In this document: piece by piece, positions 1-64,000 of the stretch
Layout: every line of letters begins with the position of its first letter
How positions within the stretch are numbered: the first letter of the stretch is position 1
Notes under the pieces: model-generated
What the model was told of the DNA's origin: nothing
What the model saw: the letters and a program-made list of their open reading frames with translations, nothing else
The model's database searches: none
Translations under genes and position numbers: made by a program
Assembly (NCBI RefSeq): GCF_003438995.1
Contig: NZ_QSUN01000007.1
Coordinates: forward strand, 12,599 to 76,598
DNA from: Bacteroides sp. OM05-12
GTDB taxonomy: Bacteria; Bacteroidota; Bacteroidia; Bacteroidales; Bacteroidaceae
Direction of reading: 5' to 3'
DNA length: 64,000 bases

Positions 1-146
1 CAGGTAGCAACCTATTCTGCTGGACACCATACTCCGGTTATGATCCGGAAGTTTCTACAACAGGTTCTTCTTTAACTCCCGGCGTTGATTTCGGTGCTTA
101 CCCAAGAAGTCGTTCTGTTGTATTTGGTTTAAACTTAACATTCTAA
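1..146 (+). CDS. SusC-like TonB-dependent outer-membrane receptor, C-terminal end only
   Basis: Only the last 47 codons are in the window; the frame starts at base 3 and the stop is at 144-146. The visible tail ends in PRSRSVVFGLNLTF, which is the usual terminal beta-strand of SusC-family TonB-dependent transporters (a Phe-ending strand recognised by the BAM machinery). It lies 19 bases upstream of a susD gene on the same strand, the invariant SusC-SusD order. The inferred role is uptake of glycosaminoglycan oligosaccharides across the outer membrane. The start, plug and most of the barrel lie to the left of the window. Confidence 0.9.
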   Translation, partial: GSNLFCWTPYSGYDPEVSTTGSSLTPGVDFGAYPRSRSVVFGLNLTF

Positions 147-165
147 TTTTTAATCTAGTACAAAC

Positions 166-1983
166 ATGAGAAAGAATAAATTTATATATGCATTCGGAGC
201 TGCTGCCTTATTGTTTATGAACACAGCATGCCAGGACTTTTTTACAGAAAAGCCAGATTCTTATTTGGATCAGGAAAGTGCCCTTGAAGGACCTAAAGCC
301 ATAAACCACGCTAATATGTTGGTACTCGGTATCTACGATGTATTGGCAAAACAAGAACATTATGGCCAATACGAAATGGCTATGCCTACTTCTGACGATA
401 TGTACTTCATTAAAGGTACTAACTCTGACGACTCGCGCCGCGATATTTCGCACTATACAATCAGAACAACGAATACGTGGATCAAGTATATGTGGCAATA
501 TAAATATCAGGGGATTGACCGCGCCAACGCAACAATCACAGCCATTGAAGCTATGGAGGCTTTCAAAAATGAAAGTGATCCGGATAATAAAACATTGCGC
601 GGATATGTATCCGAAGCTAAATTCTTACGTGCATTCTTAGCCTTTGATTTAATTAAATACTGGGGAGACGTACCTTTCAAGACAGAGGCTTCCGATGATT
701 ATCAAGGTGCTTATCAGCCTCGTAAAGACCGTGAACTGATTTATGATCAAATCATTGATGACTTGAATTATGCAAAAGAGAATCTGGATTGGGCTACCGC
801 TTCTTCCTCTCCCGAACGTATTACCCAAGGAGCAGCCCGTGCACTTTTAATGCGGGTATATCTTCAACGTGCAGGGTATAGTTTAGGAGTACTGAAGAAC
901 ACAGGCAAACTGACAATTCCGAGTGACGACACTCGTAAAACATATTTCAATGCTGTAATTAAGGAATGGGAAGCCTTCCAACAAGGCGGCTATCATAATT
1001 TCTATGACGGAGGCTATAAAGAATTATTCAAGAGTTTCTCAGCCGGAACACTGAATTCTAAAGAAAGTTTATGGGAAATTGCTTTCTTCACTGTCAGCGG
1101 TGATAAAGAAGATGCCGGAACGTGGGGAACTTATATAGGTCAGCGTGTGGATGCATCAAGCGGTGTCAGCTCCACTGAAGTTATGGGCCGTGCCAATGCA
1201 TTCTTCCAGGTAGTACCTGCATGGTATGATTTCTATGAAGACCAGGATGCACGTCGTGATGTCGCTATCAGCACAACTTTCTACTATTGGAATAAAGTTA
1301 AGAAGGAACATACAGAAGCTCCTTATTATAAATACAAAATGACAAGTGGTGTAGAAGATCAGGATGCAAACGGTGACTTGATACCGACAAAGAATCCTCC
1401 GGTAGTAAACAGAGCAAACTACACTCCGGGCAAATGGCGTAGAGAATGGATGCCAATCGGTTATAAAGACCCTAACAATGTAGACGTTAACTATTGCGTA
1501 CTTCGCTATGCCGATGTAGTATTAATGGCAGCCGAAGCATATAATGAAACCGGAAATACCGGGGAAGCTTGGAATTTATTGAATGAAGTAAGAAGACGTG
1601 CAGGAGCAACTGAAATCAATTCATCCAATTATGCGGAATTCTATAAAGCTCCCAAAGTATATGATTTGGTGGCAGAAGACGGTAGTATGATTATTGACGA
1701 CAGTAATGAAGCCGGTAAATTCCGTACTGCTCTTTATTGGGAACGCGGTTTGGAGTTGGCATTTGAAGGACAACGTAAGTATGACTTAATTCGTTGGGGT
1801 ATCTTAGATAAAGTGCTGAAGGTATTCGGGAAGCAAGATACTGACCACAACACAGCGAAAGCCGATGCCTATCCTGCTTACAAGAACTTTGTTTCCGGCC
1901 AGCATGAATTGTTCCCTATTCCTTTGGAAGAGTTACAGATCAATAATAAGATTACTGACCAAAATCCGGGATATACACGATAG
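166..1983 (+). CDS. SusD/RagB-family glycan-binding lipoprotein
   Basis: 605 residues, the usual size for the family. The N-terminus is a lipoprotein signal with lipobox MNTAC, so Cys22 is the lipidated residue and the protein sits on the outer membrane next to SusC. The N-terminal helices (AKFLRAFLAFDLIKYWGDVP) and the C-terminal RagB/SusD segment (YADVVLMAAEAYNETG, then WERGLELAFEGQRKYDLIRWG broken by the usual substitutions) are typical. It forms the lid of the SusC transporter and binds the glycan. The ligand cannot be read from the sequence. The downstream GH88, PL12, sulfatase and PL8 genes argue for a glycosaminoglycan. Confidence 0.95.
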   Translation: MRKNKFIYAFGAAALLFMNTACQDFFTEKPDSYLDQESALEGPKAINHANMLVLGIYDVLAKQEHYGQYEMAMPTSDDMYFIKGTNSDDSRRDISHYTIRTTNTWIKYMWQYKYQGIDRANATITAIEAMEAFKNESDPDNKTLRGYVSEAKFLRAFLAFDLIKYWGDVPFKTEASDDYQGAYQPRKDRELIYDQIIDDLNYAKENLDWATASSSPERITQGAARALLMRVYLQRAGYSLGVLKNTGKLTIPSDDTRKTYFNAVIKEWEAFQQGGYHNFYDGGYKELFKSFSAGTLNSKESLWEIAFFTVSGDKEDAGTWGTYIGQRVDASSGVSSTEVMGRANAFFQVVPAWYDFYEDQDARRDVAISTTFYYWNKVKKEHTEAPYYKYKMTSGVEDQDANGDLIPTKNPPVVNRANYTPGKWRREWMPIGYKDPNNVDVNYCVLRYADVVLMAAEAYNETGNTGEAWNLLNEVRRRAGATEINSSNYAEFYKAPKVYDLVAEDGSMIIDDSNEAGKFRTALYWERGLELAFEGQRKYDLIRWGILDKVLKVFGKQDTDHNTAKADAYPAYKNFVSGQHELFPIPLEELQINNKITDQNPGYTR

Positions 1984-2014
1984 GTAACGGATTATTCAGT
2001 TACAATTCCAAATA

Positions 2015-2059
2015 AGTGAAGAATCCGGTCGAATCAATAAACGGCAAGGATTCTTCACT
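2015..2059 (+). terminator. Intercistronic hairpin after susD
   Basis: A perfect 12-bp inverted repeat (AGTGAAGAATCC at 2015-2026, GGATTCTTCACT at 2048-2059) with a 21-base loop lies between susD and the next gene. There is no good T-tract, so it may be an attenuator or mRNA-stabilising 3' end rather than a full terminator. Confidence 0.55.
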
Positions 2060-2125
2060 CTCATTCAGAACAATAAAATAAAGCACCATAACACTGAAGT
2101 CTAATAACTTTAAAAACATTTTATC

Positions 2126-4354
2126 ATGAAAAAGATACAATTATTAATATTACTAGCTGTAATGGCAGTGGCAATACAGGCACAAGAGTCATTGCCTTAT
2201 GTTGCAAATTGGAATTATCAAAATAAATATATTGGTGATGATGGGAGTGTAAGTGTTCCCGATGACAATAATGCTGGTAAATGGAATGCGAATCAAAATT
2301 ATTGGGACATAGGAGGATGGACATCTGTCAATACAGAAGGAGAGCGACTATTTTTTGTACCTTTATCTAGTGGCAATAAAATTGAGAACACAATGGAATT
2401 TGGTGATAGACAACAATCACCTTCTCAAACTGCATTTCTGATCTCACCGGCACTCTATTTTGGCAACCAAAGTATAAAAACGATTTCTTTCAAATGTGGA
2501 AAGAATAAAGACGACCAGAAGTCATCTAATCTTGAGATTGTATACACTACAAATTTCACAGGAGATGCCGCAACTACCGAGTGGGTATCATTAAAAGCAA
2601 ATATCTTACCTCAAACTGGTTTAAAAGTTGACGTAATGGGAAATGTTATCATTACTACAAATATAACTGCACCATCTATACATATTGCTATCAAAGCATA
2701 TAAAGCTACTGAGAACTTTGGAGTAGGTGAAAAGCAAGCACAAATAAGAATAACCGAATTTACTGTTACAGAAAAAGAAATTAAGACAATCCCTTATACT
2801 GCCACTTGGAAACATAAAGAAGAATATATCGATGCTAATGGAGTATTTAAGGATCAAAATATAAACCTTAATACCCTAAAAAATGATCCCCAAAAATATT
2901 ATAATTTAGAAGGATGGGAGTCTATTGCTACAGCAGGAAATAAATTATTTTACATACCCACAACAACAGATAATAATAAAAAAAAGGTAGAAGTTTCCAA
3001 CGCAATGGAGTATAATTACACTGCAGTAACAAATGAAACTTCATATATGATTTCTCCTATATTCAACTTCCCTGAAAATACAAGTAAAAAGATATCTTTA
3101 CGATGCGGAAGAGAGAAAGAAGATATCGTAGCACAACTGGAATTGGTGTATTCTACTGACTACACTGGAGATGTCTCGACTGCAACATGGATTAGTATGA
3201 AAGAAAATCTAATTCCGAATGGACAAGTAGGGGTCGGAGCCAGCAAAATGCTCTCCATATCTGCCACAACAGATCTTGTAGCACCATCTGTTGTTATAGC
3301 TGTCAGAACTATGAAAACAGAAATCACCTCCCCCATGACAGGCAAACTACGCATTGCTAATTTCACTATTACCGGAGCTACTCATACCACTGATGCAGAC
3401 GGTGCAATGAAATGTACCGGAGAATGGACAGCAGAGCAACTTGCCGGATTGAGTCTTGCCGATATTACAAGCCTCGACCTTACAGCAATTGCAATACCAT
3501 CTGACGCGACATTGAATGCCAATAAGAATCCAAATTGCCTAATCTATATAAATCAAGATGCAACAGCTCCGAACACTTGGAAGAATGTAGTTAAAATCAA
3601 TGGAGAAAACGGAATTGCAGAAAGTGAAATCCGTATTACCGACAACCATCCTTTCTTCAATACCCAATACCCCATATCGGGAACCGTGATTTATGAACGT
3701 AACTATCCCTACACAGGTTCCGGTTCACTCTGTTTGCCTTTCCCTATAACAAACCTTCCGGAAGGTATCAAGGTACAAGAATTTACCAACAGTACAGGTA
3801 CAACAGTATATTTCAATGATTTGGAAGAAGGAACAAGCGTACAAGCCAATACTCCTTATATTGTTGACATAACAAGCAATGGAACAAAAAACTTCACGGG
3901 GACAGAAATACCGGTCACTATTGCCGAGCCTGCTGTGACGCACGGAGCTTATACTTTCAAAGGTACATTTACCAATATACCGGATGCTACCGGTCTTTAT
4001 ATACTCGACCCGACAGGTACGGGATTCGCAATAGGGACTTCAGACAATACGATTCCTGCTTTCCGGGCTTACATCACCAACGATGGCAGCCAGAAAACTC
4101 CGGATAAACTTACCCGTGGAACAGGTGGAGGCGGAACAACAAATGTAAGCGAACATATAAACAACAGTTCCCTCCTATTTACCTCCGAGAACGGTCTGTT
4201 ACATATTATATCAGACAAAGCACAGCTTGTACAGTTATATAATCTGAACGGACAAAAAGTTAAGGATATTGAACTGATGAATGGTAATAATACTGTTTCA
4301 GGCATCGCTAAAGGCATTTATGTGATTAAGAATCAAAAAGTAGTCATTAAATAA
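2126..4354 (+). CDS. Secreted protein with two tandem beta-domains, a CLPF module and a DUF6383-like C-terminus
   Basis: 742 residues with a type I signal peptide ending in IQAQ and no lipobox. Residues about 24-220 and 221-425 are two copies of a roughly 200-residue beta-rich unit. Each has a Gly-Trp-x-Ser, an NAMEY/NTMEF element, an (L/M)ISP motif and a CG(K/R)xKxD element. Residues about 430-680 form a module with NPNCLIY, SLCLPFP, ANTPYIV and FRAYI that recurs in the product at 35678-38281. The last 60 residues resemble the DUF6383/sorting-type domain (VQLYNLNGQKV...GIYVIKNQKV). It lies where a surface glycan-binding protein often follows SusCD, but that role is inferred. The unit-1 sequence is closer to unit 1 of the protein at 5297-6847 than to its own unit 2. 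I do not recognise a function. Confidence 0.85.
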   Translation: MKKIQLLILLAVMAVAIQAQESLPYVANWNYQNKYIGDDGSVSVPDDNNAGKWNANQNYWDIGGWTSVNTEGERLFFVPLSSGNKIENTMEFGDRQQSPSQTAFLISPALYFGNQSIKTISFKCGKNKDDQKSSNLEIVYTTNFTGDAATTEWVSLKANILPQTGLKVDVMGNVIITTNITAPSIHIAIKAYKATENFGVGEKQAQIRITEFTVTEKEIKTIPYTATWKHKEEYIDANGVFKDQNINLNTLKNDPQKYYNLEGWESIATAGNKLFYIPTTTDNNKKKVEVSNAMEYNYTAVTNETSYMISPIFNFPENTSKKISLRCGREKEDIVAQLELVYSTDYTGDVSTATWISMKENLIPNGQVGVGASKMLSISATTDLVAPSVVIAVRTMKTEITSPMTGKLRIANFTITGATHTTDADGAMKCTGEWTAEQLAGLSLADITSLDLTAIAIPSDATLNANKNPNCLIYINQDATAPNTWKNVVKINGENGIAESEIRITDNHPFFNTQYPISGTVIYERNYPYTGSGSLCLPFPITNLPEGIKVQEFTNSTGTTVYFNDLEEGTSVQANTPYIVDITSNGTKNFTGTEIPVTIAEPAVTHGAYTFKGTFTNIPDATGLYILDPTGTGFAIGTSDNTIPAFRAYITNDGSQKTPDKLTRGTGGGGTTNVSEHINNSSLLFTSENGLLHIISDKAQLVQLYNLNGQKVKDIELMNGNNTVSGIAKGIYVIKNQKVVIK

Positions 4355-4368
4355 TAAACAAGTAAATT

Positions 4369-4527
4369 ATGAAAGCTGACAAATATATCAAACCTGAGAT
4401 TGAGATTATAGAAATGGAAAGTGAAGTAATCGCCACATCACCGACAGACTTGGGAAACAAGAAGCCTGCCAATCCCGGAGCCGCCTATTCAAGACGTCGT
4501 CAAGGATTTTGGGAAGATGAAGAATAA
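4369..4527 (+). CDS. Tiny 52-residue protein of the KPEIEIIE family
   Basis: This short ORF starts 14 bases after the previous stop and ends 24 bases before the next start. It has no signal peptide. The N-terminal part contains YIKPEIEIIE then VIATS; the C-terminal part is RRRQGFWEDEE. A reverse-strand ORF at 35504-35653 encodes a 49-residue homologue with YIKPEIEIIE, VIATS and a basic-FWKDED end. Both lie directly downstream of genes for proteins sharing the CLPF/DUF6383 C-terminus. Conservation at both ends with a variable, gapped middle supports a real protein. I recall similar short KPEIE proteins in other Bacteroidales, but the function is unknown. A peptide precursor or a small cytosolic partner are both possible. 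Confidence 0.75.
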   Translation: MKADKYIKPEIEIIEMESEVIATSPTDLGNKKPANPGAAYSRRRQGFWEDEE

Positions 4528-4551
4528 GAATTATTATAAATAAGAACAGTT

Positions 4552-5280
4552 ATGAAATTAATCAAAAAACTTACTGCTGTTGCAGCAATAGCATGCCTTT
4601 CACTTACAGTATCCGCACAAGGCTTTTCCAAGTTCACGATTGAAGGCGGAATGGCGGACGGAAGTATCAAGAATGTGAAAGAAGGAACTTCCAAAATAGA
4701 AGTTATCGCCGGAAGCGATGTAAACCTGAAGAACGTTAAGTTTAAATATAAATTGCTTAGCGGGTGTTCTTTGGCAAACGGTTTGAGCAAGAACTTCACA
4801 GAACCGCAAACGGTTACGGTCAACAAAAACAACGGTTCTTCCAAAGAATGGGAAATAAAGGTGAAGAAACTTACTCCGGCTCCACTTCCCATCAACCTGG
4901 AATTCTCCAAGACGGTTCCTGCCGTATGGACTCCCGAAACCAAAGGTTGGGTAAATGCCGGAACCGATGAAAGTAAACCGACAGTAGTACGCTTCGGCAA
5001 TAACAATGTAAGTTTCATTGTCGCATTTGAAGGAGAAGCGAAAGAAGTATCTTTCGATCTTAACCTGGTAGGTAAAGGTGATGATACCTTTAAAGGAGTA
5101 TTTGAAGTCATGACATCTGCCGACGGTATCAATTGGAAAAACATTGAAGGGTTTGATAATAAACTGACAATGGACAGCCAGTTTACTTGTCCGGTAAGCA
5201 GTGATGCCCGTTTCATTAAATGGAACTACAAAGAAAGAGAGAAACAGAACGTAAACTTAAACAACATCATTATTAAATAA
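4552..5280 (+). CDS. Secreted two-domain beta protein of unknown function
   Basis: 242 residues with a signal peptide ending in TVSAQ. The N-terminal about 90 residues look like a small Ig-like domain of the kind that reads as I-x-V-x-x-G-x-x-x-x-x-L-K and ends in a KEWEIKV strand. The C-terminal about 125 residues (from NLEFSKTVP) resemble a jelly-roll domain, with SFDLNLVGKG and MTSADGINWKNI typical of carbohydrate-binding-type folds. It is only 16 bases from the next gene and 24 from the previous ORF, so it is probably co-transcribed with them. Function is unrecognised; a glycan-binding accessory is plausible from context only. Confidence 0.8.
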   Translation: MKLIKKLTAVAAIACLSLTVSAQGFSKFTIEGGMADGSIKNVKEGTSKIEVIAGSDVNLKNVKFKYKLLSGCSLANGLSKNFTEPQTVTVNKNNGSSKEWEIKVKKLTPAPLPINLEFSKTVPAVWTPETKGWVNAGTDESKPTVVRFGNNNVSFIVAFEGEAKEVSFDLNLVGKGDDTFKGVFEVMTSADGINWKNIEGFDNKLTMDSQFTCPVSSDARFIKWNYKEREKQNVNLNNIIIK

Positions 5281-5296
5281 TTTAATTTATAAGACC

Positions 5297-6847
5297 ATGA
5301 AGAAAATTTATGCCCTTATTGCTGCTGTTGCAATGGCAACAACAACTTTTGCACAGGAAGCGCTACCTTATTCAGCTAACTGGCAATACAAAGCCGAAGC
5401 TCTCAACGCTGACGGAGAAGTAACGGACGCTGAAGCCGGAAAACCGACTGCCGACCAATCATTATACGATCTGGGAGGTTGGGTATCTGTAAAGACGGCA
5501 GGGTCACGCCCATTTTATATCGGCGTATCAAGCAAAAAACCGATTGAGAATACAATGGAGTTTGTGGATGCTCAACAAGACCCTACTATCAATACGTCAT
5601 TCTTGATATCACCGGCTTTAAACTTTGGAAATGAAAGCGTTAAGACAATCTCTTTCAAATGTGGAAAAAATGCAGACGACCAACTGTCATCCCGCTTGGA
5701 GGTATTGTACACTACCGACTACACCGGAGACCCCAAAACAACAGAGTGGACTTCGCTAAAAGCAAATATTTTGCCGGGAACAGGTATGAAAGCTACTGCC
5801 ATGAGCGAGGTTACTGTTATAACGGAAGTGGTTGCCCCTTCTGTTTATCTGGCAATCAAAGCAGACAAAGCTACCGAAGGCTTTTCTAAGGGAAGTAGCC
5901 AAGCTAAAATAAGAGTTACTCAATTTAAAGTAACAGAAAAAGAAAAAGAAATAAACGCACAGCTGCCATACGAAGCAAAATGGGCTTACAAAGCAGAACT
6001 TATCAATGTGTTAGACTCTACCTTTGTTCCCGGTTTTGATTCTACAAACGCAGGCAGTTACAAAGAAGACCCTGCAAACCTTGATTTGAACGGATGGGTT
6101 TCCATTTCAGAGGCAGGCGACCGTAAGTTTACTGTATTGGCAAACAAGAATACGGAAGGAAACAAAAGACAAGTTCCTAATACAATGGAATGGACCGACA
6201 ACAAACAATCAAAAGAGAATACTACTTGGTTTGTTTCCCCGAAGATCGATTTCTCTGCAACAGGAGACAAATATATCAACTTCCAGATAGGACGTGAAGC
6301 AATAGACCAAAAGATCTCGAACGTAGACCTACTTTACTCTACAGACTACGTGGACGATGTAAAGACTGCAACATGGACAACCATCAAATCACAACTTGTT
6401 CCGGAAGACCAAGTCGGATTAAATCCTGCCGATGGAGAATTGACTGAAAACTTATTGGCAGTTATCAATGAAAAGGTAACAATCAACAATCCGGGTGTGA
6501 CAATTGCATTTAAGGCAGCAAAAGTAGAAAGTGTTTCAACCCCCGGTGATAAACAAACTAAAATCCGTATCCGTAACTTCAAGATTACAGTAGATACCGA
6601 TCCTAACTCAATCATCAGCAACGAAACAACAAAAGCAGCCGCTTTCGTTGCCAACGGTGAGTTGAATATTGTAAACGCTGAAGAAGTAGCCAGAGTTGAA
6701 TTATACAACATTGCCGGTCAGAGTGCAATGATAGTAGCTCAACCTGCCAATACTGTAAGCCTGAATGGTATCACAAACGGTATCTATTTAGTACGTCTTA
6801 TCATGGCGGACGGTAGCTCTGTTACTACTAAAGTTGCTGTGAAATAA
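5297..6847 (+). CDS. Secreted paralogue of the 2126-4354 product, with a sorting-type C-terminus
   Basis: 516 residues, signal peptide ending in TFAQ. Residues about 21-215 and 216-430 are two copies of the same beta-domain as in the 742-residue protein upstream (LPYSANWQYK..., IENTMEF, FLISPAL, SFKCGKN). The last 75 residues (VARVELYNIAGQSAM...GIYLVRL...KVAVK) look like a type IX-like sorting domain, not the DUF6383 type. The CLPF module is missing. The closeness of the first units implies that an already two-unit gene was duplicated. It is the last gene of the susCD-linked group and is followed by a terminator. Confidence 0.82.
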   Translation: MKKIYALIAAVAMATTTFAQEALPYSANWQYKAEALNADGEVTDAEAGKPTADQSLYDLGGWVSVKTAGSRPFYIGVSSKKPIENTMEFVDAQQDPTINTSFLISPALNFGNESVKTISFKCGKNADDQLSSRLEVLYTTDYTGDPKTTEWTSLKANILPGTGMKATAMSEVTVITEVVAPSVYLAIKADKATEGFSKGSSQAKIRVTQFKVTEKEKEINAQLPYEAKWAYKAELINVLDSTFVPGFDSTNAGSYKEDPANLDLNGWVSISEAGDRKFTVLANKNTEGNKRQVPNTMEWTDNKQSKENTTWFVSPKIDFSATGDKYINFQIGREAIDQKISNVDLLYSTDYVDDVKTATWTTIKSQLVPEDQVGLNPADGELTENLLAVINEKVTINNPGVTIAFKAAKVESVSTPGDKQTKIRIRNFKITVDTDPNSIISNETTKAAAFVANGELNIVNAEEVARVELYNIAGQSAMIVAQPANTVSLNGITNGIYLVRLIMADGSSVTTKVAVK

Positions 6848-6872
6848 GAAGTAATAGCAAATAAGAATAACG

Positions 6873-6910
6873 AAGAGGTCATCTTACCAAAGATTGACCT
6901 CTTTTGTTTT
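6873..6910 (+). terminator. Rho-independent terminator of the susCD-linked group
   Basis: AAGAGGTCA (6873-6881) pairs with TGACCTCTT (6895-6903) and is followed by a T-rich run (CTTTTGTTTT). It lies 25 bases after the stop of the preceding gene. Confidence 0.85.
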
Positions 6911-6975
6911 ATTCACTTTTATCCCTATCCATTATTTTATCGGGAAAATGAGGTTGTGTCAAAACTATCTCAATT

Positions 6976-7070
6976 CCCCCGCTTGAGCGGGGGTAGGGGG
7001 TGTGTGACTTTTCCAACAGTTTAATAATCAAAGAAAGATTACACACCCCTTAATCCCCGCTCAAGCGGGG
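6976..7070. repeat. GC-rich nested inverted repeat
   Basis: Two small hairpins, CCCCCGC-TTGA-GCGGGGG (6976-6993) and CCCCGC-TCAA-GCGGGG (about 7055-7070), are also inverted copies of each other. The flanking GGGGTGTGT and ACACACCCC extend the large arm pairing. It resembles intergenic repeat elements that recur in Bacteroides genomes. It lies between convergent genes. Confidence 0.75.
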
Positions 7071-7124
7071 AAACTTGGATGCTTTGACTTTTTACACATT
7101 CCGTAGCAGAGTCTGTTTTTCAAC

Positions 7125-7175
7125 ATACGGTCCTTTGTTCACAAACTCCTATCGTTTGCAAACAAAGGACCGTAT
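7125..7175. repeat. Composite element A, hairpin 1
   Basis: A 15-bp outer stem (ATACGGTCCTTTGTT with its complement ending at 7175) encloses an inner CAAAC/GTTTG stem with loop TCCTATC. The core CAAACTCCTATCGTTTG is identical in the hairpin at 35207-35255. The stems differ by a compensated dinucleotide. Confidence 0.85.
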
Positions 7176-7210
7176 TTTTTTCTTGAATAAAACATTAGTA
7201 TTCTCGATTC

Positions 7211-7243
7211 AAGCCCATGTTTGTGTGATACAAGCGTGGGTTT
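7211..7243. repeat. Composite element A, hairpin 2
   Basis: AAGCCCATGTTTGT pairs with ACAAGCGTGGGTTT when G-U pairs are allowed, with a short loop. It lies 35 bases after hairpin 1, as the second hairpin of element B lies 38 bases after its first. The sequences of the two second hairpins are unrelated. Confidence 0.6.
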
Positions 7244-7251
7244 TATGCTTC

Positions 7252-7471
7252 TCGTCCTTACGATTAACAAGATTCGTCCTTAAGGTTTAGCATTTTCCTC
7301 TTTACCTATTTATCGTATGACAGTTGTCAAACGATCGTCCGACAGTTGTCAGTCATGTGTATGACAAATGTCAAACAGTCGTCTGACAGTTGTCAGACGA
7401 TTAAACCTTCAGGACAAAAACACTTAATCTCCCTGAGATACCACGATAGGACTAAGGAGAAAAACATTAAG
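7252..7471. repeat. 22-bp-phased array of element A
   Basis: Four dyads of the form TGACAnnTGTCA start at 7318, 7340 (first base C), 7362 and 7384, exactly 22 bp apart. The same phase extends to the left as TCGTCCTTA at 7252 and 7274 and TCCTCTTTA at 7296. To the right, AGGACAAAAACA and AGGAGAAAAACA lie 44 bp apart. GTCCTTAAGGTTTA on the left is roughly the inverse of TAAACCTTCAGGAC at 7402-7415. No ORF of note covers it. Confidence 0.85.
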
Positions 7472-7472
7472 A

Positions 7473-7514
7473 AGTCCGGTGAAAGCTATATCTAAGATAT
7501 ACGCTCACCGGACT
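7473..7514 (-). terminator. Terminator of the propeller-PL8 lyase gene
   Basis: AGTCCGGTGA (7473-7482) pairs with TCACCGGACT (7505-7514), with an inner TATATCT/AGATATA pairing. On the reverse strand it is followed by CTTAATGTTTTT. It lies about 70 bases after the stop of the reverse-strand gene. Confidence 0.7.
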
Positions 7515-7584
7515 CATCAAGAACTCCCCTACGCCACTCCCTTATGAGAGATGAAACGTAAGCGGATATAAACTAACACCTACA

Positions 7585-10500
7585 TTATCTCTTTATCAAT
7601 TTCTCTCCTGTAGCCTGACCGTTAATCAGCAAGATATAAACACCTTGCGCTAATGAAGCGGTCGGGATAACCAATCGGGCGGCACTGCCCGTCGCAGCAG
7701 AATAGACAATACGCCCGGAAACATCCGCCAATGCTACCTGACGGACAGCATCCGTATTATCAGCAAAGTCCAACGTCAAACGGTCGGTAAACGGATTCGG
7801 ATAGCAGGTAAAGGATACTGCTTCGGGAGAAGCACACATGCCCGACGTATTCTGATTGCTCAGTCGTACTTCCAAAGATTCGGCATCCATCCCGTTAAAA
7901 CGAAGTGTCGTCTCGTTCTTATCCGCATCATATCCTATACGTTCTACTTTCGGATTGGTTTCATCAACCGTCCATTCGCCTTTCAACGTCACTTCAACCG
8001 GTTGTTCTTCACTATCCAAGAATCTCTTGTCCGCGTCGATGCTCCACACCTGATACGGGAACTTATCTTCCGGATAGAATCCAAGTTCAGGATTGGAAAC
8101 ACTGATCGTTATATTCTTTTCTCCCGTCTCCTCAATCATTGCCATGCAAGGCTTGGTCGCTGCTACGATATAGTTATCATTCAAGTCTGTAACAGCCTGG
8201 AACAAGGCATATCCTTTCAATTTCTTTCCGGCATGATACACCACATGCGCCTTTTCATCTTGTTGCTGCACAGTATAAGGAAGTACGGGAGTGCCACTCA
8301 TAGCTTTCACTTTGTCCGCACCGCCCACGTAGATAAGATAATCGTAACTGCCGTTTGTTTCCTTACCGTGATTCAACCATGCTTTTGCATAGTTACCTTT
8401 CGTTTCGCTCAAGTTACCGTCTTTCATTGATATTTGTTCCGAACGCTTTACGGTCAGCCCTTTTGCATCCGGTATCACATATCCGTTGCCCACAGCATCC
8501 GTCAGATAGCAAGGAACATTTGTTGTTTGAGTCTCCTCTACGAAAAGTCCGGTTTTTGCTTCTCCATTCACATAAAGCGGAGTGTCTGCACTTGCCAGCT
8601 CATTCTGGAATAAAGTGGTATGAGCATCGTAATCCGCATGAGTGTTATTGATAGCGGAACCCAAAGCCACGATCTCATCATCAAAGAAGAAGTAGGATTT
8701 ATTGGCAGACAACTTAACTCCCAACCATTTACGTCCGTTATCATAATCATACGCCTGACGGATATCGTTGTAAATCATCCCGTAAACGCCATGCTTCTTT
8801 TCCAGAGACACACCGCCCGAGAAATATTGAGGAGAGAACTTTGCCCATTCAAAAGCCTTTGCTTCTTTGACAATATCATCCAAAGACATATTTAAAACCG
8901 TTGCTCCCGGTACGTGTACCCAGTCCCAACCGTTGTATCCAAGACCGCTTGCAGCACCGGTCACTACCCCTTCCGTATCTTTTGTAGCATACAATGAAAG
9001 ACCTCCTGCACTCTGATTGCGTCCCAGCCAATTCTGTCCGCTATTGGTTTCAAAGTCCCATACATATTTACTATATCCTTTCACAGCAGCCATCCATTCC
9101 CCACGACGGTGCACCTGCATAGCCGCATAAGGATAAGTACGGTTGCTTTCGGACATTTCATCATCAGTCAGATCTTTAGCTTTCAAAGCATTCATCAGTT
9201 GTACGGTCTGCATACCGCCATGGAAATAAATATCACTCTTCACGTCTTTAACCGTATTGTCCATTACACCGGAGTAAGCCGGATCATACAAACGGCAGAA
9301 TGCACCTCCGATACGATCTTTCATTTCTCCTTCAAGCACTTCATACAAGTAAGCAAAAGCAGGCATATTGCCAAGCAATGTGTTCAACTGATTCGGGAAT
9401 CGCCCGCACAGTCCGCGAGAAACGTCGTACTTACCGCTATACTGACGGAAAGCCAACAGACTGTTTGCCAAGTTATCGACCGCACTCTCACTCAAGGCAT
9501 ACGGAGTATCTTTCAGCAACATCGCCATTTGGCAAGAAGTATGCAAAGCATCGATATTATATGCATTTCCCCAAACTCCATAATGATGATACCCGGTGAA
9601 GTCCGGTTTCATAAAACCATCCCACGCCGAATTCAATTTCAGGTTCTGTTCAAGCGTACGACGAAGATATTCCAAGTCATCTTCACGCGTCAACTCATCA
9701 TCCGTCAGACAAGCCAGCGTCATCAAACGGTTGTGATAGATGGTACGAACTCCGTCCGAACGGCTTCCGTTGTGTTCCACTGCTGCTCCCCATATCTTAT
9801 TATCATCATTCAAACCTTCCACATTATCCGTCACCATACGGGTAGCCCACTTCATATTATCGCTCACTACCTGCCATTGCCCGCTACGTTGAAGCTCTTC
9901 ACGCATCAATATATTTGCATAAAAATAACCGGCAAGCCCCAAGTAAGGTCCGGAAGTGGAAAACTCCAATGCACTGTTCGTTACAAACCCTCTCTTTTCC
10001 AGATAATCATATAATCCCACTATTTCTTGCAGTACCTGCGGATTGTGATAATCCGCATTCGGAGTTTCTGCCGGACCTTCCAATTGATAACTCAATGCCA
10101 AAGGCAACAATACGTTACCCAACAAGTCACGAAGTTCTGTACTGCTACTTGTATTATTACTAGACAAGTCGAAAGGTTCAAGCCCCTCTTCCCATTGATA
10201 AGAAGCCAACTTCTGACGGGCGGTAGTCACTCCGGAACGTAAAGCCTGATAACGTGCAACAACCTGTGCATTACTGTAATCCGGGTTCTCGCCCACCAAC
10301 AAAGAGAAATAACGTTGATAAATCTTTTCCGCATCGCCTGCCGGCATGATTACACCATTAAGCACTGCACTATTATCACTTCCGCTTTTCAAGAAAGCAT
10401 ACACATAATATCGTTTCGCCGTAAGTCCCGGAATTTCAAAAGTAGTTCTCTCGCCTGCCTTTGCATTATCCACATGTGCGGCAGCCACAGCACCCGTGCC

Positions 10501-11793
10501 ATTCTCTATATCGGAAATGGAAGGTGTCACCGCACTTTCCGTTATCATCCAGTAAACTGTTCCGTTATCATTAGCTACCGTTTCCATCGTCACGGCATCG
10601 GCAGTCTTTGACAAGGGGAATAAATAATTCAGTGCCAAAGGTAATCCGGTTGAGAAAACATCCGTAGCAATAACATCACTTACATTTCCGGATTTGTCTT
10701 CCAACACCAGATATATCTTCTGATTAGAGACAGAACCAACGGTCAGCGTTTTCCGCACAAGCGTATTGGCTTCGCTAACTTCAAATCTCTCACCTTGCTT
10801 TACAGCCTCAACAGCGGGAGTTTCCCCATCCGCATCGTCCATCGCCCAATAAACAGTAGCAGGCTCATCTGTCAGAAGAGATAAATCAACAGTCGAGCGG
10901 GTTATATTATCCAATTTTAAGTTAGCAACAACGGGAGCAGTTATATCAGACGCTTTCCACATGATTACTGCATCGTTCTTTGAATCCGCAATATACAGAT
11001 TATCATTCGAATCTACCGCCAGACCGTAAGGAGCATTGAAAGTCCCGGTAGTTCCCTTCTCACCGATGTTATCCTTAAAAATGCCGTCAATTCCAAAACG
11101 ATAGATACCCATTTCGACCTGTTCATCGGCAGAAATTATCAGATTGCCGTTAGAGGTAGAAGTCATGCTCGCCAAACGGTTATAAACATTTTTACCATTC
11201 TCTTTCTTTATCATCCAATCAACCTGCCCTGATTCATTGGCATAGGAAGAGATCTTCAAAGTACCTGTATTCTTATCAACAATGTACATATTATCCGATT
11301 GATCAAAATAAACCTTCCGTACCTCCCTAAACTTATCGGCACTCAATTTCGTTATCTTTTCCTTCAAATTAAATTCGGCATCGTAAACGTGTACAGCCAA
11401 AAGGGTTGCAATATAGACGAGGCCGTTACTTCTTACTGCCACCCCATTCACATTTTCATCGAAAGAGATGGTTTTAAGTTCATTCTTATCGGCATCGAAC
11501 ACTTTTACATTTTTTGCGCCACGATTCGCCACCCATATCCGTCCTTGAGCATCACAGTCCACATCAAACGGAGTACCTAATCCGGTAATTTCCAACAAAG
11601 TTGTTTTTCCGTCCAAAGATGTTTTAACAACTTTATTGTCACCGGAAAACGCAATATAAAGAGCGTTGTCCTTTATCGTTATTCCCTTGGGAGCCTTCCC
11701 CTTAATAGAAAGATCAGAGGGGCTATACGTTTGTGCACTGAGAAAAGTAGTGCAACATAAAATCAAAACAAATAATAGTGCTTTTCTATCCAT
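7585..11793 (-). CDS. Secreted PL8-family polysaccharide lyase with N-terminal NHL-type beta-propeller
   Basis: I start at the ATG at 11791-11793 (MDRKALLFVLILCC..., signal ending in LSAQ). An upstream start at 11832 would lie in the promoter box. The protein is 1402 residues against about 1000 for usual PL8_2 enzymes. Residues about 20-290 form NHL-like propeller repeats (GIAVDSNDNLYIADS type). Residues about 290-490 are two Fn3-like domains. Residues about 490-1300 are the PL8 alpha-toroid and beta-sandwich, and the last 85 a sorting-type domain (CYPNPF...GVYILLING). By comparison with chondroitinase ABC, His737, Tyr745, Arg798 (GRFPNQ) and Glu915 fit the catalytic set, and GWDWVHVPGAT matches the family signature. 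PL8 enzymes cleave chondroitin, hyaluronan or xanthan. The exact substrate and the propeller's role are unknown. Confidence 0.9.
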   Translation of the reverse strand: MDRKALLFVLILCCTTFLSAQTYSPSDLSIKGKAPKGITIKDNALYIAFSGDNKVVKTSLDGKTTLLEITGLGTPFDVDCDAQGRIWVANRGAKNVKVFDADKNELKTISFDENVNGVAVRSNGLVYIATLLAVHVYDAEFNLKEKITKLSADKFREVRKVYFDQSDNMYIVDKNTGTLKISSYANESGQVDWMIKKENGKNVYNRLASMTSTSNGNLIISADEQVEMGIYRFGIDGIFKDNIGEKGTTGTFNAPYGLAVDSNDNLYIADSKNDAVIMWKASDITAPVVANLKLDNITRSTVDLSLLTDEPATVYWAMDDADGETPAVEAVKQGERFEVSEANTLVRKTLTVGSVSNQKIYLVLEDKSGNVSDVIATDVFSTGLPLALNYLFPLSKTADAVTMETVANDNGTVYWMITESAVTPSISDIENGTGAVAAAHVDNAKAGERTTFEIPGLTAKRYYVYAFLKSGSDNSAVLNGVIMPAGDAEKIYQRYFSLLVGENPDYSNAQVVARYQALRSGVTTARQKLASYQWEEGLEPFDLSSNNTSSSTELRDLLGNVLLPLALSYQLEGPAETPNADYHNPQVLQEIVGLYDYLEKRGFVTNSALEFSTSGPYLGLAGYFYANILMREELQRSGQWQVVSDNMKWATRMVTDNVEGLNDDNKIWGAAVEHNGSRSDGVRTIYHNRLMTLACLTDDELTREDDLEYLRRTLEQNLKLNSAWDGFMKPDFTGYHHYGVWGNAYNIDALHTSCQMAMLLKDTPYALSESAVDNLANSLLAFRQYSGKYDVSRGLCGRFPNQLNTLLGNMPAFAYLYEVLEGEMKDRIGGAFCRLYDPAYSGVMDNTVKDVKSDIYFHGGMQTVQLMNALKAKDLTDDEMSESNRTYPYAAMQVHRRGEWMAAVKGYSKYVWDFETNSGQNWLGRNQSAGGLSLYATKDTEGVVTGAASGLGYNGWDWVHVPGATVLNMSLDDIVKEAKAFEWAKFSPQYFSGGVSLEKKHGVYGMIYNDIRQAYDYDNGRKWLGVKLSANKSYFFFDDEIVALGSAINNTHADYDAHTTLFQNELASADTPLYVNGEAKTGLFVEETQTTNVPCYLTDAVGNGYVIPDAKGLTVKRSEQISMKDGNLSETKGNYAKAWLNHGKETNGSYDYLIYVGGADKVKAMSGTPVLPYTVQQQDEKAHVVYHAGKKLKGYALFQAVTDLNDNYIVAATKPCMAMIEETGEKNITISVSNPELGFYPEDKFPYQVWSIDADKRFLDSEEQPVEVTLKGEWTVDETNPKVERIGYDADKNETTLRFNGMDAESLEVRLSNQNTSGMCASPEAVSFTCYPNPFTDRLTLDFADNTDAVRQVALADVSGRIVYSAATGSAARLVIPTASLAQGVYILLINGQATGEKLIKR

Positions 11794-11829
11794 AGCTTTT
11801 TTATTGGTTAATACATTTATCGGATGAAA

Positions 11830-11837
11830 CAAAGATA
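11830..11837 (-). promoter_or_regulatory. -7 box for the propeller-PL8 gene
   Basis: TATCTTTG on the reverse strand fits the Bacteroides TAnnTTTG consensus and lies 37 bases upstream of the chosen ATG at 11793. It excludes the longer start at 11832. I see no convincing -33 element. Confidence 0.55.
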
Positions 11838-12004
11838 GGACACACTAAAGCAAAACGCTTCCACTTTTGTATCAAACAACTATTGTGTCAACGAAGGTCT
11901 GTCAATTCTGTAGAATACTATATCAAGTTTGTCTAACTCGCTCTGTACAATTCACATAAAATACCAAAATGATAGATACAAAACCTCAAAATCCTGTAAA
12001 TTTA

Positions 12005-12036
12005 TTGCAACTTATAAAGGAGATTCATTATCTTTG
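12005..12036 (+). promoter_or_regulatory. Promoter of the hybrid two-component system gene
   Basis: TTG at 12005-12007 and TATCTTTG at 12029-12036 are 21 bases apart, a good Bacteroides -33/-7 pair. It lies inside the longest possible ORF, so translation must start downstream of it. Confidence 0.6.
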
Positions 12037-12058
12037 GCAAAAAGAAAGTAACGAATTT

Positions 12059-15000
12059 ATGTGTAGAATGAACAGAACTTTAACCTTATATTTCATACTT
12101 ATCTCCCTTTTTGCCGTAAACACGTCATTATTAGCAGTAGAAACAGAACCTATCAACTTCTCACGTATCACTATTAATGAAGGGTTATCACAAAGCACCG
12201 TCTTTTCCATTGCACAAGACAAACAGGGGAATATGTGGTTCGCCACTTATGACGGAGTAAATAAATATGACGGCTATATGTTCACGGTTTATCGCAATGA
12301 ATCCGACAATCCGAACAGCATCGCCAACGAAATAGCAAGAATTATTAAAAAAGACAGTAAAGACAGAATTTGGATAGGAACCCGTGAAGGGTTATCTTTT
12401 TATGATGATGAAAAGGATAAGTTCAGTAATTTCAGTTATGAAATCAACGGAAATAAATTACAAGTCAATGCCATAGAAGAAATAGGAAAAGACCTGTTGT
12501 TCATTGGGACAGATAAAGGGATTCTATGTTTTGACACAAAAGACATGAAATTTGTCGATATGCCGGTCAATAATGAGCTAAAGACTCTGATTGCCGTATG
12601 TATGCTTAAAGTAAACGATCTTTTATATATAGGAACAGAGAATGGTTTATATCAATACCATCTTAACGACAACAAACTGACCTTCGTCTCCGACGAATTA
12701 AAGAGAAAACGTATTCAGGCAGTTCTTTTTCAATCCGAAAGTCGCCTGTGGATCGGAACAGAAGGTGGAGGACTGTATTTGTTTAATCCGAAAACAAATA
12801 CCATCAAGAATTACCAGCATGATCCCAACAACCCTAAAAGTATAAGCAGCAACTATATCCGCTCGTTGGCATTGGATGCACAAAACAAACTATGGGTGGG
12901 AACTTTCAATAACCTTAATATCTATTGGGAGTCTACCGATTCCTTTTATAAATATAGCTATGACCCGATGGACAACAGGAGTTTATCACAAAACTCGATT
13001 CGTTCCCTCTTCCTTGATTCGCAGGGAGGAATGTGGCTAGGTACTTATTTCGGAGGACTGAATTACTATCACCCTCTAAAAAACCGTTTCAAACACCTAA
13101 AGCAAATACCCTACCATAACTCACTAAACGACAATGTAGTGAGTTGCATCGTAGAGGACAAGGATAAAAATATATGGATCGGCACAAACGACAGAGGACT
13201 GAATCTTTATAATCCGAACACTAAGGTCTTTACCCACTATATGCTTCAGGAAGGAAGTCCATCCAGTATTGCGTCAAATAATATAAAAGCCGTATATATT
13301 GATGAAAAGAATGACTTAGTATATATAGGTACTCATACCGGAGGATTAAGCGTATTACACCGTAAATCCAAACAAGTCAATCATTATACTCCAAAAAGCT
13401 GTAACCTGACGGATGAAAATGTTTATGCAATCTTACCCGGAGATAACAATACCCTGCTATTGGGTACATTAAACGGACTCGTATTATTTGATCCGCAAAA
13501 GAAAGAATTTCATCCGATTCCGACAGATAATCAAGGCAATAAAATCAAAAACAACCGAATCACTGTATTATTCAAAGACTCACAGAAACGACTATGGATT
13601 GGAGGTGAAAACGGTTTATCTACCTACAAGACCAACGGAACTGTTTTAGAAAAACAAAACATCATAGATAACGACTCCATACTTTCTACAGCTTTTGTAA
13701 ACTGCATTATGGAGAAAAGACCCGGAGAGTATTGGGTAGGAACCCGTCATGGGCTTTATCAAGTCAATGAAACAAAAAAAGAAATCAAAAACTTTACAAC
13801 TAAAGACGGTCTTCCCAACAACGTTATTTACGGAATATTGGAAGACTCATTCGGGCGTCTGTGGATGAGCACAAACAAAGGATTGGCCTGCTATTCTCCT
13901 TCTACCGGAAACTTTAGGAACTTTACCGAGACAGATGGTTTGCAGAGTAATCAATTCAACAACTATTCATATTGTAAGACCTCTAACGGAGACATGATGT
14001 TCGGAGGAATCAACGGTATTACCATATTCCGCCCGGAATTATTAATGGACAACCCTTACACTCCTCCGGTAGTTATCACCGATCTTAAACTATTCAACAA
14101 AAGCGTTCACCCTGATGACGAAACCGGTATATTAGATAAGGAAATAAGCATTACCCCGTCTATTACCCTAAAAGCATCACAGTCTGCATTCTCCTTGGAG
14201 TTTGTCGTATCCAACTATATATCCGGACAACATAACACATTTGCTTACAAACTGGAAGGTTATGATAAAGAATGGTATTATGTAACTGATCAACGTACCG
14301 TTTCTTATTCCAATTTGCCTCACGGTACTTATATATTTAAAGTAAAAGCAGCTAATAGCGATGGAAAATGGAATGACACCACCACTGAGCTGGAAGTCGT
14401 CATTCTACCGGTTTGGTATAAAACATGGTGGGCTATACTATTATTCATCGTTGCAGGAGCAGGACTTGTGATATTTATTTTCAGATACTTCTGGATGCAA
14501 AAGAGCATGGAAGCAGAAATAAAGATGGAACGAATGGAGAAAGACAAACAAGAAGAAATCAACCAAATGAAAATGCGTTTCTTCATTAATATTTCCCATG
14601 AATTGCGTACTCCGCTGACATTAATCCTTGCTCCGCTTCAAGAACTATTATACCGCGTGAGTGATAAATGGACGCGAGGTCAATTACAACATATCCAACG
14701 CAATGCCAACCGCCTGCTTCATTTGGTTAATCAGCTGATGGATTACAGACGTGCCGAACTCGGTGTTTTTGAATTAAAGGTTGCAAAAGGCAATATAAAC
14801 AAGCTCATTGATGAAAACTTTATGTTCTACGACAAACTGGCGCGCCGTAAAAACATAGACTATTCATTCAACTCCGAAATTGGCGAAAAGGAATTTCTTT
14901 TCGATGCCAATTACTTGGAATTGATAGTAAACAACCTATTATCGAACGCATTCAAATTCACAGATGAAGGCGGTAGCATAACCGTAGGGTTGAAAGAAGA

Positions 15001-16132
15001 AGACAACAATTTGGTAATTACAATCAGCGACACGGGAATCGGTATTCCAAAAGAAAAACAAGGAAAGATATTTGAGCGTTTCTATCAGGTGAACAGTGAT
15101 CATTCGGGTAGTGGCATCGGTCTGTCTTTGATACTAAGATTAATAGAACTTCACCATGGAAAAATAACCTTAGACAGTGAGGTTAATAAAGGCAGTACAT
15201 TTAAGGTTTACATTCCACAAGACGAATCCTTGTATAAACCGGAAGAGATAAAGACTGCGGAAGAGGAAAACGAGAAAGAAGTTGCCCAACATTCTATCAA
15301 CACCAAAGAAACATTCTATCTGGAAACGGAAATGGCACAAGAGATTCAGGAAGAAGGCAATGAAAAGAAAAAAGGGAAAATATTGATTGTCGAAGATAAT
15401 CAGGAAATATCTCAATACTTATCCGACGGTTTGGCTTCTTTATATACTGTCATACGTGCGGAAAACGGTGAAGAAGGATTAGAGGCCTTGAAGAACAATG
15501 AAGATATAGATGTTATCATAACCGACGTGATGATGCCTGTAATGGACGGTATAAAAATGTGTAAACAAATAAAGCAGAACATACGGACTTGCCATATCCC
15601 GGTTATTATATTATCCGCAAAAATCGACATAAAAGATCAGTTGGAGGGCTTACAGGTAGGTGCTGACGACTATATACCCAAGCCATTCGCCCTTTCCGTT
15701 CTGACAGCTAAAATACAAAATATGATCCGTACGCGCAGGCGTATCTTTGAGCATTATTCCAAAAACCTGGAAGTAGAACCGGAAAAGATCACATTCAACG
15801 CAATGGACGAGGAATTACTAAAACGTGCCGTAGCCATCGTTGAAAAGAACATGGATAATATTGAATTCTCTACGGACGAGTTCGCCCGTGAGATGAATAT
15901 GAGCCGTTCTAATTTACACTTAAAACTGAAAGCCATTACCGGAGAATCGACCATTGATTTTATCCGTAAGATAAGATTCAACGAGGCTTGCAAACTGTTA
16001 AAAGACGGGCGCTATACAGTATCGGAAGTAAGTACTATGGTAGGCTTCAACACCCCATCCTATTTCGCAACCAGTTTCAAGAAATATTTCGGCTGTTTAC
16101 CTACTGAATATATTAAAAGTAGACGCGGGTGA
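12059..16132 (+). CDS. Hybrid two-component system sensor/regulator of the glycosaminoglycan locus
   Basis: About 1357 residues from the ATG at 12059 (MCRMNRTLTLYFILISLF, signal/anchor). A further ATG at 12068 is also possible, and the promoter box rules out the start at 11969. The periplasmic part has some dozen two-bladed Reg_prop repeats (WIGT, LWVGT motifs) and a Y_Y_Y domain, then a membrane helix near residue 800. The histidine kinase follows, with His847 in NISHELRTP and HATPase boxes NLLSNAFKFT, DTGIGIP and GSGIGLSL. Next come a receiver with phospho-Asp1156 (ITDVMMPVMDG) and a C-terminal AraC-type HTH. Such proteins sense a breakdown oligosaccharide in the periplasm and activate their locus. 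The sensed ligand here is probably an unsaturated glycosaminoglycan disaccharide (inferred). It is divergent from the PL8 gene and upstream of the catabolic genes. Confidence 0.96.
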   Translation: MCRMNRTLTLYFILISLFAVNTSLLAVETEPINFSRITINEGLSQSTVFSIAQDKQGNMWFATYDGVNKYDGYMFTVYRNESDNPNSIANEIARIIKKDSKDRIWIGTREGLSFYDDEKDKFSNFSYEINGNKLQVNAIEEIGKDLLFIGTDKGILCFDTKDMKFVDMPVNNELKTLIAVCMLKVNDLLYIGTENGLYQYHLNDNKLTFVSDELKRKRIQAVLFQSESRLWIGTEGGGLYLFNPKTNTIKNYQHDPNNPKSISSNYIRSLALDAQNKLWVGTFNNLNIYWESTDSFYKYSYDPMDNRSLSQNSIRSLFLDSQGGMWLGTYFGGLNYYHPLKNRFKHLKQIPYHNSLNDNVVSCIVEDKDKNIWIGTNDRGLNLYNPNTKVFTHYMLQEGSPSSIASNNIKAVYIDEKNDLVYIGTHTGGLSVLHRKSKQVNHYTPKSCNLTDENVYAILPGDNNTLLLGTLNGLVLFDPQKKEFHPIPTDNQGNKIKNNRITVLFKDSQKRLWIGGENGLSTYKTNGTVLEKQNIIDNDSILSTAFVNCIMEKRPGEYWVGTRHGLYQVNETKKEIKNFTTKDGLPNNVIYGILEDSFGRLWMSTNKGLACYSPSTGNFRNFTETDGLQSNQFNNYSYCKTSNGDMMFGGINGITIFRPELLMDNPYTPPVVITDLKLFNKSVHPDDETGILDKEISITPSITLKASQSAFSLEFVVSNYISGQHNTFAYKLEGYDKEWYYVTDQRTVSYSNLPHGTYIFKVKAANSDGKWNDTTTELEVVILPVWYKTWWAILLFIVAGAGLVIFIFRYFWMQKSMEAEIKMERMEKDKQEEINQMKMRFFINISHELRTPLTLILAPLQELLYRVSDKWTRGQLQHIQRNANRLLHLVNQLMDYRRAELGVFELKVAKGNINKLIDENFMFYDKLARRKNIDYSFNSEIGEKEFLFDANYLELIVNNLLSNAFKFTDEGGSITVGLKEEDNNLVITISDTGIGIPKEKQGKIFERFYQVNSDHSGSGIGLSLILRLIELHHGKITLDSEVNKGSTFKVYIPQDESLYKPEEIKTAEEENEKEVAQHSINTKETFYLETEMAQEIQEEGNEKKKGKILIVEDNQEISQYLSDGLASLYTVIRAENGEEGLEALKNNEDIDVIITDVMMPVMDGIKMCKQIKQNIRTCHIPVIILSAKIDIKDQLEGLQVGADDYIPKPFALSVLTAKIQNMIRTRRRIFEHYSKNLEVEPEKITFNAMDEELLKRAVAIVEKNMDNIEFSTDEFAREMNMSRSNLHLKLKAITGESTIDFIRKIRFNEACKLLKDGRYTVSEVSTMVGFNTPSYFATSFKKYFGCLPTEYIKSRRG

Positions 16133-16205
16133 CAATATTAATAGGAAATTCAACAAAATTAATAGCATTTATACCCGCATTCTATTCCTTTCAACATTCC
16201 TAAAT

Positions 16206-16271
16206 AATTAAGAGTTAGCGACTGTTTATATTTGCATTATTGAAATTATAAACAATAGCTAACTCTTAATT
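16206..16271 (+). promoter_or_regulatory. Promoter of GH88 embedded in a double inverted repeat
   Basis: AATTAAGAGTTAGC (16206-16219) is perfectly inverted at 16258-16271, and inside it TGTTTATA (16223-16230) is inverted at 16247-16254. A -7 box TATATTTG lies at 16227-16234, inside the inner arm, and the ATG is at 16280. The region is a candidate operator for the neighbouring regulator or a 5'-UTR hairpin. Confidence 0.65.
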
Positions 16272-16279
16272 TAATAAGT

Positions 16280-17563
16280 ATGAAGAAGAATCTTATTCTT
16301 TGCGCATCACTTGCGTTACTTACGTTTGCCGCGTGCAAACAAACACCTAAAGAAGATTACGGCTGGTTGAAAAAAGGAATCGACGCCGCATCTTATCAAA
16401 TGAAATTCACAACGGAAGAGATCGCGGATTCCGGCAAGTTACCACGTTCTATCTGGACAGGATATGACATGGATTTCCTTTGCAGGCAGTTGGATAAAGA
16501 CCCGGCAATGTTCAAAGATTCTCTACGTATCATCCCAACCCAGAAAATAGGACAAAGACGCTTTTGTAGTAGTATTCATGACTGGACAAGCGGATTCTTC
16601 CCCGGTAGTCTATGGTATACATATGAACTGACAGGAGATAGTTATTACAAAGATCAAGCTATAAAATATACCAATATGCTAAATCCGGTCAAAAACTATA
16701 AAGGAACACATGATCTCGGATTTATGATGTATTGCAGCTACGGCAACGCAGAACGCCTTGCCCCGAACGATACGGTGCCTCCCGCTTTAATTCAAACAGC
16801 GGATAATTTAATAGGCCGTTTTAATCCGACTATCGGTTGTATACGTTCATGGGATTTCGGAACTTGGAATTTTCCAGTTATCATTGATAATATGATGAAC
16901 TTAGACTTGCTGTTTTATGCAAGCCGTCAAACCGGTGATCCCAAATATAAAAACATAGCCATAACACACGCCAACACTACTTTGAAAAACCATTTTCGCC
17001 CGGATGCGTCTTCATATCACCTTGTTAGCTATAACAATGATGGCACGGTAGAACGTAAACAAACACATCAAGGAAAAAACGACGATTCTTCATGGGCACG
17101 CGGACAAGCATGGGCAATTTACGGATATACCTCTTGCTATCGTGAGACGAAAGATACAACTTACTTGAATTTCGCAGAAAGAGTGGCTGACCTAATCATG
17201 ACCCGTGTTAAAACAGACGACCTGATTCCTTTGTGGGACTACGATGCGCCTGATTCTCCGGAGACACCCCGTGACGCATCAGCTGCCGCCATAGTAGCTT
17301 CTGCAATGTTGGAGATGAGCACAATGGCAGCTGACGGGCAAAAATATTTCGATTACGCAGAGAAAATATTGAAAAGCCTTTCAAGTGACACTTATTTGGC
17401 AAAAGACGGAGAAAATCAAGGATTCATCCTGATGCATTCTACCGGTTCGCTACCTAACGGCTCTGAAATCGATACTCCATTAAATTATGCAGACTATTAT
17501 TATTTGGAAGCATTAAAAAGATACATGGATTTAAAAGGAATTAGCTATAAAGACTTAAAATAA
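16280..17563 (+). CDS. GH88 unsaturated glucuronyl hydrolase, lipoprotein
   Basis: 427 residues. The lipobox is TFAAC (Cys19), so the enzyme is membrane-anchored, most likely facing the periplasm. The (alpha/alpha)6 fold motifs of GH88 are present: THDLGF with Asp145 and VIIDNMMNLDLL with Asp203, matching the two catalytic aspartates known in Bacillus UGL (spacing 58 here against 61 there). The GH88 family removes the 4,5-unsaturated uronic acid that lyases leave at the non-reducing end of glycosaminoglycan disaccharides. It lies 6 bases before the PL12 gene, so the two are co-transcribed. The gene corresponds in position to the GH88 of the B. thetaiotaomicron heparin locus (recalled, not searched). 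Confidence 0.95.
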   Translation: MKKNLILCASLALLTFAACKQTPKEDYGWLKKGIDAASYQMKFTTEEIADSGKLPRSIWTGYDMDFLCRQLDKDPAMFKDSLRIIPTQKIGQRRFCSSIHDWTSGFFPGSLWYTYELTGDSYYKDQAIKYTNMLNPVKNYKGTHDLGFMMYCSYGNAERLAPNDTVPPALIQTADNLIGRFNPTIGCIRSWDFGTWNFPVIIDNMMNLDLLFYASRQTGDPKYKNIAITHANTTLKNHFRPDASSYHLVSYNNDGTVERKQTHQGKNDDSSWARGQAWAIYGYTSCYRETKDTTYLNFAERVADLIMTRVKTDDLIPLWDYDAPDSPETPRDASAAAIVASAMLEMSTMAADGQKYFDYAEKILKSLSSDTYLAKDGENQGFILMHSTGSLPNGSEIDTPLNYADYYYLEALKRYMDLKGISYKDLK

Positions 17564-17569
17564 CCAACG

Positions 17570-19573
17570 ATGAAAACACTTAAATATCTATTTTTGCTTG
17601 CAGTCATTCTTTTCGCAGGTAAAGCTAACGCACAAGAATTAAGAACAGAGGTTTTCCCCTTACTTAATCTTGATTATCCCGGACTAGAGAAAGTTAAAGC
17701 TTTGCATGAAGAAGGAAAAGATGCAGATGCGGCAAAAGCGTTACTCACTTATTATCGTCACCGTACTAATGTACACCACCCTGATATTACGGACTTGAGT
17801 AAAGTAAAAATCAGCAAACAAGAGCAGAAGTGGGCAGATGATGCATTAGAACATACATTCTTTGTACACAAAGGATATCAACCATCGTTCAATTACGGAA
17901 AAGATATTAACTGGCAATACTGGCCGGTTAAAGACAATGAACTGCGTTGGCAGCTCCATCGTCATAAATGGTTTACTCCAATGGGGAAAGCATATCGCGT
18001 ATCCGGTGATGAGAAATATGCCAAAGAATGGGTATATCAATACATGGACTGGATCAAAAAAAATCCGTTGGTGAAGGTTAAAAAAGATGAGTATGAACTA
18101 GTCAGCGATGGAGAAATTAAAGGCGCGGCAGAAAATGTTCGCTTTGCATGGCGTCCATTAGAAGTAAGTAACCGCCTGCAAGACCAAACAGGGCAGTTCC
18201 TCTATTTTGTAGATTCTCCTAATTTCACACCTGAATTCCTGACCGAATTCCTGGTAAATTACCATAAACATGCTGTTCATATCCTGAGTAACTATTCAGA
18301 TCAAGGGAATCATCTCTTGTTCGAAGCACAACGTATGCTTTATGCCGGAGCATTCTTTCCGGAATTCAAAGATGCTATGTCATGGAGAAAAAGTGGGATT
18401 GATATTCTAAATAGAGAAATAGACGTACAGGTTTATGATGACGGAGGCCAGTTTGAACTTGATCCACACTACCACCTTGCTGCTATCAACATATTCTATA
18501 AAGCAATACAAGTTGCTGACGTAAACGGATTCAAGAACGAATTTCCTCAACATTACTTGGATATGGTAGAAAAAATGATCATGATTTACATGAATCTTTG
18601 TTTTCCTGATTATACCAATCCTTGTTTCAGCGATGCTAAGATTACAACAAAAAACGAAGTAATCAAAGACTTCAAGAAATGGTCTAAAGTATATCCTAAA
18701 AACCCATATATCAAATACTTTGCAACAGATGGCAAGAAAGGCGAATTACCTCCGTACTTATCCAAAGCATTTAAAACTTCCGGATTCTTTATCTTCCGTA
18801 ACGCATGGACTGATCCAGCAACAGTTATGGTTGTAAAAGCCGGTCCTAAAGCTTTTTGGCATTGCCAACCGGATAATGGAACATTCGAATTATGGATGAA
18901 TGGAAAGAATTTATTTCCGGATTCAGGGAGCTATGTATACGCCGGTGATGATGAAGTAATGAAGTGGAGGAACTGGTTCCGCCAGACAATGGTACACAAC
19001 ACGTTAACATTAGACAACAAGAACCTGGAAACGACAAATTCCAAGACATTACTTTGGGATGGTGAAAGCAAGACGCAGATATTGGTTACAGAAAATGAAA
19101 GTTACAAAGATCTGAAGCACAGACGTTCTATTTTCTTTGTCGATAACAAATTCTTTGTAATCGTAGACGAAGCTATAGGTTCGGCTAAAGGAAATGTAGA
19201 TGTTCACTTCCAATTATGTGAGGGTAAAGTAAATTTAGACTTAAAGAATAACGCTCTGACAAGTGCATTTGAAGGTAACAGTAATGTGACATTGCAATGT
19301 TTTGGTTCTAAAGAAATGACCATGAAACCTGAAGAAGGTTGGCGTTCAACAGCCTATCGTAAAAAAGTAGAACGTACAGCTGTCGCTTTCAATGTAAACA
19401 AAGACAGCGACGAGGCTGTCCGTTACATTACAGTTATTTATCCTGTAAATGATGGAAAAGCCCCGAAGATTTCTGCAGAATTCAAGAACAAGAAATTCGA
19501 TGAAAACGCTCTGGAGCTCAATGTTAAAATTGACAAACAAAAATACAACCTTAACTATCTGCTAAACCGTTAA
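17570..19573 (+). CDS. PL12 heparinase-III-type heparan sulfate lyase
   Basis: 667 residues, signal peptide ending in ANAQE, presumably periplasmic. It has an N-terminal alpha-toroid (to about residue 390) and a C-terminal beta-sandwich (heparinase II/III-like, from about 400). The catalytic set known for Pedobacter heparinase III (Asn240, Tyr294, His424) is matched by Asn247 (SDQGNHL), Tyr301 (DPHYHL) and His431 (AFWHCQPDNG) with identical spacing of 54 and 130 residues. This family cleaves low-sulfated heparan sulfate by beta-elimination, giving the unsaturated ends that GH88 processes. The enzyme therefore fixes heparan sulfate as one likely substrate of the locus. Confidence 0.95.
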   Translation: MKTLKYLFLLAVILFAGKANAQELRTEVFPLLNLDYPGLEKVKALHEEGKDADAAKALLTYYRHRTNVHHPDITDLSKVKISKQEQKWADDALEHTFFVHKGYQPSFNYGKDINWQYWPVKDNELRWQLHRHKWFTPMGKAYRVSGDEKYAKEWVYQYMDWIKKNPLVKVKKDEYELVSDGEIKGAAENVRFAWRPLEVSNRLQDQTGQFLYFVDSPNFTPEFLTEFLVNYHKHAVHILSNYSDQGNHLLFEAQRMLYAGAFFPEFKDAMSWRKSGIDILNREIDVQVYDDGGQFELDPHYHLAAINIFYKAIQVADVNGFKNEFPQHYLDMVEKMIMIYMNLCFPDYTNPCFSDAKITTKNEVIKDFKKWSKVYPKNPYIKYFATDGKKGELPPYLSKAFKTSGFFIFRNAWTDPATVMVVKAGPKAFWHCQPDNGTFELWMNGKNLFPDSGSYVYAGDDEVMKWRNWFRQTMVHNTLTLDNKNLETTNSKTLLWDGESKTQILVTENESYKDLKHRRSIFFVDNKFFVIVDEAIGSAKGNVDVHFQLCEGKVNLDLKNNALTSAFEGNSNVTLQCFGSKEMTMKPEEGWRSTAYRKKVERTAVAFNVNKDSDEAVRYITVIYPVNDGKAPKISAEFKNKKFDENALELNVKIDKQKYNLNYLLNR

Positions 19574-19584
19574 AAGGTGAAGCA

Positions 19585-19617
19585 CCTTCCACAGGAAATA
19601 AGATTTCCTGTGGAAGG
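19585..19617 (+). terminator. Intercistronic hairpin between PL12 and PL8
   Basis: CCTTCCACAGGAAAT (19585-19599) pairs perfectly with ATTTCCTGTGGAAGG (19603-19617) around a 3-base loop. The T-tract is poor (ATATTACAA), so partial termination or mRNA protection is as likely as full termination. Confidence 0.6.
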
Positions 19618-19650
19618 ATATTACAATTAAAATATCATATTCCTGAAACT

Positions 19651-22600
19651 ATGAGAAGGCACATTCTAAATATAGTTCTATTTGCATTATTAGCACTTCC
19701 TCTAACTACAATCAATGCAGATAGTCTTTATTCTTTTGAAGGTAATATACCTACAGGCTGGAACGCATCCAAAGGTATACTTAGTATTAGTCAGGAAAAA
19801 GCAAAATTAGGAAAATCATCGCTATGCTGGGACTGGAATGCAGGAAGCATATTAACTGTTACAGATTCCAACATCACAAGTACATCTTCTGATAAAAAAG
19901 GAGGCATAAGACTTTGGATATATAATGACACACCGACAAACGCTTCCATTATAATAAACTTTCAAAAAACAAATAACAACAATTGCTGTAGTCTACCGAT
20001 AAAATTAAACTTTGAAGGTTGGAGATGCATTTGGGCGGAATATGTCAACGATATGGGATTACCCGACACGGACAAAGGTAACATTTCTATAATGAAAATA
20101 TGTGCTCCGAAGGAAGGAAGCGGAAGATTGTTCTTTGACTTCTTTGAGTTTACAAGTAATGTATCCTGGGAGAAAATGTCAGACTTCCAATATACCGTAA
20201 ACGAGAACAAAGGTATAGATAGTTATCTGGAAGTACGTAATATACCAAATCCAAGTCCAATGCCACCTACTAATGCTCAAAAAGCGGCATTTATAGAAAT
20301 AGAAAAAAGATTGGATAATTGGTATTTGGGAAATGATAAATATAACAGTAATTCCATTTATAAACAACGGGATAAATCTATCACATCATACATAAGCAAA
20401 GGAATAAACAGAGAATATACAATCAACAATAACGGTACCATACGCATCAATACCGGAACGTCAAGCAAACCTGTTATCAAAGAATCAGGTCTACTCCCCT
20501 ACGACCATTATCATAATAAACAAATAGATGGTGCCACAGTAGTCAGTTCTCGTGATATTGGTGAAAACCTCATGATACAACTGGCTTATGATTATAAAAA
20601 GAATGGTAATACTACCAGCAAAGATAAAGTTCTTGAACTCCTTAACTGGTATTATGACCAAGGATGGGCAGACGGCAGTTCACTAGGAACACTCCGTTTT
20701 GAAATGCTACGTAGTGCCGGTTATTTCCATTCAGCATTCATGCTACGAAAAGAATTGGATACTGATTTAGCAAGAAAAATATCCGATGCTGAACGCTGGT
20801 TCACCAGATTCGGGACTACATATATTACGCCTGAGAATCCGGGAGAACTGGCCGATTATATCCGTGCACTAGCTATTCCCAAATTATTCTATGCATTAAC
20901 TCTTAGTGACGAGGGAGAACGGACAACAGCTCTGATTTCATTTCAAAACTACATGAATAATGCATTGGCACATGCTCAAGGATATCTTGGCTCGCTAAAG
21001 CCAGATGGTTCGGGTTATCATCACCACGGACCATATTATAGTGCTTATTACCCCCAAGTATTATATGTTGGGTGTTTCCTATACTATATTTTGCACGATA
21101 CCCCGTTTGCCTTGAACGAAGAAAGTTATCAAAATCTAAAAGAAGCCATATTGAATTTTCGGTTTCTTAGTGCAATATACAATATACCCGGAGCTACGGG
21201 AGGTCGCTTTCCACACCAAACAGAGATTTTACAGCAATTAATTCCGGCATTTGCTTACCTCGCTTTATCTAAGAATGATGCAGAAGTCATTGCAGCTGTC
21301 AAACGCTTATGGAATCCCGAGAATGAAATTGTAAAAGATTACATCAGCAGTGCAAAGACCGATATCTGTTATTGCACTACTTATGGCGAAATAGCCGCCA
21401 TATTAGATGCGGAAGCTCTCAACGGCGAGGCTGAGAAAAATCCAACAGGCACGAAATATATGCCATACTCCGGCTTACTAATCGTACGACAACCGGAATG
21501 GGTATTTACAATAAAAGGATTCAGCAGTTACATCTGGGATTATGAAAGCTCCGGTACGGAAAATATATACGGGCGTTATCTTAGCTATGGAAATATAGAG
21601 TACACCGATTTAATAAACGGATATCGCAGTTGTAAACTAACTGTTGATGAAACGAAGAATAACGAAACATGGGATTGGAGAAATATTCCGGGAACGACAG
21701 TCAGATATATTTCCGATGAGGATTTAGACTACAATGTTTTAAGTAAGCACCGTAATTTCTCTGATGAAACTTTTTTGGGAGGAATTGGATTTGATGATAA
21801 TCACGCCATGTTTACCAATAAAATACATGATAAAGAAATAAGTGGAACATTCCGTGCCGACAAATCCATTTTCGTATTCGGAAATGTAGTATACTGCATG
21901 GGAAGTAACATTACAGATACCAAAAATGCACCTTATTTCTGTACCACTTTATTTCAGAATAATATCCAAAATAATAGTGCTATTACTGTAAACGGACAAA
22001 GCGTAACTAAAGAAATGACGTCCGACAAAAATCCCCTCATTAAGGATAATTTTGGTAATGCATATATTGTTGACGGTAAAGTGCAATTTAAAATGAACGA
22101 TAATTATTGTACCGCATTCATTAATCACGGTACAGACATATCTACTCCACAAAGCTATAATTACACATGGTTGATTAAACCGACGGACGAACAAGTCACA
22201 CAATACAAAATTAATCAACCTATTAAAGTACTAAGGCAAGATAAAACAGCTCATGCCATTTATCATTTAGATGACAAAATATTGGCGGCTTCTATTTTCG
22301 AAAAAGATAAAGAAGTAGATATTTGTAACATACATAAAGTAAACATTCCTTTATTAGTCATGACTAAAGAATGTGACGGAACGACTGAAGTAGCTTTCAG
22401 CAATCCCGACATGAATAGACCAAGCGCAGCTAATAATGACCAGATTGACGAAGAAATAGAAAAAGCGGAGAGTACAGTATCCGAAATCCTTATTGAGCTT
22501 AATGGAGTTTATACAAAATCAAAAGAGGATAACAGTGAAATATCTGTCAGTAGCCAGAATGGTATTAGCACTCTTTATTACCCGACTGCTCGTGATGGTA

Positions 22601-22884
22601 AAACCTATCGTGTAAAACTAAACAACGGCAGTACCAACAATTGCGATAAAAACATAAATAAAACAACCATTCACACATTTATATCAAATGATCAATGCAA
22701 CATACTGCTATCAGAGACAAAAGAATACGCATGGACATTAATGGATATTAGCGGAAAAACGATCCGTACCGGAAGAGAGAGTAACAAAAAAACAGTCATA
22801 AACATTAAATCTCTGTCCAATGGCATATATTTCTTGAAGATAACGATAGATAATGAACAACAAATATTCAAATTAAATAAATAA
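19651..22884 (+). CDS. Chondroitinase-ABC-type PL8 lyase
   Basis: 1077 residues, signal peptide ending in INA. Residues about 24-190 match the jelly-roll N-terminal domain of chondroitinase ABC (SLYSFEGNIPTGW..., SSLCWDW). Then come the alpha-toroid and the beta-sandwich with the family signature ETWDWRNIPGTT. The catalytic residues of Proteus chondroitinase ABC I (His501, Tyr508, Arg560, Glu653) correspond to His459, Tyr466, Arg519 (GGRFPHQ) and Glu632 with near-identical spacing. The last 70 residues form a sorting-type domain (AWTLMDISGKTI...GIYFLKI). Expected substrates are chondroitin/dermatan sulfate or hyaluronan, which is odd inside a heparan-type operon. It ends 8 bases before the sulfatase gene. 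Confidence 0.92.
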   Translation: MRRHILNIVLFALLALPLTTINADSLYSFEGNIPTGWNASKGILSISQEKAKLGKSSLCWDWNAGSILTVTDSNITSTSSDKKGGIRLWIYNDTPTNASIIINFQKTNNNNCCSLPIKLNFEGWRCIWAEYVNDMGLPDTDKGNISIMKICAPKEGSGRLFFDFFEFTSNVSWEKMSDFQYTVNENKGIDSYLEVRNIPNPSPMPPTNAQKAAFIEIEKRLDNWYLGNDKYNSNSIYKQRDKSITSYISKGINREYTINNNGTIRINTGTSSKPVIKESGLLPYDHYHNKQIDGATVVSSRDIGENLMIQLAYDYKKNGNTTSKDKVLELLNWYYDQGWADGSSLGTLRFEMLRSAGYFHSAFMLRKELDTDLARKISDAERWFTRFGTTYITPENPGELADYIRALAIPKLFYALTLSDEGERTTALISFQNYMNNALAHAQGYLGSLKPDGSGYHHHGPYYSAYYPQVLYVGCFLYYILHDTPFALNEESYQNLKEAILNFRFLSAIYNIPGATGGRFPHQTEILQQLIPAFAYLALSKNDAEVIAAVKRLWNPENEIVKDYISSAKTDICYCTTYGEIAAILDAEALNGEAEKNPTGTKYMPYSGLLIVRQPEWVFTIKGFSSYIWDYESSGTENIYGRYLSYGNIEYTDLINGYRSCKLTVDETKNNETWDWRNIPGTTVRYISDEDLDYNVLSKHRNFSDETFLGGIGFDDNHAMFTNKIHDKEISGTFRADKSIFVFGNVVYCMGSNITDTKNAPYFCTTLFQNNIQNNSAITVNGQSVTKEMTSDKNPLIKDNFGNAYIVDGKVQFKMNDNYCTAFINHGTDISTPQSYNYTWLIKPTDEQVTQYKINQPIKVLRQDKTAHAIYHLDDKILAASIFEKDKEVDICNIHKVNIPLLVMTKECDGTTEVAFSNPDMNRPSAANNDQIDEEIEKAESTVSEILIELNGVYTKSKEDNSEISVSSQNGISTLYYPTARDGKTYRVKLNNGSTNNCDKNINKTTIHTFISNDQCNILLSETKEYAWTLMDISGKTIRTGRESNKKTVINIKSLSNGIYFLKITIDNEQQIFKLNK

Positions 22885-22892
22885 GACATATC

Positions 22893-24503
22893 ATGAGAAC
22901 AAATCAAACCGCATTATTAATCCCGCTTACCGCATTAACACTTGCTTCATGCGGCGGGGACAAAAAAGAGGTCAAGCGCCCTAATATAATATTTATGATG
23001 ACGGACGACCACACAACACAAGCAATGTCTTGTTACGGTGGCAACCTGATTCAAACACCTAATATGGATCGTATAGCCGATGAAGGTATTCGTATGGATA
23101 ACTGTTATGCGGTAAATGCACTATCCGGTCCTTCGAGAGCTTGTATCCTCACAGGCAAGTTCAGCCACATAAACGGTTTCACGGACAACGCATGCAGATT
23201 TGACGGTAACCAACAGACTTTCCCAAAATTGCTACAGAAAGCCGGTTACCAAACTGCTATGATAGGAAAGTGGCATCTTATTTCCGAACCGCAAGGCTTC
23301 GATTTTTGGAGCATTCTCAGCGGACAAGAAGAACAAGGCGATTATTATCAGCCCGACTTCCACGAGATGGGTAAAGAAATACAAGAACAAGGATACGTCA
23401 CTGACATCATCACAGACAAAGCCATCCAATGGTTGGAAGGACGCGACAAGAACAAACCTTTTATGATGATGTATCATCAAAAGGCTCCGCATCGCGATTG
23501 GATGCCTGCACAACGTTACTTGGGTATTTTCAATAATACGACTTTCCCGGAACCGTCCAATTTATTTGATAATTATGACGGACGTGGCCGTGCTGCCCAC
23601 GAACAAGATATGAGTATTGCCCATACACTACGGGATGATTGGGATTTGAAATTATTAAAGCATAATGAGATATTGGCATTACCGGACAGCAACAAGTTCA
23701 AACAAGTGTATATGCGCATGACTCCCGCAGAGCAGGAAAAGTGGGATTCAGCTTATGCACAACGAATTACAGAATACCGCAAAGGAAACATGAATGAAAA
23801 AGAACTCATCAGCTGGAAGTACCAACAATATATGCGCGATTATCTGGCAACAGTATTAGCTGTCGATGAGAATATTGGACGCCTTTTAAAATACTTGGAA
23901 GAAATAGGAGAATTAGATAACACAATCATTGTTTATACTTCCGACCAGGGATTCTTCTTGGGTGAACATGGTTGGTTTGACAAACGTTTCATGTACGAGG
24001 AATGTCAACGTATGCCATTTATCATCCGTTACCCTAAAGCTATCAAAGCAAGAAGCACTTCAAACGCTATTTGCATGAATGTAGATTTCGCTCCTACTTT
24101 CCTCGATTACGCCGGTATAGAAATACCGAAAGATATTCAAGGAATCTCTTTAAAGCCGATATGGGATAACGAAGGCAAAACTCCGGCAAATTGGCGTAGG
24201 GCTGCCTATTATCATTACTATGAATATCCTGCTGAACACATGGTAAAAAGGCATTATGGAATACGTACTCAAGATTTCAAACTAATTCATTTCTATAATG
24301 ATATAGACGAATGGGAAATGTATAATATGAAAACAGATCCTAAGGAAATGAACAATATATATGGTAAACCGGAGTACGCTGAGAAACAGGCCGAACTAAT
24401 GAAACTTCTTGAAGAGACACAGCAACAGTACGGTGACACAGATCCTACAGAGAAAGAAAGAGTGTTGTTTCATGGTGACCGCCGTTATCAGGAAAGACAT
24501 TAA
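22893..24503 (+). CDS. Serine-type formylglycine sulfatase, lipoprotein (probably S1_11, glucosamine 6-O-sulfatase type)
   Basis: 536 residues, lipobox LASC (Cys20). The sulfatase signature is SGPSRACILTG, so Ser78 is the residue converted to formylglycine, which needs an anaerobic radical-SAM maturase (anSME) encoded elsewhere. Asp38/Asp39 (MTDDH) and the later TSDQGFFLGEHGWFDKR supply calcium and sulfate-binding residues. The sequence resembles, from memory, the 6-O-sulfatase of the B. thetaiotaomicron heparin locus (S1_11), which desulfates glucosamine after lyase and GH88 action. Subfamily and positional specificity are inferred, not proven. Confidence 0.92.
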   Translation: MRTNQTALLIPLTALTLASCGGDKKEVKRPNIIFMMTDDHTTQAMSCYGGNLIQTPNMDRIADEGIRMDNCYAVNALSGPSRACILTGKFSHINGFTDNACRFDGNQQTFPKLLQKAGYQTAMIGKWHLISEPQGFDFWSILSGQEEQGDYYQPDFHEMGKEIQEQGYVTDIITDKAIQWLEGRDKNKPFMMMYHQKAPHRDWMPAQRYLGIFNNTTFPEPSNLFDNYDGRGRAAHEQDMSIAHTLRDDWDLKLLKHNEILALPDSNKFKQVYMRMTPAEQEKWDSAYAQRITEYRKGNMNEKELISWKYQQYMRDYLATVLAVDENIGRLLKYLEEIGELDNTIIVYTSDQGFFLGEHGWFDKRFMYEECQRMPFIIRYPKAIKARSTSNAICMNVDFAPTFLDYAGIEIPKDIQGISLKPIWDNEGKTPANWRRAAYYHYYEYPAEHMVKRHYGIRTQDFKLIHFYNDIDEWEMYNMKTDPKEMNNIYGKPEYAEKQAELMKLLEETQQQYGDTDPTEKERVLFHGDRRYQERH

Positions 24504-24558
24504 GATTGTATAACAATAAAATAAAACAGAATAATATCAACTCATAACAATAAATACT

Positions 24559-26187
24559 ATGGATAGAAGAAATTTTTTGCGTAATACCGGCTGGTCTATG
24601 TTAGGATTAGCGGCATCAGGCAGCCTACTGAGCTCATGCATACAAGGAAGTAAAGAAGCAAAAAAGATAATGCCGTCACCAAGTAACCTAAAAATGTTTT
24701 GGGGTGACTTACATAACCACTGCAATATAACTTACGGACACGGAGATATGCGCGATGCATTCGAAGCGGCAAAAGGTCAACTTGATTTTGTCAGTGTTAC
24801 TCCTCATGCCATGTGGCCGGATATTCCGGGGGCTGACGATCCTCGCTTAAAATGGGTAATAGATTACCATACCGGTGCTTTCAAGCGTTTGCGGAACGGT
24901 AATTACGATAAGTACATTGCCATGACAAAGGAATATAATAAGGAAGGGGAATTCCTGACCTTTACAGGATATGAGTGTCACAGTATGGAACATGGTGACC
25001 ATGTTGCATTATGGCATGACATTGATGTTCCTTTGGTAGAATGTACTTCAGTAGAAGACTGGAAACAGAAACTGAAAAATGAAAAAGTATTCATCACTCC
25101 TCACCATATGGGTTACCAAGAAGGTTATCGTGGATATAATTGGAAATTCTTTACCGAAGGCGACCAAACTCCATTTGTCGAGATGTATTCCCGCCACGGA
25201 CTGGCAGAAAGCGATATGGGAGATTATCCATATCTTCACGATATGGGTCCACGTCATTGGGAAGGTACTATCCAGTATGGCTTGGAACAAGGTCACAAAT
25301 TTGGTATTATGGGTTCTACCGACCAACATTCCGGCTATCCGGGAAGTTATGGTGACGGACGTATAGGAGTATTAGCCCCTTCTCTCACCCGTGATGCAAT
25401 TTGGGATGCGCTTCGTACACGCCATGTATGCTGTGCTACCGGTGATAAAATCAACATTGATTTCCGCTTGAATGATGCCTTCATGGGAGATGTCGTTCGT
25501 GGTAATAGCCGTCGCATTTATCTGAATGTAGAAGGAGAAAGCTGCATTGACTATATCGACATTATCAAAAACGGCAGGGTATTAGCACGTATGAACGGCC
25601 CTCACATTCCGGTTATGCCTGAAGGCAACAATGTACGTTGCAAAATTAAAATGGAATTCGGATGGAACCGCGAAGAGCAATACGTACACTGGCAGGGGAA
25701 ATTAGGTATAGATAAAGGTGTAATCAATAACGTTATCCCATGTTTCCGTGGGGCGGCTTTCACTTCTCCGCAAGAAGGAGAGACTGAGTTTCATACACAT
25801 GTCAACCGCATCCTTTCCACCAATGACAAAGAAACGGAACTTGACTTATATACCAGCAAGAACCCCAATACAACAACCCCAGCCACACAAGCTGTTATCT
25901 TAGACGTTACAATGCCAAAAGACGGCAAGATTACTGCCGAATTTAACGGAAAGAAGTTCAAGCATACACTTGGCGAACTATTGGAAGGATCGCAAACTCA
26001 TTTTATGATCGGTTGGTTAAGTGAAGCCATCCTGTTCAACCGTGCCATGCCTGAAAGTAGCTTTACTTTCGAACATTATATGGAAGATACAGAACCGGAA
26101 CGTGATACTGATTATTATTACGTTAGAGTGAGACAAAAGGATCAGCAATGGGCATTCAGCTCGCCAATCTGGGCAGAAAGGGTTTAA
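24559..26187 (+). CDS. Tat-exported lipoprotein with DUF3604/PHP-like metal hydrolase domain
   Basis: 542 residues. The N-terminus DRRNFLR is a twin-arginine motif followed by a hydrophobic stretch and lipobox LLSSC, so it is exported folded and lipidated. The body has PHP-like metal motifs: GDLHNHCN near residue 55, a later SVTPHAMW, TGYECH, then ITPHHMGY and GSTDQHSGYPG, all histidine/aspartate clusters expected to bind two or three metals. A C-terminal beta domain follows (about 310-540). Export through Tat fits cofactor loading in the cytosol. It lies between the sulfatase and a ROK kinase gene and is one base from the latter. Its substrate is unknown; removal of a substituent from a glycosaminoglycan sugar is only a guess. 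Confidence 0.85.
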   Translation: MDRRNFLRNTGWSMLGLAASGSLLSSCIQGSKEAKKIMPSPSNLKMFWGDLHNHCNITYGHGDMRDAFEAAKGQLDFVSVTPHAMWPDIPGADDPRLKWVIDYHTGAFKRLRNGNYDKYIAMTKEYNKEGEFLTFTGYECHSMEHGDHVALWHDIDVPLVECTSVEDWKQKLKNEKVFITPHHMGYQEGYRGYNWKFFTEGDQTPFVEMYSRHGLAESDMGDYPYLHDMGPRHWEGTIQYGLEQGHKFGIMGSTDQHSGYPGSYGDGRIGVLAPSLTRDAIWDALRTRHVCCATGDKINIDFRLNDAFMGDVVRGNSRRIYLNVEGESCIDYIDIIKNGRVLARMNGPHIPVMPEGNNVRCKIKMEFGWNREEQYVHWQGKLGIDKGVINNVIPCFRGAAFTSPQEGETEFHTHVNRILSTNDKETELDLYTSKNPNTTTPATQAVILDVTMPKDGKITAEFNGKKFKHTLGELLEGSQTHFMIGWLSEAILFNRAMPESSFTFEHYMEDTEPERDTDYYYVRVRQKDQQWAFSSPIWAERV

Positions 26188-26188
26188 T

Positions 26189-27133
26189 ATGTTGCACGCA
26201 ATAGGAATAGATTTAGGTGGAACATCTATCAAATACGCATTGATAGACCAACAGGGAAACTTCCTCTTTTCGGGGAAGATTTCCTCCCGCGCAAATGAAT
26301 CGGCAGAAGCTGTTATCAGACAATTGGTAACAGCAGTAAAAACAGTTCAGGACTATGCACTGCGGAAGAACTGTCCGATTAAAGGCGTAGGAATCGGCAC
26401 TCCGGGAATAGCTGATGCAACTAACCGTATGGTACTCGGCGGAGCGGAAAACATCAAAGGATGGGAAAATCTACCGCTGGCCGATATTATGGAAAAAGAA
26501 ACCGGACTACCAACACTGTTAAGTAACGATGCAAACCTGATGGGATTGGGTGAAACGCATTATGGGGCAGGTATGGGATGTACCCATGTGGTATTCCTTA
26601 CCGTAGGAACAGGTATCGGCGGAGCTATCGTCATAGACGGTAAACTTTTCAACGGGTATGCTAATCGAGGTACAGAACTGGGACATGTACCACTGATTGC
26701 CAACGGAGAACCTTGTGCCTGCGGCTCGGTAGGTTGTTTAGAACATTACGCCTCAACTTCCGCCCTAGTACGTAACTTTATACAGCAATACAAAAAAATA
26801 GGAATCTCTTTCAACAGTAATGAAGTAAACGGCGAAAAGATTATCGCACTATATAAAGGAGGTGATACGATAGCAAAAAAATGCCTTGAAGAACATTGTT
26901 CCTATTTAGGGCATGGAATTGCCGGATTTATTAATATCTTTAGCCCGCAAAGAGTCGTTATTGGTGGCGGGTTGTCTGAAGCCGGAGATTTTTATATTGA
27001 TATGGTACGACAGCAGGCTCTCAAGCACGCAATGGCGGATTGTGCAGTAAATACGACCATCATGGCCGCGAAATTAGGGAATAAAGCAGGTAGCATGGGA
27101 GCTGCCTGGATGGTTTTCTCATCAATTGAATAA
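26189..27133 (+). CDS. ROK-family sugar kinase
   Basis: 314 residues. The phosphate-1 loop IDLGGTSIKYALID is at the N-terminus, the catalytic Asp is in LLSNDANLMGLGE, and the ROK signature with a zinc site appears as ELGHVPLIANGEPCACGSVG (broken here only by family wording), with Cys residues in CACGSVGCLEH. It is cytosolic. It starts one base after the PHP gene and ends 4 bases before the MFS gene, so it is translationally coupled. The likely substrate is an amino sugar (GlcNAc or GlcN) released from the glycosaminoglycan. Confidence 0.93.
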   Translation: MLHAIGIDLGGTSIKYALIDQQGNFLFSGKISSRANESAEAVIRQLVTAVKTVQDYALRKNCPIKGVGIGTPGIADATNRMVLGGAENIKGWENLPLADIMEKETGLPTLLSNDANLMGLGETHYGAGMGCTHVVFLTVGTGIGGAIVIDGKLFNGYANRGTELGHVPLIANGEPCACGSVGCLEHYASTSALVRNFIQQYKKIGISFNSNEVNGEKIIALYKGGDTIAKKCLEEHCSYLGHGIAGFINIFSPQRVVIGGGLSEAGDFYIDMVRQQALKHAMADCAVNTTIMAAKLGNKAGSMGAAWMVFSSIE

Positions 27134-27137
27134 GATT

Positions 27138-28400
27138 ATGAAAAGAAACATTGGTCTATTGGCCCTCATCATGATGTTCTGGTTCGTGATTTCGTTTATC
27201 ACGAATATACTTGGTCCGTTGATTCCGGATATTATCAGCGGATTCAGTCTGACAAACCTTGCCATGGCAGGTTTTATCCCTACCTTTTTCTTTATCGCCT
27301 ATGCTATCATGAGTATTCCGGCCGGAATACTTATTGACCGTTTTGGTGAAAAGCCGGTATTATTCTGTGGCTTCCTTATGCCGTTTATCGGGACAATACT
27401 GTTTGCCTGTATGCCTACTTACCCGATGTTATTAGCCTCCTGCTTTATTATCGGATTAGGAATGGCAATGCTGCAAACTGTCCTCAATCCTCTCCAACGC
27501 GCTGTAGGCGGCGAAGAAAACTATGCATTCGTAGCAGAACTGGCACAATTCATGTTTGGTATCGCTTCATTTATAAGTCCGTTAGTATATACTTATCTGA
27601 TAAAGAAGTTAGACCCTGTAACTTATGAAGCCGGGAAAAACATTTTCATTGATTCTTTGGCTGCCGTTACTCCGACCAGTCTTCCGTGGGTATCACTTTA
27701 CTGGGTATTTACGGTTATTCTTTTAATAATGTTGGTAGCCGTAGCCATATCTAAATTCCCACGCATTGAGCTGAAGGATGACGAACGTGCAGGTTCCACT
27801 GCTTCTTATTTTGAGTTATTCAAGAAACCTTATGTATGGTTATTCTTCCTCGGCATCTTCTGCTATGTAAGTACCGAACAGGGAACAAGCATTTTCATGA
27901 GTACATTCTTAGAAAAATACCATAGCGTAGACCCACAGGTAACCGGAGCAAGAATTGTAAGTTATTTCTGGGGATGTATGACCGCCGGATGTCTTATCGG
28001 AATGCTTCTATTGAAATTATTCGATAGTAAACGTATTTTGGTGTATTCCGGAATACTGACAATCATTCTTTTAATCAGTGCACTTTACGGTCCTTTATCC
28101 ATAGCAGAAATAGCCTTTCCGGCTATCGGATTCAGTATTTCTATGATGTTTTCCATTGTATTCTCATTGGCTTTGAATTCTGCATCCAAGCATCACGGCT
28201 CATTTGCCGGAATTCTTTGCTCCGGACTTGCCGGAGGAGCAGGCGGTCCACTGATTGTAAGCACCATAGCAGATGCCACAAACTTGCGTATAGGAATGTT
28301 GTTTATTCTCGTATTTGTTATTTACATTACGGCAATCGGTTTCTGGGCTAAACCATTAATCAACAATAAAACAGTGAAGCTAAGCGAACTTTTTAAATAG
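27138..28400 (+). CDS. MFS sugar transporter
   Basis: 420 residues from the ATG at 27138; a TTG at 27126 would overlap the ROK stop and is less likely. Twelve hydrophobic segments are visible, with the FNILGPLIPDI-like first helix, the loop GILIDRFGEKPVLFCG between helices 2 and 3, and a long central loop after helix 6. The family is that of Bacteroides hexose and amino-sugar importers. By position it moves the monosaccharides released by GH88, sulfatase and lyases across the inner membrane to the ROK kinase. Confidence 0.9.
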   Translation: MKRNIGLLALIMMFWFVISFITNILGPLIPDIISGFSLTNLAMAGFIPTFFFIAYAIMSIPAGILIDRFGEKPVLFCGFLMPFIGTILFACMPTYPMLLASCFIIGLGMAMLQTVLNPLQRAVGGEENYAFVAELAQFMFGIASFISPLVYTYLIKKLDPVTYEAGKNIFIDSLAAVTPTSLPWVSLYWVFTVILLIMLVAVAISKFPRIELKDDERAGSTASYFELFKKPYVWLFFLGIFCYVSTEQGTSIFMSTFLEKYHSVDPQVTGARIVSYFWGCMTAGCLIGMLLLKLFDSKRILVYSGILTIILLISALYGPLSIAEIAFPAIGFSISMMFSIVFSLALNSASKHHGSFAGILCSGLAGGAGGPLIVSTIADATNLRIGMLFILVFVIYITAIGFWAKPLINNKTVKLSELFK

Positions 28401-28406
28401 TATTTC

Positions 28407-28440
28407 GAAAGTTCCGATGGCATAAGAGCATCGGACTTTC
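28407..28440 (+). terminator. Terminator after the MFS gene
   Basis: GAAAGTTCCGATG pairs with CATCGGACTTTC (one bulged base) and is followed by ATTTTAT. It separates the GH88-to-MFS run from the PL15 gene, at least partly. Confidence 0.75.
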
Positions 28441-28482
28441 ATTTTATACTATGTAACCAACCTAATTCCATAAAACAATATC

Positions 28483-31101
28483 ATGTATAAACGATCTTTT
28501 ATTATAGGTCTGTTCATGATACTTGCCCTGCCTTACACACAAGCGCAGAAAAGTATCATGCATCTGACGCAACCGACATTGATGCACGAAGTACGCGAGA
28601 CACCCTCTCCGCTCGACGGGCAACATATCGCAATGAACCCTCCACGTTTCATGTGGCCGGACAAATTTCCACATCTTGGTGCAGTTCTTGACGGAGTGGA
28701 TGGAAAAGATTTCAAACCGCATGTTACTTACCGTATCCGCATCGCACGTGACTCGAAATTCACAAAAGGCGTAATAACTGCCGAACGTAATTGGGCTTTC
28801 TACAATCCTTTCCGTCTTTTTGAGAAAGGGAAATGGTACTGGCAACACGCCTATATAGATAAGAATGGCAAAGAAGAATGGTCTCCCGTTTATCATTTTT
28901 ATGTAGATGACAAGACTTTGGTATTCAATCCGCCTTCGCTGGAAGAGGTCCTGAATAAATTCCCGTCTACCCATCCTCGCATCTTACTGGAAAGAAAAGA
29001 CTGGGACAACATTATCGAACGGAACAAGGACAATCCGGAAGCAAAATCTTATATTACCAAAGCAAACAAGTGTTTTCAACATCCGTTAAAACATCTGGAA
29101 GAAGAGATCGATACCACTCAGGTAGTAAAGCTGACCAATATTGTACAGCAACGTTCCGCTCTCATCCGTGAAGGGCGTAAGATAGTAGACCGTGAAGAAG
29201 CAAATATTGAAGCAATGGTACGTGCCTACTTACTAACTAAAGATGCCAGATATGCCCAAGAGGCATTCAAGCGTCTGTCTGAAATTATATCATGGAAAAG
29301 CAGCAAGTATTTCGCCGGCGACTTCAACCTCTCCACTATTTTATCGATGAGTACTTCCGTATACGACGGATGTTACGACATACTTACAACAGAAGAAAAA
29401 AGTCTGTTACTAAATACGATTCAAGAAAATGGACATAAATTCTATGAAGAATATGTCAATCATCTTGAAAACCGTATTGCAGACAACCATGTATGGCAAA
29501 TGACCTTCCGTATCCTGAATATGGCTGCATTCGCCACTTTGGGCGAACTGCCCGAAGCCTCTACATGGGTGGATTATTGCTATAACGAATGGATATCCCG
29601 TCTGCCGGGATTAAATACGGATGGTTCATGGCATAATGGCGACTCCTATTTCCAAGTAAACTACCGCACATTAATTGAAGTACCGGCATTCTACAGCCGT
29701 ATTACAGGTTTTGATTTCTTTGCCGATCCATGGTACAATAATAATGCATTATATGTGGTATATCACCAGCCACCGTTCTCACATGCCGCCGGACATGGCA
29801 ACTCACATGAGAACAAGCATACTCCTACGGGAGCTCGTGTAGGTTATGCCGAAGCACTGGCCCGGCAATGTAATAATCCGTGGGCAGCCGCTTATGTACG
29901 ATATATTTTAAAGCGTGACCCGGATATTCTGAACAGTGCTTTTGAAGCCAAGCCCGCCGATCTCAGATGGTATCGTTGCATTACTCCCAAATCATTTCCG
30001 ACAGAAGAACATACACTGGATGAATTACCAACGGCGAAAGTTTTCAACGAAAACGGGGTGGCAACCATGCATACGGCATTAGGTAATCCAGAAAAGAATG
30101 CAATGCTCTCTTTCCGTTCCAGTCCGTATGGTTCCACATCGCATGCCCTCGCCAACCAGAACGCATTCAACACTTTCTACGGAGGTAAACCTATATTCTA
30201 CAGCAGCGGACATCGTACCGGATTCACAGACGACCATTGTATGTACTCCTATCGTAATACCCGTGCACATAATAGCATCTTAGTCAACGGCATGGGACAG
30301 AAAATCGGGACGGAAGGCTACGGATGGATTCCACGCTGGTATGAAGGCAACAAGATTTCTTATATGGTAGGTGATGCATCAAATGCTTACGGACAGGTAA
30401 CATCACCATTATGGTTGGAACGTGCCCGTTTATCCGGCACACAATTCACACCGGAGAAAGGTTGGGATGTTAATCGTCTGAAAATGTACCGACGCCATAT
30501 CATCCAATTAGGAATAAGCGGCATTTACGTCATCTATGATGAATTGGAAGGAAAAGAGCCCGTTACATGGAGTTATCTGCTACATACAACCGAATTTCCA
30601 ATGCAAGTAGACAAGCAAACAAATAGTATCACCGTAACCGGAAGAAATAATGCCGGCGGTGTATCTGTTGCACATTTATATTGCTCGGAAGAAATGCAAG
30701 AAGCCGTCACCGATACTTTCTTCTGTGCACCTACGAATTGGAAAAATGTAACCGATAAGAAAGGTAAGACCGTGAAATACCCTAACCATTGGCATTTCTC
30801 GGCTACCACCCCTAAAGCACCCGTAGCTCGTTTTCTTACCATTATAGATACCCACGACACAAATAAAAAAGATATAGAAGTTATACACAAGGGAGATTCA
30901 TTTCAAGTGGGAGATTGGGAAATACATTGTAATCTCACCCCAAAAGGTAAAGCTGCAATCCGTGTAAGCAACAAGAAAGAAAAAGTATCTCTGGAGTATG
31001 ATGCCGGAAAGAAAGAAGGTAAAACCATTATTACAGATGAAGTAGAAGGGCAGAAAGTAAAAAAAGAACTATCCGACTATTTACCGGATTTTGAGATATA
31101 G
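28483..31101 (+). CDS. PL15-type heparinase II/III-family lyase
   Basis: 872 residues, signal peptide ending in TQAQK. It has an N-terminal Ig/Fn3-like domain (about 25-150), an alpha-toroid (about 160-490) with ADNHVWQ and WHNGDSYFQVNY, and a C-terminal beta-sandwich (from about 520) with heparinase II/III features such as HNSILVNG. The Asn-His and Tyr/His residues in these motifs are the probable catalytic group. Size, order and neighbourhood correspond to the exo-acting PL15 lyase of the B. thetaiotaomicron heparin locus (recalled). It would finish depolymerisation of heparan oligosaccharides in the periplasm. Confidence 0.88.
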   Translation: MYKRSFIIGLFMILALPYTQAQKSIMHLTQPTLMHEVRETPSPLDGQHIAMNPPRFMWPDKFPHLGAVLDGVDGKDFKPHVTYRIRIARDSKFTKGVITAERNWAFYNPFRLFEKGKWYWQHAYIDKNGKEEWSPVYHFYVDDKTLVFNPPSLEEVLNKFPSTHPRILLERKDWDNIIERNKDNPEAKSYITKANKCFQHPLKHLEEEIDTTQVVKLTNIVQQRSALIREGRKIVDREEANIEAMVRAYLLTKDARYAQEAFKRLSEIISWKSSKYFAGDFNLSTILSMSTSVYDGCYDILTTEEKSLLLNTIQENGHKFYEEYVNHLENRIADNHVWQMTFRILNMAAFATLGELPEASTWVDYCYNEWISRLPGLNTDGSWHNGDSYFQVNYRTLIEVPAFYSRITGFDFFADPWYNNNALYVVYHQPPFSHAAGHGNSHENKHTPTGARVGYAEALARQCNNPWAAAYVRYILKRDPDILNSAFEAKPADLRWYRCITPKSFPTEEHTLDELPTAKVFNENGVATMHTALGNPEKNAMLSFRSSPYGSTSHALANQNAFNTFYGGKPIFYSSGHRTGFTDDHCMYSYRNTRAHNSILVNGMGQKIGTEGYGWIPRWYEGNKISYMVGDASNAYGQVTSPLWLERARLSGTQFTPEKGWDVNRLKMYRRHIIQLGISGIYVIYDELEGKEPVTWSYLLHTTEFPMQVDKQTNSITVTGRNNAGGVSVAHLYCSEEMQEAVTDTFFCAPTNWKNVTDKKGKTVKYPNHWHFSATTPKAPVARFLTIIDTHDTNKKDIEVIHKGDSFQVGDWEIHCNLTPKGKAAIRVSNKKEKVSLEYDAGKKEGKTIITDEVEGQKVKKELSDYLPDFEI

Positions 31102-31127
31102 GACATTAACAATTGTGTAATACAACC

Positions 31128-31186
31128 ATTTCCCATTTAAGTTGTTGATAGGAATATTCACCTAAAACTTAACTTAAATGGGAAAT
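31128..31186 (+). promoter_or_regulatory. Perfect inverted repeat covering the porin start codon
   Basis: ATTTCCCATTTAAGTT (31128-31143) is perfectly inverted as AACTTAAATGGGAAAT (31171-31186), with a 27-base loop. The ATG of the next gene (31178-31180) is inside the right arm, so pairing would hide the start codon and the ribosome-binding region. Confidence 0.7.
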
Positions 31187-32467
31187 TTATTTAAATCAGT
31201 AGCCGTGCTACTCGGAACAGGCTTGCTGCCTGTCTTCAGCTATGCGCAAAAAAGCGTAATAATAGAGGACGATGAGCCAAACTCCATCATGTTCATATCA
31301 CGTGATAAAGCAGGAGATGACATTATCACCATTTTAAATGAGAACCAACTACCTCGTTTCCAAGACCCTAAAGCACCACGCTTTATTTTAACCGACCGAA
31401 AAGGGAAGTTCGCTTTAGGTATCGGAGGTTATGTTAAAGCCACTGCCGAATATGATTTCGGGGGTATTGTTAAAGATGTGGATTTCTACCCGGCACTTAT
31501 CCCTAACGGAGGAAGCGGGGATTATGCACACAATCAGTTCCAAATGGATATCACGACTTCCAACCTTTTCTTGCAATTAGTGGGACATACCAAACGACTG
31601 GGCGATTTCGTTGTTCATGTGGGGGGTAACTTCCGCGGCAGTGGAAGCACTTTCGAATTGCAAAATGCTTATGCTTCATTCCTCGGATTTACAGTCGGTT
31701 ATACTTACGGTCTATTCATGGATGCAGCAGCGGGACCCGCCACCATTGACTTTGCAGGACCGGGTGGAATGACCTTCTACCGCGCTACGCAATTAAGCTA
31801 CCAACGCTCATTCTTGAAACACTGGAAAGCCGCAATCGGCGTGGAAATGCCTGATGTAAACGGAACGACCAATGACAATCTTTCAATCTCTACCCAACGT
31901 ATGCCTGACTTCACCGCTTACGGACAATATAACTGGAACTCTCAAAGCCATATCCGCGTAGGTGCTATTGCACGCAGCATGACCTACAACAGTAACATCG
32001 ACAAAAAAGCCCATTCAAAAGCCGGTTGGGGGGTACAAGCATCCACCACTTTCAATTTCTTACGGAAGTTTCAGGCTTTCGGGCAGTTCTCTTACGGACA
32101 TGGAATCGGTTCGTTCATGAACGACCTCAGCAACCTGAATGTCGACCTTGTTCCCAATCCCGAAAAGGAAGGACGCATGCAGGCACTCCCGATGCTGGGA
32201 TGGTATGCTGGTTTGCAATATAACATCACCCCGAAAGTATTTATGTCTGCAAGTTACAGCCAATCACGCCTTTACTCCAAGGATGGCTATCCAAGCGATC
32301 CATCCGAAAGTTTCAATAAAGGACGTTATTTCGTAGCCAATGCTTTTTGGAATGTCACGTCCAATCTACAGGCAGGTATCGAATATTTGCGCGGCAAACG
32401 AATCGATTTCAATGATCAGGGAAGACACGCCAATAGAGTAAATCTATCGGTACAATATTCTTTCTAA
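31178..32467 (+). CDS. DcaP-like outer-membrane porin
   Basis: 429 residues, signal peptide ending in SYAQ. After a short N-terminal segment, the region from FALGIGGYVKATAEYDFGG onward is a run of amphipathic beta-strands ending in RVNLSVQYSF with a terminal Phe, as expected for a BAM-assembled barrel. FAGPGGMTFYRATQLSY-type loops are characteristic of DcaP-family porins. It may give passive entry to small acidic sugars or sulfate, but that is inference. It is 76 bases behind PL15 and is the last gene before unrelated DNA-repair functions. Confidence 0.85.
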   Translation: MGNLFKSVAVLLGTGLLPVFSYAQKSVIIEDDEPNSIMFISRDKAGDDIITILNENQLPRFQDPKAPRFILTDRKGKFALGIGGYVKATAEYDFGGIVKDVDFYPALIPNGGSGDYAHNQFQMDITTSNLFLQLVGHTKRLGDFVVHVGGNFRGSGSTFELQNAYASFLGFTVGYTYGLFMDAAAGPATIDFAGPGGMTFYRATQLSYQRSFLKHWKAAIGVEMPDVNGTTNDNLSISTQRMPDFTAYGQYNWNSQSHIRVGAIARSMTYNSNIDKKAHSKAGWGVQASTTFNFLRKFQAFGQFSYGHGIGSFMNDLSNLNVDLVPNPEKEGRMQALPMLGWYAGLQYNITPKVFMSASYSQSRLYSKDGYPSDPSESFNKGRYFVANAFWNVTSNLQAGIEYLRGKRIDFNDQGRHANRVNLSVQYSF

Positions 32468-32480
32468 CCGGAAAAACTTT

Positions 32481-32552
32481 TATCTTTGTCACAAACAACG
32501 AAAGGAATGTGCCGGAAGTTTCATATTTGCTCTTCCGGCGCAACCTTTCCTA
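32481..32552 (+). promoter_or_regulatory. Promoter and 5'-UTR hairpin of nfo
   Basis: A -7 box TATCTTTG lies at 32481-32488. Downstream, GCCGGAAG pairs with CTTCCGGC, flanked by a second pairing GAAAGG/CCTTTC, in the leader before the ATG at 32566. Confidence 0.55.
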
Positions 32553-32565
32553 AAACCACAAAATT

Positions 32566-33399
32566 ATGAAATATATAGGAGCACATGTCAGTGCATCGGG
32601 AGGCGTAGAGTCTGCTCCGGTCAATGCATACGAGATAGGAGCAAACGCATTTGCTCTTTTTACGAAGAACCAACGTCAATGGGTAGCTAAACCGTTAACA
32701 GAAGAAAGTATCCGGCTATTTAAAGAAAATTGCGAGAAATACGGTTTATTGGCCGATTACATTCTTCCGCATGATAGTTATTTGATTAACCTCGGTCATC
32801 CGGAAGAGGAAGGACTGACAAAAAGCAGGGCGGCATTTCTGGACGAGATGCAACGCTGCGAACAACTGGGATTGAAACTGCTGAACTTCCATCCGGGAAG
32901 TCACCTGAATAAGATTTCTATCGAAGAATGTCTTGACAAAGTGGCGGAATCCATCAATATCGTACTTGGAAAAACAACGGGCGTGACTGCTGTCATTGAG
33001 AATACTGCCGGACAAGGCAGTAATGTAGGCAATGAGTTTTGGCAACTGAAATACATCATCGACCGTGTGGAAGACCAAAGCCGTGTCGGTGTCTGTATCG
33101 ATACCTGCCATACTTTTACCTCAGGATATGATTTCTTAAGTGATTACGAACAGGTGTTCCGCGAATTCGACGAGCAAGTCGGTTTCAACTACTTACGCGG
33201 AATACATCTGAACGATTCAAAAAAGGCGTTAGCATCTCATGTAGACAGGCATGACAGCATCGGTAAAGGCCTCATCGGTATAGATTTCTTCAAAATAATG
33301 ATGAAAGACTCCCGCTTCGACAATATGCCGATCATACTGGAAACTCCGGACGAAAGTTTATGGAAAGAGGAGATAGAATTATTACGAAGTTTCGAATAA
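32566..33399 (+). CDS. nfo: Deoxyribonuclease IV (apurinic/apyrimidinic endonuclease)
   Basis: 277 residues, normal for the AP endonuclease 2 family. It starts with [11 protein letters not shown], where the His is the first zinc ligand. Other ligand motifs are [39 protein letters not shown] and the final ILETP. It cuts the phosphodiester 5' of abasic sites in base-excision repair in the cytosol. It has its own promoter and is not part of the glycosaminoglycan locus. Confidence 0.97.
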
Positions 33400-33429
33400 A
33401 AGGAATATGAGGTATCAAAACTAAAATAG

Positions 33430-33509
33430 CTATCTTTTATCATTTACAGGCACGGTTTACGCGGATTATTTCTTTACTCTTTTTCGCGTAATCCATGCCT
33501 AAAAGATAG
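33430..33509. terminator. Large hairpin between the convergent nfo and ClC genes
   Basis: CTATCTTTTA (33430-33439) pairs with TAAAAGATAG (33500-33509), and inside it AGGCA-GG-TTACGCG pairs with CGCGTAA-CC-TGCCT. Probably a bidirectional terminator. Confidence 0.7.
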
Positions 33510-33540
33510 AGAGTTAATACTTTCAACATCCTCTTTGATT

Positions 33541-35112
33541 CTAATAAATATTAGCCATACTGACCAAAGGTTCGTACAGTTTCTCAATATCTTGGGCATC
33601 CATTTCAATCTGTACCTGATCACCGGGGATAAGTGTCTGCCCGGCAGGTTGCAATGATTTTCTATCCCGGTGAATCATCATTATCACACAATGATCCGGT
33701 AAGTTTAAGGTGTCCACTTGTTTCCCGTCAAAATAAGAACCGTTCATAATCTCCACCGATAATGTATAACGTTTCTGACTTTTGAAAGCCGGCGTATTTA
33801 TCATTTCATCATATAAGACAACGTTGAACGGCTTTATCTGTAATAACTCCGTGAAGTAATAGGTCAAGCCCCCCACTACTACGGAAGGATAAAAGACTTC
33901 AAAATGTCCTGTGATTTCGGTAATCAGAACAATAGCAGTCAACGGTGTACGCACCACTGCCACAAGAAATGCCGACATACTGATAAGCATGATATAACTG
34001 ACACTCTCATAACCGATTATACCTTTCTGTACCAGTATCAGAGCAATGATACGCCCGAAAAGCCCGCCCGTCACCAAAGTCGGGATGAAACTTCCTCCGG
34101 GAAGTCCGGAAGCAAAGGAATAAGTGGAAAACACAAAATGGAGCATCATCATCCCTGTAAGCCACCAAATTCCGTCACTCCCAAAAACAGCTTGTGTTAA
34201 AAGGAACTGTTCCCCTCCCCCCGTAAGATCTACTTCCGTCAAAGAAATGAGATACGCCACAATCAGCAAATAGAGCATCTTAACATACATAGGTCGATGA
34301 ACAGAGGAATATAAACGTTTTGCATGAAAAGTAAACAAAGAGTGAATTTTCCCGAATACGGAAATAACCACGGCCAACAAAACAAACAATTTCACCTGCA
34401 TCCAGAAGTCTAACGACGGTGCTATCGCATCAATTTGGTGATAAGGATTATTCATAAAAATCAAACTGCCTACCCCACCCGCCACAACTCCTGCAAGTAA
34501 AGTAGTGATAGCTGTTTTAGGAGCATCAAAACGTTCTATCGACTCAATAACCAGTAAAGAAGAAGACAGTGGAGCTGAAAAAGCAGCGGCAAGTCCCGCT
34601 CCCGCCCCAGCAGCGAGCAATTGTTTCTTCTCACCGGAAAGTACATGCGCCCATTTCGAAACCAAATCTCCGACATAAGAACCTATCTGCACGGAAGGTC
34701 CTTCACGCCCCAAAGAGAGTCCGGCACTGAGTGACAATACCCCACCTACAAACTTCGAAACCAACTCGATAAAAGAATGTCGGTAAGTGATTCTTCCGTT
34801 TATCACTCCTCTTGTTTGCGGGATACCTCCGCCTGTAATCAACGGCATCCGCTTCACCATCCACGCCACCAATATCAATATTCCCCACAAAGACAGAAAG
34901 ACCGGAATGTGCCAATACCAATGCGGATGGGAACTAAAAAACTCTTTTCGGATGTTGAAGAATAATTGAAGCAGATAGTGATAAGGCACAGCCACCAATC
35001 CCGTCAACAATCCGACAAAGATACTGACGAAATACAACCTCGCATCAATCAGCTTTAGCTTCCAGATACGCCAGTCACTCAAACTCTTTAAATCTTTAAA
35101 CTTCCACATCAT
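33541..35112 (-). CDS. ClC-family chloride channel or H+/Cl- antiporter with C-terminal RCK_C domain
   Basis: 523 residues. ClC selectivity motifs are visible: ITGGGIPQTRG (for GSGIP), GREGPSVQIG with the gating glutamate, and GGSFIPTLVTGG (for GxFxP). About ten or more membrane helices fill residues 30-430. The last 80 residues (SVEIMNGSYFDGKQV...GDQVQIEM) form a TrkA_C/RCK_C-like regulatory domain rather than CBS domains. It exchanges chloride (and perhaps protons) across the inner membrane. It is transcribed away from the region holding composite element B. Confidence 0.93.
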   Translation of the reverse strand: MMWKFKDLKSLSDWRIWKLKLIDARLYFVSIFVGLLTGLVAVPYHYLLQLFFNIRKEFFSSHPHWYWHIPVFLSLWGILILVAWMVKRMPLITGGGIPQTRGVINGRITYRHSFIELVSKFVGGVLSLSAGLSLGREGPSVQIGSYVGDLVSKWAHVLSGEKKQLLAAGAGAGLAAAFSAPLSSSLLVIESIERFDAPKTAITTLLAGVVAGGVGSLIFMNNPYHQIDAIAPSLDFWMQVKLFVLLAVVISVFGKIHSLFTFHAKRLYSSVHRPMYVKMLYLLIVAYLISLTEVDLTGGGEQFLLTQAVFGSDGIWWLTGMMMLHFVFSTYSFASGLPGGSFIPTLVTGGLFGRIIALILVQKGIIGYESVSYIMLISMSAFLVAVVRTPLTAIVLITEITGHFEVFYPSVVVGGLTYYFTELLQIKPFNVVLYDEMINTPAFKSQKRYTLSVEIMNGSYFDGKQVDTLNLPDHCVIMMIHRDRKSLQPAGQTLIPGDQVQIEMDAQDIEKLYEPLVSMANIY

Positions 35113-35206
35113 CCGAAATATATCTACAACAATCTCCCGGATGGGATGTTTCGCCGAGTATGTTAAATGATGATTTATTGGTACCCGCTTGCACGTTTAT
35201 ACAACA

Positions 35207-35255
35207 TACGGTCGATTGATTACAAACTCCTATCGTTTGCAAACAATCGACCGTA
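35207..35255. repeat. Composite element B, hairpin 1
   Basis: TACGGTCGATTG pairs with CAATCGACCGTA around the inner stem CAAAC/GTTTG with loop TCCTATC. The core and most flanking bases are identical to the hairpin at 7125-7175. The stem dinucleotide is GA/TC here and CT/AG there. Confidence 0.85.
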
Positions 35256-35293
35256 CCTTTGTCTTCAATCGTCCGTATGTCTTTTTTCAATCA

Positions 35294-35321
35294 ACCTGAT
35301 GTTTTAAAAAAACATCAAGGT
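35294..35321. repeat. Composite element B, hairpin 2
   Basis: ACCTGATGTTT pairs with AAACATCAAGGT with one bulged A. It lies between hairpin 1 and the phased array, as in element A. Confidence 0.65.
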
Positions 35322-35332
35322 GTTTTATAAAT

Positions 35333-35435
35333 CGCCTAAGAGAGTGTTGCCTTACGCCTAAAGGAGCGTCACCTTACGCTCAAGGGAGCGTTGACTAACA
35401 CTTAAGGGAGTGAGAGCCAACGCTCCCTTAGGCGT
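35333..35435. repeat. 22-bp-phased dyad array of element B
   Basis: Five imperfect dyads start at 35333, 35355, 35377, 35399 and 35421, exactly 22 bp apart: CGCCTAAGAGAGTG, CGCCTAAAGGAGCG, CGCTCAAGGGAGCG, CACTTAAGGGAGTG and CGCTCCCTTAGGCG. The last is nearly the reverse complement of the second. The array lies upstream of the ClC gene and downstream of the tiny ORF. The 391-base gap 35113-35503 otherwise holds the two hairpins and no gene I can support. Confidence 0.85.
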
Positions 35436-35503
35436 TTTTAGCCCGCCAGTTTTGTGAATCCAGCTACTAATTAACCTAATATATCAACACATACAAACTT
35501 TCA

Positions 35504-35653
35504 TTAATCTTCATCTTTCCAGAAGTTTTTACGTTTTGGAGCACCGGCCCAGCCATTATGGTCGTCATTCAGTTCTTTAGATGTTGCAATGACATTCTCC
35601 AATCCTATCTCTATTATTTCTATCTCCGGTTTGATATATTCTATTGTATTCAT
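35504..35653 (-). CDS. Tiny 49-residue protein of the KPEIEIIE family
   Basis: Starts 24 bases after the stop of the 867-residue secreted protein on the same strand. It contains YIKPEIEIIE, VIATS and a C-terminal KRKNFWKDED, aligning at both ends with the 52-residue ORF at 4369-4527, with a different middle (HNGWAGAP). There is no signal peptide or membrane segment. The repeated placement behind a gene with the same C-terminal module makes a chance ORF unlikely. Function is unknown. Confidence 0.75.
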   Translation of the reverse strand: MNTIEYIKPEIEIIEIGLENVIATSKELNDDHNGWAGAPKRKNFWKDED

Positions 35654-35677
35654 AATTATATTATTGAATTAAGGTTA

Positions 35678-38281
35678 TTATTTTACTGCCACTTTCCGGT
35701 TATCAACGATGTAGATTCCTTTTGCCAAGCCGGACACTTCATTGCGGCCTTCGCCTAATTGAAGGATGCGAACAAGACGTCCGTCAATAGCATATACTTT
35801 TACACTTTGCGCCTCCGAAGTGATTACATTCAATATTCCATCTACCGAATAGGCAATTAATTTATCAGTATTGACTGTTTCAAGACCTGTTGCACCACCA
35901 TCATCTTCACCGATAACCAATGCCGGAGCTTTTGCAGGATCAACTCCAACCGGTTTAATATAACCACGGAACGAACCTACTTTAGAATCCGAGCCTGCTT
36001 TTCCGAAACCGGAACCATCCGCTCTCAACAAATAGTAACCTCCTGCTTCCGCTTCTCCGTTTATCATCGGAACAAAATTGTTACAGAATTCATACTCGGT
36101 AGAAGAACCTTTTGCACTTACCAATTCCGTTTTCTTTATCTTTGCTCCTTCCGATGCTTTAAAATCGACAGTTGTTTCAGTAGCTACCGTTATAAGATAA
36201 GGAGTATTGGCAACGATTTCTGTTACCGGAGTAAAAACAACCGTATAACCACTATTCCCGCTAAACTCTTCAATGGTTACGTCTTCCGGAACCGTAGCGT
36301 CAAACGGTAAACAAATGGTATATATACCCGCCGCAGTAAAACTACGGGTATATGTTGTCGCTGCAGCAGTAAATTCTATCGGACAGTTAAAAGCTTTTGA
36401 TGTAAGATCCGTCAATTCAATAGCTTCAGCTTCACCGTTTACAACGAGATTCTTTACACCGTCAAGTTTCTTGGATGCATAGACCAAGCAATTCGGATTC
36501 AAAGGACTCAATCCGGTAGCAATGAATGATGCTCTGGTCAGGTCTATACTTGTAAGATCGGCCGCATTGAGCAATGCCAAGTCACTTTCCGTAATATCAC
36601 CATTTAGTTTTATATCGGAAAGAGAAGATAGGGCTTCGGCGGTAAGAGGTGCACCATCTAAGATTTGGATGGAATACACTAAAATACCTCCTGCACCTGC
36701 TATTTTAATAACAACGCCACCATTAGTCAAGACTTCAAAATCATTCGTTATTTTTTCTAATGAAGTCAATTCTCCTGCAATACGATTTGAATTTGTAGCT
36801 GTAATCCCTCTAGCATCAGTAGAACTAGCAGACTTTGTCACAATTCTTAATAATTGCCCAGCACGTAAGTCATCTATTTGGAAAGTAACGTCTTTACTGT
36901 TTAATCCTAAGCAATAATTTGTACCAAAAGTAATTCTTGTTCTACCTTTTGCATTATTACCGAAAACCAATCCATCTGTTTCAGCTATAATTTTGCTATT
37001 AGCCATCAAAGTTCCATTCATCTCGGATGCCGAAGAATATCGATCACTAGCTTCGTCATAAGTCCAATTAGTATCTGCCTCCAAATTAGCCTTTGTTTCT
37101 TGACTCCAATTAAAATCCCAAGTCTTAACAACACTTTCCCCTACAATTTGTGCAGCAATAGGGTCAGCCACTGAAAAATTAATCGTATATTCTTTTGTTG
37201 CTACTCCATCTTCTGCCTTAACCAGAATAGTTGCAAACTGATTCTCTATCGTAGCTTGCGTAATAGATTCAATGGTGCTCCCCCCGGCTGCTTTTGCTAA
37301 TACTTCAGGAAACGTTGTTGTACCATAAGGAAAAGCAGGATACGTATAAGATTGCTCACCATCTGCAAAAACTATAATTTTATCACCAACTGTCACTTCT
37401 CCCAGTTCCGGAATAGAACTAACAGTAGCCCTTGTCACATTTAAAGTATATTCCTTAGGAGTACCATCTTCCGACGTTACAACAATCGTTGATGAAGATT
37501 TTGCTCCGGAAGTTTTTTCCGGTGACGGAATAGTAGCAGGTGATGTTACAGTATTCTCATTTATAGTAACACTAGCTGCATCATGCACAGTAAATTCTAC
37601 AGGAATCGTCGGTTCATCATAACTGAAAGGAATTGTCACATTCATTTCATCCTGAATTTCTTCTATTGTTTCTCCATTAACTTTTAAAGAATGAAGGGTG
37701 TTGTCGGTACTGGAACCGGGAACTGATAGTGTATAAGCTAAATAAGATAAACGGAGATTGATACTTCCATCTCTCATTATTTGAAATGACACAGTATTTT
37801 CCGGAACTGTAAGAACTTTATTGGCTTCCCATTGAGCATCTGCCAATGGTAAGCTTATTATTTCATGTCCAATAGTCTTTCCATCTCTATCAAAAAATTC
37901 AATTGATACACTAGCCGGACCAGCACCTGAGTCTGAACTTTTCTTGTTAGAAGATCCATTTAATAATAATGAACTTATATAAATATTTTCTTTAACGACA
38001 GAACCCTTTACATAATGTTTGTTACCTCCAATCGCATAACAAAGAACTTTCGCTTCACCACACACAGTTTGTTCATCGACCTTCCCTTCCGCTGATTCCA
38101 ATTTTAATTCATAATCTGTTCCCTGATCAAATATTATTAATACTTGTTTTCCTTTTTCACCCCAAATTTTATCACCCGTCATTGGAGTAAACCCTTCATA
38201 TCCCACAGAGCCTTCTTGTCCTTTCACTCCAAAGGAAAAAACTAAAAGAAACGCGAATAGCGTAAATAATTTGTTTTTCAT
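35678..38281 (-). CDS. Large secreted protein with cadherin-like beta domains, CLPF module and DUF6383-like C-terminus
   Basis: 867 residues, signal peptide ending in GVKGQ. Residues about 25-180 are a beta-rich domain I do not recognise. Then come two regions resembling the bacterial cadherin-like beta-sandwich, ending in YTLNVTRA and YTINFSVA. A jelly-roll-like region follows (about 380-540). Residues about 550-800 carry the module also found in the 2126-4354 product (NPNCLVY, TICLPFD, ANTPYLI, SFRGYI). The last 60 residues (VYAIDGRLVRI...GIYIVDNRKVAVK) are the DUF6383-like domain. No catalytic motif is seen. It shares a promoter-region motif with the gene at 39313-41325. Confidence 0.82.
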   Translation of the reverse strand: MKNKLFTLFAFLLVFSFGVKGQEGSVGYEGFTPMTGDKIWGEKGKQVLIIFDQGTDYELKLESAEGKVDEQTVCGEAKVLCYAIGGNKHYVKGSVVKENIYISSLLLNGSSNKKSSDSGAGPASVSIEFFDRDGKTIGHEIISLPLADAQWEANKVLTVPENTVSFQIMRDGSINLRLSYLAYTLSVPGSSTDNTLHSLKVNGETIEEIQDEMNVTIPFSYDEPTIPVEFTVHDAASVTINENTVTSPATIPSPEKTSGAKSSSTIVVTSEDGTPKEYTLNVTRATVSSIPELGEVTVGDKIIVFADGEQSYTYPAFPYGTTTFPEVLAKAAGGSTIESITQATIENQFATILVKAEDGVATKEYTINFSVADPIAAQIVGESVVKTWDFNWSQETKANLEADTNWTYDEASDRYSSASEMNGTLMANSKIIAETDGLVFGNNAKGRTRITFGTNYCLGLNSKDVTFQIDDLRAGQLLRIVTKSASSTDARGITATNSNRIAGELTSLEKITNDFEVLTNGGVVIKIAGAGGILVYSIQILDGAPLTAEALSSLSDIKLNGDITESDLALLNAADLTSIDLTRASFIATGLSPLNPNCLVYASKKLDGVKNLVVNGEAEAIELTDLTSKAFNCPIEFTAAATTYTRSFTAAGIYTICLPFDATVPEDVTIEEFSGNSGYTVVFTPVTEIVANTPYLITVATETTVDFKASEGAKIKKTELVSAKGSSTEYEFCNNFVPMINGEAEAGGYYLLRADGSGFGKAGSDSKVGSFRGYIKPVGVDPAKAPALVIGEDDGGATGLETVNTDKLIAYSVDGILNVITSEAQSVKVYAIDGRLVRILQLGEGRNEVSGLAKGIYIVDNRKVAVK

Positions 38282-38328
38282 ATCGTATTAAATTTAAATT
38301 ATAACAATGTTTCTCGTTTTTTATACGG

Positions 38329-38360
38329 CAAAGAAACAGATGATAGCATATTATTATGTG
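38329..38360 (-). promoter_or_regulatory. Promoter-region motif shared with the 39313-41325 gene
   Basis: On the reverse strand CACATAATA is followed 17 bases later by TCTTTGC, 48 bases before the ATG. The same two elements with the same spacing precede the gene at 41325 (41371-41402). Confidence 0.5.
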
Positions 38361-38435
38361 CAAATATTACCCATATATTAGCAAATTCTGTTCAATATTC
38401 ATTACTTTTACCCTCACACTAATATCACAGATAAA

Positions 38436-39248
38436 ATGGACTATAAAAAAGTTATTCTTATCACAGGTGCTTCTTCCGGATTCGGGAAAGTCATGGCTAC
38501 AACTCTTTCCCGACAAGGACACATTGTATATGGCACAAGCCGGAAAGCCACAGATAAACAAGGCAAAATAAATATGTTGGCAATGGATGTCACCCAACCG
38601 GAGTCTATACTTCGCACAATAAATACGATTATTTCCGAGCAGGGACGAATAGACGTACTTATCAATAATGCCGGAATGGGAATAAGCGGAGCTACAGAAC
38701 TTGCCACAGAAGAAGAAATTAAATTGCAAATGGATACGAACTATCTTGGTGTAGTACGGATGTGCAGTGCTGTACTTCCACACATGCGGAAAGAAAGAAA
38801 TGGAAAAATAATTAATATCAGTTCCTTAGGAGGAGTTATCGCCGTACCGTTTCAAGGATTTTACTGCGCTTCCAAATTTGCAATCGAAGGATACAGTGAA
38901 GCACTGGCACAGGAAGTCCGCTCATTCAATATCAAAATATGCTTAGTTGAGCCCGGAGACTTCAATACCAATTTTACTGCCAATCGTGCTGTTTCTCATA
39001 TAACGATACAAGATAAAGATTATAAAGAGAAATTCGAGCGAACGATGAAAATAATAGAGAAAGCCGAACGTCAGGGATGTAATCCTGAAAAGCTGGGTCG
39101 TGTAATCAGTAAACTTGTCAAGAGTAAGTATCCGCCATTCAGAACAAAGGTAGGACCGTTTGAACAAATTATGTTCGCCAAATGTCTCGGCATACTTCCG
39201 AATCGGCTTACACAGTATCTATTACATTGTTTTTATAAAGTATACTAA
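38436..39248 (+). CDS. Short-chain dehydrogenase/reductase
   Basis: 270 residues. The NAD(P)-binding motif is TGASSGFG near residue 11, followed by NNAGMG, the catalytic Ser in NISSLGG and the YCASK active-site pair, then EPGDFNTNF. This is a classical SDR with a C-terminal extension of about 70 residues. The substrate cannot be told. It is divergent from the 867-residue secreted protein gene and convergent with the 670-residue one. Confidence 0.93.
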   Translation: MDYKKVILITGASSGFGKVMATTLSRQGHIVYGTSRKATDKQGKINMLAMDVTQPESILRTINTIISEQGRIDVLINNAGMGISGATELATEEEIKLQMDTNYLGVVRMCSAVLPHMRKERNGKIINISSLGGVIAVPFQGFYCASKFAIEGYSEALAQEVRSFNIKICLVEPGDFNTNFTANRAVSHITIQDKDYKEKFERTMKIIEKAERQGCNPEKLGRVISKLVKSKYPPFRTKVGPFEQIMFAKCLGILPNRLTQYLLHCFYKVY

Positions 39249-39252
39249 CAAA

Positions 39253-39284
39253 CAAGGCCTCCTTTCTCACGAAAGGAAGCCTTG
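39253..39284. terminator. Bidirectional terminator
   Basis: CAAGGC-CT-CCTTTC pairs with GAAAGG-AA-GCCTTG around a TCAC loop between the convergent SDR gene and the reverse-strand secreted protein gene. Confidence 0.8.
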
Positions 39285-39312
39285 CCATCATTCAGAATTA
39301 TAAACCCTTCTA

Positions 39313-41325
39313 TTATTTAATCACTACTTTCTTATTATTTATCAAGTAAATACCGTTTGACAAACCACTGATTGTATTATCACCTTCGTTCAATTCTACA
39401 ACTTTAACCAAGCGTCCGTCAATACCGTAAATATTAGCAACCTGTGCTTTAGCCACTGATACATAAACAATACCATCTACAGAATAAACAGTCATCGCAT
39501 TTTCAACAGACTGATTGCTGATATTGTCCGGTTGATCTGTAGGAGCAGTAACATTTACACTATAAATACGAGTACCACCTGTAGCAGCCTCTTTCTTATC
39601 ATTCTTATAGGATCTGATAACTACTGTTACCGGTTCTCTCTTATCGACAGTGCAAACTAAATCTGAAGCAACACCTTTTGTTAATGTAGCATTACCACAT
39701 TCTGTATCACCTACTGTAGCTACAACATATCTTCCGCCTGTAGCACCTACGTTAACTGTTAATGTAGCACATTTTTCAAGATAAATATTCAATACATTAG
39801 AACCGGCCTCAATACCTACATTATCATTTTCCTTCTTCAATTCATAGCCACCAACAACATTTGTATCAGCCGCATCTTTTAATTCCGCATTATAAGATGC
39901 ACCATAGATCCATTCTACAGGTTCTGTATAAGTTGCTGCAGCAAAAGAAAGATTCGTCGGGAATACAGATAAAGCTTCTACACTTTCTGCAGCCACATTT
40001 ACAGTATATGTAGCATTGGTTGTTCCATCCTGAGCCGTAACAACAACACTCTTAGCATCTTTATTCCATACGGCAGTAGCATTTTCCGATACTGTCATCA
40101 CAGGGGTATGAGAGAAATCATAGTCCTTTATAACTTTTATTCTGATTGTTTTTGCATCCTCGTCAATCGTTCCGATAAAACCGTTAATACTGAATTTAGT
40201 CAACTCACATTCTATTGAAGCAGCAGCACGAGTTATTTTTAATGTATAGTCTTTAGTACTTTGATCTTCGGCAGTCACTGTAATTTTAACATCTACAGAA
40301 GCACCACCTTCAACAGTCGGCTTGTTTTGGTCTATTACAGCATCAGCCATATCATCATTAGCAGCAACAACAATATCCAAAGGCTTATCATAAGCAAATG
40401 CTATATCCAATGTATAGTTACCATCGTCACCTGCAGGCAATTCAACATCGTCCACCGTTACCGACTTCAATGAGGTATCAGAACTTAAATTAGCAGCTTT
40501 AGTTACTGACAATGTATAAGTCAAAGCATCTTCAGCACCTGTTTCAGGAGTTACTGTTATTGTTACAGGAGTTCCAATCGTTACATTGGTTGTATATGCA
40601 CCGGCTTCTGTATTAGGAGCAGCATCTGAACTGACCGTTACTACAGATTTTGCATCATTCGGAGTAATCACGACTTCAGCCGTAGTACCATCAAAACTAG
40701 CAGGCAATTCATAAGAATAAGCTGATTCAACCGGTTCTACAACATTATCAGCTACAGCAAGAGATTTGATTGTTGCATCAGAGCTTGGGCCGGCTTCATT
40801 AGTTTCTAAAACAATACCATAAATAAATATTGTAATATCTTTACGTATCACTTTTATCTCACAATCACCATCAACAGATTCCGGCAAATCAAAACTTACT
40901 GTATTTATAGTTTTCCCAGAAGCTTCAATATTCCCAATAGTAGTTTCGACACCATCTTTAAGGAATGCAACCTCTGCAACATATGAACTAGATGTATTTG
41001 CTGTAAAAGTTAATTGCATCTTACCACCTTTTGAAAAGTTCTGTGTTGGATGCACTTGTAAATAATGTCCCGCACTTCCAAAACGAATAAAATTAGGATA
41101 TTCTGTTGAAGTTCCGGCATTAGGTTGACTACTGTTATTCAATTTTCCTCCAACCCATATTACAGTTCCGTCTTCAACAGCCAGAGGAGTTTTTTGTTCC
41201 GAATCATTTTGTGCTCCCGCCGTAATCCAATCAGCCATAGAATCATCAAAAATGGTAACTTGTGCGCTAACCCCGCACACAAAAGCAGAAATAAGCATTA
41301 ATAGCGTAAATAATTTCTTTTTCAT
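39313..41325 (-). CDS. Secreted protein with repeated cadherin-like beta domains and DUF6383-like C-terminus
   Basis: 670 residues, signal ending in GVSAQ. Residues about 25-180 look like a carbohydrate-binding jelly roll (SVDGDCEIKVIRKDITIFIYG broken up in the family). Then come about three cadherin-like beta-sandwich repeats, each ending in a Y-T-L-x-(V/I)-T-(K/R)-A strand (about 185-275, 280-365, 370-450). The final about 60 residues (VANIYGIDGRLVKV...GIYLINNKKVVIK) are DUF6383-like. The CLPF module and the downstream tiny ORF are both absent. Surface or matrix role only inferred. Confidence 0.82.
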   Translation of the reverse strand: MKKKLFTLLMLISAFVCGVSAQVTIFDDSMADWITAGAQNDSEQKTPLAVEDGTVIWVGGKLNNSSQPNAGTSTEYPNFIRFGSAGHYLQVHPTQNFSKGGKMQLTFTANTSSSYVAEVAFLKDGVETTIGNIEASGKTINTVSFDLPESVDGDCEIKVIRKDITIFIYGIVLETNEAGPSSDATIKSLAVADNVVEPVESAYSYELPASFDGTTAEVVITPNDAKSVVTVSSDAAPNTEAGAYTTNVTIGTPVTITVTPETGAEDALTYTLSVTKAANLSSDTSLKSVTVDDVELPAGDDGNYTLDIAFAYDKPLDIVVAANDDMADAVIDQNKPTVEGGASVDVKITVTAEDQSTKDYTLKITRAAASIECELTKFSINGFIGTIDEDAKTIRIKVIKDYDFSHTPVMTVSENATAVWNKDAKSVVVTAQDGTTNATYTVNVAAESVEALSVFPTNLSFAAATYTEPVEWIYGASYNAELKDAADTNVVGGYELKKENDNVGIEAGSNVLNIYLEKCATLTVNVGATGGRYVVATVGDTECGNATLTKGVASDLVCTVDKREPVTVVIRSYKNDKKEAATGGTRIYSVNVTAPTDQPDNISNQSVENAMTVYSVDGIVYVSVAKAQVANIYGIDGRLVKVVELNEGDNTISGLSNGIYLINNKKVVIK

Positions 41326-41370
41326 AATTTATTAATTTTAAAAGTTAACACTTCGTATGTTTTGATATTG

Positions 41371-41402
41371 CAAAGAAATGATTAAATACGCTCTATTATG
41401 TG
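41371..41402 (-). promoter_or_regulatory. Promoter-region motif shared with the 35678-38281 gene
   Basis: CACATAATA and TCTTTGC on the reverse strand, 17 bases apart, 46 bases before the ATG, as at 38329-38360. Confidence 0.5.
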
Positions 41403-41532
41403 TAATATTTATCTGTTTACGGGTAAATATTGGTTATTCCAAAAGTTTCTAATTAAAATAAATGTTCCTAATCAAAGAGTAGTGGCAGATTTGCCTTTAG
41501 GGAAGTAGCGGAAGTAATTGAAGAAAAAGAAA

Positions 41533-41564
41533 AAAGAGAATATGGTCTATTCCATATTCTCTTT
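41533..41564 (-). terminator. Terminator of the TonB receptor operon
   Basis: AAAGAGAATATGG (41533-41545) pairs with CCATATTCTCTTT (41552-41564). On the reverse strand it is followed by a T-rich tract, and it lies 9 bases after the receptor stop codon. Confidence 0.85.
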
Positions 41565-41572
41565 ACTATAAA

Positions 41573-44410
41573 TTATAATGTAAGGTCTAATTTAACCACA
41601 AATGTCCTGGGAGGAGCCAATGCCATTGGGCGATAGCTATATTCTTTATTCAGCAGATTATTAACCATAAACTGGAAAGCAACTTCCTTTGTTACTTTCA
41701 CGCCAAAGCGTAAATCCATCGTAAAGTAGTCCGTATTATGTTTTTTCCAATAAGTCGCCAGACTTTCGCCATCTACATTTCCAAACAGAATAGTACGTAC
41801 ATAATCCATAATATCAGGTTGAGCAAACGGTTTTTCGCGTTCATCCAGCATTATATAGTCCACCGCTTTCATCTTACTCTTCCAAGCCATGTTTACCCCT
41901 AAGTTTATACGCTTCCACTGAAAATCAAGCGTTGCTTTAGCCGTATGTTTCTGACGGTATTTCAAATAAGGAGAATCATTACTCTTCTCTTTCATCTGCA
42001 ACGGATCTGTATAGGTATCTTCCATCGCTTTACGTGCCTTATAGTCAGCATCACGGGGTTCTAAATAAACATAGCCCAGATTATAAAGCAGTTTCGTATT
42101 CTTATTAAAAGCATACTCTCCGGATGTTCCTACTTCAACACCATAGATCTGTGCTTTGGATACGTTATGAAATTGTGCTCCAACCCCAAAACCTTGTCCG
42201 CCCATTAGCATATGCCAAGCATCGTCCATGCTATTTATCATCCGATTATTTGAATTATCAAACAGCCCGAACTGGAACTCAATCATATTATTATATTGTG
42301 TATAGAATCCGGCGACATCAAACATACCTTTCAGATTACCCCACTTATAACCTTGCTTAAATCCTAATTCCGCATTGAATCCTTTTTCCGGTTTTAAGTC
42401 AAGATTCGGATAGATGCTTACCCCACCAATATTTTTGAGGAAATACTTTTCAACAATAGAAGGGTTACGATATCCTTGCCCGAAACTGGCACGGATAAAA
42501 CTATAATCCGCCAATTGGTAGTTCAATCCGGCTCGAAAAACAGGACGAACCGGAATTTTTGTACCAAAGACCTTTGTTTCTGCTTCTCTATAATGGCTAT
42601 CTACACGAAAATATTCAGCACGGACACCGGCAGAAACGCTCAAACGATCCCAGAAACGCTGGTCATATTGCAAATAGAGAGCTGCATTATCACTATTATG
42701 CACCTCTTCCATTGTACCGGAATAATGCCGAATATGTTCATAAGTAAGTCCTGCCGTCAACTGTGCACCTCCATTAAACTTTTTACCAAACTGATAATCC
42801 AAATAATAATCATAACTACTATCAGTTTTTGTCGGTACATCATTGCGTGAAGGATTGATAACACCGGACAACCACGGCACAAGGTCACTCGGCAGATTAC
42901 CTTGCAAAGCAGAACCTAAATCTTTCGGCAATCCGTTATTCATTACCCAAGAAATCAAATCACAATAATCAGCGGTAGTAGCAGTAGGGAAAACCGTACT
43001 CAACGAAGTGAACAAACCATCGACCAAACCACTCAAATCCCCTTGTAAAGCAGGCTGAATAACCGGATACAAGACACTCATATCACCATTTGCAATATTC
43101 TGTATAGCTTGCACATCCGTACCCATATTACCAAGAATATCTGTAATGGAAGCACCTTGTGTCGGTTTCATTATATTACTGTTACTATAGTAGAAACGTC
43201 CTTTAACTTTATGGGTGATAGCTTTTTCCGGATTAGTAAAGTTCAGGAAAGGATCAATATGAAAATTATTCTCCTCACGTCCCATATTTGTAAAAGGTGA
43301 AGGACGATAAGGTTCTTTCGGAGAACGCCAGATAAAGAAATCACCATATTGATTTGACAGGAAATCAATATTGAAACCATAGTTCAAAGTTTTCATTCCC
43401 ATATCCGGTTGAAAATAAGTCAGATTACCACCGACACGGAAACGTTTGTTATAACTCTGTTGGCGATAGCTCTCATCTGTAAAGAGATTCATGCTTCCTG
43501 ATACATCGAAGTTACCGATACGGCGACTATGAGAAAGATCATAACCTTCATAAACAGGATTACGCACTCCACTTAATATATTATTCCTCAGCAAAGGCTT
43601 AACAGCATATTTCCCATCTTTCCAAAATCCTTTATCACTCCATTGATAATCCTCATTAGAAGGATCACCATAAATACCCACATAAGCACTGATACGAGTT
43701 TTCGGCGTAAGTTCCGGACGTGCCGTACGTACATTGATAATGCCATTCAATGCCGAAGAGCCATAGAGCACACTGGATGCTCCTTTAATCACTTCTACCT
43801 GCTCTACATTTTCCAAAGGTATGGTATTCCAGTTAATTGCACCTGTTTGAGGATTCAATGTACTCATTCCATCCACCAATATCTGACTACGAGCTCCGAC
43901 ACTATAGGTCCAACCGCCTCCCCCACGAATACTAGGTTGCTTATCTACGATATCAATGCCGGGAAGAGTTTGCAAAGTTGTAGTAATATCAACCGGAGCT
44001 TGACGGGCAATATCCGCTGATTTAATAACATCCATAGAAACAGTAACATCACTCAGCTTCTGTTCGAATCGTCCGGCACTAACCACCACTTCTTGCAATA
44101 GCTTGGCACTTTCTTTCATATAAATGTCTTTAACTAAAACTTCTCGTTTGCTAACAACCATCGGCATCAAGACATCTTCATAGCCAATATAGCTGAATAC
44201 CAAGTCAACTCCCCCTTCGGGCAGTTTTATTTCATACGCTCCGTTCGCATCTGAAATTACCCCTTGATTTCCATGAAGTTTATAAGAAACAGTGGCACCC
44301 ACTAACGGCTCACTGGTCTCGGCATCATAAATATACCCTTTTAATGTTTGTGCGAAACAACTGCCGCTGAAGCACATCATAATGGCGATTATAGCATATA
44401 TTTTTCTCAT
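41573..44410 (-). CDS. TonB-dependent outer-membrane receptor
   Basis: 945 residues, signal ending in CFAQ. Residues about 22-105 form a carboxypeptidase-regulatory-like domain (LKGYIYDAETSEPLVGATV), then a TonB plug with VEVIKGASSVLYGSSALNG and a 22-strand barrel ending in PRTFVVKLDLTL. It is shorter than SusC, and no SusD partner is present. Residues about 413-520 hold an unusual non-strand insertion (from KPTQGASITDILGN to GVINPSRNDVP) that should be an extracellular loop. It ends the operon that begins with the 393-residue lipoprotein. The ligand is unknown; metal chelate, vitamin or peptide are possible. Confidence 0.93.
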   Translation of the reverse strand: MRKIYAIIAIMMCFSGSCFAQTLKGYIYDAETSEPLVGATVSYKLHGNQGVISDANGAYEIKLPEGGVDLVFSYIGYEDVLMPMVVSKREVLVKDIYMKESAKLLQEVVVSAGRFEQKLSDVTVSMDVIKSADIARQAPVDITTTLQTLPGIDIVDKQPSIRGGGGWTYSVGARSQILVDGMSTLNPQTGAINWNTIPLENVEQVEVIKGASSVLYGSSALNGIINVRTARPELTPKTRISAYVGIYGDPSNEDYQWSDKGFWKDGKYAVKPLLRNNILSGVRNPVYEGYDLSHSRRIGNFDVSGSMNLFTDESYRQQSYNKRFRVGGNLTYFQPDMGMKTLNYGFNIDFLSNQYGDFFIWRSPKEPYRPSPFTNMGREENNFHIDPFLNFTNPEKAITHKVKGRFYYSNSNIMKPTQGASITDILGNMGTDVQAIQNIANGDMSVLYPVIQPALQGDLSGLVDGLFTSLSTVFPTATTADYCDLISWVMNNGLPKDLGSALQGNLPSDLVPWLSGVINPSRNDVPTKTDSSYDYYLDYQFGKKFNGGAQLTAGLTYEHIRHYSGTMEEVHNSDNAALYLQYDQRFWDRLSVSAGVRAEYFRVDSHYREAETKVFGTKIPVRPVFRAGLNYQLADYSFIRASFGQGYRNPSIVEKYFLKNIGGVSIYPNLDLKPEKGFNAELGFKQGYKWGNLKGMFDVAGFYTQYNNMIEFQFGLFDNSNNRMINSMDDAWHMLMGGQGFGVGAQFHNVSKAQIYGVEVGTSGEYAFNKNTKLLYNLGYVYLEPRDADYKARKAMEDTYTDPLQMKEKSNDSPYLKYRQKHTAKATLDFQWKRINLGVNMAWKSKMKAVDYIMLDEREKPFAQPDIMDYVRTILFGNVDGESLATYWKKHNTDYFTMDLRFGVKVTKEVAFQFMVNNLLNKEYSYRPMALAPPRTFVVKLDLTL

Positions 44411-44435
44411 TTCTTCAATTTTTATTTAGTAGTTT

Positions 44436-45617
44436 CTATTTTTCTGATATCATGGACGACTTAGAAAGAACAATCCCAAGTTCAAACTCCTCCGAATCAA
44501 TCAGCCCTGTACTCAATCCATCGATCATCGGAATCAATATATCTTTCATAGGAAGATCCTGAACTGCATCTTTCAATAATGGGAGTAATTTGAAAAGTAT
44601 TCCCACTTCATCCTTATCTAAATAGAGAATCATATCTCCTATATGTTTGATAACAAAACCTTCGAATATTACTTCCGGTTTTATGTCGTCAACAATATTT
44701 AAACGGATACCTGTCGTTGTCCATCTATTTATCAACCGATAGATTTCTTCCCATTCAGAGATGGAAGTAGCGCGAGATTCGGCAGCATTAGACTGTATCA
44801 GTCTGATTATCATATCGATATTGGGAACGACGTAAAGAGAATGGTCTTTCACATAATAAGTTGCCAGATTAAGCGGAGACAAACTATAATCACTTTCCGG
44901 TCGAATAGGCAATGGCATAAGATACCCCGCAAAATTATTCACTTGAGGCATGGAAGCATAAAGTGCCGTAATATTTCCATCTTGATTGAAATACACGTTA
45001 CGAAGTACCGAGCCCAAGATATTACCTCCGATAACCTCAAGAAGATTCGTATAGGAAGATGCCAATTTATTATCCGAATGAAAATGCACCCCATGCATTT
45101 CATCGGTATACTCAAGACCTGTTTCCGGATCTATATTTGTTGTTTCAGTGAGAGTATAGGGTATTGTATGCCAGGTTCTTTGGGTGGTAATCAAATTAGC
45201 AGGCAACTGCACATTACTCAGATCAATTGTCAATTTTCCTTTTTCCACCTTTCCGGTATAGTGAAAACTACAACTTGTAGAACTGGTTACATCCCCAGAA
45301 AAAGTATACCCTTCTGCAACCGGAATAAGAGCAACATTCGTCAGAGAGGCTTCCCGCTCTCCGGGAACTATATCTAGAAGTGTAATTTCCGCTGTTTTAG
45401 CATCTCTTGTTTTAAAATACACACTTTTTCCTATCAACTCATTCCCACTATAAGTCAATGCTAAATTAGCTTCTGCTCCATTCGCCAATTTATTAGAATA
45501 GTTAGCCGTCACTTCATCCGGTTCAGGTCCATTATAATCGTCATTTTCACAAGCGGTAAATAACCCGATGAAACAAACCGCAAATATAAACCTCTGCCAT
45601 TTTTTCTTTTTCATCAT
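44436..45617 (-). CDS. Lipoprotein partner of the TonB receptor (DUF4925-like)
   Basis: 393 residues, lipobox LFTAC with the Cys followed by END, which favours surface export in Bacteroides. The N-terminal about 150 residues are beta-rich (SCSFHYTGKVEKGKLTIDL). The C-terminal half is mostly helical (KLLPLLKDAVQDLPMKDIL). I associate this type with DUF4925 from memory, with moderate certainty. It lies 25 bases upstream of the receptor gene, is co-transcribed with it, and is divergent from an AraC-type regulator. It probably binds or caps the receptor's substrate. Confidence 0.8.
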   Translation of the reverse strand: MMKKKKWQRFIFAVCFIGLFTACENDDYNGPEPDEVTANYSNKLANGAEANLALTYSGNELIGKSVYFKTRDAKTAEITLLDIVPGEREASLTNVALIPVAEGYTFSGDVTSSTSCSFHYTGKVEKGKLTIDLSNVQLPANLITTQRTWHTIPYTLTETTNIDPETGLEYTDEMHGVHFHSDNKLASSYTNLLEVIGGNILGSVLRNVYFNQDGNITALYASMPQVNNFAGYLMPLPIRPESDYSLSPLNLATYYVKDHSLYVVPNIDMIIRLIQSNAAESRATSISEWEEIYRLINRWTTTGIRLNIVDDIKPEVIFEGFVIKHIGDMILYLDKDEVGILFKLLPLLKDAVQDLPMKDILIPMIDGLSTGLIDSEEFELGIVLSKSSMISEK

Positions 45618-45793
45618 AATCAGTCCAAATTATAGTTTTATAATCGCTACAAAGTTCGCTGCTTTATTTAACTCAAGCAATATCCAGCATTATGAAAAGT
45701 ATTCTATTTTTAATATATCTTCCACAAAACAGAGTAAACAACACCTTAACCAGCACTAATATATTTCAAATTATTCTATTTTTATGAATCAAA

Positions 45794-45845
45794 TTTGATT
45801 TTATACAGCAAGAAGTTTGATTTTAGCAGATTATAAATATATTTG
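45794..45845 (+). promoter_or_regulatory. Direct-repeat operator and promoter before the AraC-type regulator
   Basis: TTTGATTTTA occurs at 45794-45803 and 45816-45825, 22 bp apart, each followed within a few bases by CAG. The second copy contains TTTG (45816-45819) as a -33 element, 18 bases before TATATTTG at 45838-45845. This is the layout of an AraC-family site overlapping a promoter. Confidence 0.6.
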
Positions 45846-45865
45846 TAACCAATAAAACAGATGTC

Positions 45866-46714
45866 ATGATGAAAACGGAAATTCCTAAATTTGACTTGCC
45901 TGTCGATTATATCATTATGAGTAACATAACCGGAAAACTCTTAAACCAATACGGGAGGTTCCCCTGTAAAATCAAGGCCGGATTATTTATTCTTTGTACA
46001 AAAGGTACTATACAAGCTACCATCAATCTATCCGAATATACAGTAAAAGCGAATGATTTTATAACATTACTACCGGGCAGTTTCATACAGATTCATAACG
46101 TATCATCTGATATCAAACTTTACGTTGCCGGATTTTCATCTAAATTTATTTCCATTTTCAATCCGATGAACTTTACGCAGAACCTGCTGCTGACCATTCT
46201 TGAAAATCCGGTTCTTCCGATTCCACCAGCCAATACATCTGTCTTTGAGAATATATATAAAGCTTTTATTGACGCATATCCCTTACAAGATCTACTTAGA
46301 AATAAAGAAATGATAAAAGCTATTTCATTTCTATTTACTCAAGGAGCCTGTGAATTATATCAATCACAGAGTTCATGGGAATCCATCCCTGTAACACGAG
46401 AAAATAATATCTATAAAAGATTCTTATTATTCGTATTAAAGAAATACAAGGAAGAGCACGATGTAACATATTATGCCAAATGTATGGGATTGACCTTACC
46501 CTACTTTTGTAACTCCATCAAAAAGGCCTCCGGACATACTCCGTCGGATATAATAGCGGCAACGATTGTCATGGATGCCAAGACACAACTAAGAACAACC
46601 GAGTTCTCCATCAAAGAAATAGCCAATTCATTAGGATTCGGGAATTCTGCTTTTTTCAGCAAATACTTTAAACGCCATACCGGTTCGACACCTCAGGAAT
46701 ATAGAAGAAGCTGA
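45866..46714 (+). CDS. AraC-family transcriptional regulator
   Basis: 282 residues. The N-terminal about 160 residues resemble a cupin-type effector domain (KAGLFILCTKGTIQA, NDFITLLPGSFIQIHNV). The C-terminal about 100 residues carry two HTH motifs, ending in FSIKEIANSLGFGNSAFFSKYFKRHTG-SPQEYR in the usual form. The start could be the ATG at 45866 or at 45869. It is divergent from the lipoprotein/TonB receptor operon and is the likely regulator of it and of itself. Confidence 0.93.
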   Translation: MMKTEIPKFDLPVDYIIMSNITGKLLNQYGRFPCKIKAGLFILCTKGTIQATINLSEYTVKANDFITLLPGSFIQIHNVSSDIKLYVAGFSSKFISIFNPMNFTQNLLLTILENPVLPIPPANTSVFENIYKAFIDAYPLQDLLRNKEMIKAISFLFTQGACELYQSQSSWESIPVTRENNIYKRFLLFVLKKYKEEHDVTYYAKCMGLTLPYFCNSIKKASGHTPSDIIAATIVMDAKTQLRTTEFSIKEIANSLGFGNSAFFSKYFKRHTGSTPQEYRRS

Positions 46715-46733
46715 GAGTTTACATTATACGAAA

Positions 46734-46764
46734 AATGGCCGTGAACTCATCGTCCACAGCCATT
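46734..46764. terminator. Terminator between the AraC-type gene and dnaK
   Basis: AATGGCCGTG (46734-46743) pairs with CACAGCCATT (46755-46764) between convergent genes, with A-rich sequence on the left and T-rich sequence further right. Confidence 0.75.
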
Positions 46765-46788
46765 CTATAAAATAGTTATTTTTCAGTC

Positions 46789-48702
46789 TTATTTCACTTC
46801 CTCAAAGTCAGCATCCTGAATATTTTCATCTTGCTTTGAAGAACCGCCTTGCTGTTGTCCGGCATTCATATCAGGACCGGCCTGTGCTCCACCTTGTGCA
46901 CCGCTTTGAGCGTACATTTCAGCACTTGCAGCCTGGAAAGCCGTATTTACTTCTGCGATAGCAGCATCAATACCTGCCAAATCCTGAGCCTTGTGAGCAT
47001 CTTTCAATTTTTGCAAAGCAGCTTCAATAGGAGCTTTCTTGTCTGCAGGAAGTTTATCTCCTAATTCTTTCAACTGATTTTCAGTTTGGAAGATAACACT
47101 ATCTGCCTGATTCAACTTATCGATTTTCTCACGTTCTTTCTTATCTGCCTCTGCATTAGCCTCAGCTTCAGCCTTCATCTTCTCGATTTCGTCTTTGCTC
47201 AAACCTGATGAAGCCTCGATACGGATAGCTTGTTCCTTACCTGTTGCTTTATCTTTTGCTGATACTTTCAAGATACCGTTAGCATCAATATCGAATGTAA
47301 CCTCGATCTGAGGAACACCACGACGTGCAGGAGCGATACCTGTCAGGTTAAACTGACCGATTGACTTGTTTTGAGCAGCCATCGGGCGTTCTCCCTGAAG
47401 AACGTGGATCGTAACTTCTGTCTGATTATCAGCTGCAGTAGAGAATGTTTCGCTCTTACGTGCAGGAATAGTTGTGTTGGCATCAATCAATTTAGTCATT
47501 ACTCCGCCAAGTGTTTCGATACCCATTGACAACGGAGTCACATCCAACAAGACAACACCCTTTATCTCATCTGTCAAAACAGCACCCTGAACGGCTGCAC
47601 CTACTGCTACAACTTCATCCGGATTAACACCCTTGGAAGGAGTCTTTCCAAAAAAGTTCTGAACCAGTTCCTGTACGGCAGGTATACGGGATGAACCACC
47701 CACAAGGATTACTTCATCAATATCTGCATTTGACAGACCTGCATCGCTCATTGCTTTCTTACAAGGTTCAAGACAAGCCTGAATCAAACCATGAGCCAAA
47801 GATTCGAATTTAGCACGGGTCAACGTCTTAACCAAGTGTTTTGGAACACCTGCAACCGGCATGATATACGGCAAGTTGATTTCTGTAGAAGTAGAAGAAG
47901 ACAATTCTATCTTAGCCTTTTCTGCTGCTTCTTTCAAACGTTGCAATGCCATCGGGTCAGCTTTCAGATCAGCACCTTCGTCCTTTTTAAACTCTTCTGC
48001 CAACCAGTCAATGATAACTTGGTCAAAGTCATCACCACCAAGGTGAGTATCACCGTTTGTAGAAAGAACTTCGAACACGCCACCACCGAACTCAAGAATA
48101 GAGATATCGAATGTACCACCACCAAGGTCGAACACTGCAATCTTCATATCTTTGTTTGCCTTATCCACACCATAAGCTAAAGCAGCGGCAGTCGGCTCAT
48201 TAACAATACGTTTTACCTCTAATCCGGCAATCTGTCCGGCTTCTTTTGTAGCCTGACGCTGAGAGTCAGAGAAATATGCAGGCACTGTGATAACGGCCTC
48301 TGTCACCTCTTGTCCCAAATAATCTTCTGCTGTTTTCTTCATCTTCTGAAGAATCATTGCAGAAATTTCCTGCGGAGTATAAAGACGTCCGTCGATATCA
48401 ACTCGCGGAGTATTATTATCACCTTTTACTACTTTATAAGGTACACGTGCTGTTTCTTTCTGCACCTGATCCCAGTTTTCACCCATGAAACGTTTGATAG
48501 AGAAGATAGTACGTTGAGGGTTAGTGATAGCCTGACGTTTTGCAGGATCACCCACTTTACGTTCGCCACCATCTATAAAAGCCACAATAGAAGGAGTAGT
48601 ACGCTTACCTTCACTGTTTGCTATAACTACCGGTTCGTTTCCTTCAAATACGGAAACGCAAGAGTTCGTAGTACCTAAGTCAATTCCAATAATTTTTCCC
48701 AT
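46789..48702 (-). CDS. dnaK: Chaperone DnaK (Hsp70)
   Basis: 637 residues, usual length. The nucleotide-binding domain has [28 protein letters not shown] and [13 protein letters not shown]; the substrate domain follows with [11 protein letters not shown]. The C-terminus ends in a Gln/Gly-rich tail and EEVK-like acidic end (DADFEEVK). It folds and refolds cytosolic proteins with DnaJ and GrpE, whose genes are not adjacent. Upstream on its strand is an inverted repeat (GATTGTTC ... GAACAATC at 48752-48787); no CIRCE element was seen. Confidence 0.98.
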
Positions 48703-48751
48703 GATCGTATGTATTTTTAATTATTTATTCAAAAAAACGGTTCTCGTGTGA

Positions 48752-48787
48752 GATTGTTCATTCTAGTTCTATACTTTTAGAACAATC
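48752..48787. promoter_or_regulatory. Inverted repeat upstream of dnaK
   Basis: GATTGTTC (48752-48759) is perfectly inverted as GAACAATC (48780-48787), with an inner partial pairing TTCTA/TAGAA. It is 50 bases upstream of the dnaK start and may be an operator or leader hairpin. Confidence 0.4.
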
Positions 48788-48925
48788 GCACGTCTTACTT
48801 TTCACAAACCTTATGCCAAACCAGAAAAACAGTTTACAATAAAAAAGAAAGCCGGAAGTTTCTGACAGCAACTCTGCCTTTATGTCAGTTATGCGACCAA
48901 CCAAACAGCTATTAAAATAAGTATC

Positions 48926-48963
48926 TTACCCCATATATTTATTTACATAAATATATGGGGTAA
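48926..48963. repeat. Perfect 17-bp-stem palindrome
   Basis: TTACCCCATATATTTAT (48926-48942) and its exact complement (48947-48963) enclose TTAC. It lies roughly midway between the divergent dnaK and binding-protein genes, with no T-tract on either side. The 490-base gap 48703-49192 otherwise contains the dnaK leader repeat, the phased array at 49040-49127 and a promoter box at 49164. Confidence 0.75.
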
Positions 48964-49039
48964 AGTTCTAATAAAACATCCCTTTACGAAGGAGTGACAA
49001 AGATACCGATAGCTTTCTCCATTCACCCTGACAATCGGA

Positions 49040-49127
49040 TCGTTTCGGCAAGGAGAACCTATCGTTTGGGCAGGGGTAAACGACAGAACGGGCTTGGGCA
49101 AACGATTCGAGAAACAGGGCGAAACAA
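49040..49127. repeat. Loose 22-bp-phased array C
   Basis: Units start at 49040, 49062, 49084 and 49106. Units 1 and 2 share TCGTTT-GGCA-GG (16 of 22 identical). Units 2 and 3 share GGGC--GGG-AAACGA (14 of 22). Unit 4 is more degenerate. Unit 2 is itself a dyad (TCGTTT...AAACGA). The unit sequence differs from arrays A and B but the period is the same. Confidence 0.55.
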
Positions 49128-49163
49128 GCCGAACGACAGCATCGTATTTCCGGAATAAAAGTA

Positions 49164-49171
49164 TATCTTTG
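49164..49171 (+). promoter_or_regulatory. -7 box of the binding-protein/permease operon
   Basis: TATCTTTG fits TAnnTTTG and lies 21 bases before the ATG at 49193. It rules out the longer start at 49094. Confidence 0.6.
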
Positions 49172-49192
49172 CAAAAAAGAAAACAAAACAGT

Positions 49193-50317
49193 ATGAAAGC
49201 CTTATATTACTCATTATTAACTCTTTTATTGTTTATTTCATGCGTTCACAAACAGGCAAAAGACAATTCATCTGCCTTGGGTGAACCCGTCAGTTTCAAA
49301 TATGCACAAGGTTTCACAATAGGAAAGACAGCTAAATACACAGTCATCACGGTGCTAAATCCATGGGAAGAAGGTGCAATTTATGATCGCTATTATCTGG
49401 TGAAGGATGCAGATGAAACTGTTCCAAAAGACGGAAAAAAGGTACAAATACCATTGCAATCCATGGTGTCGAACTCTGCCACCCAACTGGAATTTCTTCA
49501 ACTCCTGGGAGTCATCGACAAAGTAACAGGCGTATGCAATGCCAATTTTATTTATAATCCTTTTATTCTCCAAGGGGTCAGTGAAGGAAAGATAAAAGAT
49601 TTGGGAGATGCGTTCAATCTGGACATAGAAAATCTACTAATGCTCCATCCCCAAGCCATCATGACATCTGCCTACAATGCGAAAGATGAAAACAGCAAAC
49701 GGATGGAACAAGCCGGGTTAACAATATTATATAACATAGAATGGCAAGAGAAATCGCTATTGGGACGCGCCGAATGGATTAAATTTATCGGAGCATTTTT
49801 TGATAAAGAGACGCTTGCAGACAGCCTTTTCAATAATGTCGAAAAGAATTATAACACCCTGAGGACTAAAGCAGAAAGCCTTACTTATACTCCCACTATT
49901 ATGTCCGGACAGGATTTTAGGGGAACATGGTCTATGCCCGGCGGACAAAGTTTTAATGCTCATTTATTCCGGGATGCAGGCGGTAACTATTTTTACGCAA
50001 ATGACAGCACTCCGGGAAGTATTCCTTCCAATATGGAAAACGCACTGGTTAATTTCAGTAATGCAGATATTTGGGTGGGCGTTCAAGCAAATACATTGGA
50101 AGAATTGGGAAAATCCGACGACAAATACAGGTTGTTTAAAGCATTCAAAAACGGGAATGTGTATAATTACAACAAACGTATGAATGCTACGGGAGGAAGT
50201 GACTACTGGGAAAGTGCGGTGGCACGACCGGACTTATTATTATCCGATATGATAAAGGTTTTTCATCCGGAGTTGCTTCCCGATTATGAATTGTTTTATA
50301 TGCAAAAACTGAAATGA
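49193..50317 (+). CDS. ABC-transporter substrate-binding lipoprotein (TroA/BtuF/FhuD-like)
   Basis: 374 residues from the ATG at 49193, chosen because it gives a clean lipoprotein signal (LLLFISC) behind the promoter box. The in-frame start at 49094 adds residues with no signal character. The helical-backbone binding-protein fold is suggested by VSNSATQLEFLQLLGVIDKV and by LLMLHPQAIMTSAYN. It binds a ferric-siderophore, heme or cobalamin in the periplasm; the sequence does not say which. Its stop overlaps the permease start by 4 bases (ATGA), so the two are coupled. Confidence 0.87.
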   Translation: MKALYYSLLTLLLFISCVHKQAKDNSSALGEPVSFKYAQGFTIGKTAKYTVITVLNPWEEGAIYDRYYLVKDADETVPKDGKKVQIPLQSMVSNSATQLEFLQLLGVIDKVTGVCNANFIYNPFILQGVSEGKIKDLGDAFNLDIENLLMLHPQAIMTSAYNAKDENSKRMEQAGLTILYNIEWQEKSLLGRAEWIKFIGAFFDKETLADSLFNNVEKNYNTLRTKAESLTYTPTIMSGQDFRGTWSMPGGQSFNAHLFRDAGGNYFYANDSTPGSIPSNMENALVNFSNADIWVGVQANTLEELGKSDDKYRLFKAFKNGNVYNYNKRMNATGGSDYWESAVARPDLLLSDMIKVFHPELLPDYELFYMQKLK

Positions 50318-51306
50318 AAAAAACTTTCTTTTTACTAATCATAATACTACTTGTCACTTTCTGTTTCGACATTTTACTCGGAAGCGTCCGGTTACCGTTT
50401 TCCGAAGTATGGGCAGCCCTGACAGGTAGTAGCGATAATATTGTCTACAAAGAAATCATATTAAACCACCGGCTGCCCAAGGCTCTGACCGCCATATTGA
50501 CAGGAACCTCGCTTTCCGTTGCCGGAATATTGATGCAAACGCTTTTCCGTAATCCACTTGCCGGACCGGATGTGCTGGGTGTCACCTCCGGGGCCAGTCT
50601 TGGTGTCGCATTACTCACACTGACTACTTCTGCCGTGCCTTTTTTCATCTTAACAGGTTGGGGACAAATTTCAGCGGCTATCATAGGAGCGGTTCTTGTA
50701 TTATTATTGGTTATATTGGTTTCCGTCAAGATACCGCAAACCGTTTCCCTGCTGATTATCGGTATGATGTTCGGAAACTTTGCCGGAGCAATCGTCAGCA
50801 TCTTGCAAAGTACCAGTAATCCGGATACACTAAAGCTATTCATTACATGGACATTCGGAAGTCTTTCATCCGTCAGCTGGACTTATATGAGCATCATGGC
50901 ACCCGTAACAATAGCCGGTATAGTCATTGCATTCTTGCTACAAAAACGATTGAATGTTCTGCTATTGGGAGAGAATTATGCAACCGGATTGGGTATTTCC
51001 GTCTTTCATACCCGTCTATGGATTATATTGGCTACCGCATTGCTGGCAGGTACATCCACCGCCTTCACTGGGCCTATTGCTTTTATCGGAGTAACAGTTC
51101 CCCATATTGCACGAGGCGTGTTTCATTCGTCCAACCATCGTATCACAATACCGGGCTCCATCCTTTGCGGAAGCATAATCATGCTCATCTGCGACTTAAT
51201 ATCACAACTGCCCGGCAGTCAAGGAACACTGCCTATCAATTCGGTAACAGCCCTTTTCGGAGCACCGATTATCATTTGGATTATAATGAAGAATAAGAAT
51301 CTATAA
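50314..51306 (+). CDS. FecCD-family ABC transporter permease
   Basis: 330 residues, usual size. It contains the family core FRNPLAGPDVLGVTSGAS and the ATPase-coupling region GPIAFIGVTVPHIAR, with about ten membrane helices. It would carry the ligand of the binding protein across the inner membrane. No ATP-binding gene follows: a terminator and then an opposite-strand gene come next, so the ATPase must be encoded elsewhere or shared. Confidence 0.93.
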   Translation: MKKTFFLLIIILLVTFCFDILLGSVRLPFSEVWAALTGSSDNIVYKEIILNHRLPKALTAILTGTSLSVAGILMQTLFRNPLAGPDVLGVTSGASLGVALLTLTTSAVPFFILTGWGQISAAIIGAVLVLLLVILVSVKIPQTVSLLIIGMMFGNFAGAIVSILQSTSNPDTLKLFITWTFGSLSSVSWTYMSIMAPVTIAGIVIAFLLQKRLNVLLLGENYATGLGISVFHTRLWIILATALLAGTSTAFTGPIAFIGVTVPHIARGVFHSSNHRITIPGSILCGSIIMLICDLISQLPGSQGTLPINSVTALFGAPIIIWIIMKNKNL

Positions 51307-51315
51307 GGCATAAAA

Positions 51316-51353
51316 AACTTGTTATACAGCCTTAGCAAGCCATATAACAAGTT
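51316..51353. terminator. Terminator between the permease and META-domain genes
   Basis: AACTTGTTATA (51316-51326) pairs with TATAACAAGTT (51343-51353). It lies between convergent genes. Confidence 0.8.
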
Positions 51354-51375
51354 CCGAATGAAACAAATATCACAA

Positions 51376-52197
51376 TCACTTCTTATTCAATGTCATCACT
51401 TCTTCACCATCAGCATTATAGAAAGCAAGCGTGCCGTCTTCCAATACATTAAAGCTCTTTACCGTATTCAATGCTCCCAATACTGCAGTTTCTGTTTCCA
51501 TATCCGCACACATCATCATGGTAGTAGCGAGCCGACCTAAATCGATAGCTGTCGGATTATTTTCATCCGGCTTTATCGCACCGTTTATAGAGTTACATCC
51601 CGCCGTACCATACACGCGACCTTCTGTCGTATCAAAACCGATGAAAGGTATCTTTTCCGACTTGCCGACAGGAGCACCGTTCACTGTTTTTATCAACCAC
51701 TCCCCATTCAATGAAGCCATTGTTACAGGAGTTTTCTCTACTTCCTTCTTCTCTATCACAACAACTTTATTTCCATCTTTATCACAGAGGGCCACCTTAC
51801 AAGCAGCATCCTCTTTTTTATCACAAGATATAACTTCAAAAGAATTAACTTTTTCCAATGCGCCAAGAACACTTTGTTCCGTCGTCATATCCGGACATGC
51901 CATACGAGTTCCGGCAATCGGTCCGAAATGCAGTACACCCGGTTTCAAAGAATCAACCATAAAAGTACCCATCATACGGTTACATCCGCTATTTCCATAA
52001 ATTCGTTTTGCTTCAAAATCAAAGCCGATAACGGGAACAGGTTGCTCATTCTCCGGACTAATCGTCTTTCCTTCTACTTCAACAATATTCCATTCTCCGT
52101 TTAAAGAAGCCGGACAAGCCGTTTTCTTACTAGAGCCACATGACGCTATCATAACGCCCAAACACATGATACCTACTGAATAAATCAATTTCTTCAT
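51376..52197 (-). CDS. Lipoprotein with two META/HslJ domains
   Basis: 273 residues from the ATG at 52195-52197; a GTG two codons upstream is less likely. The lipobox is IASC. Two META domains (about 30-145 and 165-270) share LNGEW, VIGFD/FIGFD, GNSGCNRM/GTAGCNSI and a later M-A-C-PDM / MMCADM element, so they arose by internal duplication. META domains are typical of heat-shock-linked outer-membrane lipoproteins such as HslJ. The precise role is unknown. Confidence 0.9.
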   Translation of the reverse strand: MKKLIYSVGIMCLGVMIASCGSSKKTACPASLNGEWNIVEVEGKTISPENEQPVPVIGFDFEAKRIYGNSGCNRMMGTFMVDSLKPGVLHFGPIAGTRMACPDMTTEQSVLGALEKVNSFEVISCDKKEDAACKVALCDKDGNKVVVIEKKEVEKTPVTMASLNGEWLIKTVNGAPVGKSEKIPFIGFDTTEGRVYGTAGCNSINGAIKPDENNPTAIDLGRLATTMMMCADMETETAVLGALNTVKSFNVLEDGTLAFYNADGEEVMTLNKK

Positions 52198-52232
52198 AGT
52201 CACTTTTTTTGTTTAGTTTAAATAATATGTCA

Positions 52233-52240
52233 CAAAGATA
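52233..52240 (-). promoter_or_regulatory. -7 box of the META lipoprotein gene
   Basis: TATCTTTG on the reverse strand, 36 bases before the ATG at 52197. Confidence 0.5.
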
Positions 52241-52323
52241 AAGATTAATCCCGGCAAATGTTAAAAGCCCCCGTTAAATATTCTTATCCATCTTATTACT
52301 ACTTATTCTTCAATTTATTTAAT

Positions 52324-52331
52324 TATCTTTG
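52324..52331 (+). promoter_or_regulatory. -7 box of the carboxynorspermidine dehydrogenase-bcp-recA operon
   Basis: TATCTTTG lies 40 bases before the ATG at 52371. The following two genes have gaps of only 13 and 15 bases, so this promoter probably serves all three. Confidence 0.55.
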
Positions 52332-52370
52332 CTCGGTTATCAATATTAAAACAATTAAAGTACACTTTAA

Positions 52371-53564
52371 ATGGGTAAAGTTCTAATTATTGGTGCAGGC
52401 GGTGTAGGAACCGTAGTTGCACATAAAGTGGCACAAAACGCCGATATATTTACAGATATTATGATTGCCAGCCGCACCAAATCCAAATGCGACGCAATAG
52501 TAAAAGCAATCGGTAATCCTAATATTAAGACAGCACAAGTAGACGCTGACAATGTAGATGAACTTGTTGCATTGTTTAATAGTTTCAAACCCGAAATCGT
52601 TATTAATGTGGCACTTCCATATCAAGACCTTACCATTATGGAAGCCTGTCTGAAAGCCGGAGTTAACTACTTGGATACTGCAAACTATGAACCCAAAGAC
52701 GAAGCACATTTCGAATATAGCTGGCAATGGGCCTACAAAAAACGTTTTGAAGATGCCGGACTGACAGCAATTTTAGGTTGTGGTTTCGACCCGGGAGTAA
52801 GTGGTATATACACTGCTTACGCTGCAAAGCACTATTTCGATGAAATCCAATATCTGGACATCGTGGATTGTAATGCCGGTAATCACCATAAAGCATTTGC
52901 TACGAACTTCAATCCGGAAATCAACATCCGCGAGATTACCCAGAACGGACGTTATTATCAAGACGGGAAATGGGTAACTACAGCTCCATTGGAAATACAT
53001 AAAGATTTGACTTACCCTAATATCGGCCCTCGTGATTCTTATTTATTGTATCATGAAGAACTGGAATCATTAGTCAAGAACTTCCCAACAATCAAACGGG
53101 CACGTTTCTGGATGACTTTCGGGCAAGAATATTTAACCCATCTACGTGTAATACAAAATATCGGTATGGCACGTATTGATGAAATCGATTATAACGGAAC
53201 AAAAATAGTTCCATTACAATTCTTAAAGGCTGTACTTCCGAATCCGCAGGATTTAGGGGAGAACTACGAAGGAGAAACTTCCATTGGTTGCCGTATACGT
53301 GGTATCAAAGATGGCAAAGAGCGCACATATTATGTATATAACAACTGTAGTCATCAGGAAGCCTATAAAGAAACAGGAATGCAGGGAGTAAGCTACACGA
53401 CCGGAGTTCCGGCTATGATCGGTGTCATGATGTTCCTGAAAGGTTTATGGAAACGTCCGGGTGTATGGAATGTAGAAGAATTTAATCCGGATCCATTCAT
53501 GGAACAATTAAACAAGCAAGGATTACCTTGGCATGAAGTAATTGACGGAGATTTGGAACTGTAA
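52371..53564 (+). CDS. Carboxynorspermidine (carboxyspermidine) dehydrogenase, saccharopine-dehydrogenase family
   Basis: 397 residues. A Rossmann motif VLIIGAGGVGTVVAHK starts the protein, followed by NVALPYQDLTIMEACLKAG and GCGFDPGVSG, both typical of the CANSDH/CASDH subfamily. The enzyme condenses aspartate semialdehyde with a diamine and reduces the product, the alternative route to spermidine or norspermidine used by many gut Bacteroides. The partner decarboxylase is not in the window. It precedes bcp and recA in one apparent operon. Confidence 0.92.
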   Translation: MGKVLIIGAGGVGTVVAHKVAQNADIFTDIMIASRTKSKCDAIVKAIGNPNIKTAQVDADNVDELVALFNSFKPEIVINVALPYQDLTIMEACLKAGVNYLDTANYEPKDEAHFEYSWQWAYKKRFEDAGLTAILGCGFDPGVSGIYTAYAAKHYFDEIQYLDIVDCNAGNHHKAFATNFNPEINIREITQNGRYYQDGKWVTTAPLEIHKDLTYPNIGPRDSYLLYHEELESLVKNFPTIKRARFWMTFGQEYLTHLRVIQNIGMARIDEIDYNGTKIVPLQFLKAVLPNPQDLGENYEGETSIGCRIRGIKDGKERTYYVYNNCSHQEAYKETGMQGVSYTTGVPAMIGVMMFLKGLWKRPGVWNVEEFNPDPFMEQLNKQGLPWHEVIDGDLEL

Positions 53565-53577
53565 AATGATATTTTAA

Positions 53578-54027
53578 ATGATGAATATAGGAGATAAAGC
53601 TCCCGAGATATTGGGAATAAATGAGGAAGGCGAGGAAATACGCCTTAGCAGTTACAAAGGAAAGAAAATCGTACTCTATTTCTATCCTAAAGACAGCACA
53701 TCAGGCTGTACTGCCGAAGCTTGCAATCTGCGTGACAATTATGCAGACCTACGTAAAGCGGGGTATGAAGTAATAGGCGTAAGCGTAGATAACGAGAAAT
53801 CACACCAGAAGTTTATTGAGAAGAATGAGCTTCCGTTTACTTTAATTGCAGACACAGATAAAAAATTAGTGGAACAATTCGGTGTGTGGGGAGAAAAAAG
53901 TATGTACGGACGTAAATATATGGGTACTTTCCGTACTACATTTATAATTAATGAAGAAGGTGTGATTGAGCGTATCATTACTCCAAAAGAAATAAAGGTA
54001 AAAGAACACGCTCAACAAATTATATAA
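53578..54027 (+). CDS. bcp: Thiol peroxidase Bcp (peroxiredoxin)
   Basis: 149 residues; either of two adjacent ATG codons (53578, 53581) may start it. The peroxiredoxin active site is FYPKDSTSGCTAEAC, with the peroxidatic Cys in SGC and the probable resolving Cys five residues later, as in E. coli Bcp. It reduces hydroperoxides in the cytosol using thioredoxin. It is 15 bases upstream of recA, so oxidative-stress and DNA-repair functions are co-transcribed. Confidence 0.95.
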   Translation: MMNIGDKAPEILGINEEGEEIRLSSYKGKKIVLYFYPKDSTSGCTAEACNLRDNYADLRKAGYEVIGVSVDNEKSHQKFIEKNELPFTLIADTDKKLVEQFGVWGEKSMYGRKYMGTFRTTFIINEEGVIERIITPKEIKVKEHAQQII

Positions 54028-54042
54028 TACATTACTTAACTT

Positions 54043-55083
54043 ATGGCTAAAAAAGAAACAGACGAATTGGCTTTTGATTCAAATACAAGTTCAAGCGAAA
54101 AGCTAAAAGCTCTGCAAGCCGCCATGGACAAGATTGAAAAGAGTTTTGGAAAAGGCTCTATCATGAAGCTTGGCGATGACCGGATACAAGAAATAGAAGT
54201 TATCCCAACTGGTTCTGTCGGACTGAATGTAGCATTGGGAGTGGGCGGTTACCCGCGTGGAAGAGTTATAGAAATATACGGTCCCGAATCCTCCGGTAAA
54301 ACGACACTCGCCATACACGCCATCGCAGAAGTACAGAAAATGGGAGGCATTGCCGCCATTATCGATGCAGAACATGCTTTTGACCGTTTTTATGCAAAAG
54401 GACTGGGCGTAGATGTAGATAATTTATATATTTCACAACCCGATAATGGTGAACAAGCATTAGAAATAGCGGAACAACTGATACGTTCTTCTGCGATTGA
54501 TTTGGTTGTAATTGACTCTGTTGCAGCTTTAACCCCTAAAGCGGAAATAGAAGGAGACATGGGAGAAAATAAAGTGGGTTTGCAGGCTCGCCTGATGTCA
54601 CAGGCACTTCGTAAACTGACCTCCGCCATCAGTAAGACCAAAACGACCTGTATCTTCATCAACCAATTACGTGAAAAGATCGGTGTAATGTTCGGGAATC
54701 CGGAAACAACTACCGGTGGTAATGCTTTAAAGTTCTACGCTTCCGTACGTTTGGATATACGTGGTTCACAGCCTATTAAAGACGGTGATGAAGTGATCGG
54801 AAAACAAACAAAAGTAAAAGTTGTAAAGAACAAAGTCGCACCTCCTTTCCGTCGTGCAGAATTCGACATTATGTTCGGGGAAGGGATATCACGCTCCGGT
54901 GAAATTATCGACTTGGGAACTGATCTTGGAATCATCAAAAAAAGCGGTTCATGGTATAGCTATAATGATACAAAATTAGGGCAAGGTCGTGATGCGGCAA
55001 AGGTTTGCATCAAAGATAACCCGGAATTGGCGGAAGAATTAGAAAAGCTTATTGCAGATAAATTGAAAGAAAAGAAAGCATAA
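54043..55083 (+). CDS. recA: Recombinase RecA
   Basis: 346 residues. The Walker A motif GPESSGKTT, the Walker B region ([12 protein letters not shown]) and the L2 loop [17 protein letters not shown] are all present. It catalyses strand exchange in homologous recombination and, where present, LexA-type self-cleavage. It is last in the operon, followed by a good terminator. Confidence 0.98.
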
Positions 55084-55115
55084 AGCTATTTTATTAATAA
55101 TTGAAATAAACGATT

Positions 55116-55150
55116 ATAGGGTTGCTTCAAAAGAGGCAATCCTATTTTTA
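55116..55150 (+). terminator. recA terminator
   Basis: ATAGGGTTGC pairs with GCAATCCTAT and is followed by TTTTTATT, 33 bases after the recA stop. Confidence 0.85.
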
Positions 55151-55153
55151 TTC

Positions 55154-55180
55154 TTGCTGTTAATAATTTTATTACCTTTG
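55154..55180 (+). promoter_or_regulatory. Promoter of the AICAR transformylase gene
   Basis: TTG at 55154-55156 and TACCTTTG at 55173-55180 precede the ATG at 55205. They exclude the longer in-frame start at 55154. Confidence 0.6.
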
Positions 55181-55204
55181 CAAGCAACTATAAACGAGAT
55201 TAAT

Positions 55205-56380
55205 ATGGCAAAAGAACTAGAATTGAAATACGGCTGCAATCCAAACCAAAAGCCGTCCCGCATCTTCATGCAAGCAGGAGAATTACCAATTGAAGTATTA
55301 AACGGACGTCCGGGCTATATCAACTTTCTGGACGCTTTCAATAGTTGGCAGCTTGTAAAAGAGCTTAAAGAAGCTACAGGACTTCCGGCTGCGGCTTCTT
55401 TCAAACATGTCAGTCCGGCAGGCGTAGCCGTAGGTATCGATATGAACGATACTCTAAAGAAAATATATTTTGTGGACGACTTAAAATTATCTCCACTGGC
55501 AACCGCTTACGCACGGGCACGCGGAGCAGACCGTATGTCTTCTTACGGAGATTTCATCGCTTTAAGCGATATTTGTGACGAAGCAACCGCACGCTTAATC
55601 AATCGGGAAGTATCCGATGGAGTAATTGCCCCGGGTTATACTCCTGAAGCGTTGGATATTTTAAAAGCCAAACGTAAAGGGACCTATAATGTTATAAAAA
55701 TAGATCCGAATTATCTCCCTGCTCCCATTGAGCACAAAGATGTTTTCGGTACCACATTCGAACAAGGACGTAACGAAATAAAACTGGATAAGTCACTACT
55801 CGCTAATATCCCAACTCAAAACAAATCATTTACGGAGGAAGCAAAACGAGATTTGATCATTGCACTCATCACCTTAAAATATACGCAGTCCAATTCCGTT
55901 TGTTATGTAAAAGACGGACAGGCTATCGGCATTGGCGCAGGACAACAAAGCCGCATCCATTGTACTCGTCTTGCCGGAAACAAAGCTGATATCTGGTATT
56001 TACGTCAACACCCGAAAGTTATGAATCTGCCATTTAAGGAAAAGATTCGCCGTGCAGACCGAGACAACACGATTGACGTTTACATCTCTGACGACTATGA
56101 GGATGTTCTTGCCGATGGCATTTGGGAACAGTTCTTTACTGAAAAGCCGGAAGTCCTCACCCGTGAAGAAAAACGGACATGGTTGAATACGCTTAAAGGT
56201 GTGGCATTAGGTTCTGATGCTTTCTTCCCATTTGGTGACAACATAGAACGGGCGCATAAAAGTGGTGTGGAATATATTGCACAAGCAGGAGGTTCGGTAC
56301 GTGATGATCATGTGATAGATACTTGTAATAAATATGGTATTACAATGGCATTTACAGGTGTTCGCTTGTTCCATCATTAA
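55205..56380 (+). CDS. AICAR transformylase-type enzyme (PurH C-terminal domain alone)
   Basis: 391 residues from the ATG at 55205 (MAKELELKYGCNPNQKPSRI). The folate-dependent transformylase signature SFKHVSPAGVAVG with the catalytic Lys-His pair is present, as are YARARGADRMSSYGDF and IGIGAGQQSR. The N-terminal IMP cyclohydrolase (MGS-like) domain of bifunctional PurH is missing, so this protein would only make FAICAR from AICAR. A full PurH or a separate cyclohydrolase is expected elsewhere. It stands alone with its own promoter. Confidence 0.92.
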   Translation: MAKELELKYGCNPNQKPSRIFMQAGELPIEVLNGRPGYINFLDAFNSWQLVKELKEATGLPAAASFKHVSPAGVAVGIDMNDTLKKIYFVDDLKLSPLATAYARARGADRMSSYGDFIALSDICDEATARLINREVSDGVIAPGYTPEALDILKAKRKGTYNVIKIDPNYLPAPIEHKDVFGTTFEQGRNEIKLDKSLLANIPTQNKSFTEEAKRDLIIALITLKYTQSNSVCYVKDGQAIGIGAGQQSRIHCTRLAGNKADIWYLRQHPKVMNLPFKEKIRRADRDNTIDVYISDDYEDVLADGIWEQFFTEKPEVLTREEKRTWLNTLKGVALGSDAFFPFGDNIERAHKSGVEYIAQAGGSVRDDHVIDTCNKYGITMAFTGVRLFHH

Positions 56381-56429
56381 TTCCTTATCAAGATATTTCT
56401 TCTAAGAAACTATTTTTCAATTATCAAGT

Positions 56430-56504
56430 AAATGGCTGAAAGGAATAAGAATCAAAATGCAAACGAATACGTTAGTAACAGATTCTATCTCCTTTCAGCC
56501 ATTT
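56430..56504. terminator. Long-looped inverted repeat between convergent genes
   Basis: AAATGGCTGAAAGGA (56430-56444) is perfectly inverted at 56490-56504. Inside, ATAAGAATC and GATTCTAT extend the pairing, leaving a loop of about 27 bases or more. Probably a bidirectional terminator; a small structured RNA is possible. Confidence 0.6.
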
Positions 56505-56561
56505 CACGATCTTATAGAAGGTGCTATTAGTTAAGCTCTATCCTCAGTTACTTCGACCAAC

Positions 56562-56753
56562 TTATTTTTTATGACGATTGGCCCTTTTACGACGATATTC
56601 CTCTTTCATCTTTGCCGAACCGGAACCGTGCAGACCGGTTATGTAAGTTTTCTTTTTAGCTTTCGTCTTCACTTTTTCATCTTTCTTCCCACCGGGCGAG
56701 CTCTTGCCACCTTTGAAAACAATGCCTTCCGTTATTGCTTTTTCTATCTCCAT
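56562..56753 (-). CDS. Small lysine-rich protein of unknown function
   Basis: 63 residues from the ATG at 56751-56753 (MEIEKAITEGIVFKGG). An upstream ATG at 56786 would overlap the M23 gene. It starts 7 bases after the M23 peptidase stop, so it is probably co-transcribed. The composition is strongly basic (KTKAKKKTY, RRKRANRHKK), without signal or membrane segment, which would suit nucleic-acid or ribosome contact. I do not recognise the family, and the ORF could be fortuitous. Confidence 0.5.
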   Translation of the reverse strand: MEIEKAITEGIVFKGGKSSPGGKKDEKVKTKAKKKTYITGLHGSGSAKMKEEYRRKRANRHKK

Positions 56754-56760
56754 ATAGTTA

Positions 56761-57396
56761 TTATTTAGATAATATCGGTTTAACAATAATCCCTTGAGCC
56801 GACTTGGTGCAACAAACGCACTCTTTGCGCAAGGTATGATTCTTCATACTAAAAATGATATGCGGATTAAAATGTTCACCATTGATACGAGTTTCAAAAT
56901 GCAGGTGCTCGGTAGTAGCTCTACCCGTACGTCCGGTAAGGGCGATAGGCTGACCTACATGAACCGTATCTCCGGAATGCACCAAATTCTTTGAATTATG
57001 ACTGTAAACCGTTTCCAAACCGGAGGAATGCCGTACTACCACCACATTCCCATAAGCATAATAGGGTTTTGACATACGCACGATGCCATTAAAAGCACAA
57101 CGGATCGTATCATTGGCACGGGTTTTCAAATCTACGCCGCTATGACGTTTACGATTTCCCACTCCGCCATAGTCGGATATGACTTTTGCACCGGCCAACG
57201 GAAAGCAATAATCCTTTTCCGAAAGAGCATCCAAATGAATCTCCAATTTATTACCGGAAACGAACAAGCCCTGCGTCTTTGCGCTGATATGGGCAAGTTC
57301 CATCGGGGTAAACGTCTGCTTTACCGGTTCCTTTGCCTGCATACTGCCAAACAGCAACAAAGCAAATACAAGACCGATACTATATATTATTTTCAT
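56761..57396 (-). CDS. M23-family (LytM-type) peptidase
   Basis: 211 residues, signal ending in MQA. The zinc motifs are RHSGVDLKT (His and Asp ligands) and HLHFET (catalytic and ligand histidines), within the usual beta-sheet sequence GNVVVVRHSSGLETVYSHN. No LysM or coiled-coil domain is present, so it is a minimal periplasmic enzyme acting on peptidoglycan cross-links, or a degenerate regulator of amidases; the ligands look intact, favouring activity. Confidence 0.93.
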   Translation of the reverse strand: MKIIYSIGLVFALLLFGSMQAKEPVKQTFTPMELAHISAKTQGLFVSGNKLEIHLDALSEKDYCFPLAGAKVISDYGGVGNRKRHSGVDLKTRANDTIRCAFNGIVRMSKPYYAYGNVVVVRHSSGLETVYSHNSKNLVHSGDTVHVGQPIALTGRTGRATTEHLHFETRINGEHFNPHIIFSMKNHTLRKECVCCTKSAQGIIVKPILSK

Positions 57397-57418
57397 GAAT
57401 CATTTTTTATCTATGGGG

Positions 57419-57426
57419 CAAAGATA
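57419..57426 (-). promoter_or_regulatory. -7 box of the M23 peptidase gene
   Basis: TATCTTTG on the reverse strand, 23 bases before the ATG at 57396. Confidence 0.55.
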
Positions 57427-57459
57427 AGGATAAAAAACGGAAGCTGCGGCAAAACGGAT

Positions 57460-57630
57460 ATGAACTTTAAGAATCATCCTACCTCCAATTACACAACCAA
57501 TACCGCAAATCAAAAGATTGGAAAGCTGACTAAAAACTTCTTCTTCAAAAAGAATGGCATCATCGATTTATATTACATTCCTGTGACAACCCTCCCGGAT
57601 ATCGGAGTCAAAAACAAGATTTCCACATAG
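57460..57630 (+). CDS. Possible short ORF or gene remnant
   Basis: A 56-codon frame between the M23 promoter and the TPR-regulator gene reads MNFKNHPTSNYTTNTANQ... and ends in GVKNKIST. It has no signal and no recognised domain, and ends 6 bases before the stop of the opposite-strand gene. The composition is protein-like, but nothing else supports it. It could be the tail of a lost gene. Confidence 0.25.
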   Translation: MNFKNHPTSNYTTNTANQKIGKLTKNFFFKKNGIIDLYYIPVTTLPDIGVKNKIST

Positions 57631-57635
57631 ACCGA

Positions 57636-59354
57636 TCAAAATGTCCGCAAGAAATCTTCCAACGAACTGTCTTGCCCTAATTCCATCTTTTTCCGCAGGC
57701 GGTAGCGCGTTGTGATAACGGTATCGGGCAGCACGGAAAGAATTTGTGCAATCTCCTTCGTACTCATTCCGATGCGGATATAGGCGCAGAACCTCAGGTC
57801 ATTCTCGGACAAAGAAGGAAAAGTTTCTTTCAATTTGGTGAAGAAATTCGGATTGACATTCTCAAAATGTATCTTAAAATATTGCCATTCGTCTCTTTGG
57901 TCCAAATGTTCTTTAATCTTCTTCTTCAATACAGATTCATCCTTGGCAGGTATTTTGCCTTCTTTTCCCAATATTTCTATCTCATGAATCAATCCTTTCA
58001 GCGACTGGTTCTTCTCGGTAATAATCAGTGTATTAGAGGTCAATTCTCGGTTTTTTAGGTTCAGTTCTATCTCATACTGGTTGTTTTGCAACATAAGTTC
58101 CCGGTTCTCCGTTTCTTTCAACTGCTTTTTCATCTTCTCTTTTTTCCGTGAGAGCAGAAGGATGTAGGTAATGAGAAACAGCAAAAGAGTAAGCGCCATA
58201 ACGCTGATTACGGTTATTCGCTTTTGCAAGACGGCATTTTCCTTGGCTTGCATTATTTCCGATTGATATTTCTCAATAGTGATACGACTTTCCATCCGGT
58301 TGACCTGCATGATCTTATCGTACGCAAGGAAAGAGTCGCGGTACACCTCTAATTCTTTCAGGTAATGGTAGGCGCTATCCGAACGGTTCAATCTGCTGTA
58401 TGCTTCGGACATTCCATATAATATAGGAAACATATCTGTCGCATTATTATTCGATCCCATGATATCCCAATAAGCCTGATAGTAATAAGTTAACGCACTA
58501 TCATTCTTATTATCCTTTAGCATGAGTGCTCCCATAGAAATCGAGGTAATGTCGATTAATAGTTGACTGTCGCTTTCTCGAGCCAGTCGATAGGCCTCCC
58601 GCGCGTATTGCTTCTCTTGCATATCGGACACACTGAAGAGGGAAACCATGACATTGATCAAATAGCTTGTGTCTTGCCTGGCAACCGGATTCTCTACCAG
58701 TGCTTTCAGAATTTCCAATGCTTCCGCTTCCCGCCCTAGATTATATAATGTATTACTAATGTTGATACGATTTTTAATTTCGCAGTGCGTACTCGCCACC
58801 TCTTTAAATGCATTTTCCGCTTTCTTCAAATAGCTGAGCGCCATCTCATATTCCTGCAATTCACGTAGGGTAACACCGATTTGTACATAAGTCTTGCCCA
58901 AATAGAAAAGGTCATCGTATTTTTTCCACACCGGTTCTAGTTTTTGTCCGAGCATATATGCTTGAAGCCACTTTCCTCTATTTCGCAATAGGCTCATCTC
59001 AACGAGCTGCATGTGCGCATAGTCATATTCATACCTGACGGTATCCGTCAACGCAATAGCCTTATCAACCAACAATGCGGCAGAATCCAAATCGTTCACA
59101 GCCTGTATCCATGCTTCCCAATAATAAGCCCGCGCCTGCAACTGCCGGTTTTGTCTCTCGCCGGCTATCCGGTACATAGTTTTTATCTGCTGATACAAAT
59201 CACTTCTTCCCTGATCAACGAAAGCGACTTCCTCACATTGCAATGCCAATGCATCAAATTCTTTGTCGATAGGCTCCCACTTATAGGCAATATTGTCTGC
59301 TGTTACCGATTGAAAGTAAAATGCCGTTAATAATAAAAGAATGTATGCTTTCAT
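57636..59354 (-). CDS. Membrane-anchored TPR regulator with C-terminal LuxR-like HTH
   Basis: 572 residues from the ATG at 59352-59354 (MKAYILLLLTAFYF). The in-frame start at 59387 lies upstream of the promoter box. After the signal come about 350 residues of tetratricopeptide-type helices (for example LGKTYVQIGVTLRELQEYEMALSYLKKAE broken into TPR units), one membrane helix near residue 385, a coiled coil (KKEKMKKQLKETENRELM) and an HTH (DLRFCAYIRIGMSTKEIAQI). Bacteroidetes use this layout for membrane-bound transcription regulators. It is divergent from the large secreted protein gene, its probable target. Confidence 0.88.
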   Translation of the reverse strand: MKAYILLLLTAFYFQSVTADNIAYKWEPIDKEFDALALQCEEVAFVDQGRSDLYQQIKTMYRIAGERQNRQLQARAYYWEAWIQAVNDLDSAALLVDKAIALTDTVRYEYDYAHMQLVEMSLLRNRGKWLQAYMLGQKLEPVWKKYDDLFYLGKTYVQIGVTLRELQEYEMALSYLKKAENAFKEVASTHCEIKNRINISNTLYNLGREAEALEILKALVENPVARQDTSYLINVMVSLFSVSDMQEKQYAREAYRLARESDSQLLIDITSISMGALMLKDNKNDSALTYYYQAYWDIMGSNNNATDMFPILYGMSEAYSRLNRSDSAYHYLKELEVYRDSFLAYDKIMQVNRMESRITIEKYQSEIMQAKENAVLQKRITVISVMALTLLLFLITYILLLSRKKEKMKKQLKETENRELMLQNNQYEIELNLKNRELTSNTLIITEKNQSLKGLIHEIEILGKEGKIPAKDESVLKKKIKEHLDQRDEWQYFKIHFENVNPNFFTKLKETFPSLSENDLRFCAYIRIGMSTKEIAQILSVLPDTVITTRYRLRKKMELGQDSSLEDFLRTF

Positions 59355-59358
59355 ACTG

Positions 59359-59366
59359 CAAATATA
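59359..59366 (-). promoter_or_regulatory. -7 box of the TPR regulator gene, 4 bases from its ATG
   Basis: TATATTTG on the reverse strand ends 4 bases before the ATG at 59354. A transcript starting at the usual distance would be leaderless or nearly so. Confidence 0.5.
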
Positions 59367-59430
59367 TAAAAAAGAGATTATGTACATGATTTGTCTATAT
59401 ACTTTTTCAGGTCTGTATAGACGTATTTTC

Positions 59431-59438
59431 TATATTTG
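59431..59438 (+). promoter_or_regulatory. -7 box of the large adhesin-like gene
   Basis: TATATTTG lies 27 bases before the ATG at 59466. A TTG start at 59436 would lie inside the box and is rejected. Confidence 0.55.
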
Positions 59439-59465
59439 CCTCAACAATCACTAAAAAGATTATCT

Positions 59466-62400
59466 ATGAGAAAGATTTTATTCCTATTATTAATGATGTG
59501 TTGCTCAGTAGGGCTGACGGCACAAACGAAGTTCAAACAATTAGGAGAAACTAGGGAAAAGACTCCTGCTCCGAGTAGAACGGTGCTAACCGGATTTACC
59601 AAGCAATCCATCGGATTGTATAAGCATAACCGGGCACAGATCATCAAATCCGCCCAAAGGGTGAAGAACGCCAACGTTCCTGCGGATAAGGTAGAAATCA
59701 TTCTGGAGGCACACGATGTGATGGGCTATGGTATGATAGGCTATCAGATGCTATTGGACGACAAGCACAATACATACGGAGAACTGTTCGACGGCGACTC
59801 ATACGAGTATAACGGAGGTTCGTATGATGCATTCAAATACAAGATTCCAGAAAATGCTGAGGCAGATCCTGACACAAAAGCAGTAATCGTGGACGGTGAA
59901 GGAACCGTACTGATTCCCGAAGGAACGTATGATTATATGATAACGTGCCCGTTCCCGCGCGAAGGCATATCATTTGCCAAAGGTGAATTCGGACGTTTTG
60001 ACGATTTCTACTTCAAAGGCGGCTATACGTACCGCTTCCTCATCACGTTGGAAAGCGGTGATATGGGAATGGAAGACGTAGCGATTCCATATACAGATGT
60101 AGATGCCGCTGTTGTAGCCGTGACACTCCCGGCAAGCAGTATGGATCTCACCGCTACAGAGACTATCTCTGTTAAAATAGCTAATCGGGGAACATCGGCA
60201 ATTTCCAACTTCCCGGTCTGCTATCAGGTGAATGGTGGAAACCCGGTACAAGAAACCTATACCGGTACAATAGCTGCCGGAGCTACGGCTGATTATACCT
60301 TCAATACGAAAGCAGATCTATCTGCAGAAAAGCTCTATACGATAAAGGCTTACACAAGCCTGGCAGGCGATTTAATTCCGTATAATGACGCCAAAGAGGG
60401 AAAGTGCAGGCATATCGGTGCTGCTTCATTGCCATATACGTATGACTTCTCTTCGCAAGAGGACTTCCCATTTGACTGGACGGTAATCAATGCGAACGAC
60501 GATTACTGTTACTGGCAATATAATAGCTGGGATACACACAGTGGCGAACCGGGTGCCGCCCAATGTTCTTCTTACAGTCCGGAAAACGACGACTATTTGC
60601 TATCTTCACCTATCCGTTTGGAAAGCGGCGACAATCATATCATATTTTACGTTAAAGCCGGTTCTGCCAGTATGCCAGAGTTACTGGATGTGCGCTACGG
60701 CAATACGACGAATGTAGAATCGATGACGATAATCGGAGACTATACCGTAAAAAATGGAGATTGGCTCCTGAAAGCTATTAACTTTAAAGTAGAACAAAGC
60801 GGTGTTTACTATTTTGCTTTCCACTTGAAGACCGTTGATGGCGCAAGCCTCTACCTTGACGATATATTGATCGACCGCGGTATTTACGAAACATACCCGG
60901 ACATCGCCATCGAGAAAATATTATTGCCTTACTCCAACTGTGATTTATCCGAACAGTCACAAATCGGTGTCCGATTGATAAATAACGGCACGGGGCCGGC
61001 AGAATCTATCGACCTGACCTATACAGTTAATAACAAGGCGCCTGTTAAGCAGACCTTTACGGAAGGACTGGAATCAGATGCTACGAAATCTTTCTACTTT
61101 GACACGCCTGCCAACTTCCTCGACTTGGGTAAGTATGACGTAACTGTAAAGGCGCAAACGGGTAATAATGCGGACGAGCAGACTGCTTCTGTGGAACACT
61201 ACGCACCGATAACCGAGTTTCCGGCAGTAACGGACTTTTACTTGGACGAGGGTATAGAGGGTAACTGGGCACCAATGTCGGAAAACGCATGGAGATATGA
61301 GCCGTTTGGAGGTTGCTACAGTTGTGTTAAAGGAGGAGTAGAGAACGGACTGCTCTCCCGTTGTTTCACCTTCAACCACCCGTTCCGTGTAAAGATAGCC
61401 TACAGAGGAGGCCTCTTCTTCACACCGTCCGCCCTTTATATCGCTTACGGAAAGCCTGGAACGGATGTGTCTACATGGACCAAAGTTTATGAGGACAAGG
61501 AAATCTCCGGCGAAGTAGAAACGGAATTCAGCGTTACTCCTGAGGAACCCGGCAACTACAGCATCGCCATTGTGGACATTTCGGAAGACGCTAATACATT
61601 GGTGTCTCTTTACCAACTTACCGTATCCGAAGTATATGAACATGATATACGAATCACTGATGTAGCTTCTCCGCTGGCTCCTTACACACCGGTAAATCAT
61701 GCCAATAGGGAAGGGACTTATACTGTCGGAGTAGAAAACAGAGGTACTGCCCAGTTAACCGGCGTGAAGTTTTCTGTCAACAAAGACGCAACCCGGTTAT
61801 TCACTTCCGAAGCGATTTCCACACTTGATGTTTCGGCAACAAGCACATTGTCCGTACACGGCACATTACCCGCCATGAAGATAGGAGATCATCTGGCAGA
61901 CTTGAGCATAAAGGCGGAAATGAACGAAACGGACAGTTACATGGAAGATAATACACGGATATTGCCCGAAGTGCATGTCACGGATACCGTTTTTGCCACC
62001 GAACAGACCAACGAATTTATTCTGGGAACAGGACTTAGCGGACAGACTGCCTATTTCGGTAATGTATATACGCTGTCGGAGAGGGATACGCTAACTTCAC
62101 TCACCGTAGGATTAGCACAGGATAACTATTATGTACCGGTGGACATGGGTGTCGCCGTATATAGCCTCAAGGCGGACGGAAAGACACTCGACAAGGAACT
62201 TTACTCCAAAACCTTTGAACGTGAAGGCAAAGGCGGCTTACGACAGATTTACTTCACACCCCGCATATTGGAACCGGGCAAGTATTATTTTGAAGTACGC
62301 CAGCTTAGCATGAACAACATTGGTCTTGCTTATGAACTTGGAGAAAACAGCTCATTCTACCAAAACGTGGACGGTACTCTGCATCTGATGGCAGGATACG

Positions 62401-63623
62401 GCAATATCGTGGTGCGCGCCAACTTCGGACATAATGCTAAGGCATACAAGAAGAATGTAGCCGTGACGGAAATTACCAAACCTGTGAAAACGAAAGCTTT
62501 GTTCTCTTCTGTAGAAACAGTGGAAGCCATCGTGGAAAATACGGGTATGGAAGCAGCATCCGGCATCACTGTACGCTGTCAGACAAAGGGTGTTGATAAA
62601 ACGGTAACCCTTGATTTGGAATCCTACTCGAAGAAGACGGTGACGTTCGAGGGAGTCAATCTCTCCACACCGGGAGAATATACACTGACCGTGACAGCTA
62701 CTGTGACAGGTGATGAAAACCCGGGAGACAATGCCGTGACACGTATATTAACTTCTGTTGCCGAAGCAAGCCCATACAGTCTTGATTTCGAGTCTTGCGA
62801 TGACTTTGATACAGACCACGAGTTCAATCCGAAATGGTGGACGGTAAATCGTCTAGGCTTGCCTACAAATGCATGGTGGCAGTTTGATTATCCACACAAT
62901 GAAGCACCTGTCGGATTTATTGCTTTCAATATCGAAGCTACTACCCCTCCGATGACGGCTGATTTGAATGTCCCGGGATTCTTCCCCCATTCGGGTAAAC
63001 GTTTCGGCGCAGCGTTCGTACCGGCATACATTTCGAGCGACGAGATTTACGCTAGCGATACTTGGCTCATTTCACCGAAATTGAAGTTGGATACACCATC
63101 TTCACTGGAGCTTTACGTAAAGACTCATAAGCTGGAAAGCCCAAGTTCTAAGTTAGAACGCTACAAGCTATACGTCTCCGACACGGACGACAACTTTGAC
63201 AGCTTCCGTCTGATCGGAGGTGAAAGAGAGGCTCCGGTGGATTGGACGAAGGTGACGGTAGACCTCAGCGCTTACGACCATAAAGAAATATATGTAGCCC
63301 TACAATACATCAGCCCGACAATTGAAGGAGTAGTCATGATGGTAGACGACATTCAGGTGAAGAGCGGCGCAGTAGGTATTGACAGTACAGAAGAAACGAC
63401 GGACGTGCTGCTGTCTGTTACCGACGGGATGTTAAGCATCACTTCCGGCTCACCGATTATCGGAGTAAGGTTCTACAATATTTCCGGGCAGCAGTTATAT
63501 GACTCCGGCACAATAGGAACAGATTATTATCGTATCCCGTTGACCGCTTACCCGACAGGCGTTTATATGGCACGTGTGCAGACAGATAAAGGAACGAAGA
63601 CGTTGAAGTTTGTAGTGAAGTAA
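59466..63623 (+). CDS. Large secreted multidomain adhesin-like protein (choice-of-anchor J and CARDB-type domains)
   Basis: 1385 residues from the ATG at 59466, signal ending in GLTAQ. The N-terminal region (about 75-195) contains a gingipain-adhesin-like segment (DVMGYGMIGYQMLLDD, EGTYDYMITCPFP). CARDB-like domains alternate with cleaved-adhesin/choice-of-anchor-J domains, recognised by LPYTYDFSSQEDFPFDW, SSPIRL and SLYLDDILID, and again near 1090-1280 (DTWLISPKLKL, MMVDDIQVKSG). The C-terminal about 75 residues form a sorting-type domain (GVRFYNISGQQLY...GVYMARV). No protease catalytic motif was seen. It is probably a surface or secreted adhesin controlled by the divergent TPR regulator. 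Confidence 0.85.
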   Translation: MRKILFLLLMMCCSVGLTAQTKFKQLGETREKTPAPSRTVLTGFTKQSIGLYKHNRAQIIKSAQRVKNANVPADKVEIILEAHDVMGYGMIGYQMLLDDKHNTYGELFDGDSYEYNGGSYDAFKYKIPENAEADPDTKAVIVDGEGTVLIPEGTYDYMITCPFPREGISFAKGEFGRFDDFYFKGGYTYRFLITLESGDMGMEDVAIPYTDVDAAVVAVTLPASSMDLTATETISVKIANRGTSAISNFPVCYQVNGGNPVQETYTGTIAAGATADYTFNTKADLSAEKLYTIKAYTSLAGDLIPYNDAKEGKCRHIGAASLPYTYDFSSQEDFPFDWTVINANDDYCYWQYNSWDTHSGEPGAAQCSSYSPENDDYLLSSPIRLESGDNHIIFYVKAGSASMPELLDVRYGNTTNVESMTIIGDYTVKNGDWLLKAINFKVEQSGVYYFAFHLKTVDGASLYLDDILIDRGIYETYPDIAIEKILLPYSNCDLSEQSQIGVRLINNGTGPAESIDLTYTVNNKAPVKQTFTEGLESDATKSFYFDTPANFLDLGKYDVTVKAQTGNNADEQTASVEHYAPITEFPAVTDFYLDEGIEGNWAPMSENAWRYEPFGGCYSCVKGGVENGLLSRCFTFNHPFRVKIAYRGGLFFTPSALYIAYGKPGTDVSTWTKVYEDKEISGEVETEFSVTPEEPGNYSIAIVDISEDANTLVSLYQLTVSEVYEHDIRITDVASPLAPYTPVNHANREGTYTVGVENRGTAQLTGVKFSVNKDATRLFTSEAISTLDVSATSTLSVHGTLPAMKIGDHLADLSIKAEMNETDSYMEDNTRILPEVHVTDTVFATEQTNEFILGTGLSGQTAYFGNVYTLSERDTLTSLTVGLAQDNYYVPVDMGVAVYSLKADGKTLDKELYSKTFEREGKGGLRQIYFTPRILEPGKYYFEVRQLSMNNIGLAYELGENSSFYQNVDGTLHLMAGYGNIVVRANFGHNAKAYKKNVAVTEITKPVKTKALFSSVETVEAIVENTGMEAASGITVRCQTKGVDKTVTLDLESYSKKTVTFEGVNLSTPGEYTLTVTATVTGDENPGDNAVTRILTSVAEASPYSLDFESCDDFDTDHEFNPKWWTVNRLGLPTNAWWQFDYPHNEAPVGFIAFNIEATTPPMTADLNVPGFFPHSGKRFGAAFVPAYISSDEIYASDTWLISPKLKLDTPSSLELYVKTHKLESPSSKLERYKLYVSDTDDNFDSFRLIGGEREAPVDWTKVTVDLSAYDHKEIYVALQYISPTIEGVVMMVDDIQVKSGAVGIDSTEETTDVLLSVTDGMLSITSGSPIIGVRFYNISGQQLYDSGTIGTDYYRIPLTAYPTGVYMARVQTDKGTKTLKFVVK

Positions 63624-63632
63624 AAGTTCTTT

Positions 63633-64000
63633 CTCTAAGAACGAAGGTTAGCGGAGGACACGGATTGGGCGGATGAGGACGGATGAATTATTTTAAATCC
63701 GTCTTTATCCGCCCGATCGGCGTTATCAGCGAACCTGGTTCTTATATTCTTCTACAGAGTTCACTGCTCAAATCGCATTATCTACACCTAAAACTTTTTT
63801 CTCTAAGAACAAAGGTTCGCGGAGGACACGGATTGGGCGGATGAATTATTTTTAATCCGCCTTCATCCGCCCGGTCGGCGTTATCAGCGAACCCGGTTCT
63901 TATATTCTTCTACAGAGCTCCCTGCTCAAATCGCATTATCTACACCTAAAACTTTTTTCTCTAAGAACGAAGGTTCGCGGAGGACACAGATTGGGCGGAT
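63633..64000. repeat. Long tandem repeats with internal self-complementarity, continuing past the window
   Basis: Units begin at CTCTAAGAAC: 63633, 63801 and 63959, so periods of 168 and 158 bases. Within a unit, TAAGAAC-AGGTTCGC near the start is inverted as GCGAACC-GGTTCTTA. Inside it, GGGCGGAT is inverted as ATCCGCCC. The 10-base difference lies in the central hairpin (GAGGACGGAT present in unit 1 only), with a matching change on the other arm. No ORF was found in it. Confidence 0.85.

Follow-up and report, generated by a model that had tools for sequence, protein, structure and literature searches.

A covarying hairpin present twice in a 64-kb Bacteroides window and once in genome G806: possible two-way transcript ends at gene boundaries

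Results and discussion

Two hairpins of one kind

The 64,000-nucleotide stretch of Bacteroides sp. OM05-12 DNA analyzed here (the window) contains two copies of a single foldback of ~50 bp, which may serve as a two-way transcript end at gene boundaries, the reading that we favour and to which we give a probability of about 0.45. The known copies are the two in the 64-kb window (sites 1 and 2, Table 1) and one locus in genome G806, and comparison of the three sequences supports a covarying hairpin. If the reading holds, the hairpin marks transcript ends and is specific to this lineage.

The core CAAACTCCTATCGTTTG is found at 7142-7158 and 35223-35239, its sole matches in the window at up to three mismatches (chance mean 0.28). 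A gapless alignment of the 47-nt stems of the two copies matches 41 of 47 letters, and the inner 25 nt do not differ. An earlier reading of these letters alone (the sequence-only reading) had described a common core and an exchange of CT/AG at site 1 for GA/TC at site 2, and we confirmed both, the exchange being compensated at both pairs. Its statement that full pairing was kept is correct for this exchange and incorrect for arm position 12, where a change of T to A on the + strand breaks one pair at site 2. Another difference converts a G.U pair to A-U on the - strand. When the 21 pairs of the two window copies were counted on the - strand, 17 were invariant, two had changed on both sides, one had changed on one side and one was broken.

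RNA folding of the two sites on both strands gave z values of -6.7 to -10.0 against shuffles. The - strand was more stable (-33.8 kcal/mol at site 1 and -31.5 kcal/mol at site 2) than the + strand (-27.5 and -22.8 kcal/mol), the C.A mismatches of the + strand being G.U pairs on the - strand, where the fold is stronger. The free energies of site 1, site 2 and the G806 copy were each lower than those of all shuffles, and a stable stem-loop of the kind found in intrinsic terminators is predicted for all three. Neither terminator scan listed the conserved hairpins, the stem of which is interrupted.

Table 1. Positions of the hairpins, arrays and neighbouring genes at the two sites of the window
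Feature	Position	Strand	Details
Gene left of site 1	5297-6847	+	516 aa; weak secretion-tail match under its cut-off
Conserved hairpin, copy 1 (site 1)	7125-7175	-	outer stem 15 bp, inner stem CAAAC/GTTTG, loop 7
Second hairpin at site 1, unrelated	7211-7244	+	CCCATG..CGTGGG then TTTT; terminator-like by eye
Array 1	7312-7401		four dyads, 22-bp steps, centres 7323.5, 7345.5, 7367.5 and 7389.5; GACAGTTGTC type
Third foldback, site 1 gap	7473-7514		arms AGTCCGGTGA / TCACCGGACT enclosing TATATCTAAGATATA
PL8-type lyase gene, converging on site 1	7585-11832	-	Pfam scan
CLC chloride-channel gene	33541-35112	-	start codon 93 bp from site 2; Pfam scan
Conserved hairpin, copy 2 (site 2)	35206-35256	-	compensated GA/TC pair; T-tract on neither strand
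Second hairpin at site 2, unrelated	35283-35331	+	CCTGATGTTTT / AAAACATCAAGG; inverted-repeat search
Array 2	35333-35435		22-bp units, CGCTCAAGGGAGCGTT type, last unit inverted; weaker dyads
Small ORF	35504-35653	-	49 aa; stop toward array 2; no Pfam match at 1e-5

Search for homologues

By RecA identity the window groups with the family of genome G259, in which 23 of 399 genomes matched the window RecA at 1e-192 with identities of 85-88%; the values for G259 itself and for G535 and G559 were 87% and 90%, respectively. In the family of genome G106 the identity was 71-84% in 111 of 123 genomes, namely those matching at 1e-100. The order to which G259's family belongs is that of a Paludibacter record (G001), Paludibacter being a member of the Bacteroidales.

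A covariance model built on the two window hairpins (R1) was run without filters on the window and returned the two sites as its only strong matches, the next best having an E value of 0.01. The same model was run on 301 genomes drawn from G259's family with strict filters, by which weak matches are lost, and matched at E <=0.1 in five of them. G806 alone was judged homologous (37.7 bits, E 8.6e-9), the match in G765 was an array and the rest were weak, unrelated stretches. The G806 copy has the form CATACGATCTTTTG-CTC-CAAAAGCTGCAATGTTTTG-AAG-CAAAAGGTCGTATG, where the window counterpart is CATACGGTCCTTTG-TTCA-CAAACTCCTATCGTTTG-CAAA-CAAAGGACCGTAT. It lies in a 98-bp gap between convergent genes, of which a GH3-family gene ends 30 bp before the hairpin and mnmA has its stop 15 bp beyond it, and there is neither an array nor a second hairpin beside it in this gap.

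No copy of the core was found with R1 in the 123 genomes of G106's family or in 38 genomes of its genus, and the two genomes of the nearest genus gave no match, an empty answer that is weakly informative. Several candidates were rejected. In nine of the 38 genomes of G106's genus the matches (E 1e-4 to 0.9) proved on inspection to be arrays, intergenic hairpins of another kind or stretches alike by chance, and the 33 matches in G206, a number which includes both strands of some single places, were represented by 26 inspected cases that all belonged to a class of arrays of four 22-bp units. A place in G416 with 16 of 17 core letters and ACGG/CCGT had no stem and was taken as chance. A second covariance model made from all three hairpins (R2) and run over 2.59 Mb gave nothing under E 0.0006 beyond its own three sequences, the recognisable matches being arrays of other families. 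The exact 17-mer core occurred at six viral-contig and eight genome-contig loci, none of the 14 with palindromic flanks by eye, and these were also taken as chance. Relaxed hairpin patterns had no match in viral contigs, 311 bases at site 2 had none in a plasmid BLAST search and the whole window had none in Rfam at the gathering score; the 17 sub-threshold Rfam matches in the two gaps were to 15 microRNA families, one snoRNA and one enterobacterial sRNA.

Covariation across three sequences

In the alignment of site 1, site 2 and the G806 copy, 58 of 63 cells are paired and five of the 21 pairs have changed on both sides, one of which occurs as three pair types (C-G, G-C and U-A). Each covariation measure was reached by 0 to 2 of 500 shuffles, and when the register was slid only 0 or 1 both-sided pairs remained. 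Covariation across homologues, as looked for in structured RNAs, is thus present in three sequences; because pairing is rewarded by the model that detected the third, some of the covariation in that copy reflects ascertainment. Taken by themselves, the window copies carry less weight, as equal covariation was seen in 132 of 500 shuffles and both compensations are adjacent, so that one mutation event could have produced them. The small number of sequences and the many shuffles that match the window pair count against the preferred reading. The fold hypothesis is raised by G806 because its pairs have changed at other places.

The sequence-only reading had proposed a structure with covariation and had named three outcomes that would tell against it: a covariance search with only two copies, stems that do not covary, or copies always inside a known mobile element. 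The G806 copy supports the proposed structure and none of the three outcomes was observed, the first by virtue of this single locus, the second from the five pairs changed on both sides and the third from the position of the copy between the GH3-family gene and mnmA.

Template switching is the main caution on the covariation, and it is reported to produce multibase compensatory changes, which can arise in a single event (PMC8794818). A neutral, functionless hairpin with arms matched by template switching during replication would be a mutational by-product, an explanation that we regard as rather improbable. The single adjacent pair of window compensations is what one switch would leave, and in one orthologous array of G405 and G403 the outer half-site complements the neighbouring unit in one species only. 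Against this explanation, the pairing of the G806 copy has been kept despite changes at several separate positions, in a compact gene junction.

Gene boundaries and the transcript-end reading

Two of the three copies, site 1 and G806, are located between convergent genes, and a T-tract directly 3' of the stem is present at site 1 on the + strand (a seven-T run starting at 7175) and at G806 on both strands (a run of four T on each strand, separated from the stem by one A on the - strand). A role at transcript ends is therefore indicated. Since T runs occur on each strand and the stops are close, the G806 copy reads as a two-way terminator. As we picture it, the foldback would be transcribed and its ~21-bp stem would halt the polymerase or protect the 3' end, from either side. 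Selection on pairing would keep the arms matched, or else one arm would be copied onto the other by template switching and broken stems would be removed by selection. The adjacent 22-bp arrays are elements of a separate kind found in the same habitat, at gene boundaries.

A plain terminator agrees poorly with site 2, which has no T-tract and no convergent genes, the hairpin being placed between the start of the CLC gene (35112, - strand) and the end of the 49-aa ORF (- strand). Also against a terminator, the better-folding - strand at site 1 lacks a T-tract. The identity of the inner 25 nt exceeds what a plain terminator needs, and recent copying would explain it too. Compared with bidirectional intrinsic (Rho-independent) terminators, the hairpins are alike in the stable stem-loop, the convergent gene ends and the T-tracts at G806 and on the site 1 + strand, and unlike them in the sequence-conserved core, the long interrupted stem and the missing T-tract of site 2. 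HMP2_4205, HMP2_1065 and HMP2_1032, which are reported as palindromic candidate structured RNAs of Bacteroidetes, 80-132 bp long, found on both strands and predicted to be terminators (PMC8040213), resemble the window hairpins as far as can be compared by description.

Site 1 lies within a 737-bp gap between the + strand gene ending at 6847 and the convergent lyase gene ending at 7585. The distances from the hairpin to the flanking stops are 277 and 409 bp, with other hairpins between, which also counts against the transcript-end reading. The hairpin at 7211-7244 was absent from the output of the repeat finder and of one terminator scan. A large inverted repeat, CCCCGCTTGAGCGGGG ... CCCCGCTCAAGCGGGG, occupies 6976-7071, downstream of the left gene and ahead of hairpin 1, and is unrelated to the hairpins.

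Mobility and REP-like elements

Pfam scans covered 35 window proteins, the last large ORF in part, where a simple gene caller gives 37 genes. Polysaccharide lyases, a sulfatase, SusD, regulators, DnaK, RecA and similar proteins were identified, and no transposase (including the Y1 type), integrase or relaxase was found among the 35 at the limits used. A large protein with DUF2436 and CARDB domains, which we take to be gingipain-adhesin-like, is encoded at 59436-61700. A direct repeat of 158 bp in 2.3 copies, with inner inverted repeats, occupies 63621-64000 up to the window end.

The sequence-only reading had suggested folded sites used by recombinases or relaxases, for which the scanned proteins offer no enzyme; the neighbours of the G806 copy are mnmA and a GH3-family gene, and neither window hairpin is abutted by a GTAG or CGTC tag. 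RAYT-linked REPs are reported to have one of these tetranucleotides at the foot of the hairpin (PMC3733652). The flanks in the window are CAACAT / ATTTTT at site 1 and CAACAT / ACCTTT at site 2. REP, BIME and REPIN elements resemble the hairpins in being short, dispersed extragenic palindromes, often 3' of genes and in families that differ between genomes (PMC3733652). They are unlike the elements seen here in that the hairpins have no such tag and no linked RAYT was seen among the window proteins scanned, and in that the arrays are phased at 21-22 bp with a near-fixed unit number in several families.

We consider it very unlikely that the hairpins are mobile single-strand elements, REP-like or IS200/IS605-like, dispersed by a tyrosine (HUH) transposase. 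The two near-identical copies 28 kb apart would fit such an origin, and a Y1 transposase gene framed by different inverted repeats in G206 indicates that the arrangement exists in these bacteria. Apart from the missing gene and tag, G806 has one locus only, the empty R1 result in the two nearest-genus genomes points weakly the same way, and a phased array was present within 1.5 kb of one of the 14 Y1 loci, which were distributed over seven of 12 genomes. A REP transposase was, on this last count, also rejected as carrier of the arrays. The Y1 gene in G206 (contig C1, ~521 kb) stands amid many AAGGCCAACGGCCTT / ATAGGGCAACGCCCTAT repeats, is RAYT-like in setting and has a GTTGATAA dyad array adjoining.

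Phased dyad arrays

At each window site the conserved hairpin is indeed succeeded by another hairpin and a 22-bp array, as the sequence-only reading had said. Its further claim of a shared orientation is without clear meaning because the two arrays are unrelated in sequence, and the composite class that it had proposed (conserved hairpin, variable hairpin and array) was not borne out. The G806 homologue has neither of the other parts in its gap, and two array families of G206 stood side by side in two of 16 cases, which is not above chance (null mean 0.75, with 19% of placements as high). Two cases are insufficient to make a composite class. The best three dyads of array 1 score 18 of 24, a score also seen in one of five shuffled windows; the array is also a 22-bp tandem repeat and contains a terminator-like stretch on the - strand (7388-7369). 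Array 2 is terminator-like on the + strand (35401-35432).

A scan for three palindromic units (eight pairs each) at a fixed step was applied to 1.58 Mb of G206, G259, G060 and G405. At a threshold of 19 of 24, step 21 gave 18 non-genic and one genic array and step 22 gave 44 and none. Step 33 gave 31 and one, an echo of spacer palindromes at half the period, and all other steps from 14 to 40 gave at most three non-genic and two genic arrays. The dyads phased at 21-22 bp are a class separate from the hairpin. They occur in G403 and G559 too and are unevenly spread, with none at threshold 18 in the 100 kb scanned of each of two G259 contigs. No paper on such arrays in Bacteroidales was found in a search that left subscription journals mostly outside, and novelty is unproven.

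Four or five units were counted in 45 of the 62 non-genic arrays, some terminal units being spurious. The families in G206 include AAACTACCGGTAGTTT, GTTGATAATTATCAAC, GAGGTACCTC, AAAGGCCGGC and TGGCAAAA types. Unit number was four in 14 of 16 arrays of the G206 AAACTACC family (five in the other two), five in 5/7 of the GAGGT family and four in 3/4 of the TGGCAAA family; it was four in 10/11 arrays of the ATCTTCAG type of G259 and G559 and three in 16/17 of the G405/G403 type. The G206 GGCCG family ranged from three to seven (four in 7/11), and the GTTGATAA family from two to four by a unit-counting script.

Habitat was counted with genes called by a simple hexamer script, by which single cases may err. 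All eight arrays of the G206 GTTGATAA family lie in divergent gaps, compared with 74 of 245 gaps and about one third of random placements; the figures for the other G206 families are 2/16 (CTACC), 1/10 (GGCCG, leaving out an eleventh array at a contig edge), 0/4 (TGGCAAA) and 1/7 (GAGGT). Three of four arrays of the G259 type are divergent (0.49 expected). Of 16 arrays of the G405/G403 family, 12 have a stop codon no more than 70 bp away, compared with 826 of 4000 random placements, and three are divergent; the 16 include three orthologous pairs.

Units of the G405/G403 family were located by their arms only (AAAACA-4-TGTTTT with any centre, 10 or more of the 12 letters matching). In 98 of 100 half-sites the dinucleotide, taken directly on the left and as its complement on the right, was CC or TA. 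The states of left and right half-sites agreed in 27 of 46 cases within units and in 22 of 46 between nested partners, neither beyond permutation, in a test of 16 of the 17 arrays from which a two-unit array and two odd half-sites were omitted. In ten four-unit arrays of G259 and G559, symmetry within units was 0.706 compared with 0.638 when permuted (reached by 1.7% of permutations) and nested pairing, at 0.644 compared with 0.635, was not above permutation. Foldback as a general rule for arrays was rejected, since nested and other left-right pairs were alike, with 5.80 and 5.85 of eight for three units, 6.61 and 6.62 for four, 5.20 and 5.48 for five, and 5.17 and 4.68 for six (four arrays only).

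Orthologous arrays of G405 and G403 differ by dinucleotide swaps, loss of whole units, single changes and presence or absence, as judged from 17 non-genic places at threshold 18, four of which had no alignable partner on both sides and several of which were chance low-complexity matches. Half-sites in the best-sampled family switch as dinucleotide blocks irrespective of any partner, and the arrays thus warn that in such DNA a compensated dinucleotide change, taken by itself, supports a fold or selection on structure only weakly.

The arrays also bear on an explanation at the DNA level, in which each hairpin would be a degenerate member of the phased-dyad class, with three 17-bp dyads resembling CAAnnnACnGTnnnTTG at 21-bp steps, the duplex being read by a dimeric protein on one helix face. 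We judge this to be unlikely. The class itself is real (62 non-genic arrays to one genic at 21/22 bp in four relatives), the best register of the hairpins is 21 bp and half-site dinucleotides are swapped between orthologous arrays. The hairpins, however, score 15 and 14 of 24, which other steps in the window do as well, and their covariation tracks a fold of the first unit on the third, where nested partners in G405/G403 are uncorrelated (22/46).

It is possible, and in our view doubtful, that the arrays make up an undescribed class of Bacteroidales boundary elements, mostly of three to five dyads phased by two helical turns. There would be many families, each peculiar to its genome and having a preferred unit number and a habitat (gene ends or divergent promoters) of its own, one family having a two-letter half-site alphabet and the window hairpins being foldback members. 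The arrays matter more than the hairpin, as their reader, spread and change are directly testable.

Many of the AAACTACC arrays in G206 have long flanking sequences in common, CCATTGAAAATGA..TTAATATTCTCTTC at one end and GAAAAAGGGGG at the other, as if a longer unit had been dispersed, although some copies are without them. In G765 (contig C1, ~1.72 Mb) a 22-bp array with ACGACCG half-sites and a fold z of -6.5 lies between a phage-type integrase gene and a carbamoyltransferase gene.
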